Origin: Acidobacteriota bacterium
Lineage (GTDB): Bacteria > Acidobacteriota > Vicinamibacteria > Vicinamibacterales > CAVVIG01
Length of the DNA stretch: 44,262 nucleotides
Reading direction: 5' to 3'
NCBI GenBank assembly: GCA_003222535.1
Contig: QHWJ01000256.1
Location: 1-44,262 of the forward strand
Shown here: positions 1 to 44,262 of the stretch, piece by piece
Position numbering within the stretch: position 1 is the first letter of the stretch
Layout of the letters: every line of letters starts with the position of its first letter
Notes under the pieces: generated by a model
What the model saw: the letters and a program-made list of their open reading frames with translations, nothing else
Told to the model about the DNA's origin: nothing
Database searches by the model: none
Made by a program: the position numbers and the translations under genes

Positions 1-183
1 ACGCGAAGACTGTCACGCAGAACGGACGGGCAAATCTCCGCATTGCGACCTCCGTGGCCCGGTTGGCAAACCTTACACTAACGCCAGCAACGGCAATCGG
101 TTCCCAATTGTTAAAAGATTGTTACTGCCGGCGAAAATCCAACCCGTTGAGTTACAGATCCTGACAATCACAGTCCGATTCCG

Positions 184-882
184 ATGGCGCTGCTGATCGT
201 CGAAGACGAGCCGAACATCCGGGAGCTCGTGCGCTCGCATCTGGAGTCCGAAGGCTACGAATGCGTCTCGGTCGCCGACGGACGTGACGCGCTCGACCTC
301 GTGAACCGGCAACCCTTCGACGTGATCCTGCTGGATCTCATGCTGCCCGGAACCGACGGCCTGAGTCTGTGCCGGGCAATCCGGAACGAGGGTCGCAATC
401 GCGAGGCGCCCATTTTGATGCTCACCGCCCGCCGCGAAGAGGGGGACAAGCTCGCTGGTTTCGATCACGGCGCCGACGATTATCTGACCAAGCCGTTCAG
501 CATGAAGGAATTGAGCGCAAGAGTCGGCGCGCTGACGCGTCGCATCCGCCGCACCACGCTGGACCGGCTCGCGGCCGCCCGCCCGATCGCCATGAAGGGC
601 GTGCGGCTCGACCCTGCTCGTCGAAGCGTTCGCGTTCGTGGTGTGGACGTCCCGATGACGCCGCACGAATTCCGCCTGCTGTATCGGCTGGCGTTCAACC
701 CCGGTGAGGTGTTCACGCGCGAGCGGCTCCTCGCGGAAATCTGGCAGGGCGAGGCGTTCGTCACGGGACGGAGCATCGACACGCTCGTACGCCGTATCCG
801 TCTCAAGATCGAACCCGATCCGGCAGCTCCGCGTTACATCCTCACCGTCTGGGGAGACGGATACAAGTTCGCCGATGATTAG
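184..882 (+). CDS. OmpR/PhoB-family response regulator
   Basis: DNA-binding response regulator of 232 residues, normal length for the OmpR/PhoB family. The receiver domain (about residues 2-115) has the acidic pair E7/D8, the phospho-acceptor D51 in the motif LLDLMLP, T81 and K103 (LTKPF). A C-terminal winged helix follows (about 135-230), ending in the usual TVWGDGYKF. The start ATG gives the standard MxLLIVEDE opening; no strong ribosome binding site is visible before it. The gene overlaps the downstream histidine kinase by 8 nt (ATGATTAG), so the two are translationally coupled and form a cognate pair. What it regulates is not shown by the sequence; the nearest candidate is the secreted VCBS protein that follows on the same strand. 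Confidence 0.95.
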   Translation: MALLIVEDEPNIRELVRSHLESEGYECVSVADGRDALDLVNRQPFDVILLDLMLPGTDGLSLCRAIRNEGRNREAPILMLTARREEGDKLAGFDHGADDYLTKPFSMKELSARVGALTRRIRRTTLDRLAAARPIAMKGVRLDPARRSVRVRGVDVPMTPHEFRLLYRLAFNPGEVFTRERLLAEIWQGEAFVTGRSIDTLVRRIRLKIEPDPAAPRYILTVWGDGYKFADD

Positions 883-2263
883 TGCGCTCCATCGCAGCCT
901 GTATTGGCGGATTGCGCTCGGATTCATCCTCTGCACCGCAGGCGTGCTCACGCTCCAGGCCGCCGTCGTGTTCGCGCTGCTGAATCGAACCGAGGCCGTC
1001 GGCGAGAGTCTCACACAAGCTGCCAGCTCGGCGCTGGGACAGGCCATCTCGACCGAGCCGCACCGCGATCTCCAGCAATTCTTCAAAGAACACTACCCGA
1101 GCCCGCCGCGATCGTTGTTTGCCGTGGTGACCACGGGCCAAGTGTTGACCGCCGGCCGCAAGCTGGCGTCCGACCGCCTTGTCGAGTTCGTTCTGGCAGA
1201 GTTTCGGAAGAGGCCGGTGCATTCCATTCCCCGCGGCTGGCAGGGCGATCCGTATCACGCGTCCGCGATTGTCGTCGGCGGAGAGATCGTTGGCGTCGTG
1301 GCCGTCGTGCCGGAAACGTGGATCGAACGTCTTGGGCCGGCGTTGTTGACCTCCAGCCTCGGATTGCTCCTCGTGGGCACGGCGCTGTCCTCGATCTTCA
1401 TTTTCGGTCCCGCACACCGGCGACTGAAGGAACTGGAGTCCGTCGCGCTCCGGCTTGGCGCGGGAGACATGGGTGTCAGGGCGCGCGATGAGGGCGGCGA
1501 CGAGGTGGCGCGGGTTGCCCGCGCGTTCAATCACATGGCCGCGGATCTAGCCGCGTCAGACCGTGCCCGCCGCTTGTTGCTCGCCGACGTATCACACGAA
1601 TTGATGACACCGCTCACAGCCGTCCGCGGATACCAGGAACGCCTTGCGGCGGATCCGGCGATTCGCAGCTCGCCGTCTCTCTCGCGATCGATCGCCGTCA
1701 TCGGCGACGAAACGCAGCGCGTGGAACGGATCGTCGGCGACCTCCTCGATCTCGCCAAGCTGGAAGGCGGCGCCGATTCCCTCGATCTGCAAGACGTGTC
1801 GGTCGAAGGACTGTTCGGGCGCGTGGCGGCAAGACATGCGCCGCAGGCCGGCGCGAAGGCGCTGAGCGTTTCGACGACGGTCGCACCCGGAGCGGAGATT
1901 GTGTACGGCGATCGCTTTCGACTCGAACAAGCGCTGCAGAATCTCGCGGCGAATGCCGTTCGCCACGCGCCGCGCAGTGGACACGTCGACCTTCGCGGCG
2001 AATTACGTGGAGGCGGCATCGCGTTGACGGTGGCGGACAACGGGCCCGGCATCGCACCTGAGCACGTCGCGTTTGTCTTCGATCGGTTTTACAAGGCTGA
2101 TTCCGCGCGGTCCGGCGACTCCGGCGGCAGCGGTCTCGGCCTCTCGATCGTCCGCGCGATTGTCGAACGACACGGCGGTTCGGTGAGCGTGTCAAGTGAA
2201 CCCGGAGCCGACACCGTGTTCACGATCTGGCTTCCGCCGCCGAATCTTTCCACGACGCAGTGA
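875..2263 (+). CDS. Membrane sensor histidine kinase (HAMP-HisKA-HATPase)
   Basis: Sensor kinase of 462 residues that phosphorylates the overlapping response regulator. TM1 lies at about 13-36 and TM2 at about 153-178, enclosing a periplasmic sensor region of about 115 residues with no recognised fold. HAMP covers about 179-230. The H-box DVSHELMTPLTAVRGY puts the phospho-accepting histidine at 241. The ATPase domain has an N-box with N356/N360, the D-box DNGPG at 388-392 and the glycine-rich GGSGLGLSI near 417-425. The ATG at 875 was chosen because it overlaps the upstream stop and is followed directly by TM1; a longer upstream frame only reads through the regulator gene. Architecture resembles BaeS/CpxA-type envelope stress kinases, but the signal is unknown. 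Confidence 0.94.
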   Translation: MISALHRSLYWRIALGFILCTAGVLTLQAAVVFALLNRTEAVGESLTQAASSALGQAISTEPHRDLQQFFKEHYPSPPRSLFAVVTTGQVLTAGRKLASDRLVEFVLAEFRKRPVHSIPRGWQGDPYHASAIVVGGEIVGVVAVVPETWIERLGPALLTSSLGLLLVGTALSSIFIFGPAHRRLKELESVALRLGAGDMGVRARDEGGDEVARVARAFNHMAADLAASDRARRLLLADVSHELMTPLTAVRGYQERLAADPAIRSSPSLSRSIAVIGDETQRVERIVGDLLDLAKLEGGADSLDLQDVSVEGLFGRVAARHAPQAGAKALSVSTTVAPGAEIVYGDRFRLEQALQNLAANAVRHAPRSGHVDLRGELRGGGIALTVADNGPGIAPEHVAFVFDRFYKADSARSGDSGGSGLGLSIVRAIVERHGGSVSVSSEPGADTVFTIWLPPPNLSTTQ

Positions 2264-2315
2264 CCGTGACGGCGGCGCCGATCGTCTGGTGCCGCGGTCT
2301 GTCTTGTCGACATTC

Positions 2316-3962
2316 ATGACTCATTTGGTCCTGAAGAACGGCGTCGTTCTGGGAGTATTCGTGCTCACGATCCAGGCTCCGCAGCCGGTGACATTTGTGG
2401 ACATCACCGACCGTGCCGGCGTCCGGTTTGTCCACCGCAACGGCGCGTCCGGCAACAAGTTGTACCCCGAGCTTTTTGGCGGCGGCGTCGCGGTGCTCGA
2501 TGCCGACGGGGATGGCTGGCCCGACCTGCTGTTTGTCAACGGCACCGATTGGCGCGCACCGCGACGGTCGCGATGCGGCCTGTATCGCAACAATCACGAC
2601 AACACATTCACCGACATCACGGCCGGCAGCGGGCTGGATCTGGTCGAGGGATACGCGCTCGGCGCCTCGGTCGCGGATTACGACAATGACGGCCGCGAGG
2701 ATGTCTTCGTGACGACCGTCGAAGGCGGCCGGCTGTTTCACAACGACGGCCGCGGCCGGTTTCTCGACGTCACCGATCGCGCGGGCATCCGCAATCACGA
2801 CTTCGCGGTCAGCGCGGCGTGGCTGGATTACGACCGCGACGGCCTGGCCGATTTGTTCATCGGGAACTACGTGAAATGGTCAGCGGACGATGAAGTCGCC
2901 TGCGCGCAAGAGGGAGTGAGAGGCTACTGCGGTCCGGATGCCTACAGACCCGTCGCGCCCGGGCTCTATCGGAATCTTGGCGGCGGCCGGTTCGAGGACG
3001 CCACCGCTGCGGCAGGGCTGAACGAGACGGCGAAGGCAATGGGGGTCGTCGTGCTCGACTATAACCTCGACGGATGGCCGGACATCTTCGTCGGGAGTGA
3101 CCGCGTCCCGGCAAGGCTTTATCGCAACGATGGTCACGGCCGGTTTGTCGACGAGGCATTGCGATCCGGCGTCGCGCTGAGCGAACAGGGAACGGCTCGC
3201 GCGAACATGGGAGCCGACGCCGCCGACTACGATCGCTCGGGCCGTCCTCACCTGGTCGTCGGCAATTTTCTCAACGAGATGCTCGGTCTGTATCACAACA
3301 ACGGCGACCAGTTCGTGGATGTCGCGCCGCGATCACCGGTCGGCCGGGCGAGTCTGCTGTCGGTGACGTGGGGGGTGTTCTTTCTTGATTACGATCTGGA
3401 TGGCTTTCCCGACATCTTCGCGGCCAACGGCGGCACCGACGAGTCGCAAGGGATGGATGCGCGAGCGCGGCTCAGCCAGGCGCCGCTCCTGCTGCGAAAT
3501 CGCGGAAGTGGGGCGTTCGAGAACGTCGCGCCCTCACTCGGCGTCGCGTTCAACCAGCCGATGATGGCGCGCGGGGCGGCGTACGCCGATTTCGACGGGG
3601 ACGGCGACCTCGACATCGCGGTGGCCACACTCGCCGGACCCGCGCGCCTCTTTCGGAACGACGGCGGCAACCGGAACAGCCGGCTGAGCGTCCGCGCCGT
3701 CGGCGCCCGCTCGAACAGGAGCGCCCTGGGAGCCGTCGTGCGCGTGAGCGGCGCGTCGGGGACGCAGTGGCAGATGGTGCACAGCGGTTCGAGCTACGCG
3801 TCGCAAAGCGATCTGACGCTGACATTCGGATTGGGCCGCGACATGCGTGCGTCGAAGGTCGAAGTGACCTGGCCATCCGGAGCCACGCAGACGTTCACCG
3901 GCGTCGCCGCGAACCAACTCGTGGTCATCGATGAATCGAGGGGACTTCGCAAAGCGCGATGA
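2316..3962 (+). CDS. Secreted VCBS/FG-GAP repeat protein with C-terminal ASPIC/UnbV domain
   Basis: Exported protein of about 548 residues. An N-terminal hydrophobic segment (about 5-20) serves as signal peptide. Repeats with calcium-binding loops follow, for example DADGDGWPD, DYDNDGRED, DYDRDGLAD, DYNLDGWPD, DYDLDGFPD and DFDGDGDLD, as in seven-bladed integrin-like propellers. The last ~85 residues form an ASPIC/UnbV domain with the usual SGSSYASQSD, LTFGLG and VEVTWPSG signatures. One loop (DYDRSGRPH) is degenerate. The ATG at 2316 directly precedes the signal peptide; the frame upstream overlaps the kinase gene. It lies 52 nt after the kinase, so co-transcription is likely. A paralogue with a lipobox is encoded convergently at 6898-8667. 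Family members are abundant in Acidobacteriota, usually beside TPR proteins and TonB receptors; their ligand is unknown. Confidence 0.9.
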   Translation: MTHLVLKNGVVLGVFVLTIQAPQPVTFVDITDRAGVRFVHRNGASGNKLYPELFGGGVAVLDADGDGWPDLLFVNGTDWRAPRRSRCGLYRNNHDNTFTDITAGSGLDLVEGYALGASVADYDNDGREDVFVTTVEGGRLFHNDGRGRFLDVTDRAGIRNHDFAVSAAWLDYDRDGLADLFIGNYVKWSADDEVACAQEGVRGYCGPDAYRPVAPGLYRNLGGGRFEDATAAAGLNETAKAMGVVVLDYNLDGWPDIFVGSDRVPARLYRNDGHGRFVDEALRSGVALSEQGTARANMGADAADYDRSGRPHLVVGNFLNEMLGLYHNNGDQFVDVAPRSPVGRASLLSVTWGVFFLDYDLDGFPDIFAANGGTDESQGMDARARLSQAPLLLRNRGSGAFENVAPSLGVAFNQPMMARGAAYADFDGDGDLDIAVATLAGPARLFRNDGGNRNSRLSVRAVGARSNRSALGAVVRVSGASGTQWQMVHSGSSYASQSDLTLTFGLGRDMRASKVEVTWPSGATQTFTGVAANQLVVIDESRGLRKAR

Positions 3963-3981
3963 CTCGAACGACGCCGTTCGC

Positions 3982-3995
3982 GCCTAGGCCTAGGC
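3982..3995. repeat. Perfect 14-bp palindrome between convergent stop codons
   Basis: GCCTAGGCCTAGGC is fully self-complementary and fills the 33-bp gap between the plus-strand VCBS gene and the minus-strand thioredoxin-fold gene, touching the stop of the latter. No T-run follows. It may act as a bidirectional terminator or protein site; function is not shown. Confidence 0.5.
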
Positions 3996-5333
3996 CTACG
4001 GCTTTCTCGTTTGTCGAGACAGCTCCTCCTCGACGACGCGTTTGAGGAAATCGAACGGCGGAAGAAACGGCGGCGGCCCGGGAACCAACCGGCCGTTGAT
4101 GAGGAAGCCCGGTGCGCGCGTGATTCCGTAGCGCGCGGCCTCGTCGATCGTCTGTTTGATCGCGGCCTGATGCTGTCGTTGTTCGACGCAACTGTCGAAT
4201 GCCGCACGATTCAATCCGGCGTCGGCCGCCGCCTGTTTCAGGCGCGCCGCGTCGACGGCGCCAGGCGGGAGGACGACCGCGTCGTGATACGGCCAGAAGC
4301 GGCCCTGGGCGTTGGCGCACTGCGCAGCTTCGGCGGCGGCGATGGAACCCGGACCGAGCAGCGGTAGATGCTTGAACACCAGCCGGACGCGTCCATCGAA
4401 CGCTTCCGTCACTCTGGTGAACGCCTGGGCGTATCTGGCATACGACGCGCTGGCGAGATCGCCGAACACTACGAGCACGACGGCCGCATTTTCCGATCCC
4501 AACGCGGCATCCTGCGGCGTTCGATCGACTTCAACGCGCGGGGGCGCCAGAAACACCTCGGCCCGCGTCGAAACTTTCATCAGCTCCTCGAGATAATTCA
4601 TCTTCGCGACTTCGGGCTCCGATATCCGTTCCAGCCAGGCCCGAAGCGCCGGCTTCATCTCGTCGAGCGTCGCGCCGCGCGTCAGATCTCCGAGGCTCTG
4701 GTACAACGAGACGACCGCCGACTCGGGCATCGTGATGATTCGTTTGGGAATCTCCTCTTTGAGCAACGCCTCCGTCGTCATTCCGCGCGCAGCCGCTTCA
4801 CGCGCGAGCAGCTCGTCCGCGACCATCGCGTCCAGGACACGGCGCCGGTTGTCGTACAGCTGACGGGCCAATCCGAGGTAACTCGCCGGATCGCGACGCT
4901 GCCACTCGCGATCCACGTCAGCGAGCGTGATGATGCGATCGCCGACCTTCGCGGCAGGCTCGCCGCCCGCGATGGCAATCGACGCCGCCACGGCCGCCGG
5001 CGACGTGTGGCCGGCTGAACTGTCCGGAGCACCAAGAACAAGCTGAAACGATCCCGTTTCCCCTGGGGACGGCCCGTAGCTGACGGTCAACACGTACGTG
5101 CCGGGCGGCATCGACCTGGTCGGCGCAACCGCGACGATGCGATTGCCGCCGACGGCGTCGATCGTCAGCGGCACGAGATTGAGCGTGACGAATGGAAGGA
5201 ACCCGAAGTTCTCGCCCGTGATCGTCAGGCGGTCCCCGGCCGCGTCGGGCACCGCGCTCGCCACGACGACCTGTCGGGGTTGTTGCGCGAACAGGACGGC
5301 GGCCGTCAATAGGATGGAGGCCGCGATGTTCAT
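3996..5333 (-). CDS. Exported IPT-like / SurA-like / DsbA-type thioredoxin-fold fusion without CxxC
   Basis: Periplasmic protein of 445 residues. After a signal peptide (MNIAASILLTAAVLFAQQ) comes an IPT/TIG-like Ig fold (about 20-95). A SurA-type chaperone segment follows (about 115-225, starting VGDRIITLADVDREW). The C-terminal DsbA/Thioredoxin_4-type fold (about 255-440) keeps the family features AAQCANAQGRFWPYHDAVV and RAPGFLINGRLVPG, including the cis-proline loop. Where active relatives have CPxC, this protein reads DLASASYARY, so both catalytic cysteines are gone and thiol oxidoreductase activity is not expected; a chaperone or scaffold role is likelier. The start at 5333 was chosen because it gives a clean signal peptide and a 4-nt ATGA overlap with the upstream TPR gene. 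Last gene of the receptor/ASPIC/TPR operon. Confidence 0.82.
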   Translation of the reverse strand: MNIAASILLTAAVLFAQQPRQVVVASAVPDAAGDRLTITGENFGFLPFVTLNLVPLTIDAVGGNRIVAVAPTRSMPPGTYVLTVSYGPSPGETGSFQLVLGAPDSSAGHTSPAAVAASIAIAGGEPAAKVGDRIITLADVDREWQRRDPASYLGLARQLYDNRRRVLDAMVADELLAREAAARGMTTEALLKEEIPKRIITMPESAVVSLYQSLGDLTRGATLDEMKPALRAWLERISEPEVAKMNYLEELMKVSTRAEVFLAPPRVEVDRTPQDAALGSENAAVVLVVFGDLASASYARYAQAFTRVTEAFDGRVRLVFKHLPLLGPGSIAAAEAAQCANAQGRFWPYHDAVVLPPGAVDAARLKQAAADAGLNRAAFDSCVEQRQHQAAIKQTIDEAARYGITRAPGFLINGRLVPGPPPFLPPFDFLKRVVEEELSRQTRKP

Positions 5334-6901
5334 GGCAGCTCGCCGTCGGTCCACGGCGTCAGACACGGTTCGCGGCGTTCGTAGCGGTCGAGATTGTGCG
5401 CGAGCCGCGCGACCACGGCATGCAGCGAGCTGTTCGCGGCGCCTTTCAGCAGATCGCGCTGCACGGACGCGGCCTCGTCAAACCGGCCGGATGCCGCCAG
5501 CGCCATCGCGAACGTTTCACCGAGATCGAGCGTGCGTTGTTCTTTCCCCAGGAGCGTCTGCACGAGCGCGAGCGCCCGCCCGCCGTCGCGCACCGTGTCG
5601 TCCGGCGCCGACGCGAGAAGACGCGCCAGACCGTGCGCGAAGAAGGGCTGGTCCGGGTACCTCTTCATCGCATCCGACAACGCCCGGCGCGCGTCGCGAT
5701 AGCGGTGGAGCTGTACGAACGCAATCGCGCGGTTGAATCGTGCTTCAGAGTTGTCTGGGGTTTCGACCAGTACCTGGTCGTACTGCGGAAGCGCGTCCGC
5801 GGCGCGGCCGACATGGCGCAGGCCGTTGGCGAACCTGAGCCGTGCGTCGGTGTAATTCGGTTTGATCTCGAGCGCGGCCGACAAGTGCTCGATGGCTTCA
5901 GCGTGGCGGCCTTGCGTCTGGAACAGAACCGCGAGGCTGTACTGCGCCAGGTGGTAACCGGGAGAGGTCCGTACGACTCGTTCGAACTGATCCTGTGCGC
6001 CGGCGACGTCGCCCATCATGTACAGCGCCGTGCCGAGGCGGTGCCGGAGGGCGGCGTGGTCCGGCGCGAGCTCGAGGCCGTGTCGAAATAGCGCCGCCGC
6101 GCCCGGCCAGTCTTTGTTATCCAGCGCCTGAATTCCCCGGGACTCATACGTCTGCGGACTTTCGAGCAACGCTTCGAGCTCGACGATCAACGGATCCGCC
6201 GGCAGCACCTGGCGATCTTCGCGCAGGCGAAGATGGATCGCCGCCTGCTTCGTGTCGCCGGTCGCGCGGTACGCCATCGCGAGCGGATAGTGGACGGCGG
6301 CAGCCTGCGGGTCCTGCCGCAATACCGCTTCGAGATGCTCGATCGCGCGCGCGTACTGTTGTTCGGCGAGCGCCACGCGCCCGAGCCCGAACAGCGCCGA
6401 CCGCGAGCGGGGCTGGAGCGACAGCGCCCTCTCGAAGTTGAGCTTCGCTTGTGCGGGTTGTCCCTCGTCGAGGTGCAGGTTGCCCAGCCACACCAGCGTC
6501 GCCACATCCTCGGGCTTCAGCTGAAGGGCGCGCTCGAAGGACGTGACCGCGTTGGCGAGGTCGCCGTTCTTGCGATGCAGGTGTCCGAGATAGTACGGCC
6601 AGCGAACGTCACCTGGCGCGAGCGTCTGCGCGTTGACGAGGCATGGTTTGGCCGCTTCGCGCTCGTCGGCGGCCATGAGCAACTTCCCGAACTCACCGTA
6701 CGCGTTTGCAAGTTCCATCGCGGTCGTGCTTCGCTTCTCAATCTTCCGCGTGAGTGTTTCGTAGCTCGTCCGCACCTGCGTTTGGGCGGACGGCGCCATC
6801 CTGGACACATCGGGCCGCGAGACCGCCTGCAGTCCCTCCCGTTCGTGAGCAGTGCAGCCGGCCGCGGCCGCGACGAGCAGCGCGAGGAGTGTCCGCGTCA
6901 C
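5330..6901 (-). CDS. TPR-repeat lipoprotein
   Basis: Lipoprotein of 523 residues with a short signal peptide and lipobox ending at Cys16 (AAAAGC). The rest is helical tetratricopeptide repeats, about ten copies, with the usual A-x-x-x-F/Y-x-x-A-L-x-L-x-P spacing (for example AVTSFERALQLKP and AIEHLEAVLRQDP). TPR proteins assemble protein complexes; here it probably sits on the periplasmic face of a membrane. It starts with GTG inside a 4-nt GTGA overlap with the upstream ASPIC lipoprotein gene and ends in an ATGA overlap with the thioredoxin-fold gene, so the three are translationally coupled. TPR and ASPIC/UnbV proteins recur as neighbours in Acidobacteriota, suggesting one machinery; its substrate is unknown. 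Confidence 0.9.
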   Translation of the reverse strand: MTRTLLALLVAAAAGCTAHEREGLQAVSRPDVSRMAPSAQTQVRTSYETLTRKIEKRSTTAMELANAYGEFGKLLMAADEREAAKPCLVNAQTLAPGDVRWPYYLGHLHRKNGDLANAVTSFERALQLKPEDVATLVWLGNLHLDEGQPAQAKLNFERALSLQPRSRSALFGLGRVALAEQQYARAIEHLEAVLRQDPQAAAVHYPLAMAYRATGDTKQAAIHLRLREDRQVLPADPLIVELEALLESPQTYESRGIQALDNKDWPGAAALFRHGLELAPDHAALRHRLGTALYMMGDVAGAQDQFERVVRTSPGYHLAQYSLAVLFQTQGRHAEAIEHLSAALEIKPNYTDARLRFANGLRHVGRAADALPQYDQVLVETPDNSEARFNRAIAFVQLHRYRDARRALSDAMKRYPDQPFFAHGLARLLASAPDDTVRDGGRALALVQTLLGKEQRTLDLGETFAMALAASGRFDEAASVQRDLLKGAANSSLHAVVARLAHNLDRYERREPCLTPWTDGELP

Positions 6902-8667
6902 CGTCGCTTCTTGCCTCCGCCCTCTCTCAACGTTGTGTACCGGTCGATTGTAACGTCAGCCCATTCCTCGATCCGGCCGTCCGGCCAACGTACTCGAAGC
7001 GTCGGCTTCTCCGTCGACCGGCCAAGACCGATCAGCACACGCGGATCATTCGCTGACGCGTAGCTCCCGTCGGCTCGCGCCCGTCGCCACAAGGTTGGAC
7101 CGGTCGGCCGCATGACGGCGACGGTCGCACCGAGGCTATCGCGACGTTCTCCGACCAGCCGCAACCCGAGCCAATGGTTGCGGTTTCCGAGGTTATTGAT
7201 CAGAAGCCTGACCGGACCGCTGTCGTTCGCGACGACGACGTCTGTGTCGCCGTCGTTATCGATGTCGCCGAACGCAGCACCGCGGCCGACTTCGGACAGC
7301 GCGAACACCCTGCCCGCCTTGCCGGTGACGTCCTCGAAGCGGCCGTCGCCGAGGTTTCGAAACAGCTGCTTCCGTTGATCGTACGGAAACCTGCCGTTCG
7401 CCCGCCCTTCCAACGCCACTTTCCCGTTGACCGTGAGGACGTCGAGCAGGCCGTCGTTGTCGAAATCAAACCAGGCGGTCCCGAACCCGGTGTACGGCAG
7501 GCTCGCGGGTCCAATCCGGGATTGCGCGCTGACGTCTTGAAACTGCCCGGTCCCGTCATTCACGAGCAGATCGTGCCCCTCGCCTGTGAGATTCGTGAAG
7601 AACAGGTCTTCGTCGCCATCGTTGTCGAAATCGCCGGCATCGACGCCCATGCTCGCTTCTGGTTTGCCGAGCTCGTTGACCGCGGCGCCCGACAACAGCG
7701 CCGTTTCCTTGAACGTGCCGTTGTGCTGATTGATCCACAACAGATTCTCGACGCCGTCGTTTGCGACGTAGATGTCGATCCAGCCGTCGCCGTTGAAATC
7801 CGCCGTCACGACGCCGAGCGCAGGGCCGAAGGTTGCGCCGGCGAGCGCTGCGGCGCTCACGTCGGCGAATTTCCCGTGTCCTACATTGTGGTACAGCCGG
7901 TCCGGTTGGCCGCCGTACGTGCGAGGTGGGCAGTAGTCACGCACGCCTGCCACGTTCGGACATCGCGTATCGTTCTCGAGGGTGTAATTGACGTTGTAGC
8001 CGACGTACAGATCCAACCAGCCGTCGCGATCGTAGTCGAGGAATGCCGCCGCGACCGCGACGCCCGGGTTGTCCTCGATCCCGCTCTGCTTCGAAATGTC
8101 GGTGAAGGTTCCGTCACAGTTGTTGTGAAACAGCTGATTCGTCCCGAAATTCGTCAGCAGCAGGTCGACGCAGCCGTCGTTGTCGATGTCGCCGGTCGCG
8201 ACGCCGAGCCCGTACTGCCGCGCTTCGATGCCGCTTTGCGCGGTGACGTCGGTGAAGTGCAGCACGCGCGTGCCGTCTTCGCGAACCCGCAGGTCGTTGC
8301 GAAACAGCCGTCCTGTCAGCGGCAGCGACCGCCCGGTCGGTGGCAGCAGCGCGTCGGCGAGTGATGTGCCGGCGCCCAGCATCTGTCCCTGGACGACATA
8401 GACATCGAGATCGCCGTCGTTGTCGTAGTCGAACAGCGCGACGCCCGGCGGCAGGATCTCGGGATAGAAAAACTGTCCCGATGCGCCGTTGAAGTGGACG
8501 AAGTCGAGGCCGGTTTCAGCCGCGCGATCGACGAACCAATCCGCCTGACTCGACGTCGAGCCGGCCACCGGATGGCGCGTGGACTCGACGTCAGGCTTGC
8601 TTCGCTGGCTGTTGCAGCCCGCGATGAGCACGACGGCCGACACTGCGAAGGCGGATCGCCCGGTCAC
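6898..8667 (-). CDS. VCBS/FG-GAP repeat lipoprotein with ASPIC/UnbV domain
   Basis: Lipoprotein of 589 residues with lipobox VLIAGC (Cys18). At least seven calcium-loop repeats are visible (DYDNDGDLD, DIDNDGCVD, DYDRDGWLD, DFNGDGWID, DFDNDGDED, DFDNDGLLD, DIDNDGDTD), consistent with a seven-bladed propeller. The C-terminal ~90 residues are an ASPIC/UnbV domain (GSYASANDPRVLIGLG, LRVRWPDG). It starts with GTG, 39 nt downstream of the Oar-like receptor gene, and overlaps the TPR gene by 4 nt. It is a paralogue of the secreted protein at 2316-3962 but is membrane-anchored. I infer a surface or periplasmic binding partner of the receptor; no enzyme activity is evident. Confidence 0.91.
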   Translation of the reverse strand: MTGRSAFAVSAVVLIAGCNSQRSKPDVESTRHPVAGSTSSQADWFVDRAAETGLDFVHFNGASGQFFYPEILPPGVALFDYDNDGDLDVYVVQGQMLGAGTSLADALLPPTGRSLPLTGRLFRNDLRVREDGTRVLHFTDVTAQSGIEARQYGLGVATGDIDNDGCVDLLLTNFGTNQLFHNNCDGTFTDISKQSGIEDNPGVAVAAAFLDYDRDGWLDLYVGYNVNYTLENDTRCPNVAGVRDYCPPRTYGGQPDRLYHNVGHGKFADVSAAALAGATFGPALGVVTADFNGDGWIDIYVANDGVENLLWINQHNGTFKETALLSGAAVNELGKPEASMGVDAGDFDNDGDEDLFFTNLTGEGHDLLVNDGTGQFQDVSAQSRIGPASLPYTGFGTAWFDFDNDGLLDVLTVNGKVALEGRANGRFPYDQRKQLFRNLGDGRFEDVTGKAGRVFALSEVGRGAAFGDIDNDGDTDVVVANDSGPVRLLINNLGNRNHWLGLRLVGERRDSLGATVAVMRPTGPTLWRRARADGSYASANDPRVLIGLGRSTEKPTLRVRWPDGRIEEWADVTIDRYTTLREGGGKKRR

Positions 8668-8706
8668 GCCCTTGTTATACCGGACCTGGACCCGTTCCTT
8701 TCCTTT

Positions 8707-11700
8707 CTAGAATTCGAAGGTCGCTCCGATCTTGGCGACTCTGGCTGCCAGCACCGATGTCGGCGTGAGCCACGACGTAGAGGTCGGGCTGTAGGTGTTG
8801 TTGTAGGTCAGCACCGCCGACGAGTTCGCCAGATTATAGAAATCCACCTGAACCCTCGTCTTTTGGCGACCGACCTTCAGGACCTTGGCGATGCGCAGAT
8901 CCAGTTCGTTGATGCGATCACCGTAAAGCGTCCCCGGCGGAATGAGATTCACGGTGACGTTCGCGACGTTGCCGGCGGGCGCACGGCCGAGCGACTGCGC
9001 GATCACGGCTGCGGGCACCGGGTAGTTCGCGGCGAGCCGGACGCCCGGCTTGCTCTGGAACGTCACGCCGATCTCCACGCCCACTTTCGGGACCTGATAG
9101 GAGCTCAGACCTCGAAAATCGGTGAGGAAGCCGGACGCCACATGGCAGTACCCGGTTGGCGTGGACCCGACCGTACCGCCATTCAGGATGGAGATACCCG
9201 GGATGGAAAACCCGATCCCGGTCGAGATGGTCGGAAGCAGGCTTTCAGGCAGCGCGTTCGCCACGTCACAGAAATCCTGCACCGTTTGTCCGGTGCTGGT
9301 GCCGCCTTGGAACGCGATGCCATGAATCGGCCTGACGCTGGCGTTCACGTCCACGCCGTCCCAGTATTGATAGTGGAGGCCGTAGTTGGCAGCCGCCTGA
9401 ACCTGGTAGTTGACCTGCCCGAACAGACTGGGGTCGATGTCGTAGAGACCGGTGATCGTGTTGCCGCCGCCGCCCGGCAGGCGCGAATCCACTGGCGCCG
9501 TGATGTTGTATTTCGTCCAGTTCGAGGGTTGCACGGCAAGGTTGCGCGTCACGTACTGCCCGTCAAACCACCGCTTGTTGTACTGCACCTCGACCGACAC
9601 GCGGTTCAGCAGCTGCTGCTGGACGGCGACGCCGATCTGCGTGTCCCAGGGGCGAAGACCGTTGAGCAACTGATCGCTGTAGACCAGTCCCGGATTCAAC
9701 GTGCCGAAATTCTTGTTGGCGGTGGCACCGCAGAAATCTCCCCCGCTCCCGCGAAGGTCCTGGCTGCCGGTGTTCAGCAAGTCGCAATCCACAACGAAGT
9801 TCTGGTTCGCGTCGGTCCACGACCGCGTCGTGTTCGTCACGATCGCCGTTGTTGGAGCGGCGCCGGTGAAGATCCCGGCGTTCTGCGCTGGAGACAGGTA
9901 CTTGCCCCAGTTCACTTTCAACGACGTCTTCCCGTTCCCGAACAGGTCGTAGGCGGCGCCGATTCTCGGAGTGAGGTCCTTGAAATCGACTCCGTCCGTT
10001 CGCGGGATGATCGCGGAGACCGGAATGAACCGCGTGCCGCCGATGCGCGACGCCGGGTAGTAACTGAACGCGTGGTCGTACCGGAGCGCGCCCTGCACGG
10101 TCAGCTTGTTCAACGTCCACTGGTCCTGCGCGAAAAAGGCGTCGAATCTGGTTCGCCACTGGCTGTCGAACATGCCGGAGAGCTCCCAGACTTGATTCGG
10201 CACGCCGTTGTTGAACTGATACACGAGTCCCTGAGAGTTGGCGAAGTTCGACTGCTGGTTGTCGTTGTCGTAGAGGCCGTTGTATCCGGCCTTGAAGTTG
10301 TGCGAGCCAGTGACATACGAGAGGTGGGCGTGCCAGGTGTTCGCCATGATCCAGCCGGTCGAGGCGAGGAACGTGCCGCCACAGAGCGGGCTGCCCGCTC
10401 GATAGCACAGACCGGGAATCCTTCCACCCTGCTCCCGGACCTGGATGAAGTCGAGCGTCGGGCTTCCCGGGGACGAATTGCCCCCCCAACGCGAGCCGTA
10501 GGCACTCATCCCGACATCGAGCAGCGCCTTGTTCGAGATCGGGGAGGTCCACGTCGCCTGCTGAATGCGCTGGGGGCCGTGCGAGTAAATCGCGGTCTCG
10601 GGCGCGAGCGTCGCGCTGGAGCCCGCACCGGCTTCAATCCACCCGTCCGGGTTGTCGCGACACGCGCCGGTGCCTGTGACACCGATCCAGGCCGAGCCGT
10701 TGCAGCCTCGCTGCTCATCCCAGAAGAGGTTGAGCTTGTTGCGCGGCGACGCCTGGTACGTGATGCGCACGCTGGCCGTCCGGTTCGACGAATCGCTGCG
10801 TGCCTGCAACGCGGTGTTGGGCTCGTACGTCCAGGCGTTTGGATTGCCCGCGTTGGCGTTCGCGAACATCCCCGGCACGGATTGCGCGTTTCCAAGGTAG
10901 CGGACAATCGAATAGAACCAGAGCCGATCCTTCATGATCGGGCCGCCCAGCGATCCGTCGTGATCGTAAAGCTTCAGCAACGCACCAGGCACCCTGAGGC
11001 CAGCCGCCTTCAATGCGTCCGTGTAGTTGCTCGCTTGCAACGACTGGTTCGAGAACGATTCGACGAACGAGCCATGAAACGTATTGCCGCCCGCCTTCGG
11101 GATGACGTTCATGTACGGGCCGCCCGTTTCGGCCTCACCAAGGCCGCCGGAGCTTCGAAACGTTATCTCTTGGAGGTTACCCGTATCGACCGTGTAGCCT
11201 GACACGCCGCCGCCGCCGCGAGACGCGCCGACATTCATCCCATCCACGAGAAGACGCCCCTCCTGAATCGGACCGCCATGGCCGCCAAAAATAATCATGG
11301 AGGGCACCAGCTGGACCTGACCAGGGTCGCCGGTGATTCCGGGCTGCAGCAGCAAGATCCCGTTCCAGCTTCGTGCGGCCGGTGCGGCTGCGACAGCTTC
11401 GCCGGTGAGTACAGCCTGACGCGCGGCGTTCTGCACGTCCACGACCGGCGTCTCGCCGGTGACCGTGATCGTTTCGGCGATTGTGCCGACCCTCAACTCC
11501 GCGTTCACCGCGATCGTGCCCGATCCGGCCAGTTCGAGGCCTTCGCGTTTCACCGTACTGAATCCGGTCAGCGTGAAGGTGACCGAATAACTCCCCGGCC
11601 GGAGGTCCACGATCTTGTATTGGCCCGTGTCGTCGGTGACGACCGACCGCACCTTCTCAATCAAGGCCGGGCTCGCGGCCTCAACGGTGACGCCCGGCAG

Positions 11701-11817
11701 CACGCCACCGGATGCATCCTTCACAACGCCGGCCAGCGACGCCTGAGCGTGCGCCGCTGTCGGCCACAAGAGCACGAGCGCCGCCAACAGAACCCCCGGT
11801 CTCGCCCATTTCGCCAT
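8707..11817 (-). CDS. Oar-like TonB-dependent receptor with carboxypeptidase-regulatory N-domain
   Basis: Outer-membrane beta-barrel protein of 1036 residues. A signal peptide ends at AHAQA. A CarboxypepD_reg-like Ig domain follows (about 25-100; GVVKDASGGVLPGVTVE ... GQYKIVDLRPGSYSVTFTLTGF), then a plug-like region (GEAVAAAPAARSWNGILLLQPG, DGMNVGAS, PYMNVIPKAGGNTFHGSF), and a barrel ending in a C-terminal phenylalanine (KIGATFEF) as expected for BAM insertion. The ATG at 11817 was chosen because it starts the signal peptide; upstream codons are unlikely to be coding. Such Oar-like receptors are highly multiplied in Acidobacteriota and are thought to move large substrates. It probably heads the operon running to 3996. 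A palindromic operator candidate lies at 11906-11920. Confidence 0.9.
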   Translation of the reverse strand: MAKWARPGVLLAALVLLWPTAAHAQASLAGVVKDASGGVLPGVTVEAASPALIEKVRSVVTDDTGQYKIVDLRPGSYSVTFTLTGFSTVKREGLELAGSGTIAVNAELRVGTIAETITVTGETPVVDVQNAARQAVLTGEAVAAAPAARSWNGILLLQPGITGDPGQVQLVPSMIIFGGHGGPIQEGRLLVDGMNVGASRGGGGVSGYTVDTGNLQEITFRSSGGLGEAETGGPYMNVIPKAGGNTFHGSFVESFSNQSLQASNYTDALKAAGLRVPGALLKLYDHDGSLGGPIMKDRLWFYSIVRYLGNAQSVPGMFANANAGNPNAWTYEPNTALQARSDSSNRTASVRITYQASPRNKLNLFWDEQRGCNGSAWIGVTGTGACRDNPDGWIEAGAGSSATLAPETAIYSHGPQRIQQATWTSPISNKALLDVGMSAYGSRWGGNSSPGSPTLDFIQVREQGGRIPGLCYRAGSPLCGGTFLASTGWIMANTWHAHLSYVTGSHNFKAGYNGLYDNDNQQSNFANSQGLVYQFNNGVPNQVWELSGMFDSQWRTRFDAFFAQDQWTLNKLTVQGALRYDHAFSYYPASRIGGTRFIPVSAIIPRTDGVDFKDLTPRIGAAYDLFGNGKTSLKVNWGKYLSPAQNAGIFTGAAPTTAIVTNTTRSWTDANQNFVVDCDLLNTGSQDLRGSGGDFCGATANKNFGTLNPGLVYSDQLLNGLRPWDTQIGVAVQQQLLNRVSVEVQYNKRWFDGQYVTRNLAVQPSNWTKYNITAPVDSRLPGGGGNTITGLYDIDPSLFGQVNYQVQAAANYGLHYQYWDGVDVNASVRPIHGIAFQGGTSTGQTVQDFCDVANALPESLLPTISTGIGFSIPGISILNGGTVGSTPTGYCHVASGFLTDFRGLSSYQVPKVGVEIGVTFQSKPGVRLAANYPVPAAVIAQSLGRAPAGNVANVTVNLIPPGTLYGDRINELDLRIAKVLKVGRQKTRVQVDFYNLANSSAVLTYNNTYSPTSTSWLTPTSVLAARVAKIGATFEF

Positions 11818-11905
11818 TGGCGGACCCCCCCCTTCTCCTCTTGGTTGTGCACGGACATGGGGCAGATGCAGATGGCCGCCGCCCTCAATGGCCCGGGCGT
11901 TGTAA

Positions 11906-11920
11906 AGCGTTGGTAACGCT
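11906..11920. promoter_or_regulatory. 15-bp perfect palindrome upstream of receptor gene (operator candidate)
   Basis: AGCGTTGGTAACGCT (6-bp arms, 3-bp spacer) lies about 90 nt upstream of the receptor start. It sits among spaced AACGC motifs; on the receptor strand a TTGACG that could be a -35 box lies about 20 nt upstream. The shape resembles LacI-family operators, but no LacI gene is in the window. Confidence 0.35.
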
Positions 11921-12015
11921 ATCGGCGTTGGCGTCATTCGTCAAGAAACATCTGGCCCGGCAATCTTGAAAAGGCGGATTCACGTGCTGCGCGAATGGGA
12001 TGCCGGTGGGCCGGA

Positions 12016-12296
12016 CAGAAAAGAAATACGACGACATATTTGGCCACAGAGACACAAAGACACAGAGAACAACACGCTGCAGGGAGCGCGCTCGACGCGG
12101 CGCCGCGCAGCGGCGGGCGAGGCGTGCCAACCGCAAACGAACGACCACTGGAGGGTGGCTCGGTCGTTCGTTTGCGGTCGGCGCGCCTCACGGCGCGGCC
12201 TGCGGTGCAGGCCGCCCGCGTCGAGCGCCTCTGTGTCTCGGTGTCTCCGTGGCTTGTCCAAATCAATACGTCGCCGTAATTACGAGATTCTGTACT
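12016..12296 (-). repeat. Structured palindromic repeat, copy A (truncated at one end)
   Basis: About 281 bp closely similar to 22006-22282 in opposite orientation. Two halves are inverted copies of each other. Outer arms contain CCACAGAGACAC-type motifs. Inner arms at 12127-12146 and 12162-12181 pair over 19 of 20 positions. Two side hairpins lie between: GCGGCCTGC/GCAGGCCGC at 12195-12215 and CGCCGC/GCGGCG near 12101-12115. The end at 12265-12296 (AATACGTCGCCGTAATTACG...) matches the terminal repeat of copy B; the other terminus is missing here. It lies between divergent genes, in front of the secreted protein gene at 12484. Confidence 0.85.
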
Positions 12297-12483
12297 TATC
12301 GTGAGCACCGTCTGAGCCAGGCTGAACTGTGTTACGAAACGGCCGGCATTCCGCCGACTCGCGGCGCCGCTGGCAACGTTCTGGCGACAGTGGGTGTTCG
12401 GCAATAAATTGTTCACTGCGATAAGATGTGCGGGTCGTGGCCTCTCGTCGCGGCGTGGTGCGCGTTCGATAAAGGAGTTCACC

Positions 12484-13527
12484 ATGCGTCATCAATCTAT
12501 CGCGCCGCTGGCCGCTTTGGTGGTCGTGCTCGTCTGGCTGGCGCCGGCTCGTTCCACCGGTCAGACGTCTGGCTCCGGGGCCAGGGCAACGAAACCATGG
12601 ACTCCGCCACGGACACCGGACGGCCAGCCTGACCTTCAGGGCAGCTGGTTGAACAACGACGCCACTCCGCTGGAACGGCCGAAGGCGCTCGAAGGAAAAC
12701 GATTTCTGACCGACGCGGAAGTCGCGGCGCTGAGGAAGAACGCGGCGCGGCTCTTCGGAGGCGACGTGGACAGTGACGCCGCCGGAGGAGACAATTATTT
12801 TCTCGCCGCGCTCGCAAATCCCGAGGTGTACAAGAACCGAAACGCCACGGGCAGCGGCGTTGGAGCGGTCAGAGAAATCGATAACCGAACGTCGCTGATC
12901 GTGGATCCGCCTGACGGGAAGATTCCTCCCATGACGCCGGATGGACGACGGAGACGGCTCGCGGAAAGTGTCGCGGCATTCGCGGCGCCCGGGCCGGGTC
13001 TACCGTCGGGCCCTGAAGATCTCAGCAACTTCATTCGGTGCATCACTTATGGAGCTCCGAGGCTCGGTGGCGCCGCGGCGAGCTACCACAACTACTACCA
13101 GGTTGTGCAGACTCCCGGATACGTCATGTTTTTTTCGGAGGCGATCCACGACGCTCGCATCATTCCGCTCGACGGACGTCCGCATCTACCTCGAGACATC
13201 CGCCCCTGGCTCGGGGACTCGCGCGGTCGATGGGACGGAGACACGCTGATCGTCGAGACGACGAATTTTTCTCCGAAGAGCAGCCTTCTCGGATCGGCCG
13301 AGAACCTGCACGTGGTCGAGCGCTTCACACGCACGGCGCCCGACAAGATCAACTACGAGATTACCCTCACGGATCCCACGACGTGGACCGCGCCCTGGAC
13401 GGCCGTGGTTCGCCTCAAACGGACAGACGACACGATATATGAGGACGCGTGTCACGAAGGGAACGAGCGAGTGATGATGGGCATCCTCGCCGGGGCTCGC
13501 GCCGCGGAGAAGGCCGCTGTTCGTTAA
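12484..13527 (+). CDS. Secreted protein of unknown function (DGQPDLQGSW family)
   Basis: Exported protein of 347 residues with a clear signal peptide (MRHQSIAPLAALVVVLVWLAPARS). The mature part opens with TPRTPDGQPDLQGSW, a signature shared with the protein at 37361-38179 (TFDGKPDLSGLW). Both also share a later GRWDGDTLIVETTNF-type motif, a hydrophobic strand followed by polar loops, and a C-terminal HEGNERVMMG segment. I recognise this as a family common in Acidobacteriota and some Proteobacteria with no known activity; the fold appears beta-rich. The ATG at 12484 was chosen because AAGGAG lies 8 nt upstream and the signal peptide begins there. Its TAA stop lies at the edge of the inverted-repeat element that follows. 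Confidence 0.85.
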   Translation: MRHQSIAPLAALVVVLVWLAPARSTGQTSGSGARATKPWTPPRTPDGQPDLQGSWLNNDATPLERPKALEGKRFLTDAEVAALRKNAARLFGGDVDSDAAGGDNYFLAALANPEVYKNRNATGSGVGAVREIDNRTSLIVDPPDGKIPPMTPDGRRRRLAESVAAFAAPGPGLPSGPEDLSNFIRCITYGAPRLGGAAASYHNYYQVVQTPGYVMFFSEAIHDARIIPLDGRPHLPRDIRPWLGDSRGRWDGDTLIVETTNFSPKSSLLGSAENLHVVERFTRTAPDKINYEITLTDPTTWTAPWTAVVRLKRTDDTIYEDACHEGNERVMMGILAGARAAEKAAVR

Positions 13528-13691
13528 CAGCCCGTGGTGAAAGTCCCGGCGTCGCACCGAGGCCGGCGAGGCGCCCCGATGGCAAGGCGCGACGACCGAG
13601 AATATCGGGCAATATTTGAGGGAGGAGCAACGCAGCCAGCGGGGATGCATCGCCGGTCGAATGCAGCCGGACTTTTACCACGGGCTGTTAA
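13524..13691. repeat. TTAA-bounded inverted-repeat element supplying both flanking stop codons
   Basis: The outer arms at 13524-13548 and 13667-13691 are nearly identical when inverted: TTAACAGCCCGTGGTgAAAGTCC against TTAACAGCCCGTGGTaAAAGTCC. About 118 bp lie between them, themselves partly self-complementary. The left TAA is the stop of the plus-strand gene; the right tta is the stop of the convergent ankyrin gene. It looks like a short non-autonomous element or a bidirectional terminator; no coding capacity. Confidence 0.8.
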
Positions 13692-15574
13692 GTCGCGGGA
13701 GGCTTGTCCGGGAGCGTAAACAGCAATGCCATCGTCGCCCAGCTCGATGCGCCGGCCGAAGCGAATTGATGCCAGCCATGCGGGAATCCGCTCTCGAACG
13801 TGTGCGGCTGCACCGGCACTGCTCGTGTAGGCATGAACCAGGACCCGTCGGCGAGCTGGTTGCGCAGCAACCAAAGCACGCCTTTCTGGTACGTCGGATC
13901 TGTTGTCGGGACTTCCCCGGACACATGCAACGCGTAAAGCGCTTCTCCGGTGGCATAGGCTTCGCCGGGTCTGCCCGGAAGCACGCTCCAGCTGCCATCC
14001 GAGGTCTGGGCGGCCTTCAATGCCTTCACGAACGGCGCACGTTCTGAAGGAGTGGCACCGGCATCGGCCAACGCGTTGAGTTGCATGGATCGTTCTTCCA
14101 TCGAATCAGCCTTCGCCGAAAGGAGCCACCGTTTTGCGCGGGTCAGTCGCTCCTCGAATTCTTCGCGCCGGCCGGGAATGGAGTAGAGCCGGATCGCACG
14201 CAGTGCGACGGCTGTCGTGGTGAATGGACCATACTCTTCCGGAGGCCTGTAGCTGGTCGTTCTCCATGCGCCATCGGGGAATTGGTAAATCGAGAGATAG
14301 TGGATATGGGCGTCGGTCAAGGCATCGGCGGGATGGCCGGCGGCAGCCATCCCCATGAGCGTATAACCGAGCGTGTCCGAGCCGCCGCCAATCGTCGAGC
14401 CCGTGCGCATCGGCTCGAGGTAAGGCGTGTCCGTGGCCACTGCGTACGCCAGTTCCTTTTTGGCCTGTTCTTCGTTGACAACGAATCCCTTCTTGCGCGC
14501 CAGCGAGACGGTCATCGCGGGGAGGGAGTTGTTGTGGCAGGACACACACGCGCGGTTCTTGAATACGGGATCGCCGACGGTTTCAATCAGCGGGAGAATC
14601 TTTTTCACGGCCGCTTCTGCCGATGGAGCGCCGCCCGCGGGTTTGGGCCATTCTTCCCTCACTTCCTTCGCGCCCGCTCTTACCAGGAGCTCCAGAGTGG
14701 AAGCGATTCCCACGCGTGCCGCGAGCTGATATGCCGTGTCGCCTCGATCGTTCTTCGCGTTCGGATCCACACCTTTCGAGAGCAGCCATTCCACCATGCG
14801 ATCACGATCCACGCGGGGTTCCATCGAGAGCACGGCTTGCATCAGGAGAGTAAAGCCCTCCCGGTCCGTTGACTGGAGCGACGCTCCGTGATCGAGCAAG
14901 AACTGCGATAGATCTCGCATCGCTCTCTTCACCGTGTCGTTCAACCCGCCTCCGCCATTGGGGCGGACAGCGCCGGCGGGAGCACCTTTCTCGACGAGCA
15001 ATCGCACGCACACTTCACAACGTCCCGCTATCGCCGCGGACAGCGTGGCACCGGTACTGTCGCCTGCGCGCACACCGATACCGAGCAGGAACTGGATGGC
15101 TTCGAGATCGCCTTTTGCGGCCGCGAGCGCCATCAGCCGGTCTTCGGGCTCCGCGCCTTTGGCAGCCAGAAGCTTCAGAACCGGGGTCGATCCGAACGTC
15201 GTGACGGCGACACTCATCGGGGTGGCGCCGCGCTTATTTCGTACTCTCGCTTCCGCTCCCCGGTCGAGCAGGAGCCGGGTTTTCGCCAAGTTGGTCGCCG
15301 CGTACATCAGCGCGGTGGAATCGAGCGCGTTTTTCGCGTTGACGTTGGCTCCGCTATCGATCAGCAGCTGCATCATTTTCAGGTCGGATTCGATCACGGA
15401 ATGCATCAACGCGGTAGTGCCGTCGCGGTCCACGGTGTTCACGTCGGCACCAGCGCGAAGGAGCGTCTGAGTCAGTGAGTAGTCGCCGTTCCGGATCGCC
15501 ACCAATAGATCGGGTGAGCCGGCGCCAGACAGGAAGGCGCTGGCCAGAAATACGAACACCAGCAAACGATTCAT
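13688..15574 (-). CDS. Exported ankyrin-repeat / haem-c motif / terpene-cyclase-fold fusion protein
   Basis: Secreted protein of 628 residues. A signal peptide (MNRLLVFVFLASAFLSGAG) precedes roughly eight ankyrin repeats (about 20-305; GADVNTVDRDGTTALMHSV is typical). One haem-c motif CVSCH follows at about 342-346. The C-terminal half (about 355-615) has the alpha/alpha barrel signature of squalene-hopene cyclases and prenyltransferases, with QW-like repeats DGAWRTTSYRPP, DGSWSVLPGRP and DGSWFMPTRA. The cyclase aspartate motif DxDD is not seen, so catalysis is doubtful. The ATG at 15574 is preceded by AAAGGAGAG. Ankyrins normally bind proteins; coupling them to a haem and a cyclase barrel outside the cytoplasm suggests a redox or binding module of unknown role. 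Its stop lies in the inverted-repeat element. Confidence 0.86.
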   Translation of the reverse strand: MNRLLVFVFLASAFLSGAGSPDLLVAIRNGDYSLTQTLLRAGADVNTVDRDGTTALMHSVIESDLKMMQLLIDSGANVNAKNALDSTALMYAATNLAKTRLLLDRGAEARVRNKRGATPMSVAVTTFGSTPVLKLLAAKGAEPEDRLMALAAAKGDLEAIQFLLGIGVRAGDSTGATLSAAIAGRCEVCVRLLVEKGAPAGAVRPNGGGGLNDTVKRAMRDLSQFLLDHGASLQSTDREGFTLLMQAVLSMEPRVDRDRMVEWLLSKGVDPNAKNDRGDTAYQLAARVGIASTLELLVRAGAKEVREEWPKPAGGAPSAEAAVKKILPLIETVGDPVFKNRACVSCHNNSLPAMTVSLARKKGFVVNEEQAKKELAYAVATDTPYLEPMRTGSTIGGGSDTLGYTLMGMAAAGHPADALTDAHIHYLSIYQFPDGAWRTTSYRPPEEYGPFTTTAVALRAIRLYSIPGRREEFEERLTRAKRWLLSAKADSMEERSMQLNALADAGATPSERAPFVKALKAAQTSDGSWSVLPGRPGEAYATGEALYALHVSGEVPTTDPTYQKGVLWLLRNQLADGSWFMPTRAVPVQPHTFESGFPHGWHQFASAGASSWATMALLFTLPDKPPAT

Positions 15575-15837
15575 CGCGGGCTCTCCTTTCAGATCTCTCG
15601 TGACGCGCTGGCCGGATGCCACGCACTCTGGCTGCACCGACGCGTCTTGATGACTTCGCGGCGAGCGCAGCGTACACGCGTTCCGTCAGATCACGGAGGT
15701 GCGCGAGCTGGTGCGCTGACATCCCTTGTTCAAAGGTCCAGCCGTCCAAAACAAGATCACGCGACTCGGTGATTCGGCCTCGAGCATGCGCGGGTCAGAC
15801 CAACTCTTTGGGTAGCCACAGCCACACCGCCGCGGGC

Positions 15838-17757
15838 TCAGCGGTTCGCGAAAAGCGCCGGCCCCTTGATCTGGCGGATCGCCACTCCTTGACCGGGCCG
15901 CAGCTTCGGTGCCTGCGGATTGGTCACGCAGTTCTTGGCAGGATCGGCGTTAGGCATGCAGGTGTCCGACGCGGTTCCCCAAAATGCGCCGTCGGCCGGC
16001 GAGACGTGCACGTCGAGAAAATCGAACATGCTGCCGCCATCCTGGGCATCGCAGCGGCCGGGACCGCAGTCCCCACGGTGCACAGGGTCGTTCTTGTCAT
16101 TCGCGCGCGTCCATGTGAAGGTCGGATTGACATCGAGCGCATTCACCGATACCACGACGTAGATGTTCCAAGGCCGCGTGGCGTCGCTGAAGTCCTGAGA
16201 CTCGCTTCCGGGGAACAGCACAACGATGCGACCCGCATCACCCGCCGCGATCGTAGGAAAGTTGACTTCGTGCACTCCGGGCGGCGCCATCATGATCGGC
16301 GTCGACCAGGTTGCGCCGTGGTCCTTCGAGACCGAAAGGAACGGAAGACGGAACGTTCCATCCTGCCACACGGCGTAGACGTTGTCCGCGCTGTCAACTG
16401 CGAGCGTGACCTCGTGGTCGGCCATCGGCGTGTTGTTGGTGATCTTGACGCGGGTCCAACTAGTGCCTGCGTCGCTGCTGACCGCCACCCACGGCAGCCC
16501 ACAATGGCCTTTTGGCAGAAAGATGCGACCGGTAGTGTCCGCCGCGAGGTGCCCCGTCAGACCGCCGCACACGGTGCCTGCGTTGGGGTCGGCGCCGGTG
16601 AAGGCCGGCGTCGTGGTCGCAAACGTGAGCCCGCCGTTAATGCTCCGGCTGCAGTTGGAGTCGCCCACCTGGTTGTAGCAGAAATACAACATGTTCGGGT
16701 AGCCGAACGTCGTGAAGCCGGGCGGCGGCGGCGCCGTGACAATCGTCTGGTGATCGTTCACCGGCGAGTTGCAGGCGAAAAGCGGAACCGACGTCCAGGT
16801 TGATCCCTCGTCATCGGAGAAGATGGCGTTGGCGCCGCAGGCCAAATTCAGATCAACTGAGAAGACGCGCCCCGTCTTGCCGGCCGGATTCAGACCGACT
16901 GGGTCGACATATACATACGGGTCCAGCGAGAACGGCGGGAATGTCGCCGTGTCCTCGTCGGCGGGAAGGCTCGACGTCAACGACGGCGAGACGGCTTGCC
17001 ACGTGACTCCCTTGTCGGTCGAGCGCATGACAAGCGTGCGAGCGAGACGCTCCGGAAACGTCGCGTTCGGAAAATCGAACGTTGAGGCGGCAAAGAAGGC
17101 CTTGTTGTTCTTGTTGACGCCGATCGTCGGCTCCGCCGCACGGCGGCCGACGTAGTTGAAGCTCGTCTGGAGCTGCGCGACCAGCGGCGCCGACTTCGCG
17201 GGCGTGCTGCTGGGTACGCCAACGAAGGTTGCGGTGAAAGGCACGCCGTTGTACGAGTTCGTCTGCTGATCGGTACGCGCATTGCCGATCGCGGCGAATC
17301 CCACGTACGTGCCACCGGGAACCACGACAAACGGCTGCACGACGACGGTGTAGGTCCCGGCAGGCGGGTTGTTCAGCACGAGCTCCTCGATGCCGCCGGA
17401 CGTGCCGGAGCTCGCGATCGTATTGCCACTCGGGTCGCGCACGAACAGATCGATGTCGTCGGTGGGGGCGGCCTGGTCGGTGGCGTTCGCGGCCGTGACT
17501 CGGATCGTGACGACGAAGTCCTTCTTCGGCGGCACGATAGCGAGCGCGAACCGATCGCAGGTCGGGTCGATGCCGCCGGCGCTGAAGCAGCTCAGCGGGT
17601 TCGGCGCAGTCCACGCTCGGCCGGCCCACGTGATCGTGGGCGAATCAGCAGAGATGGCGCCGCCCGAGGGCGTCGCCGCTATGAGCCGATGAACCGCGAT
17701 GATCGTCATCACGAGCAGTGTCACGACCGCGACAAGGGCAGTAGCGATTCTGTTCAT
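15838..17757 (-). CDS. Exported BNR/Asp-box repeat (sialidase-like propeller) protein
   Basis: Secreted protein of about 639 residues. An N-terminal signal or signal-anchor (about 5-27) is followed by a domain like a bacterial pre-peptidase C-terminal sandwich (about 60-170; IDLFVRDPSGNTIASSG ... AGTYTVVVQPF). A beta-propeller follows with five Asp-box motifs: STDKGVTWQ, SDDEGSTWTS, SINGGLTF, SSDAGTSWT and SKDHGATWS. Asp boxes mark sialidases and other propellers, but the arginine triad of true sialidases cannot be assigned by eye, so hydrolase activity is uncertain. An alternative ATG at 17778 would add seven residues (MRKRVRN). It lies 5 nt downstream of a truncated kinase reading frame on the same strand. 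Confidence 0.83.
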   Translation of the reverse strand: MNRIATALVAVVTLLVMTIIAVHRLIAATPSGGAISADSPTITWAGRAWTAPNPLSCFSAGGIDPTCDRFALAIVPPKKDFVVTIRVTAANATDQAAPTDDIDLFVRDPSGNTIASSGTSGGIEELVLNNPPAGTYTVVVQPFVVVPGGTYVGFAAIGNARTDQQTNSYNGVPFTATFVGVPSSTPAKSAPLVAQLQTSFNYVGRRAAEPTIGVNKNNKAFFAASTFDFPNATFPERLARTLVMRSTDKGVTWQAVSPSLTSSLPADEDTATFPPFSLDPYVYVDPVGLNPAGKTGRVFSVDLNLACGANAIFSDDEGSTWTSVPLFACNSPVNDHQTIVTAPPPPGFTTFGYPNMLYFCYNQVGDSNCSRSINGGLTFATTTPAFTGADPNAGTVCGGLTGHLAADTTGRIFLPKGHCGLPWVAVSSDAGTSWTRVKITNNTPMADHEVTLAVDSADNVYAVWQDGTFRLPFLSVSKDHGATWSTPIMMAPPGVHEVNFPTIAAGDAGRIVVLFPGSESQDFSDATRPWNIYVVVSVNALDVNPTFTWTRANDKNDPVHRGDCGPGRCDAQDGGSMFDFLDVHVSPADGAFWGTASDTCMPNADPAKNCVTNPQAPKLRPGQGVAIRQIKGPALFANR

Positions 17758-17762
17758 GTTCC

Positions 17763-18116
17763 TTACTCTCTTTCGCATAGCACGCACACGAAGGCGACCG
17801 CGGAGCAATAGTCGAGCCACGACGTGCACGAGTCTCGGCTGCCACCTCTTTCCGCGGCACGGAAGGCGATTGAGTCGACGTAGGTCCGAATGTCGCTCAA
17901 GTCCGATCGGGTCAACGGCGCGACACCCTCGATCGCCGGCCCCTGCATGATGGCCTGGGCGTCGCTCGCATACTTGAGAAGTGATTCGACCTCGCGCTGC
18001 AGCGCTTCGTCACCGGCGCAAGCGAGGCGCAGAAACTGCGCGCGCTCGGCTTCGTCGCGCGCGAGCGCGTCGTGATGGATCCGCTCGACGTGCTGCCAGC
18101 GATGGGGACTGGTCAC
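17763..18116 (-). pseudogene. N-terminal stub of an acidobacterial-type Ser/Thr protein kinase
   Basis: A GTG-started frame of 117 codons opens with WQHVERIHHDALARDEAERA and continues FLRLACAGDEALQREVESLL, the recognisable N-terminal extension of membrane Ser/Thr kinases in Acidobacteriota (usually WxxVExLFHxAL...EREAFLxxAC). After about residue 78 the similarity ends: there is no glycine-rich loop, VAIK lysine or HRD motif, and the frame finishes in an unrelated cysteine-rich tail. I read it as the remnant of a kinase whose catalytic part was deleted, with the BNR gene now directly behind. It could still be translated as a small protein. Confidence 0.55.
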
Positions 18117-18538
18117 GCGATTCTCATCACCTTGCCGCAGGGGCGGACGGGTGTGTCCGCCCCGGGGGCCGACATCCTATCTCGTCTCGAATTCGAAGGT
18201 ATGCGTCATCGGAGATGGGGATTGTAAGGCCGAATGGCGGGGCCCGACCAGTGCCTGCGGCCAACCCATGGGGGTGCCTGCCATGAGCGCGCACACGTGT
18301 CTGAGAGTGCTCCAAGGCTCTACGCCAACCATGCGGTAGGCGTGATTTTGAAGCACCAGATCCGCTTCGGTCGTTGGCAGGAGTTGCCGCGCGATGTGCG
18401 CCCGGGTCCACGCCGAACGCGGCTCGCACCGTTGCGCACGCCAGTGGGGCTGCACGATTGCCCTCGATCGCGCCGACGCCGGCCGATGACACCTCGACGT
18501 CGCGGAGGACGCCTATCGACGGGTGTCTTCACTTCCTA
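18117..18538. other. Gap without a recognisable gene
   Basis: Between the kinase stub and the second receptor gene I see no convincing coding region. Short open frames exist on both strands, but none has a family signature, good start or consistent codon bias. It is probably what remains after the deletion that removed the kinase. Confidence 0.5.
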
Positions 18539-18611
18539 GCCGAAACGTCTTCGCTCCGGCCGCGAAGCGCACGTTGATTCTCACCTCGGTCGGAATACTG
18601 GCGGAGCACAC
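18539..18611 (+). repeat. Dispersed 73-bp repeat, copy 1
   Basis: Begins with a small stem (CTTCGC ... GCGAAG) and continues GATTCTCAC...CGGTCG.AATA..GGCGGAG.ACACC. It aligns with 37232-37309 and, in part, with 38421-38465, where it sits beside an integrase remnant. It may be a sub-terminal piece of that mobile element. Confidence 0.65.
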
Positions 18612-18614
18612 CCG

Positions 18615-18620
18615 TATAAT
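18615..18620 (+). promoter_or_regulatory. Candidate -10 box for the second receptor gene
   Basis: A perfect TATAAT lies at the edge of the dispersed repeat, about 98 nt upstream of the receptor ATG. No good -35 hexamer is visible at 16-18 nt, so this is only a candidate. Confidence 0.3.
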
Positions 18621-18717
18621 GCTCTTCGGCTATCCGTCCATCTGAGCACAGAGAGAAGAACGAGGGAAGTCAATGCGTTCGTGAAACGGGCCGGCAGATC
18701 TGGCTCATGGAGGGCAT

Positions 18718-21700
18718 ATGCGTCACCCGATCCGTCTGATGGTTTGCGTCGTAGTGATCCTCCTGGTCTCGATCACGACGACGTGGGCTCAGGCAACCGC
18801 GCAGATCAACGGGACCGTCGCGGACTCGAGCGGCGGCATCCTGCCGGGCGCGACCGTCGTGGTACTCTCCGGCTTCCGCACGTATGTGCGCACCGGTATC
18901 GTGCTGCAGGTCAACAGCAATCCGGTGATCCCCGTGACGCTGCAGATCGGCGCGATCGGGGAAACGATAACCGTGACATCGGCCGCACCGCTCGTCGAGA
19001 CGCGCAACCCCGCCGTCGGACAGGTCATCAACAACGAGCAAGTCCAGGCGCTGCCGCTCGAGGGCCGCAACGTGGCCTCCCTCGTCCTCCTGGCTGGCGG
19101 GGCGGTGGATACGGGCAACCCCTCGAGCCGCAGTCTGACCCAGAGCCGCGGCATCGCGGTCGCCGGCGGCCAGCAGTTCGGTGTGCAGTATCTGTTGGAC
19201 GGCGCGATGCACAACAACTGGTATGACGGCGTCAACCTGCCGCTGCCTTTCCCCGACGCGATGCAGGAGTTCAGCGTGGAGACCAGCTCGCAGAACGCGC
19301 AGAACGGCGTCAAGGCGGGCGGCACGGTCAGCGTCGCGACGAAGGCAGGCACGAACCTGTTCCACGGTGACGTGTTCGAGTTCGCGCGCCACCATCGCTT
19401 CAACGCGACCGCCCCGTTTGCCGCGATCAGCGCCACCACGGGCGAGCGCACCAGCGATGGTCTGGTACGGAACCAGTTCGGTGGCGTGCTGGGCGGACCG
19501 ATTGTCCAGAACAAGATCTTCTTTTTCGGCGCCTATCAGGGCACGCACGCAACGCAGACGCCAGCCGACATCGTGACGTTCATCCCGACCGCAGCCATGC
19601 TCAACGGCGACTTCTCCACCGTCGCCTCGGCCCAGTGTCGGGCGCAGGGCAACCTCACGCTCCCGGCGGCGTTCGGGTTCGTGAACAACCGGATCGATCC
19701 GGCGCGGCTCAGCCCGGCGGCGGTGAGGATCGCCAGGATGCTCCCCACGACCAACGACCCGTGCGGCCAGATTGCGTATTCGCGTCCAACCAGGCCCCGA
19801 GAGCGCCAGCCGATCGCCCGCGTCGACTGGCAGCTCGACAAGAGTCACTCTTTATTCGTCCGGTACATGCTGTCGACAACCTTTTGGGGGCCGGCATTCG
19901 AGAACGCGAACGGGAATATCCTGGCGGCGACGCTTGGCGGTCGCGACAATACCCAACACTCGCTGGCGATTGGCGACTCAATGGTGTTGAGCAATACGAT
20001 CGTGAACAACGTGCGGCTCTCCGTCAATCGCACGAGCGTCGTGCGGACACACTCGGAGCTCTTCGGGCCGGAAGACGTCGGCATCAAGATGTTCACCTAT
20101 ATTCCGAACTACATGAACATCACCACGACAGGTGCCTTCTCCATCAATACGGGCACGGAGACCTTCTCGTTTTACAAACCGAACACGTACTCCCTTTCCG
20201 ACGACCTGACGATGGTCCGCGGGAATCACCAGTACGGCTTCGGCGGCGCCATGGCCGTGTCCGATTGGAAGACGGAATCGAACATCCGCTCGATGGGTCC
20301 GTTCTCGTTCAGCGGCGGCGTCACCGGCCTGCCGCTCGCCGATTTCCTGCTCGGGCGCGTGTTCGAGTTCCGGGAAGCGACGCCGTTCCGGCAGGACATC
20401 AAGCAGCCGTATTTCGCGCTCTACGGGCAGGATACCTGGCGGGTGTCGTCGAGCGTCACGCTCAACTACGGGGCGCGATGGGAGCCGTGGTTCCCGCAAG
20501 ATAGCGTGGACAGGGCGGTCTACAACTTCGACGTCGAGCGGATGCGGGCGGGGACCCGCAGCACGGTGTACCCGCAGGCACCGGCCGGGCTCTACTATCC
20601 CGGCGACCCGGGATTCCCGGGCAATTCCGGCATGAAGACCGTGTGGTCGAACATCGCGCCTCGGGCGGGCGTTTCGTGGGATCCGAAAGGCGACGGTCGT
20701 ACGTCGCTGCGCGCCGGATACGGCTTGACCGGCGATTTCGTGACCGGCCAGTTCTTCTTCGATTCGCGCTCGGCCCCTCCGTTCGGACTGGAACAGCGTC
20801 TCACCGGCACTCTGCTCGATGACCCGTGGGGTGCGGTTGGCAGGACCAACCCCTATCCGATCTCGGTGGGCGGTGCGGACTACCCCTACAGCGCCGCCTT
20901 GTACCCGCTTTTCATCTCGATGCCCTACGACATCAAGACGACGCGCAATCACAGCTGGAACGTGGCATTTCAGCGGCAGGTCGGCGATAACATGGCGTTC
21001 TCGACGACGTATCTCGGCAACCACATGGTCAACATGTGGGGCGTTGTCGACGGAAACCCGGGCGTGATCCCCGCGGGAGCCACGCCGACAGGCTCGTGCA
21101 CTCTGAAGTTGCCGACCGGCGGCACGCAGACGTTCACCGACTGCTCGACGGCGTCGTTGGATCTCCGCCGGGAGCTCAGCCAGCTGAATCCAGCAGTCGG
21201 GCAGTACTACGGGTACCTCGATTGGATCACTGACGCGGGTTGGCAAACCTACCACGGCCTGCTGCTGTCGTTGCAGCGCCGGTCAGCGAGTGGGATCACG
21301 ACCAGCGCCAACTACACCGTGTCAGCATGCGAAGGCTTGATCAGCCAGGGCCAGGCCCCCCTGAACGTCGCCACGGGGTACATGAAACCGGTGTCGCTGA
21401 TCAATCCGCCCTCAGACGCCGAAACACAAGCGATTTTTGACGAGGACAAGGGGCGGTGCGGCACGTGGCGGAAGCACATCCTCAACCTCAGCGCAAGCGT
21501 CGAGACGCCGCAGTTCACCAACACGGCTGCGCGGGCGCTCGCGTCCGGCTGGCGATTGTCGGGGATCTTTCGCGCAAACTCGGGTAGCCCGCTGACGGTC
21601 ACCACGGGCACCGACCGAGCGCTCTCCGGTATCCAGGCCACCACGCAGCGCGCGAACCAGGTGCTGGACAATCCGTACGGAGACAAGACGATCAACAACT

Positions 21701-21984
21701 GGCTCAATCCGGCGGCGTTCGCCCAGCCGGCGCTGGGCACCTACGGAAACTCCGTACGCAACGCCTTTGATGGTCCGGGACGCAAGGTCGTCGATCTCTC
21801 GCTCGTGCGGTCGTTCCGGTTCCGCAACGGGCGGCACGTCGAGGCGCGCGTCGAGGCGTTCAACGCGTTCAACTGGTTCCTGCTGGACATCCCGAACACC
21901 ACACTCTCCAGCGCGACTTTCGGGCGCATCACATCGTCGGGCGACCCGCGCATCATGCAGTTCGCGGTGAAGTACGAATTCTGA
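18718..21984 (+). CDS. Oar-like TonB-dependent receptor with shortened N-domain
   Basis: Outer-membrane protein of 1088 residues with GGAGG upstream of the ATG and a signal peptide ending in TTTWAQA. The regulatory Ig-like domain starts normally (INGTVADSSGGILPGATVVV) but jumps straight to LSGFRTYVRTG. In the two other receptors of the window about 36 residues (the strands around D.TG.Y...L.PG.Y) lie between these motifs, so this copy carries an in-frame deletion. The plug keeps GRNVASLVLLAGG, LLDGAMHNNWYDG and VSVATKAGTNLFHGD. The barrel ends FAVKYEF, with the C-terminal phenylalanine needed for assembly. It is alone on its strand; structured repeat copy B begins 21 bp after the stop. Confidence 0.9.
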   Translation: MRHPIRLMVCVVVILLVSITTTWAQATAQINGTVADSSGGILPGATVVVLSGFRTYVRTGIVLQVNSNPVIPVTLQIGAIGETITVTSAAPLVETRNPAVGQVINNEQVQALPLEGRNVASLVLLAGGAVDTGNPSSRSLTQSRGIAVAGGQQFGVQYLLDGAMHNNWYDGVNLPLPFPDAMQEFSVETSSQNAQNGVKAGGTVSVATKAGTNLFHGDVFEFARHHRFNATAPFAAISATTGERTSDGLVRNQFGGVLGGPIVQNKIFFFGAYQGTHATQTPADIVTFIPTAAMLNGDFSTVASAQCRAQGNLTLPAAFGFVNNRIDPARLSPAAVRIARMLPTTNDPCGQIAYSRPTRPRERQPIARVDWQLDKSHSLFVRYMLSTTFWGPAFENANGNILAATLGGRDNTQHSLAIGDSMVLSNTIVNNVRLSVNRTSVVRTHSELFGPEDVGIKMFTYIPNYMNITTTGAFSINTGTETFSFYKPNTYSLSDDLTMVRGNHQYGFGGAMAVSDWKTESNIRSMGPFSFSGGVTGLPLADFLLGRVFEFREATPFRQDIKQPYFALYGQDTWRVSSSVTLNYGARWEPWFPQDSVDRAVYNFDVERMRAGTRSTVYPQAPAGLYYPGDPGFPGNSGMKTVWSNIAPRAGVSWDPKGDGRTSLRAGYGLTGDFVTGQFFFDSRSAPPFGLEQRLTGTLLDDPWGAVGRTNPYPISVGGADYPYSAALYPLFISMPYDIKTTRNHSWNVAFQRQVGDNMAFSTTYLGNHMVNMWGVVDGNPGVIPAGATPTGSCTLKLPTGGTQTFTDCSTASLDLRRELSQLNPAVGQYYGYLDWITDAGWQTYHGLLLSLQRRSASGITTSANYTVSACEGLISQGQAPLNVATGYMKPVSLINPPSDAETQAIFDEDKGRCGTWRKHILNLSASVETPQFTNTAARALASGWRLSGIFRANSGSPLTVTTGTDRALSGIQATTQRANQVLDNPYGDKTINNWLNPAAFAQPALGTYGNSVRNAFDGPGRKVVDLSLVRSFRFRNGRHVEARVEAFNAFNWFLLDIPNTTLSSATFGRITSSGDPRIMQFAVKYEF

Positions 21985-22005
21985 TCGGGAGAGAAGAGGG
22001 CCTAG

Positions 22006-22340
22006 AGTACAGAATCTCGTAATTACGGCGACGTATTGATTTGGACAAGCCACGGAGACACTGAGACACAGAGGCGCTCGACGCGGGCGGCCTGCACCGC
22101 AGGCCGCGCCGTGAGGCGCGCCAACCACAAACGAACGACCGGGCCACGGTCCAGTGGTCGTTCGTTTGCGGTTGGCACGCCTCACCCGCCGCTCGGCGGC
22201 GCCGCGTCGAGCGCGCTACCTGCAGCGTGTTCTTCTCCGTGTCTTTGTGTTCTCTGTGGCCAAGTATGTCGTTGTGTTTCTGAAATGGGGCACCAATCGC
22301 CGTCACTAAATACGTCGCCATAATTGTGAAATCGAGTACT
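22006..22340 (+). repeat. Structured palindromic repeat, copy B, with terminal inverted repeats
   Basis: A 335-bp element. Its 32-bp ends (22006-22037 and 22309-22340) are inverted repeats matching at 25 of 32 positions, sharing AGTAC at the tip and GGCGACGTATT at the inner edge. Inside is a long imperfect palindrome: inner arms 22121-22140 and 22156-22175 pair over 19 of 20; side hairpins are GCGGCCTGC/GCAGGCCGC at 22087-22107 and CCGCCG/CGGCGG near 22187-22200; outer arms carry CACGGAGACAC/GTGTCTTTGTG motifs. TAG flanks both ends, a possible 3-bp target duplication. It fills the gap between two convergent genes. No coding capacity. Confidence 0.85.
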
Positions 22341-22373
22341 TAGTCAAGGCGCGGCAACGGACGGGCTCAGGCA

Positions 22374-23825
22374 CTATGACCAAAGACCCATGACGGGCGT
22401 CCCTTTCACCAATTCGCGGGGTTGATTGAGGTGATTGCGGATCTCCATGTCCGGGTCGAGCCCCAGCGCGAAATAAACCGTCGCCAGCAAGTCCGCCGGA
22501 TGAACCGGCTTCTCTTTGGGCGAAGAAGCCGTCGCGTCGGATTCTCCATATTGCGATCCGCGCGCGATGCCGGCTCCCGCCACGACCGCGCTGTAGCAAT
22601 ACGGCCAGTGGTCGCGGCCGTCGGGAGAGTTGGAATTGCCCGACGTCGACACGCCCAACCTCGGACTCCGGCCGAATTCGCCCACTGCGACGACGAGCGT
22701 CTCCTTCAAGAGTCCGCGCTGGTCCAGGTCTTCGAGCAGCGCCGACAGGCCGCGGTCCAGCTTCGGACAATGCAGATTCTTCAAGGGCCGGAAGTTCGCC
22801 GCGTGCGTATCCCAGGCGCTGATCTCCGGATCGCCGTTGGCGACGGAAGGCCAGTTCACCTGTACGAACTTCGTGCCCGCCTCGATCAACCGGCGTGCCA
22901 TGAGCAGGCTCTGCCCGAACGTGTGCATGCCGTAGCGCTCGCGCATGTCGGGCGGTTCTTTCTCCAGGTCCATGGCGTCCCGCGCCTTGCCCGACAGCAC
23001 CAGATCGTAGGCCTTGCCGTAGTACTCGTCCACGGCGTAGTCCTTCAAGGCTTTCTGCAGGTCCGGCATTGAACCGTTGACGCCTTTCAGCAGCTCGAAG
23101 CGGTCCTTCAGGCGTTCCGGCGGAATGTCCTTGCGCAGCGACAGATCCTCCAGCTTCACCGGTTTGGCCGGGTCCTGATACATGCGATACGGATCATAGG
23201 CTTTGCCCAGGAACCCGGCGCTGCCGCCCTTGCCGATAATTCCGGACTCCTGCAACGGGCGCGGCAGTTCGACGAAGGGCAGCACCGGATCGGTCGGCGG
23301 CTTCAGCTTCGACACCTGACTTCCAGCCGTCGGAAAGTCGGCGGGAGAGGGCGGCTCGAGCTGGCCCGAGGGCGAAACCTTGTCGGGCGGATAACCGGTC
23401 AGCATCTGGTAGATCGCCGCAGTGTGGTTGAACAGGCCGTTCGGCGTATAGCTCATCGAACGAATCAACGTGGCCTTGTCCAGATGCTGCGCCATCATCG
23501 GCATGTGCTCGCCGATCCAGGTGCCGGGGATCCTGGTCTTGATGGGTTTGAACTCCCCGCGAATGTTCGACGGCGCATCGGGCTTGGGATCCCAGATATC
23601 GATGTGCGACGGCCCGCCCTGCAGGAAGATCATCACCACGCTCTTGGCCGACTCCCAGCCGCGCGCGCCGGCGTATTTGCTGGCCGCGCCAGCGTGGGCC
23701 TGGTCGCGCCAGAAGAAGAAGTGCGGAAGACTCAGGCCCATCATGCCGATGGAGCCGATGCGGAGCAGTTCGCGCCGGGTGGGTCCCTCGCAGTTGCAAC
23801 CGCGATGTCCGGGAAGATTCAGCAT
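22374..23825 (-). CDS. DUF1501 family exported protein
   Basis: Protein of 483 residues in the DUF1501 family, which belongs to the alkaline phosphatase/sulfatase superfamily. A Tat signal is evident (TRRELLRIGSIGMMGLSL). Family landmarks are VVMIFLQGGPSHIDIWDPKP, SMSYTPNGLFNHTAAIYQMLTG, WDTHAANF, VVAVGEFGRSPRLG and GRDHWPYCYSAVVAGAGI. The ATG at 23825 was chosen for an AGGA site just upstream and the conserved start MLNLPGHRGCNCEGPTRREL. DUF1501 genes almost always follow a DUF1549/DUF1553 gene, as here, with 10 nt between them. The pair is typical of Planctomycetota and Acidobacteriota and is linked to exported polysaccharide or cytochrome modules; the reaction is unknown. Confidence 0.93.
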   Translation of the reverse strand: MLNLPGHRGCNCEGPTRRELLRIGSIGMMGLSLPHFFFWRDQAHAGAASKYAGARGWESAKSVVMIFLQGGPSHIDIWDPKPDAPSNIRGEFKPIKTRIPGTWIGEHMPMMAQHLDKATLIRSMSYTPNGLFNHTAAIYQMLTGYPPDKVSPSGQLEPPSPADFPTAGSQVSKLKPPTDPVLPFVELPRPLQESGIIGKGGSAGFLGKAYDPYRMYQDPAKPVKLEDLSLRKDIPPERLKDRFELLKGVNGSMPDLQKALKDYAVDEYYGKAYDLVLSGKARDAMDLEKEPPDMRERYGMHTFGQSLLMARRLIEAGTKFVQVNWPSVANGDPEISAWDTHAANFRPLKNLHCPKLDRGLSALLEDLDQRGLLKETLVVAVGEFGRSPRLGVSTSGNSNSPDGRDHWPYCYSAVVAGAGIARGSQYGESDATASSPKEKPVHPADLLATVYFALGLDPDMEIRNHLNQPRELVKGTPVMGLWS

Positions 23826-23835
23826 TGTCCGTTCC

Positions 23836-26052
23836 TCAGTAGATGTACAGAAACGCCTGGCTGTTGAGCAACGCCCACAGGAGATCTTGGGCGCGGCTTC
23901 CTTTGGCGGCATTCGACAGATACGTCACCCCGCGCTGGCGTTCCTCCTGGGTCGGAAGCCGGCTCAGCGCCGCAAGATAGAGCTCGTCCACCATGGCCTC
24001 GTCGCTCTTGCCGCTCAACACCAGCCTGGCCACACGCCCATTCGGATCCGCGACGGCATCGGAAATCGTTCGTCCATTCACCAGATTCAGCGCCTGCGGG
24101 AGGCTGAAATCGGAGCGCCGCTCGCACTCGCAGGACGACTCCCGCGGCGGGCGTCCGAACACATCCAGGAACCCTTCTCTGCCGATGTGCGGGTCGACCA
24201 ACTGCGAAGCGGCCGTGTCCTCGGGAACTTCGGGGAAGCGCGCCCTGGCGCCCGCCGCCGAGGAAACCCCGTCCATGAGCTCCTCCGCTGAAAGACGCCT
24301 TGGGATGGCATGGGAGAAGTTGTCGCGGTCGTTTGCGTTCCACTCGTTGGTCACGATGGACGCCTGATACGCCCGGGAGCTGACGATGGTGCGCATCAGA
24401 GAGCGCAAATCGAAACCGTGCGCCACGAAATCCTTCGTGAGCGCTTCCAACAAGGCCGGATTCGAAGGTGGATTGGACGCGCGAATGTCGTCCACCGGAT
24501 CGATGATGCCCTTGCCCACGAAATAACTCCACATCCGGTTGGCGATCGCCCTGGCGAAGAACGGATTGTCCTTCGAGGTGAGCCATTCCGCCAGGGCGTC
24601 GCGCCGCTGCGGGCCGTCGGGAACAGGAGCGACGCTCGAAGCGAGCATGAACTGCGGCTTCATGACGCGTCCGTCCTTGGGATGCTTCATCTCGTACTCG
24701 GCGCGCCGATCGAAGACGATCTCCTCGCCCACTTCGTATCCGGCGCGGATTCCCACCGCCGAGAAGAACGCCGACATCTGGTAATACTGATTCTGCGTCC
24801 AGCGCTCGAACGGATGATCGTGGCACTGCGCGCACACCATCCGGACGCCCAGAAACACCTGGGTGGTCTTCTCCATCGCCGGCCTGGCCTCGCGCGTGAC
24901 GCGGAAATAATTCGCCGCCGGATTGTCGTACGAGCTGCCACGCGCCGTCAGCAACTCGCGCACCAGCTTGTCGTAGGGGCGGTTCGACGCGATCGCATCC
25001 CGAATCCACTGCTGGAATTCGTACGCGCCTTTCTCGCCGAGATACTTGCGGCTGGATTGCAGCAGATCGCCCCATTTCACCGTCCAGTGATCCACGTATT
25101 CGGGGCTGGCGATGAGCTTGTCGATCGTCTTCGCGCGTTTCACGCGCGACGGCGTGGGATCGTCAAGGAGGGCCCGGACACTCTCCGGTGAAGGCAGGCG
25201 TCCAGTCAGATCGAGCGATAGCCGGCGGAAAAACGTCACATCGTCGGTCACGGGCGACGGTTGAATCTTCAATCGTTCGAGCTTTGCGTCGACCAGGCGG
25301 TCGATGTAGTTGAACTGCGGCAGCGGCTTCCACGCGAAACCCGGCTTGGGATTCAACACGGTCACCGGAATCGCGCCAAACGTGCCTTGATAGCGCACCA
25401 GCAGCGTGGCTTCTCCGACGCGCTCGCCGCGGATGACGGACGTGTCGGACTCGACCGACGCCACGTCGGGCACGTTCGATTCAATCGTCGTTTCGCGCGT
25501 CACATCGCGCGTCTGATCGTCCTGGTAGCGGACCACCACCTTGAGCGACGCCGTCTCGCCCGGCCTGGTCATGAAGATTTCCTTGGGTTCGGCGCGCAGC
25601 TCCGCCACGGTCTCTTTCGCCGGATCGCCGTATGGCACGCCCTGCGCGATCCAGTTGTAGATGGTCTTGTAATAGTCGGAATCCTTCGCGAACCGCCGGC
25701 CGCCGCCGTGCGCGACCTCCTGCGACGGTTTGGCCAGCATCAGGCTCCTGCCGGGGTCAGCGCGGTTGAAGCGGCGGCCCGCCAGGTCGTAGAGCAGCGC
25801 TTCGTAATCGAACTGCGGATCATATCCGCGCAGGGAGAGCTTGAAGCCATTCTTTCCCTTGGCCGCGCCATGACACGCGCCGGCCGTGCATCCGACCTTG
25901 TTGAGAATCGGCGCGACGTCGCGCAGAAACGTCACGCGCGGCTGCTCGGCCTGCCCTGAGCCTGCCGAATGGGTCCCTTCTGCGACAAGCGCCGCGGTGG
26001 CTAAACTGAGGGCGACCGCGGCGACACTAAGGACGTGAACCAGTTTGAGCAT
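23836..26052 (-). CDS. DUF1549/DUF1553 exported protein with haem-c motifs and Ig-like domain
   Basis: Exported protein of 738 residues. After a signal peptide comes a cytochrome-like segment with CTAGACH (residues 55-61, a CX4CH variant) and RGYDPQFDYEALLYD. A bacterial Ig-like (BIG2) domain follows (about 160-240; LKVVVRYQDDQTRDVTRET). DUF1549 covers about 250-450 and includes DDVTFFRRLSLDLTGRLP and the motif MVCAQCHDHPFERWTQ with CAQCH. DUF1553 occupies the C-terminus (NPFFARAIANRMWSYFVGKG ... PRRLSAEELMD). It overlaps the end of the upstream PPC-type gene by 26 nt. The junction after the signal peptide (GTHSAGSGQAE) is encoded by a dispersed repeat at 25950-25975. Confidence 0.93.
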   Translation of the reverse strand: MLKLVHVLSVAAVALSLATAALVAEGTHSAGSGQAEQPRVTFLRDVAPILNKVGCTAGACHGAAKGKNGFKLSLRGYDPQFDYEALLYDLAGRRFNRADPGRSLMLAKPSQEVAHGGGRRFAKDSDYYKTIYNWIAQGVPYGDPAKETVAELRAEPKEIFMTRPGETASLKVVVRYQDDQTRDVTRETTIESNVPDVASVESDTSVIRGERVGEATLLVRYQGTFGAIPVTVLNPKPGFAWKPLPQFNYIDRLVDAKLERLKIQPSPVTDDVTFFRRLSLDLTGRLPSPESVRALLDDPTPSRVKRAKTIDKLIASPEYVDHWTVKWGDLLQSSRKYLGEKGAYEFQQWIRDAIASNRPYDKLVRELLTARGSSYDNPAANYFRVTREARPAMEKTTQVFLGVRMVCAQCHDHPFERWTQNQYYQMSAFFSAVGIRAGYEVGEEIVFDRRAEYEMKHPKDGRVMKPQFMLASSVAPVPDGPQRRDALAEWLTSKDNPFFARAIANRMWSYFVGKGIIDPVDDIRASNPPSNPALLEALTKDFVAHGFDLRSLMRTIVSSRAYQASIVTNEWNANDRDNFSHAIPRRLSAEELMDGVSSAAGARARFPEVPEDTAASQLVDPHIGREGFLDVFGRPPRESSCECERRSDFSLPQALNLVNGRTISDAVADPNGRVARLVLSGKSDEAMVDELYLAALSRLPTQEERQRGVTYLSNAAKGSRAQDLLWALLNSQAFLYIY
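25950..25975 (-). repeat. CAGGCTCAGGGC-type dispersed repeat inside a coding region
   Basis: On the minus strand the stretch reads CCCATTCGGCAGGCTCAGGG, very close to the widespread bacterial repeat CCCTTCGACAGGCTCAGGG. It lies in frame just behind the signal peptide of the DUF1549 protein and encodes about nine residues (THSAGSGQA). Confidence 0.6.
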
Positions 26053-28156
26053 TGCCCGCTCCGACCTCGTCTACTTTTACCGTAATCGGACGCGACACGA
26101 TATCTTCCTGCTCGCCGCCACCGAGGTTCAGTCGGCCCGTAATGTAAATGTCGTACTTGGACGGCCGTGTGAGCCTGGTCGTGGTCATCATGAACGTGCC
26201 CGTGGAAGAGTCCTTCGCGTCCGCCTGCATGTCGATCACCCGCACGTCGGCGGATCCCACCATTTCGGCGCTCACGGTCTTGGGCAGGGCCTGCGTCGCG
26301 TCTCGGAGAGTCCACTTCCAGCGAAACTTGATCTGGTCGCCCTCTGCCATTCGCGTGCGATCGAGCATGGTCACTTCGAGCGTCGCGGCGCGCGGTTTCG
26401 TTCGCGCCGTGACCAGCTCGAGTCCCATCCACGGCGCGGTCAGGGAGCGTTGCCGGTCGACCGCCCCTTGCTCGCTTGCACCCGCTACGTTCACGATCAT
26501 GCCCGGCCCTTCCGCCTTGCGCACGATCATCGAGCCATCGGGCAGCCTGGCCACGCCTTCCACGGTCAAGTCGAGTGATTCAAACGTCTCGCCCGGTTCC
26601 GCCGTGAGAACCAACACGCCCCGGCTGTTGCGATTCTGCGGTGTCTCCTTGACCGGCAGCCCGGCCACGACGTAGCCGCCTTCCACTCGCAGTCCTTTGG
26701 GCGCATTCGCGACCCGCAATTGGATTTCGTCCTCGAAACCTTGCCGTAGCACGGTCAGGGGAACCGCCACCGAACCTTCCGCGGGCACGTTCACGAAAGC
26801 GGAATTCAGGATGACCCGGAAGTCCTGCGCCACTGGCTGCACATTGAGCCGGTACGCGTAGCCCGGGCCGCCGCGCAGCGCCAAATCCTCGACCGTGACG
26901 GTGATCTGATTCACACCCGCCGGCGTTTGCAGCCGTAATATCGGATCGCCTGCCGTGCGGCTCTGGTTGACGTTGTAGAGATCCTCGGCCAGCGGCTCGT
27001 CGCCCGATCGCCCCAGGACGTTGCCCTTCTCGTCGCGCACGGTGATCACCGCCATGAGCTTTGAGGTTCCCAACTCGCGAGCCTGGATGCGAAATGTCAT
27101 GGCTCGGCCGGTCGGCACGCGAAGCGTGTAACGATCCACCTGGTCCGCTTTGGCCAGCCGCGCATTGATTGTCACGGGTGAGTCGATCGCTCGGTCACCC
27201 ACTGGCGCGTTGAGCTCTGGATCATCTCCCACGGCGAACGGCACCGGAAGCGCGGGACTGCCGGGCACGTTCACAAAAACCTGGTGCACGTTCGAGCTGG
27301 CGTTTCGCAAGTCCACCGTGACGGTCTCGGAACCGAGCGAAGTCTCGACCAGCTCTCCGCGCCTTCCGCCCAAGGGAAACACTTCGCGCGGATAGGCGTA
27401 GGAGCCAACCTTCAAGCGATAAAAATTGGCCGTCTGCGTGGAAAAGCGAGCATCTCGCACGACGACGTAATAGTCGCCGTCTCGCGGAAAGGCGACCTCG
27501 ACTCTGGCATCGAGCCCGAGCAACGGCGCGTCTTCACTGCGCGCGATCACCCTGGCGTTGGCATCGAGAATCTCGAGCAGCGGATCGATCGCCGATCCGC
27601 AACGCCGCGCTTCCACTTCGATCACTCGCTTTTCACCGGCCCTGGCGCTCAAGCGGAACATGTCGCGCTCGGGCCCGCGCAATGCGCCATTCAGCGTGAA
27701 CGGCGGCGGCGGCAGCCCCTGCGCGTCTTCCATGCTGTCGTTGGTGTTGGGGAGCGCGCCGGGCCGCGACTCGTCCTCGGTGAATTCAGGAAACGCGCCG
27801 ACGGTGAACAGCTGGACATTCGAAATGCCCTCGCTGGTGACCACCCGGATCGGGTATACGCCGGCGGCAAGATCCGCGGTCGGCTCGACCAGGAACGTCG
27901 CGTAGCGACCCTCGCCTTGCATCGGCCCGCCCGGTATCGGCGCGGGCTGATCGGGAGTCAGCAGCGTGAAAGATGCCGGCATCGTCGAGCGAATCTTCGC
28001 GCCTTCACCGAGATTCCTGCCGGCCAGCGTCAACGTGAAAGGCTTGCCCTTCTGCGCTCCGCGCGGCTGCAATTCGGTGATCACCGGCTGTGCTGAGAGG
28101 CTCAACGCTGAGACAATCGACGCCGAGACAGTCAAGAGCAACAGCCGCCCTGTCAT
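26027..28156 (-). CDS. Exported PPC-domain protein of the DUF1501/DUF1549 operon
   Basis: Secreted protein of 709 residues, signal peptide MTGRLLLLTVSASIVSALSLSA. It begins with an IPT/TIG-like domain (about 23-120; ITELQPRGAQKGKPFTLTLAGRNLG). At least two pre-peptidase C-terminal-like beta-sandwiches follow (about 150-260 with DMFRLSARAGEKRVIEVEARRCGS, and about 330-450 with VDRYTLRVPTGRAMTFRIQA). The rest is beta-rich and unassigned. No catalytic signature is seen, so a binding or structural role is likely. It starts in a 4-nt ATGA overlap with the WD40 gene and overlaps the DUF1549 gene by 26 nt, so it is part of the same translationally coupled operon. Confidence 0.85.
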   Translation of the reverse strand: MTGRLLLLTVSASIVSALSLSAQPVITELQPRGAQKGKPFTLTLAGRNLGEGAKIRSTMPASFTLLTPDQPAPIPGGPMQGEGRYATFLVEPTADLAAGVYPIRVVTSEGISNVQLFTVGAFPEFTEDESRPGALPNTNDSMEDAQGLPPPPFTLNGALRGPERDMFRLSARAGEKRVIEVEARRCGSAIDPLLEILDANARVIARSEDAPLLGLDARVEVAFPRDGDYYVVVRDARFSTQTANFYRLKVGSYAYPREVFPLGGRRGELVETSLGSETVTVDLRNASSNVHQVFVNVPGSPALPVPFAVGDDPELNAPVGDRAIDSPVTINARLAKADQVDRYTLRVPTGRAMTFRIQARELGTSKLMAVITVRDEKGNVLGRSGDEPLAEDLYNVNQSRTAGDPILRLQTPAGVNQITVTVEDLALRGGPGYAYRLNVQPVAQDFRVILNSAFVNVPAEGSVAVPLTVLRQGFEDEIQLRVANAPKGLRVEGGYVVAGLPVKETPQNRNSRGVLVLTAEPGETFESLDLTVEGVARLPDGSMIVRKAEGPGMIVNVAGASEQGAVDRQRSLTAPWMGLELVTARTKPRAATLEVTMLDRTRMAEGDQIKFRWKWTLRDATQALPKTVSAEMVGSADVRVIDMQADAKDSSTGTFMMTTTRLTRPSKYDIYITGRLNLGGGEQEDIVSRPITVKVDEVGAGNAQTGSRP

Positions 28157-29481
28157 TGCGCACCTCCGTCCAGCGGTACGGGCACGAAGCTCTTTTCCAA
28201 CGTGCAGTCCTTCGTAATATACAACCGGACCCGACCGTCGAATCCTCCGGTTGCCAGGTGCGTGCTATCCGGGGAAAAGGCCACGGCATAGATACCTGCG
28301 GTGTGTCCTTTGCAAGACGCGAGAGGCAATCCTGTATCGGCGTCGTAGATATTCACGCTCGGAGCGGCGCCGGCTACCGCCACGCGCTTGCCGTCGGGCG
28401 ACCAGTCGAGCGCGAAGATCGCGCCGTCTTGAGCGGCGAGCTGGCGGACCAGCGTCGCGTCTTCGCCCACTTTCATGTTGCGCGGACGATCCATGCTGTA
28501 AATGTAGGGAACACGATCCTCGCCACCGATCACGATCTCGTCTGCTTTCGGATGCCGCGCCACGGCTGCGAGCTCGCCGTGCATCTGGTTGACGTTCTCC
28601 AGGAACTGCCCTGCGCTGGCGTCGATCAGCTTGGCGGCGCGGTCGCGTCCAACCGAAACGAGCCGTTTGGAATCGATTCCGAACGCCGTCCCGAGCACCC
28701 AATTCTCGTGCGTGCTGATCTTGTACAGTTCCCTCCCGGTGGCGGTTTCAAATGCGCGCACGGTGTTGTCCGCGCAACCGACCGCGACCTTGGACGCATC
28801 CGGCGAAAGCGACGCGCCAAACACGGTATCGTTGGTGGCTTCCGCGGTCCGCAGCAGCGTGCCCTCGCGCGGCTCCCAGAACTGGATCTCACCGAAGCGA
28901 GCGGGCGTTCCGCCGCCGGCGATCATCAGATTGCCGTCGGCTGAAAAGGCGATGGACAGGATGCGATCGGCTTTGCCCGGCAGCCGTTTCACCAGGCCGC
29001 TCCCATCGGCGCGATGCAGCAGGATTTCACGATTGCCACTCACCGCGAGCGTTTTTCCATCGGGCGAGAAGCGCAACGCGGTAATCACGGGAGGCTGGTG
29101 GTAGACGCCGGGCTCGCTCGACGCGTCCTCGGACGGCGAATCGTCCCTGGCGCCGGATGTGATCCAGTCGCGGATGGTCGCGACATCATTCGCGGCGAGC
29201 GGCGGCTGGCCGAACGGCATGGACGGTGTCAGGGCTGCGGTGATGAACTGGATCACGAGGCTTTGTTCCGGCGAACCGGCCACGAAAGCAGGTCCGCGTT
29301 TGCCACCGGTCCGGAACCTGGCGTACGTCGTGAGATCGAGGTCTGACTGTGTCGAAGCAGGCTGATGGCAGCTGGTGCAGTTCTTGTCGAGGATCGGCCG
29401 GACATCGCGCAGGTAGCTGGGATCCCCGGCACGCAGGAGCGGGATGGCCATCAGGGAAGCCGCGAACCAGTTCAAACGCAT
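28153..29481 (-). CDS. Exported c-type cytochrome fused to a WD40 propeller
   Basis: Protein of 442 residues. A short signal peptide precedes a planctomycete-type cytochrome domain (about 20-110) with the haem motif CTSCH at 35-39 (RDVRPILDKNCTSCHQPA). It is followed by WD40 repeats (about 130-425), for example ITALRFSPDGKTLAVSGN, ALDWSPDGKRVAVAG and AVAFSPDSTHLATGGFDGRVRL. The ATG has an AGGA site, and an in-frame stop of an upstream coding remnant ends 3 nt before it. As first intact gene of the four-gene operon it likely handles electron transfer or docking for the DUF1549/DUF1501 proteins. WD40 here is bacterial and periplasmic, typical of this gene neighbourhood. Confidence 0.92.
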   Translation of the reverse strand: MRLNWFAASLMAIPLLRAGDPSYLRDVRPILDKNCTSCHQPASTQSDLDLTTYARFRTGGKRGPAFVAGSPEQSLVIQFITAALTPSMPFGQPPLAANDVATIRDWITSGARDDSPSEDASSEPGVYHQPPVITALRFSPDGKTLAVSGNREILLHRADGSGLVKRLPGKADRILSIAFSADGNLMIAGGGTPARFGEIQFWEPREGTLLRTAEATNDTVFGASLSPDASKVAVGCADNTVRAFETATGRELYKISTHENWVLGTAFGIDSKRLVSVGRDRAAKLIDASAGQFLENVNQMHGELAAVARHPKADEIVIGGEDRVPYIYSMDRPRNMKVGEDATLVRQLAAQDGAIFALDWSPDGKRVAVAGAAPSVNIYDADTGLPLASCKGHTAGIYAVAFSPDSTHLATGGFDGRVRLYITKDCTLEKSFVPVPLDGGAQ

Positions 29482-29484
29482 ACG

Positions 29485-29709
29485 TCATCCTAAGCCCAGT
29501 GCGTCTGCCAATACCAAGATTCCGTCCGGTGACCGCCGCGGTGTCGGTGAGCCGCTTCTCGGTCCACTGGCCAGGTTCGTCGCGACGAAGACGTCGCCCT
29601 TCCCGTCGGGACCGTTCGGACCAGGTGTGGGTTCTGGAAAGGCCTTAATAACGATTCGAAAGAGCGTAAGATGAGGACGTTCAGGAGGGGTACATTCGCG
29701 ACGGTAGGT
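29485..29709 (-). pseudogene. Probable 3' remnant of a gene upstream of the WD40 gene
   Basis: A minus-strand frame of 74 codons without a start codon ends in TGA three bases before the WD40 start. The translation is protein-like: LTLFRIVIKAFPEPTPGP, then GDVFVATNLASGP, and a tail ILVLADALGLG. Codons in the middle have the same C/G-ending bias as neighbouring genes. The close spacing to the next gene looks like an operon joint. I do not recognise the family. The opposite strand is also open here, so coding on the minus strand is an inference. Confidence 0.35.
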
Positions 29710-29838
29710 TCACGAAGACCATGAGAGTTCAGATCGAGGTCGACAGCGACGAAAGTTCCGCGCGATGATCGCGCTCATCCCGCGATCGAGATTCATCCTG
29801 AGGGTCTTCATCATGCCGCGGTCCTCGAGGAGCACCGT

Positions 29839-30930
29839 ATGACCATGACTCGTCGCGAAGCCATCGGGCACGTCGCAGGCGCCGGACTCGGGTTCGCGGC
29901 GGCGCTCCACGTAGCCGGCGGCCTCTCGTCCCCTGGCGCTCAGGCGCCACCCATACCGGCCGCGACGCCGCCGCCGGGCGATCCGCGATTTCCGATGGTG
30001 CCCTCCTGGAAGGCGGAGTTCCGGAAACTCGGCCCCGATGTGTTTGCATTCATCCAGGCTGGCGGACCCGGTGTGGGGGCCCAGGGCGTTTCGAATGCGG
30101 GGGTTCTCGTGGGCGACGATCATGTGATGGTCATTGACGCCACAGGCGCACCGCTCCATGCGAAAGCGCTGATTGCCGCCGCACTCCAGGCAGCGCCTCG
30201 CAAACCGATCCGTCGCCTGATCAACACCCACCATCACGGCGATCACGTGAACGGGAACCAGTTCTTCGGTCCGGTGGAGATATGCAGTCATCCGTACTGC
30301 CGGCAGGAGGTATTGAAAGCGGTGCCCGGCACGCCGAGGAAGTGGGACAAGCGTGAAGGGTGGGCCGATGGCACCGAGGACCGGAAGCTCGTTCCCCCGA
30401 CGACGACCATCGACGGCCGCATGGTCTACTACTACGGCGACATGCCCGTCGAAGTGCGTTTCGTCGGACCCGCCCACACGTACGGCGACCTGGTAGTCTA
30501 TATCCCTCAATACAAGGTTCTGTTCGCGAGCGATGTCGCGTTCTTCGACGTCGCGCCATTCGCGCACAACGCGCACGTTGGCAAATGGCTCGAGACTGTC
30601 GACCGTATCCTCAAGATGGATGTCGATACCATTGTTCCCGGTCATGGCCCGATTGGGGGCAAGAAAGAGCTGGCGGAAATGGCGGAGTACTTTCGGGTGC
30701 TTATACCCGAGGTCAGGAAGCGCTACGACGCAGGGTTGACGCCCGGGCGGGCCGCCGCCCAGATCAGGCTCGGAAAGTTCGACAACTGGATCGGTCCCGA
30801 GCGCGTCGTCATGAACACTGTCCGCCTCTACAACGAGCTGAGAGGAACCGGTGGTCCCGACTACGACGTCGAGGGCACACGGCGTGCGACGGAGGAGTAC
30901 AACGCGATTCTTGCAGGGCGAACGGGATAG
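29839..30930 (+). CDS. Tat-exported metallo-beta-lactamase-fold hydrolase
   Basis: Protein of 363 residues. A twin-arginine type signal (MTRREAIGHVAGAGLGF) leads to a metallo-beta-lactamase fold. The zinc motif HHHGDH is at 131-136, giving H131, H133, D135 and H136. Further ligands are likely H in GPAHTYGD, D in FASDVAFFD, and H in VPGHGPIGG. The first strands VSNAGVLVGDDHVMVIDA are typical of SoxH-like and quinoprotein-relay hydrolases rather than true lactamases. The ATG at 29839 follows GAGGAG; a second ATG two codons later is possible. It starts a plus-strand run with two small secreted proteins behind it. The substrate cannot be read from the sequence. Confidence 0.92.
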   Translation: MTMTRREAIGHVAGAGLGFAAALHVAGGLSSPGAQAPPIPAATPPPGDPRFPMVPSWKAEFRKLGPDVFAFIQAGGPGVGAQGVSNAGVLVGDDHVMVIDATGAPLHAKALIAAALQAAPRKPIRRLINTHHHGDHVNGNQFFGPVEICSHPYCRQEVLKAVPGTPRKWDKREGWADGTEDRKLVPPTTTIDGRMVYYYGDMPVEVRFVGPAHTYGDLVVYIPQYKVLFASDVAFFDVAPFAHNAHVGKWLETVDRILKMDVDTIVPGHGPIGGKKELAEMAEYFRVLIPEVRKRYDAGLTPGRAAAQIRLGKFDNWIGPERVVMNTVRLYNELRGTGGPDYDVEGTRRATEEYNAILAGRTG

Positions 30931-31011
30931 TGGGCTTTCTCGCCATGAAGGGACCGTATGAGACTGCCACAAGGTTTACCGCGACAAAAGCGGCACGGAG
31001 GGCAATGAATC

Positions 31012-31680
31012 ATGCGCCTGACACCACTCGTCTCGGCAGCCGTAGTCCTTTCGATGTCGGGGGCTTCGTTCGCCCAGGAATGGATTGAGTTTGCCAACCG
31101 GGAAGATCGCTTCACGTGCAACTTCCCAAGCCCGCCGAACGTCACGGAGATAACCTATCGATCGGAGCGTGGAGCCGATCTGCCGGCGCGCGTCTATAGC
31201 GCCATGCAGGGCCAGAGCCGCTACTCCGTGACCGTGGTCGATTACAACCAGGCTCAACGATTACTCGCGGAAAAAGCCAGGTCCTGTCCGGCGGGCGCCG
31301 AACCCTGCCTGGGATCACCGGGCGATGAGGGGCACTGGAAAGCTGACTTACGAGGAGCGATTGTCTATGCATCATGGCGATTCATGCAACGGGACGTCAA
31401 GCTGACGAGCCTGGTCTGGAATACCGTCGACCTCGTCGAAGGACATCAGCTTCAGCTCACCAACAACGCCGACAAGTCCCGTACCTTTGCCGGGATCTAC
31501 ATGCACGAGAACAAGCTCTATATTATCGAGGGCACCGTGCCGGCGGGTTACCCGGAGCCGGGGTTGTTTCAGCAATCGCTGGGATGGCTCGACGAGAATG
31601 GGATCGGGCTTCGCTATCAGTCTGTCTACTCCAACGGATTCCCGGCGCCCCCGCGGGTCAAGCGTGCAGGGCGGCCGTAA
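31012..31680 (+). CDS. Secreted protein of unknown function
   Basis: Protein of 222 residues with signal peptide MRLTPLVSAAVVLSMSGASFA and GGAGGG upstream of the ATG. The mature part starts EWIEFANREDRFTCNFPSPP, a motif I have seen at the start of other small periplasmic proteins where the protein is compared with a user of similar RFxVxFPxxP wording. Four cysteines are present; CPAGAEPC could form one disulphide. No catalytic motif or membrane segment is visible. It lies 81 nt after the hydrolase gene and 34 nt before the DUF6152-like gene, so the three probably share a transcript. Function unknown. Confidence 0.82.
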   Translation: MRLTPLVSAAVVLSMSGASFAQEWIEFANREDRFTCNFPSPPNVTEITYRSERGADLPARVYSAMQGQSRYSVTVVDYNQAQRLLAEKARSCPAGAEPCLGSPGDEGHWKADLRGAIVYASWRFMQRDVKLTSLVWNTVDLVEGHQLQLTNNADKSRTFAGIYMHENKLYIIEGTVPAGYPEPGLFQQSLGWLDENGIGLRYQSVYSNGFPAPPRVKRAGRP

Positions 31681-31714
31681 GGTCAGGGTTGTTTGTTGAA
31701 CGAGGAGGGTGAAG

Positions 31715-32116
31715 ATGCGGTTCAAATCAGGTCTTCGCCTCGCGACGATTTGTGCGATGGCCTTCGCGTTGCCGGTGTTCGCGCACCATTCCCATGGCAA
31801 CTACGTCGACACGTTTATGGATATTGAGGGTGTGGTCAAGGAACTGCATCTGGTCGTCCCGCATTCCTGGATCTACCTGGAAGTGAAGGCTCCCAACGGT
31901 GAGCTTCAAGTGTGGGCATTGGAAGCAACGAGCCGCACGGGCCTCCAGAGAATTGGAGTCACGCCCGACTACGTCAAACCGGGCGACACCGTCAAAGCGC
32001 GGTGTCATCATCACAGGGACGGCTCCAACGGGTGTCTTCTGGGGTTTCTGAAAGCCAAGGATGGAACCGTCAAAGATTGGGACGGCAATAATGCGCCTCC
32101 TCCAACTGATTTCTGA
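31715..32116 (+). CDS. DUF6152-like small secreted protein
   Basis: Protein of 133 residues with signal peptide MRFKSGLRLATICAMAFALPVFA, followed by HHSHGNYVDTFMDIEGVVKELH and VPHSWIYLEVKAPNG. This matches the DUF6152 pattern (AHHS...G.V......PH.WI.l.V). The family is small, beta-barrel-like and of unknown function. The ATG at 31715 was chosen because AGGAGG sits 6 nt upstream; a GTG two codons earlier overlaps that site. The histidine-rich start and HHH segment could bind metal, which is speculation. It ends the plus-strand run started by the hydrolase. The 131 bp to the convergent receptor gene include a small palindrome CGAGTATTACTCG at 32167-32179. Confidence 0.84.
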   Translation: MRFKSGLRLATICAMAFALPVFAHHSHGNYVDTFMDIEGVVKELHLVVPHSWIYLEVKAPNGELQVWALEATSRTGLQRIGVTPDYVKPGDTVKARCHHHRDGSNGCLLGFLKAKDGTVKDWDGNNAPPPTDF

Positions 32117-32247
32117 AAGCGCGACTACGTCCTTCCCGCGCGTGTGTAGAGCGCCGAGAGGGGTCACGAGTATTACTCGATCGCTGATGTCGATAAGCCT
32201 CAATCCTGTAGGATGCAGAAACCCGACGCCTGAGCGCGCCTCCCCGT

Positions 32248-35200
32248 TCAGAAGATCACTTTGACGGCGAGTTGTATCTGCCGCGCGCTGGTCACGGTGC
32301 GGGTGATCCGGCCGGCCGTGGGCAGCGGTGCCTCACCTTCACGTTCCGCCCCGAACACGATTCGATCGGGGACCGCGAAGTTGGGGTGATTGAGCACGTT
32401 GAACATTTCGAGCCGCACCTGGACGTGTCCGCCGCTGCCGAGAACGGCCAGATTCGTATTTTTTACGAGCGAGAGATTCGTCATTGCGTACTTCGGGCCG
32501 GTCAGGCTGTTGCGTCCCGCGTTGCCGAGAAAGCCCGGCGGCTGGAGCACGAATCCCGACGGGTCGAAGTACTGTTCGGGACGACCGAGGATCAAGTCAT
32601 CGGGATTGACTCCCGGCCTGAGATTGGGTCTGTCTTCGCCCGACGTGTTGCCCGAACGCGACCAGTTCACTCCAGTGCCGAGCGCCGGAGTGAACGGCAC
32701 CCCGCTGCGCAACGTCACGATCCCATTGACCTGCCACCCGCCGATCCAGCCGCGATCCGCCGGGCCGGGAAGGTCCCACACGAAGTTCGACGAAAAGGCG
32801 TGCCGGACGTCGAAATCGGCGCGCGCCCAGTCACGATCGCGGTCGTACGGGTCCTGCGGGTACACCGACGAGTTGCTGACGTCGGCATTGAGCTGCGCCT
32901 GGAAATTGTCCATCGTCTTGCCCAGCGTGTAGGCGGCCTGAAGCTGATAATTCCGGCTGAACCGCTTTTGCGCGCTGAGTTGCAGGGCGTTGTACACCGA
33001 GCGCCCGCCGCTGGTCCGGTAGTCGATGGGCCCCCAATTCGGATTGCGCCGCGGCGCGCCCGCCGGGAAGAACTTCGTTCCGTCGCTCAGCATCTGTGGC
33101 ACGACGGGATTCCCTTCGATGGCCGTGACCAATTGGTACGCCCGAGATCCCGCATAGCCCGCGGAGAGCACCATCTGGCCCGCGAGCTCGCGTTGGGCGG
33201 TCACGTTGTAGGTGACGCCGTAAGGCTGCTTGATGTGGTAGTCGATCGTTCGAGCGCTGCGGGCGATCGTGCCTCCGGTGAGCGACGACGGCCGTGGAAA
33301 CGCCGGACTGGTGAGCGTCGTATTGGGCGCAAACGGGGGAGACGTCGCGGCGATCCCAAAGGAGCTGTTGAACGGACCGTCGGTATCGTGATAGACGCCG
33401 GCGCCCCCGCGAATGGCCGTCCGTCCATCGCCCGCCACGTCCCACGCAAATCCGGCGCGTGGCGCGAAGTTCCCTCGCGATGGGTTTTCGGCGAACGGCG
33501 GCCCGCCAGGGGTGAAGTCGGCATCGGTGAAGATGTCTCGGAGTGCGGTGTCCAGACCGTTCACTTCGGTCGGAAGCGAGTAGAACTCGTACCGGAGCCC
33601 GAGGTTCAAGGTGACGCGATCGCTCAGCCGGAGATCGTCCTGCCCGTAGAAACCAAACAGCGTGTTGGGCCTCTCGCGAAGGAGTATCGCCCCCGGTAGG
33701 ATGCCCACGAACCGGTTCGGGCTGCCGGCCAGAAAGCGTTGCACGCTCGGGAAGACGTAGCTGCCTCGAATGTTGGCGGAGGCGACCTTGTCTGTCCGAA
33801 GGTGTTCGGCGAGGACGCCCACCTTGATCAGATGGCGCCCCTGTGTATACGAGACGTCGTCGCTCAGCGTCCAATAGAAGCTGTTGTTGGTGGAAGGGTT
33901 GGTCGTTGTACCTCCAAGGTTCGTGAGACCCGGGACAGTGATGACCCCCATTTGATCCTGGCCCGTCAGAAACGAGAGGTCGGGCGCGGATGGAAAATCG
34001 GGCAGCTGTTCGAACCGCAGCCGGCTGTGCGAGAACCGTGCCGTATTGAGGAGCCCCGGCGTCATGATGCGCTTGTGCTCGATCGTGACGAACACATTGC
34101 GAGAGATCGAATCGGTCGCGTACTTCGGGAAGCCGGCCGACACGGACTGATCCGCCGGGTCAGAAGTATAGCGGCCGAAGAGCGAATCCTTGTCGGAGAT
34201 GGTGTAATCGACTCGCCCCTGATAGAACGTCTCCCGCGTGGGTTGATTCACTTCGTACGTGAAAGGCGCAATCCCCCCGCCCACTTCGGGGCCGTTTGGC
34301 AGCGGATACAGATCGAGGTACGGACGCACCACGGGGTTGATTGGGAAGAGCGCGGCGGCACGGGCCGCCTCGCTGGGCACGAAGCTCGAGTAGGTAACCC
34401 CCAGGTCCTCCTGCAGGCGCTCCACTCCCCCGAAGAAAAACAGGCGGTTCCGCCGGATCGGCCCGCCCGCGCTTGCGCCAAACTGATTGCGGCGGAACGG
34501 CGGCGGCTTGGCGCCGTCGAAGAAGCCGCGCGCATCCATCGCGCTGTCGCGGAAGAACTCGAACGACGACCCGTGGAGGCTGTTCGTGCCGCTCTTGGTG
34601 ACGAGGCTCACGACTCCACCCATCGACCGGCCGTAGTCGGCTGAGTACGCGTTCGTCACGACGCGGAACTCTTGAATCGTTTCGACGCCCAGGGTCGTCT
34701 CCGCGGCCGAGACCGTCGCGGTCCCCGCATACCCGCGCATGTTCGCGCCATCGAGCAGATAGCTGTTCGACCGAAAACTCATGCCGTTGATGTTCAACTT
34801 CGTGCCGCGATTGGACGAGAAGGTGCTGTCCTTCTCGTTGAAGCTGACGACCCCGGGCTGAAGCAGCGCCAGCTCGATGTAGTTGCGCCCGTTCAACGGC
34901 AATTGGGCGATCGTCTTTTCGGTGACGACCGCCGACAGGGAGGCGTTCTGCGTGTCCACCAGGGCGGCGGCGCCGACGACGGTAATGGTTTCGGCCGTCG
35001 CCGAGACTTTCAGCGTCACGTTGAGCGCCGCCTGCTGCGCGACCGTGAGCGTGATGTCCCGTTCGATCACGGTCGCAAAGCCCGTCAAGCTCGCGCGCGC
35101 CTCGTACCTCCCTGGTAGAAGTCCTGAGATCGTGAAGAAGCCGTTGGTGTCGCTGACCGCCGCGCGAGTCTGACCGGTATCAAGGTTCTTGACGAGGACG

Positions 35201-35349
35201 TCGACACCCGGCAGCACGGCGCCGGTCTCATCCTTGACGGTGCCGGAGATCGTGGCGGCGGTAATTTGTGCGATGGCGTCGGCGGCGGCCGGGAGCAACA
35301 GCATTCCGGCCAATGCAACCGAGAACACGATGCGATGAGCGTGGCGCAT
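32248..35349 (-). CDS. Oar-like TonB-dependent receptor with carboxypeptidase-regulatory N-domain
   Basis: Outer-membrane receptor of 1033 residues. A signal peptide (MRHAHRIVFSVALAGMLLLP) precedes a complete regulatory Ig-like domain (about 35-115; ISGTVKDETGAVLPGVDVLV ... NGFFTISGLLPGRYEARASL). The plug region shows EKTIAQLPLNGRNYIELALL, YLLDGANMRGYAG, YSADYGRSMGGVVSLVTKSG and FFDGAKPPPFRRNQFGASAG. The barrel ends IQLAVKVIF with C-terminal phenylalanine. The ATG at 35349 was chosen for the GAGG site and signal peptide; a start six codons earlier is weaker. It is transcribed toward the hydrolase group and stands 202 bp from the amidohydrolase gene upstream, which contains a hairpin GAGGTGAGAACCTC at 35374-35387. 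Confidence 0.92.
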   Translation of the reverse strand: MRHAHRIVFSVALAGMLLLPAAADAIAQITAATISGTVKDETGAVLPGVDVLVKNLDTGQTRAAVSDTNGFFTISGLLPGRYEARASLTGFATVIERDITLTVAQQAALNVTLKVSATAETITVVGAAALVDTQNASLSAVVTEKTIAQLPLNGRNYIELALLQPGVVSFNEKDSTFSSNRGTKLNINGMSFRSNSYLLDGANMRGYAGTATVSAAETTLGVETIQEFRVVTNAYSADYGRSMGGVVSLVTKSGTNSLHGSSFEFFRDSAMDARGFFDGAKPPPFRRNQFGASAGGPIRRNRLFFFGGVERLQEDLGVTYSSFVPSEAARAAALFPINPVVRPYLDLYPLPNGPEVGGGIAPFTYEVNQPTRETFYQGRVDYTISDKDSLFGRYTSDPADQSVSAGFPKYATDSISRNVFVTIEHKRIMTPGLLNTARFSHSRLRFEQLPDFPSAPDLSFLTGQDQMGVITVPGLTNLGGTTTNPSTNNSFYWTLSDDVSYTQGRHLIKVGVLAEHLRTDKVASANIRGSYVFPSVQRFLAGSPNRFVGILPGAILLRERPNTLFGFYGQDDLRLSDRVTLNLGLRYEFYSLPTEVNGLDTALRDIFTDADFTPGGPPFAENPSRGNFAPRAGFAWDVAGDGRTAIRGGAGVYHDTDGPFNSSFGIAATSPPFAPNTTLTSPAFPRPSSLTGGTIARSARTIDYHIKQPYGVTYNVTAQRELAGQMVLSAGYAGSRAYQLVTAIEGNPVVPQMLSDGTKFFPAGAPRRNPNWGPIDYRTSGGRSVYNALQLSAQKRFSRNYQLQAAYTLGKTMDNFQAQLNADVSNSSVYPQDPYDRDRDWARADFDVRHAFSSNFVWDLPGPADRGWIGGWQVNGIVTLRSGVPFTPALGTGVNWSRSGNTSGEDRPNLRPGVNPDDLILGRPEQYFDPSGFVLQPPGFLGNAGRNSLTGPKYAMTNLSLVKNTNLAVLGSGGHVQVRLEMFNVLNHPNFAVPDRIVFGAEREGEAPLPTAGRITRTVTSARQIQLAVKVIF

Positions 35350-35551
35350 AATGACCTCTGCGATCACACTGAGGAGGTGAGAACCTCAAGTTTCCCTGAC
35401 ACCATAGCCATGGGATCGTCTTTGGAGCGGTCACATCCAGACCCGCTCGTCATCGGGATCCGTCTCTGGTGTCGGCGCAGTCTCGACGTGAATGAGCAAA
35501 TCCGCGTTTACTTCGAGCTCGCATCCTCGCTTTCACGGCTGAATCGCTGCC

Positions 35552-37039
35552 TCAATCGCGACGGGCAGTGGACCCTGTCCGGGGCGCGGTAATTTTCGAC
35601 AAGTAGGTTTTCTTGATCATGTCGCGGTCCACTTTGTGCCCCTTGAGATAAACGGCGGCGATCTTCGCCGTGTTCTTGATGTCGTCGAGCGGATTGGCAT
35701 TCAGCACGACGAAGGAGGCGTCCTTGCCCGCCTGAATTGTGCCGAGATCGTGGAGATCCAGCGCTTCCGCCGCGTTCCTGGTCGCCACCGTGATCGCCTG
35801 CATGGGCGTCAGGCCCACGTCCTTCACAAGCAGGCGCATGTCCAGGTGTGGAGCAAATGTCCCCCCGCTGTCGGTGCCCACGGCGATCTTCACGCCTGCC
35901 GCGTACTCTTTCTTCAGGTTGCTGACGATGCGTGAGTAGATCTCCTGGTTGAATTTCCGGCCGTCCACGTCGAGCTGTCCCTCGTGCGTCCGCACGATGC
36001 TGGCGCGGGTCCGAGCCTGCTCCCGGTAACGCTGTGCAGCAGTCGGTGAGCTGGTTTCAAGGAACAGGGGATCCTCCCAATAAAGGGGAGCATCAGCCTC
36101 GGTCATTGTGTAACTCCAGGGGAGCTGAAAGTTCGTCTGCTGCACCACCTGGTGATCCTTCATGATCCGGACGAACTCATCGTCGACGAGACTGTCGCGC
36201 ACCGGATGCGCGAGCATGTCGATCCCGGCGCGCGCCAGATCCTTCGCGTCCGCCTGATAGAACATGTGCGCGAAAACCGGAATGTTGTGCTGGTGCGCCC
36301 TCTCGATGAGCGGTCGATAGATGTCCGGGCTCAGATGGAGCTCCGTGCCGAGCCGGTCGTCAACCCACATTTTGATGAAGTCGACGTGCTTGTAGGCCTG
36401 CTCTTGCACGTAGATCTCGACCTGGGTCTTCGTCCACAGCCAGACCGTGCTGTCGGAGAGGTCCTCCTCCATCCGGGTGTCCCGGCCCGCCGCGTGGGCG
36501 TCCTGGATCTTCTTGACCTGTCCCAACGGCACACCGGCTCCCCGGTAACTTGTCAACACGCGGGCGGCGTCCGGAAGGTATTCGGCCCGGATCTGGAGCG
36601 CCGCTTCGTTATCCCAGCCCATGCTGGTCGACGCGGCGGTCCCGCCATACGCCAGGGCATGCAACTGCTCGATGTACTGCTGCCGTCCGGCCTGCATGTC
36701 GTAGAAGGCCGGCGTGCCGCGGCCAGGCCCGATGTGCAGATGCGTGTTCACGAACGTGGGCATGACCGTCTTCCCCGTCAGGTCGACGCGCGTCGCGGCC
36801 GGAGCCTGGACCTGCCCTCGCCGACCGATCGTCGTGAACTTCCCGTTTTCGACGAGAATCGCCGCGTTTTCAATCGCCGCCGAACCGTCGCCGACGATCA
36901 CGCGCGCCCCCTCGTACAGCACCGTATCAGTGGTCTGTGCGAGCACTTCCACCGGCCGCCCAATCCCGATATAGAGTGCACCGATATAGACCGCACCAGC
37001 AGCCACAACGAAGCAGACCGATAAAACCATCCTTCGCAT
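35552..37039 (-). CDS. Exported amidohydrolase-superfamily metal-dependent hydrolase
   Basis: Protein of 495 residues with a hydrophobic N-terminal export segment (about 4-26). The amidohydrolase TIM barrel is bounded by the usual composite beta-sandwich (VLYEGARVIVGDG at the front, GTIQAGKDASFVVLNANPLD at the back). Metal site residues: H100 and H102 in NTHLHIG, the lysine of IKMWVDD as candidate carboxylated ligand, H in VFAHMF, H in DMLAHPVRD and D in GTDSGG. This is the imidazolonepropionase/prolidase-like branch, often cleaving amides or cyclic amides; the true substrate is unknown. The ATG at 37039 follows AAGGAGGTCCTG, an excellent ribosome binding site. It is monocistronic or leads weakly into the receptor gene 202 bp further on. 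Confidence 0.92.
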   Translation of the reverse strand: MRRMVLSVCFVVAAGAVYIGALYIGIGRPVEVLAQTTDTVLYEGARVIVGDGSAAIENAAILVENGKFTTIGRRGQVQAPAATRVDLTGKTVMPTFVNTHLHIGPGRGTPAFYDMQAGRQQYIEQLHALAYGGTAASTSMGWDNEAALQIRAEYLPDAARVLTSYRGAGVPLGQVKKIQDAHAAGRDTRMEEDLSDSTVWLWTKTQVEIYVQEQAYKHVDFIKMWVDDRLGTELHLSPDIYRPLIERAHQHNIPVFAHMFYQADAKDLARAGIDMLAHPVRDSLVDDEFVRIMKDHQVVQQTNFQLPWSYTMTEADAPLYWEDPLFLETSSPTAAQRYREQARTRASIVRTHEGQLDVDGRKFNQEIYSRIVSNLKKEYAAGVKIAVGTDSGGTFAPHLDMRLLVKDVGLTPMQAITVATRNAAEALDLHDLGTIQAGKDASFVVLNANPLDDIKNTAKIAAVYLKGHKVDRDMIKKTYLSKITAPRTGSTARRD

Positions 37040-37231
37040 CAGGACCTCCTTCGGACGGCTCGATGACAGGTACCCGAGCGTCCACTTGCGATTCGGAGCC
37101 CTGTCCCTCGCAATATCGCGTCCGGGCAGAAAATCGTTGACGTTCGCGCCGTTGCTGACCATTCTACGGCGATAGGTGACGCCTTCCCGGCGGTCGCTGC
37201 GCTCGGGTCAGCCCTGGCCACGTCACAGGAG

Positions 37232-37309
37232 GGCCGAAACGCCTTCGCTCAGGCCGCGAAGCGCACCTCGTGGTGATTCTCACGCGGTCGAAATATAGGC
37301 GGAGAACAC
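37232..37309 (+). repeat. Dispersed repeat, copy 2
   Basis: Aligns with 18539-18611: CCGAAACGcCTTCGCTC.GGCCGCGAAGCGCAC, then GTGGTGATTCTCACGCGGTCG, then AATA.AGGCGGAGAACACC. The stem CTTCGC/GCGAAG is conserved in both. It lies in the divergent gap between the amidohydrolase and the secreted-protein gene, the only notable item in that 321-bp stretch. Confidence 0.65.
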
Positions 37310-37360
37310 CACGGCGCCAGAGTCTGTCTTGGGGCTATGGTAAACCATGAGAGGTGGATC

Positions 37361-38179
37361 ATGATGACGCGTTGGCCGTTGACGCTTGTCGTGGCATTTC
37401 TGACAGGCACGCCCGCCGCCGCCCAATGGCTGCAGTACCCGACGGCTCGAGTTCCGCGTGATTCCCACGCCAAGCCAAATCTCGCCGCGCCGGTCCCGCG
37501 AACCTTTGATGGGAAGCCGGATCTGTCGGGACTGTGGCAGCTCGACACGTCCTGCCCGCCACAAGGTTGCGAAGGCGCGAATCAGGTTGGCGATTATCCG
37601 GTCGCGCCAGAGTTCCGGAATTTTGGGGCCCGGCTTCGCAACGGACTCCCGTATCAACCTTGGGCCGCCGACCTCGTCAAGCAACGATCGGAGCAGAACG
37701 GCAAAGACGATCCCGTGACCTTGTGCAAGCCGGCAGGCGCACTGCGGCTTCTCACATTCCCACCGCCCAGGAAAGTGCTCCAGCTCCCCGGGCTCGTCGT
37801 CATTCTTTCGGAGCGCGACGTCACGTACCGCCAACTCTTCACGGACGGACGTCCGTTGCCGAAGGATCCGGAGCCGTCGTTCAACGGCTACTCAACCGGC
37901 CGATGGGTGAAGGACACGTTGGTGGTCGAGACGAACGGTTTGCGGGAAGGATGGCTCGATCGCAGGGGCAGCCCGATAACCGACGTGGCCAGAATCACGG
38001 AGAAGTTCCGTCGCGTGAACTATGGTCGTCTCGAGGTTGAAGTCACTGTCGATGATCCAAAGGCCTACACGACACCGTTTACCGTCACGCTGAACCAGAA
38101 GATTCTGCTGGACACGGATCTGCTGGAATATCACTGCAACGATAACGAAAAGGACAGAGCGCACCTGGTCGGGAGGTAA
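37361..38179 (+). CDS. Secreted protein of unknown function (DGKPDLSGLW family)
   Basis: Exported protein of 272 residues; signal peptide MMTRWPLTLVVAFLTGTPAAA. It is a shorter relative of the protein at 12484-13527: TFDGKPDLSGLWQLD at the start of the mature part, a central VVILSERDVTYRQLFTDGRPLP strand, and GRWVKDTLVVETNGL. Both end in a segment with paired histidine/acidic residues (EYHCNDNEKD here, DACHEGNE there). No function is known. The ATG at 37361 was chosen for GAGAGGTGG just upstream and the clean signal peptide; an ATG eight codons earlier would make it less typical. The gene is followed by a 411-bp gap holding an integrase remnant, so its 3' environment has been disturbed by a mobile element. 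Confidence 0.84.
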   Translation: MMTRWPLTLVVAFLTGTPAAAQWLQYPTARVPRDSHAKPNLAAPVPRTFDGKPDLSGLWQLDTSCPPQGCEGANQVGDYPVAPEFRNFGARLRNGLPYQPWAADLVKQRSEQNGKDDPVTLCKPAGALRLLTFPPPRKVLQLPGLVVILSERDVTYRQLFTDGRPLPKDPEPSFNGYSTGRWVKDTLVVETNGLREGWLDRRGSPITDVARITEKFRRVNYGRLEVEVTVDDPKAYTTPFTVTLNQKILLDTDLLEYHCNDNEKDRAHLVGR

Positions 38180-38220
38180 CGATGTCCGCCAAACGATGGG
38201 TTCACGGCCGTGAGCAGCAA

Positions 38221-38409
38221 TCGCGTCGTCCGCCATCACACACGTGGCGGACCTTCTTAACCAATCACGTCGCGATGCTCGTGTCGACGGATTTCTTTAC
38301 CGTACCAACCCTCACCGGCCGCGTCCTGTTCGTCTTTGTGCTGCTCGCGCACCAGTGCCGACGGATCGTCGACTTCACTGTCACAGAGCGTCCGACCGCC
38401 GAGTGGCAG
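38221..38409 (+). pseudogene. Fragment of an integrase-core (DDE) transposase
   Basis: About 63 codons read RRPPSHTWRTFLTNHVAML, then VSTDFFTVPTLTGRVLFVFV, then RRIVDFTVTERPTAEW. This is the beginning of the rve integrase core found in a widespread group of IS transposases (xPPSQTWRTFLxNHxxxxxxxDFFxVPT ... PTAEW). The D of STDFF is the first catalytic aspartate. The second D and the E, plus the N-terminal helix-turn-helix part, are absent, and the frame ends in TGA at 38427 after unrelated sequence. The gap on either side (38180-38590) has no other gene. A dead remnant. Confidence 0.75.
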
Positions 38410-38420
38410 CGCATGTCTGC

Positions 38421-38465
38421 GTGGTGATTCTCACGGCGGAGGTCATGTTGGCGAAGCACACTCGG
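38421..38465 (+). repeat. Partial copy 3 of the dispersed repeat beside the integrase remnant
   Basis: GTGGTGATTCTCACGGCGGA and GGCGAAGCACACTC match the second half of the repeats at 18539 and 37232, but are shortened. It starts 12 bases after the transposase fragment, linking the repeat to that element. Confidence 0.45.
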
Positions 38466-38590
38466 GTCACGATCGATACGCGCCTCATCATTGCAGCTCC
38501 TTGAACGACTCCGATGTGACCGTCGCGATGCGATCATGCGTCCTGCGATACTATCGCGCGTTCGGTCGTTCCACTCTGCAGGAGCCTGGC

Positions 38591-38989
38591 ATGCGTGCTC
38601 TTCTTCAAATGTGTCTCGCCGCGTGGTGTGTCGCGTCGCCGATCGCCGTGGTGACGATCGCCCAAGGCAATCCCGAAGCGGCGCGGGTCAAGAACCCCGT
38701 CGCGGCGACGACCGAATCGCTCGGCGATGGAAAACGAATCTATCAACGCTATTGCGCAAGCTGCCACGGCTCGAACGCCGAAGGCGGGCCGGGCAACGAC
38801 CTCATTCCGGCGGCGCCCGATCTCACGGATAAGGAATCGAAGCACGGCTCGACCGACGGCGAGATCTTTTCCGTGATCAAGAACGGCGTACCGCCTGAGC
38901 TGAACATGATCCCGTTCGGCGATCAGATCAAGGACACCGAGATCTGGAACGTCGTCAACTACATCAGGTCGCTGGCGAAAAGGAATTAG
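38591..38989 (+). CDS. Small exported class I c-type cytochrome
   Basis: Protein of 132 residues with a signal peptide (about 1-25) and one haem-c motif CASCH at 55-59 (YQRYCASCHGSNAEGGPG). The likely axial methionine is M106 in PPELNMIPFG. The C-terminal helix EIWNVVNYIRSLAKRN is typical of cytochrome c class I domains. Length is normal for a periplasmic mono-haem electron carrier. AGGAG lies 6 nt before the ATG. It stands opposite the c-haem/carboxypeptidase-regulatory gene at 39102-41276; convergent orientation rules out a shared transcript, but both could serve one electron-transfer route. Its stop codon lies within the left arm of an AT-rich inverted repeat. Confidence 0.93.
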   Translation: MRALLQMCLAAWCVASPIAVVTIAQGNPEAARVKNPVAATTESLGDGKRIYQRYCASCHGSNAEGGPGNDLIPAAPDLTDKESKHGSTDGEIFSVIKNGVPPELNMIPFGDQIKDTEIWNVVNYIRSLAKRN

Positions 38990-39097
38990 GAATTGTGAAT
39001 TTGGAATTTGGAATTCGTGATCACGAATGTGACGCTACCAGGCAGCGTGACGGCTGTGACACGAATTCCAGATTCTTAATTCCAAATTCTTAATTTC
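38982..39097. repeat. AT-rich 38-bp inverted repeat at a convergent junction
   Basis: Arms at 38982-39019 and 39060-39097 pair at 31 of 38 positions and are built from repeated GGAATT/GAATTTGGAATT units, in sharp contrast to the GC-rich surroundings. The loop is 40 bp. The left arm contains the TAG stop of the cytochrome gene; the right arm ends 5 bp before the stop of the opposite gene. Probably a bidirectional terminator, or a short repetitive element. Confidence 0.75.
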
Positions 39098-39101
39098 AGA
39101 C

Positions 39102-41276
39102 TCATTTCGCCAGCGGATCCGGTCGAACCTGGAACTTGACCAGCTTGCTCGTGGTCCCCCTGCCGCCTTCCATGTGGAACGGCGCGCGCGTCGAGATGCT
39201 CGTCCAGATTCCCTTGCCCTTCCAACCCGCCTTCGCATCGTCGATGCGGCCGTCGATCCCTTTCGCATAGAAGCCCATCGGATAGGGAACGCGGAAGGTC
39301 ATGAACTTGCCGTCCACCAACGCCAGGAGCCCTTCCGACTCGTTTCCGGTCGCGAGCGGTACGTCCTTGCCGAGGCCGAGCATGTCGAAACGATCGACGA
39401 AGTCGTAGTACGCCGAGTCGGCGCTTCCGGAGTCGACCGCACCCTGATAGTTCGGTCCTGGCAACGGATAGAGCGACCAGCCTTCGGGACAGTGCTGCCC
39501 TGTAGCCGTCGGCCCGTTGAGGGGACCCTTGCACTTGCGTCGATCGAAGCTCGCCAGGTGTCCGCTCGACAGCACGGTCCAGACCACGTTGTGGCTGTCC
39601 ACGTCCATGCCGCGCGGAGCAAATCCCTGCCCGCTCGCCTTCGGGTTGTTCCACGGGACCTCGTAGACTTCCGAGAGCGCGGTTGCCGGCGGATTCGGTC
39701 CGGGCACCAGACGAACCAACGAGCCAGGCATGCCGAGGACGGAACCCCAGATCGATCCGTCGACCGGACTCGGCGCCACGCCGTAGAACGGCGTGTTGAC
39801 TCGTTTGTCCTTCGTCGGATCGATCGGCTGATCGGGCTCGACGTAGGCGTCGCGCTTGCCGTTGCCGTTCGTGTCCAGGACGAATACGGTCCACCCTTGC
39901 GCCTTCTGCTCGTCGTGCGTCTTGTCGTACACCTTCGTGTCGAACCAGCCCTCGACCGGACCGCCGCCGGTGAACCAGAGCACGCCGTTGTCGTCGAAAT
40001 TCAGGTGATGCGTACCGAAGCAGGTATCGATGGTCGTGACCTGCCTGGTTTTTGGATCGTAGAGCTGCATCTGCCTGCCGTTCTGCGCGATTGGGAACGC
40101 CATGGCTGACGGATGATTCGATCCTTGTTGACAGAACGCCGGCGTCGCGTTAGGACGAATGCGCGCGGCGATCCATACGCGCGCTTGTCCATCCATTGCT
40201 AAACTGTGGGCCGTGGTCTGTGACGTCCAGATCGCTTCGTCGCCCCAGTAGGGCGATGGCTGCGCCGGCGGATTGTTCGCCTGGCTCGGCGTCTTCGGGT
40301 CCCGCACCTGCAGCTTGATTTGCGCGGCCGTGTTGCGCGCCGGATCCACGACGGGCATGTAGTCGGCACTCTCCTCGAGCGCGCCATACACCGGCCCGTT
40401 GGCGTTGACCGTGGGGTTCCGCTTGTCCGTTCCGATCTCGTCGTGCAGATACACTTTCGGGTCGGCCCAATCCCACATCGAGACGACGACGTTCCGCTCT
40501 CGACCTTGAGGTCGCGCGGGAGCAGCGGCGGGCAACTTGCCTTTCGCGACCTGATCGGTCCAGTCCGCGTACATCGCGAGGGCTCGTGTCCGGCCAACCT
40601 GGGTGAAGCGCGCGCTCATCGCGCCACCGGCCTGGCCGGACTGAATCCGTCGATCCCACGCGTCTTCGGACGTCTCGAACGTGCCGAGGCTCGTCGGGAT
40701 CTCGCGCGTCGCCTTGTTGCCCAGCTGATGGCAGCCGGTGCAGCCGTCCGTGTTGACCACCTGGCGAATCCATTCGCCCTGGCTCTTGATGTTTGGCGAA
40801 ATGCCGTTGCCGGTTGGCCCGGTGCCGGGGAAGTCGCTCTTCGGCGGCAGATGCATCAGCGCGAACCAATAGAGCGCCGGATAGTACTCGGCGGCCGCTT
40901 TCGCGTTCGGGGCCGGGACAGCCGTCAGGTTCAGCGCTTTGCCGGGTGCGGCCGGCACCTTCGGCGAATCGACCAGGCCGTAGCCGCGCACCCAGACGTT
41001 GTAGTCCCCTTTTGGAAGATCGGGCACCAGATAGCGGCCCTGGTCGTCCGTCACCACGATCTTGCGGAGCGTCGTGGGCAGATTTGTCGACTCGGCGATC
41101 ACCCACACGCCGGCCTCCGCGCCGCGCGGACCGGTGACCACGCCGCCGATGTCATCGGCGTCCATCGCCATGGCCGCCTGAGCGGCGACCCGCAGGCGCG
41201 CGCCGGAGAACGACGCCGCGACGATCGTCGCAAGGGCGATGCTCGCGACCGATCCGAAGAGTTGTTTTCTGGTCAT
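39102..41276 (-). CDS. Exported protein: carboxypeptidase-regulatory domain, haem-c motif and beta-propeller-like region
   Basis: Protein of 724 residues. A signal peptide (about 1-33) is followed by a carboxypeptidase-regulatory Ig-like domain (about 43-122; GGVVTGPRGAEAGVWVIAES ... GRYLVPDLPKGDYNVWVRGYG). A cytochrome-like segment with CTGCH at 179-183 (NTDGCTGCHQLGNKATREIP) comes next. The remaining ~450 residues have repeated short beta-strand motifs (VWIAARIRPN, LNFDDNGVLWFTGGG, APSPVDGSIWGSVLG, GMDVDSHNVVWTVLSSG), resembling virginiamycin-B-lyase-type propellers. The ATG has GGAGG upstream. Only 21 bp in front of the start a tandem 8-bp repeat begins. I infer an extracytoplasmic redox or binding protein; the family is common in Acidobacteriota without known function. 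Confidence 0.88.
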   Translation of the reverse strand: MTRKQLFGSVASIALATIVAASFSGARLRVAAQAAMAMDADDIGGVVTGPRGAEAGVWVIAESTNLPTTLRKIVVTDDQGRYLVPDLPKGDYNVWVRGYGLVDSPKVPAAPGKALNLTAVPAPNAKAAAEYYPALYWFALMHLPPKSDFPGTGPTGNGISPNIKSQGEWIRQVVNTDGCTGCHQLGNKATREIPTSLGTFETSEDAWDRRIQSGQAGGAMSARFTQVGRTRALAMYADWTDQVAKGKLPAAAPARPQGRERNVVVSMWDWADPKVYLHDEIGTDKRNPTVNANGPVYGALEESADYMPVVDPARNTAAQIKLQVRDPKTPSQANNPPAQPSPYWGDEAIWTSQTTAHSLAMDGQARVWIAARIRPNATPAFCQQGSNHPSAMAFPIAQNGRQMQLYDPKTRQVTTIDTCFGTHHLNFDDNGVLWFTGGGPVEGWFDTKVYDKTHDEQKAQGWTVFVLDTNGNGKRDAYVEPDQPIDPTKDKRVNTPFYGVAPSPVDGSIWGSVLGMPGSLVRLVPGPNPPATALSEVYEVPWNNPKASGQGFAPRGMDVDSHNVVWTVLSSGHLASFDRRKCKGPLNGPTATGQHCPEGWSLYPLPGPNYQGAVDSGSADSAYYDFVDRFDMLGLGKDVPLATGNESEGLLALVDGKFMTFRVPYPMGFYAKGIDGRIDDAKAGWKGKGIWTSISTRAPFHMEGGRGTTSKLVKFQVRPDPLAK

Positions 41277-41297
41277 GAAGACCTCCGTTACGGACTA

Positions 41298-41361
41298 CCG
41301 GGACACCGGGACACCGGGACACCGGGACACCGGGACACCGGGACACCGGGACACCGGGACA
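41298..41361. repeat. Tandem repeat: eight copies of CCGGGACA
   Basis: Sixty-four bases made of eight exact, uninterrupted 8-bp units. It occupies the leader or promoter zone of the c-haem gene that starts at 41276 on the minus strand. Perfect octamer arrays are prone to slipped-strand changes in copy number. Confidence 0.95.
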
Positions 41362-41410
41362 CGCTAAACGCCCGGGAGGACGTTGTCAACGTCATTATCG
41401 ACTCATGTCG

Positions 41411-42718
41411 TTATCGATTCACGTTCTGGAAATACGCGGGCAGATCGCCCTTCGTGCCCTTCAGGATTTCCACAATCGCCCGCCGATCCGCGAGCGAGAG
41501 TGCGGAGCGGTAGCGGTCGCCACGTTCGTCACCAGAGAGCACCTGCCACATCCGCCGATAGATCGGGGTCTTCGCCGAGGGCGGCAGGGCATCGAATGCG
41601 TCGGAGTAGATCTCGTAGCTGCAGGGATACTTCATCAGACGTCGTGTGAGATCGAGCTCGTGCAACGAGCGTCCCTTCGCGTCGCGTGGGCCCGTCGCCG
41701 CGAATCGCCGGGCAAACGCCGGCGAGCCCTGGATGCGATCGGCGAGCGGCGCCTCGTCCACGAACAACAGGTAGTCGACGACTTCGGTCGCGATGCCGCT
41801 CATCATCTGAGCGATCAGACGCTCCTCTCCGGGAGCGGCGACGAACGGGGCGTGCAGCGCGGGATCCGCCGCGCGCGCCTCCCAGCCGACGCGTGTGATG
41901 AGGTTGGTCATGTGAACCTGATGCGACAGCGCCAGCAGTGCCACGATGTCGCTCGACATGGACTGATATCCGTCACCATCGAACAGCCCGGTCACGGAAG
42001 CCAGATCGCGAGCGCGGCCCCCGCCGATCGTGGTCGACTCATTACCCCGGTGTCGGACCGATCCGCTGCGTCCGGTGACGTACCACCCGCCCCAGCGACG
42101 CTCGAGCGGACTGCGATGATCGGTCATGACCGATTGGGCGGGCGCTCCGGTACCTGAAGACGAGGTCGTGCTGAACATCAACATCCCGGGCACTCCGAGC
42201 GTGTCGCCGGCCGCGTGACACGCCAGGCACGTGAGGACGCGCTGAAACCGGGGGCGGTCGACCGGACGTTGATCCAGCGTGTAGAAGACCATGCCTTCTT
42301 TCGCATCCTGAGCCGCCACTTCGATGATGTCGCCGTCGCGCACCCAGCCGAGCGCCACACGATCGTTGAAGAACAGCGCGCGGGGGTTGGTTTCGCTGAT
42401 GCGTTGTCGCTGAAAACTGGTTTGCGAGAAGACGAGCATCTGCGAGTCGACCGGAATGTCGAGTGCGTCGAGCGCGGATCGCAAATAACCGCTGCGACCG
42501 TCGAATGTCAACTGTGCGCTGCCATCCTGGAGTTTCTTGTTGATCTCGACCACCGCGTTGTTCAACGGCGCCGTCGCATACGCGATCGCCGGATCCTCCC
42601 GCGACCCCAGGAACATCCCGCCGCGCTGTGCGCTCACGGAAATCGGACCTCGCGCCAGAAGGCACAGGATGCCGGCGGTAAGAATGAAAAAGACGCGCAT
42701 CGCGTCTGCACGAGTCAT
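41411..42718 (-). CDS. Exported protein with single haem-c motif, function unknown
   Basis: Protein of 435 residues with an N-terminal signal peptide (about 8-30). One haem-c motif, CLACH at 164-168 (RFQRVLTCLACHAAGDTLGVPG), is followed by VTGRSGSVRHRGN and a mostly helical C-terminal half (VHMTNLITRVGWEARAADP, LDLTRRLMKYPCSYEIYSDA, IYRRMWQVLSGDERGDRY). I recognise this as a family of large proteins with one haem found in Acidobacteriota and Planctomycetota, not assigned to a pathway. An in-frame ATG at 42700 is an alternative start; neither has a strong ribosome site. It lies downstream of the PepSY-type gene on the same strand (75 nt), possibly co-transcribed. Confidence 0.87.
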   Translation of the reverse strand: MTRADAMRVFFILTAGILCLLARGPISVSAQRGGMFLGSREDPAIAYATAPLNNAVVEINKKLQDGSAQLTFDGRSGYLRSALDALDIPVDSQMLVFSQTSFQRQRISETNPRALFFNDRVALGWVRDGDIIEVAAQDAKEGMVFYTLDQRPVDRPRFQRVLTCLACHAAGDTLGVPGMLMFSTTSSSGTGAPAQSVMTDHRSPLERRWGGWYVTGRSGSVRHRGNESTTIGGGRARDLASVTGLFDGDGYQSMSSDIVALLALSHQVHMTNLITRVGWEARAADPALHAPFVAAPGEERLIAQMMSGIATEVVDYLLFVDEAPLADRIQGSPAFARRFAATGPRDAKGRSLHELDLTRRLMKYPCSYEIYSDAFDALPPSAKTPIYRRMWQVLSGDERGDRYRSALSLADRRAIVEILKGTKGDLPAYFQNVNR

Positions 42719-42793
42719 CTACGGGCCCCGCTTCAGGTGTGATCCTAGCGGAAACAGCCGGCATCCGTCGCGCGAAGCCTCAATTGATTGCGG

Positions 42794-43771
42794 CTAACGC
42801 GCACTCTCGGTCCGTCGAGCAGGACGGATCACGCGATTCCACCACATCAGCGCGCCGGTGACGAACATGAGCGGCGGTACGAGTCCGAACACTGCCCAGA
42901 TCACCTTCGTCGTCGAGTCGCAGAGCCCCCGACCGCAGCCAGGAATCCCTCGGCCCCCAAGCCGACCGAAGTGCAGATAGGCCAGCCAGTACTGAATTCT
43001 ATCGACCACGCGTTCCACAGGATTGGACGCGTCGAAGGGCTCCAGGAAATCGAACCCTGCGGCAAACACCTGCGGAAAAGACAGGTACATTCCCGTGATT
43101 CCCCACAGGAAGATAAACGCGAAGAACCAGAAGCCGAGCGCGCTGTGCAGGCTCCAATTCAGTCGCTTCCAGTTCGCCCGGTGCTCGAGGGTCAGACTGC
43201 GGCGCCAGCTCTTGATACCTGGCCACCAGATGATCGCTCCGGTCAGGCAGAGCAAGGTCACAAACAGCGCGCCGATGCCGTTGATCCTGCGGCCGGTTTC
43301 TCCGCTGAGCAGGTTGTCGTGCAGGTCCAGGAGCCAGGTCGTAAACCGAAAGCCCGCCGGTACTGGGTCGCCCAGATCCTCGCCTGTGAACGGGTGAAGC
43401 AGCCGCCGCTTCATCTCCTTGCCGTGCTTCAAGGTGATCTCGACGGCATGGTTTGCGGTTTCTCCCTTCCGCACGTCAGTGACCTCGTAACCTGGGTAGG
43501 CTCGACGCGCCGCACTCTTCAGCTCCTCCATGGCGATCGACTCGCCAGAACCGGCCACAACGGTCGGTTGGGGCGAAAAGGTTCTGTAGAGCTCATTCCG
43601 GTAGACAAGCACGCTGCCGGATACCGAGATCACCAGCACGTACACGCCGACGCCGATTCCTGTCCACAGATGAATCTGGAACAGGACTCTGCGCAGGAAG
43701 AGCTCTTGCGGGCGTCGGACCCATCGGCCCCAGAAAGTCATCGAGCTGTGGCTACTGCAACCCGAACCCAT
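42794..43771 (-). CDS. PepSY-associated transmembrane (iron-regulated type) protein
   Basis: Inner-membrane protein of 325 residues. Four transmembrane helices are visible: LFQIHLWTGIGVGVYVLVIS (about 34-56), INGIGALFVTLLCLTGAIIW (about 173-195), the stretch ALGFWFFAFIFLWGITGMYL (about 220-242) and VIWAVFGLVPPLMFVTGALM (about 290-312). A PepSY-like periplasmic part lies between the first two. Conserved histidines (IHLWTG, DLHDNLL, SLHSALG, LHFGRLGG) suggest haem b coordination, as in PiuB/FCR-type reductases linked to iron uptake. The ATG at 43771 was chosen for the GAGGAAG site upstream; an ATG at 43741 lacks one. It is divergent from the PadR gene and may share its regulatory region. Confidence 0.9.
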   Translation of the reverse strand: MGSGCSSHSSMTFWGRWVRRPQELFLRRVLFQIHLWTGIGVGVYVLVISVSGSVLVYRNELYRTFSPQPTVVAGSGESIAMEELKSAARRAYPGYEVTDVRKGETANHAVEITLKHGKEMKRRLLHPFTGEDLGDPVPAGFRFTTWLLDLHDNLLSGETGRRINGIGALFVTLLCLTGAIIWWPGIKSWRRSLTLEHRANWKRLNWSLHSALGFWFFAFIFLWGITGMYLSFPQVFAAGFDFLEPFDASNPVERVVDRIQYWLAYLHFGRLGGRGIPGCGRGLCDSTTKVIWAVFGLVPPLMFVTGALMWWNRVIRPARRTESAR

Positions 43772-43833
43772 TATGTCCGTCTTCCTCGCGCCCCTGCTGA
43801 CCCTGCACAAATGCGCGGCCGTCCGGACGCCTT

Positions 43834-43869
43834 GCACTTCCACATGTAGTGCGATATAGGTAGAAGTGC
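43834..43869. promoter_or_regulatory. Probable PadR operator/promoter region
   Basis: GCACTTC (43834-43840) and GAAGTGC (43863-43869) form a perfect 7-bp dyad just upstream of the PadR start, enclosing ACATGT and GTAGTGCGATATAGG. TTGCAC at 43833-43838 with TATAGG at 43855-43860 could be the -35/-10 pair (16-nt spacing). PadR regulators usually bind such dyads in their own promoter. Confidence 0.55.
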
Positions 43870-43879
43870 GAGGTATAAA

Positions 43880-44221
43880 GTGCCAGAGCGATCCGATCTC
43901 CCCCAGGGCACGCTCGACCTGTTGATCTTGCAAGTCGCCGCCGCCGGGGCGATTCACGGCTACGGCATCGCGCAGCGCCTTCAGCTGATCTCGCGCGACG
44001 TCGTGCAGGTGCCGCAGGGTTCGCTCTATCCTGCCCTGCACCGACTCGAAAACCGCGGGCTGCTGACCGCGGACTGGAAGATGTCGGACACCGGCCGCGA
44101 GGCGAAGTTCTATCGCCTCACTCCCAAGGGCCGAAGCGAGCTGAAAGAACAAGCGGCGAGCTGGGTTCGTTTGACCGAGGCGATCGGTCTGATTCTCAGG
44201 CCCGCTGGAGGAGCGCGATGA
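43880..44221 (+). CDS. PadR-family transcriptional regulator
   Basis: DNA-binding protein of 113 residues. The winged helix-turn-helix is typical: DLPQGTLDLLILQVAAAG, HGYGIAQRLQLIS, VQVPQGSLYPALHRLENRGLL and the wing SDTGREAKFYRLTPKGRSEL. A short C-terminal helix allows dimerisation; it is a minimal PadR like those paired with ADOP permeases in Acidobacteriota. The start is GTG, the only good position before the conserved PQGTLDLLIL. The stop overlaps the ATG of the next gene (ATGA), so the two are translationally coupled. A dyad upstream (43834-43869) suggests autoregulation. The effector is unknown. Confidence 0.95.
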   Translation: MPERSDLPQGTLDLLILQVAAAGAIHGYGIAQRLQLISRDVVQVPQGSLYPALHRLENRGLLTADWKMSDTGREAKFYRLTPKGRSELKEQAASWVRLTEAIGLILRPAGGAR

Positions 44222-44262
44222 ACGTGTGGCGACGTTTGCTCAGGCGACGCGCGCTTGAACGC
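44218..44262 (+). CDS. Start of a probable ADOP-type ABC permease (cut by window end)
   Basis: Only 15 codons lie in the window: MNVWRRLLRRRALER. The basic, tryptophan- and arginine-rich start directly behind a PadR gene, with an ATGA overlap, is the usual beginning of acidobacterial duplicated orphan permeases (MacB-like). The identification rests mostly on context. Confidence 0.5.
   Translation, partial: MNVWRRLLRRRALER

Follow-up and report, generated by a model that had tools for sequence, protein, structure and literature searches.

Among the described systems closest to the element reported here, REP/REPIN palindromes go with RAYT (TnpA-REP) enzymes, which belong to the Y1 HUH class, and the textbook target duplication of IS630 transposons is TA. 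Hjc cuts four-way junctions, and there are enzymes of the PD-(D/E)XK fold that resolve such junctions. In the sources searched, GxxExxY (NCBIfam TIGR04256, Pfam PF13366, PDDEXK_3) figures as a protein family only, without an assigned role, and no description of its mobility or of a link to repeats was found in the open-licence PMC literature. The end repeats reported below were not found described in the open-licence PMC literature either. The system presented here has in common with REP/REPIN-RAYT, in outline, palindromic repeats on both sides of a small gene and many dispersed gene-less palindromes, whereas the linked gene encodes a PD-(D/E)XK protein (PDDEXK_3) instead of a Y1 HUH enzyme, the ends are period-8 CCACNGAG repeats and a four-way junction of ~140 nt is present. 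Like IS630-type MITEs, the element is short, gene-less and present in many copies, with a flanking repeat at a TA-containing site and with inverted ends common to an element with HTH_29 and DDE_3 frames; it differs from them in flanks that agree as TWA (3 bp) and in carrying a large four-way-junction module. The window element may be a new variant of the MITE/REPIN kind, while the class of GxxExxY elements may be new in kind.

The window, a stretch of 44,262 nucleotides, is contig C450 of an 8.06-Mb acidobacterial draft genome with 450 contigs. The element, here at 22007-22339, occurs at 40 places of its own genome (G000) and consists of two nested layers, an outer MITE and an inner palindrome in which CCACGGAGACAC-type ends enclose a four-way junction. 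The original prediction described 32-bp inverted ends enclosing a nested palindrome with two perfect side hairpins and an inner stem of about 30 bp, and the sequence is as described (22006-22037 and 22309-22340, 32 nt, 78% complementary). It also called the fold a three-armed cruciform; the three arms are present, but with the outer stem counted the fold is a four-way junction. The features are as follows.

12022-12296, minus strand: second window copy, 94% identical over element bases 1-276, right MITE end missing, junction core 12088-12228 intact (genome search, detector)
22007-22037, plus strand: left terminal inverted repeat of the outer MITE, probably IS630-type, GTACAGAATCTCGTAATTACGGCGACGTATT (computed end complementarity, family ends)
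22038-22049, plus strand: spacer from the left MITE end to the inner module, GATTTGGACAAG (like junction in L031, L032 and L038)
22050-22073, plus strand: left end of the inner module, period-8 repeat CCACGGAGACACTGAGACACAGAG (a like repeat frames GxxExxY genes)
22074-22086, plus strand: outer stem of the four-way junction, 5' strand, pairing with 22202-22214 (13/13; pairing, detector, folding)
22087-22107, plus strand: larger side hairpin GCGGCCTGC-ACC-GCAGGCCGC, 9-bp arms (detector, folding)
22111-22140, plus strand: 5' arm of the inner stem, 30 bp, 28 paired, with the loop at 22141-22155 (15 nt; detector)
22156-22185, plus strand: 3' arm of the inner stem, two mismatches against the 5' arm (detector)
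22187-22201, plus strand: smaller side hairpin, 6-bp arms and 3-nt loop, the gene-side hairpin in L098, L101, L113 and L120 (detector, folding)
22202-22214, plus strand: outer stem, 3' strand (pairing, detector)
22215-22234, plus strand: spacer; in gene-bearing relatives the GxxExxY gene sits between this side of the junction and the module end (comparison with L101, L113 and L120)
22235-22259, minus strand: other end of the inner module, complement CCACAGAGAACACAAAGACACGGAG (sequence, alignment)
22260-22308, plus strand: right-hand internal part of the MITE (sequence, alignment)
22309-22339, minus strand: right terminal inverted repeat of the outer MITE (computed end complementarity, family ends)
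22340-22342, no strand: right flanking triplet TTA (family TWA within CTWAG); the left side, CTAGA, does not match (copy alignment)

Folded as single-stranded DNA, the 335-nt element reached z = -8.9, with none of 100 shuffles as stable, and its 141-nt core -72.9 kcal/mol (z = -9.9, 0 of 200 shuffles as stable). A thermodynamic search with loose settings for junctions near GxxExxY genes proved too permissive; its place was taken by a strict geometric detector, which requires the inner stem, two perfect short hairpins and the outer stem in order. In the 44-kb window this detector matched the two element copies only, and it gave no match in 132,786 shuffled bases.

Further copies in the genome, anticipated by the original prediction, were found at the 40 places mentioned, and additional diverged or truncated ones were recovered via the end pattern, which occurs at 69 sites in the own genome versus 1 for the reversed control. 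According to the detector, the full fold is retained in 26 of the 40 copies (L001-L030, L040-L049). The inner stem has been lost in L047 and L049, and in others (e.g. L040, L042, L044 and L046) it is gone along with a hairpin and one of the two outer-stem strands, a kind of loss that long palindromes are expected to suffer; the remaining detector-negative copies are truncated or cut by contig ends. L010 and L012 lie at contig ends with near-identical flanks around the element and represent a duplicated segment or an assembly duplicate. The aligned family ends read C-TWA-GTACAG...GAGTAC-TWA-G. Among the 19 copies with both ends, TNA is present on both sides in 15 and TWA in 11, all 11 of them concordant (7 TAA, 4 TTA), while eight, including the window copy, show no identical triplet; in four of these eight the flank is TNA at either end, but its middle base is C or G at one of them. 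The TWA flanks may reflect a 3-bp duplication or TA with a variable register. TAG, proposed earlier as the flank of both ends, is not the family triplet, which is TWA inside CTWAG, and since the window copy reads CTAGA on the left and TTAG on the right, its own duplication is not visible.

A wider pattern, CTWAGT-N9-CGTAATTACG, is present in 21 of 162 genomes of the order. From this search 30 loci were read (some fetched twice), 22 with paired ends and 8 with one end, and in 19 of the paired-end loci the ends are 76-189 bp apart, i.e. these are MITEs. One of the loci read, L146, is a 101-bp MITE with similar ends and without the inner module. A relative with transposase-type frames between ends of this kind, such as the original prediction had suggested looking for, is L127: 31 of 35 bases of its left end are identical to the family consensus, and the 1.29 kb between its ends hold HTH_29/HTH_23 and DDE_3 frames of the IS630 type (E 9.5e-10 for HTH_29, 5.3e-15 for DDE_3), broken from each other. 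In the own genome (450 contigs), the DDE_3 piece of L127 has one match, 29% identical, and matching ends were not seen beside it. Because of the paired-end MITEs, the frames of L127 and the simple element L146, the outer layer is best read, on sequence comparison, as a MITE of an IS630-type transposon. The view of a non-autonomous element moved by a transposase from elsewhere in the genome thus finds support in the outer layer (40 places, inverted ends, concordant TWA in 11 of 19 copies, IS630-type relative), but it missed that the inner three-armed part is a module of its own. A sister group of MITEs with CTWAGTG...AATTACG ends and an interior of ~143-170 bp was observed at L062, L063, L068, L126, L135 and L143 (G000, G060, G037 and G146), with 39 end matches in G146 alone.

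The inner three-armed part is judged to be separate from the MITE, since relatives have it without the outer ends, since its own ends recur at GxxExxY loci and since in four genera it adjoins a GxxExxY gene. Several relatives match only approximately positions 43-256 of the element. CCACAGAG-type ends plus junction without MITE ends were found in L033 (G016), L034 (G013) and L037 (G024), and a junction core between more diverged ends, also lacking the MITE ends, in L035 (G009). Twenty further places from G016, G024, G026 and G013 were divided into 14 detector-positive and 6 negative ones; in G016 the module is multi-copy without MITE ends, with 12 detector-positive cores. A new insertion or an empty site of the inner module was not seen, one orthologous site having been followed in a congener. 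At this site (G016:C83 versus G026:C77; L033, L238 and L240), the module is present in G026 but without bases 778-858 of the query, the inner stem; its remainder aligns at 84-87%. An empty site in G026 was rejected accordingly, the site being occupied by a module without inner stem. Several matches to the inner module each came from the genomes G024, G025 and G023 (drafts, 79-86% complete), and a search of these drafts for close relatives of the junction-linked GxxExxY gave none.

The terminal repeats of the inner module are those of gene-bearing copies, namely the CCAC-type ends of L092/L071, L101, L113 and L120. Such ends enclose a GxxExxY gene in the own genome (L071/L092) and in G016 (L113), G005 (L120) and G013 (L101). 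The pattern CCACNGAGACACNGAGACAC occurs at 169 sites in the own genome compared to 70 for its reversed control; the reversed pattern is itself similar to the repeat. The four-way junction is also that of gene-bearing copies (strict detector; four genera plus L100): a junction of like geometry starts 10 nt or less after the GxxExxY stop codon in L098 (G014), L101, L113 and L120, representing four genera, and in L100 (G017) the gene is located between two junction copies inside AACGGAG-type ends. With the strict detector a junction was recorded beside the gene at 5 of 35 family loci scanned, two of which were also folded, and was absent at the other 30. The gene-side hairpin of L098, L101, L113 and L120 is the smaller one, so that the window module, read on the minus strand, corresponds to the gene-bearing form minus its gene. 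At six loci, each from a different genome (L092, L098, L101, L113, L120 and L268 of G026), the GxxExxY gene lies directly behind one common upstream gene, presumably an N6-methylase gene as suggested by its GNPPW motif; the orthologues in G000 and G026 behind this gene are without a junction. As the four gene-junction adjacencies are at one orthologous site, they are not independent insertions and may represent one ancestral event. The flanking repeats of L157 and L158 are the same as those at L120 and L101. Two tandem arrangements were observed in the own genome. In L071:1757-2026 (G000:C76), the 3' end of GxxExxY and the right repeat form a unit found in three copies at 125-bp intervals, and L070:1521-1882 (G000:C19) consists of three head-to-tail units of ~144 bp, each a CCAC palindrome, beside a reading frame whose start we take to be transposase-like.

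With a profile of this GxxExxY clade, the best 80 of 566 confirmed loci were examined, a sample biased to near relatives of the query. The record titles of these 80 include Acidobacteria, Chloroflexi, Chlorobi, Nitrospira, Verrucomicrobia, Leptospiraceae, Bacteroidetes and Planctomycetes, as well as cyanobacterial genera, several groups of Proteobacteria, Methanoperedens and others. An inverted repeat around the gene exceeded the 95% control level at 70 of the 79 scorable loci among the best 80 and the control maximum at 52 (control, n = 137 spans), and the period-8 end motif was found on both sides of the gene at 63 of the 79 versus 0 of 280 control spans. The strict end motif was present on both sides at only 14 of 31 family GxxExxY loci, where other end types are CACGAAG, AACGGAG and GACACAAAGG. 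According to the detector the junction is absent at 77 of the best 80 loci; of the three matches, two seem to duplicate the loci L120 and L101, and the remaining one, L219 (Omnitrophota), is a weak, AT-rich hit. The degenerate end pattern has a median of 51 sites per genome (range 1-153) in 21 family genomes with the gene and of 2 (range 0-9) in 6 without it. The corresponding p = 0.0018 (Spearman 0.62 over 27 genomes) is a guide only, because the genomes are related, their completeness varies and the reversed control reaches up to 41 sites in G000.

In an alignment of 42 GxxExxY proteins, D65, E75 and K77 are invariant and E26 nearly so (L158 numbering). An AlphaFold model (pLDDT 96) and its structural matches support a PD-(D/E)XK nuclease fold, in agreement with the Pfam name. 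The best Foldseek matches among those listed were LHK-Exo and lambda exonuclease. Among the matches listed by VIA-align were SSO0001 (Z 9.9; 98 residues, 3.1 A), which we take to be a Cas4 protein, and Hjc (1gef, Z 7.4; 86 residues, 3.4 A), where a Z under 8 is weak and tells nothing about the substrate. GxxExxY is thus similar to Hjc-type Holliday-junction resolvases and to Cas4/lambda-type exonucleases in predicted fold only. By sequence, no relative with a solved structure was detected at E <=1 (query A1) or <=10 (query A3). A known defence protein was rejected as identity, with only weak likeness to Cas4 and RT-PDDEXK (E 0.0095 or worse). The phage search gave no match, and in the plasmid search seven records were matched, all below 60% identity.

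The reading favoured here, with a probability of roughly 0.6, is that the window element derives from a palindromic element of the GxxExxY type, has no gene and travels as a hitch-hiker in an IS630-type MITE, its folded junction being a putative nuclease substrate. It starts from the observed architecture, the synteny in four genera, the shared ends and the maintained pairing, together with the predicted PD-(D/E)XK fold. An IS630-type DDE transposase would mobilise the outer MITE in trans, with duplication of TWA at CTWAG targets. The inner layer, period-8 ends around a genetically encoded four-way junction, would be the derivative of a form which carried the GxxExxY PD-(D/E)XK gene between one end and the junction, as the gene-bearing relatives do. 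Once single-stranded during replication, repair or transcription, the inner module could fold into the junction, the GxxExxY nuclease could bind and cut the junction or its ends, and repair could then copy the palindrome elsewhere or restore it, by which GxxExxY would move the module. By analogy, the junction may be the substrate of the GxxExxY nuclease, an idea that is attractive since some enzymes of this fold resolve four-way junctions. The junction fold lies beside a nuclease gene which in many cases has matching inverted repeats on either side, and this hints at a so far undescribed kind of mobile element. A wider generalization is tentative and is given somewhat less than even odds: GxxExxY genes would form a widespread undescribed class of mobile elements in bacteria and some archaea, with a lone PD-(D/E)XK nuclease, nested period-8 inverted repeats and gene-less palindromes spread through the host; one lineage of Acidobacteria would have evolved an encoded four-way junction as putative substrate or hand-hold of the nuclease, and one derivative would be carried further by an IS630-type MITE. 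GxxExxY, found in records of many phyla, is here associated with a defined repeat architecture and, in one lineage, with a four-way junction that comes ready-made; this provides the concrete hypothesis of a structure-specific nuclease together with its encoded substrate and, if true, would explain the dispersed CCACNGAGACACNGAG palindromes in these genomes.

The structure of the module is kept while its sequence diverges. An alignment of 14 sequences, drawn from seven genomes, has 95.7% of its cells paired, a value favoured by taking the structure from the window sequence and by nearly all rows being detector-positive; with the partner slid by 1-3 columns, 29-45% were paired. As to the compensatory changes in the stems for which the original prediction had proposed to look, 18 of the 56 pairs in this alignment are changed on both sides versus 7.4 in shuffles. 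For the inner stems of 27 elements, pairing between own arms was 0.905 and cross-pairing 0.498 (0.889 and 0.568 for the elements of G016 alone); pairing between own arms is partly built in, because the detector demands a stem, and the comparison of the two values indicates that the stems are different sequences. Selection for a structure read by a protein is one explanation of this pattern. The other, to which we assign a minor but appreciable share of the probability, is neutral quasi-palindrome correction, in which template switching during replication copies arm onto arm. Pairing that is retained though the sequences differ even within one genome is consistent with such a correction, as is the orthologous pair L255/L260 from two congeners (82.8% identity over 1,335 columns), where five stem positions were changed in both arms and two in one arm. 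The stem mismatches outside the own genome, 11 G.T versus 13 A.C, show no strand preference, in keeping with constraint or correction acting on the DNA; the own-genome copies, related by common descent, have 29 G.T versus 12 A.C. Neutral correction alone leaves unexplained the narrow range of inner stem length (28-33 bp for all but one of 27 elements, within the detector limits), the side hairpins, which are perfect and have 3-nt loops in all but one of those listed by the detector, and the orientation of the smaller hairpin towards the gene in L098, L101, L113 and L120.

A less probable explanation, considered unlikely, is that only the MITE layer is mobile, the palindrome being passive cargo picked up once and its likeness to GxxExxY loci an old shared repeat without a functional tie. 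The copies with terminal inverted repeats have one kind of MITE-module boundary in common, simple MITEs such as L146 exist without the module, and most GxxExxY loci are without a junction, all of which is in line with a single capture. In contrast, G016 has multiple copies of the module that lack MITE ends, the module is found in this form also in G013, G024 and G009, the end motif flanks the gene on both sides at 63 of the 79 scorable loci from the best 80 of 566 with none in the controls, and the number of repeats tracks the GxxExxY gene.

It is regarded as very unlikely that what the MITE has spread is a structured RNA or a two-way transcription terminator. The core is very stable and follows directly after the gene in the four gene-bearing loci, and the window copy is located between convergent reading frames; however, the open reading frames flanking the 17 assignable copies out of 26 are convergent in 5, divergent in 5 and tandem in 7 cases, and a terminator was rejected for this missing convergent bias. 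A known RNA was rejected as well, as none of 4227 Rfam families reached its gathering score in the region 21900-22450, where all matches were sub-threshold. A G.U strand bias, as expected for RNA, is inconsistent between the other genomes (11 versus 13) and the own-genome copies (29 versus 12, shared ancestry). A rolling-circle/HUH or AAV-like element with the folded end as replication origin, to which the original prediction had likened the element, is suggested by shape only and can practically be dismissed on anatomy, since the fold is internal (22074-22214), the ends are plain inverted repeats, and these outer ends, like their TWA flanks, agree with a DDE transposon that has a relative of the IS630 type. 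The genes found between shared ends were those for DDE_3 and PDDEXK_3 proteins.
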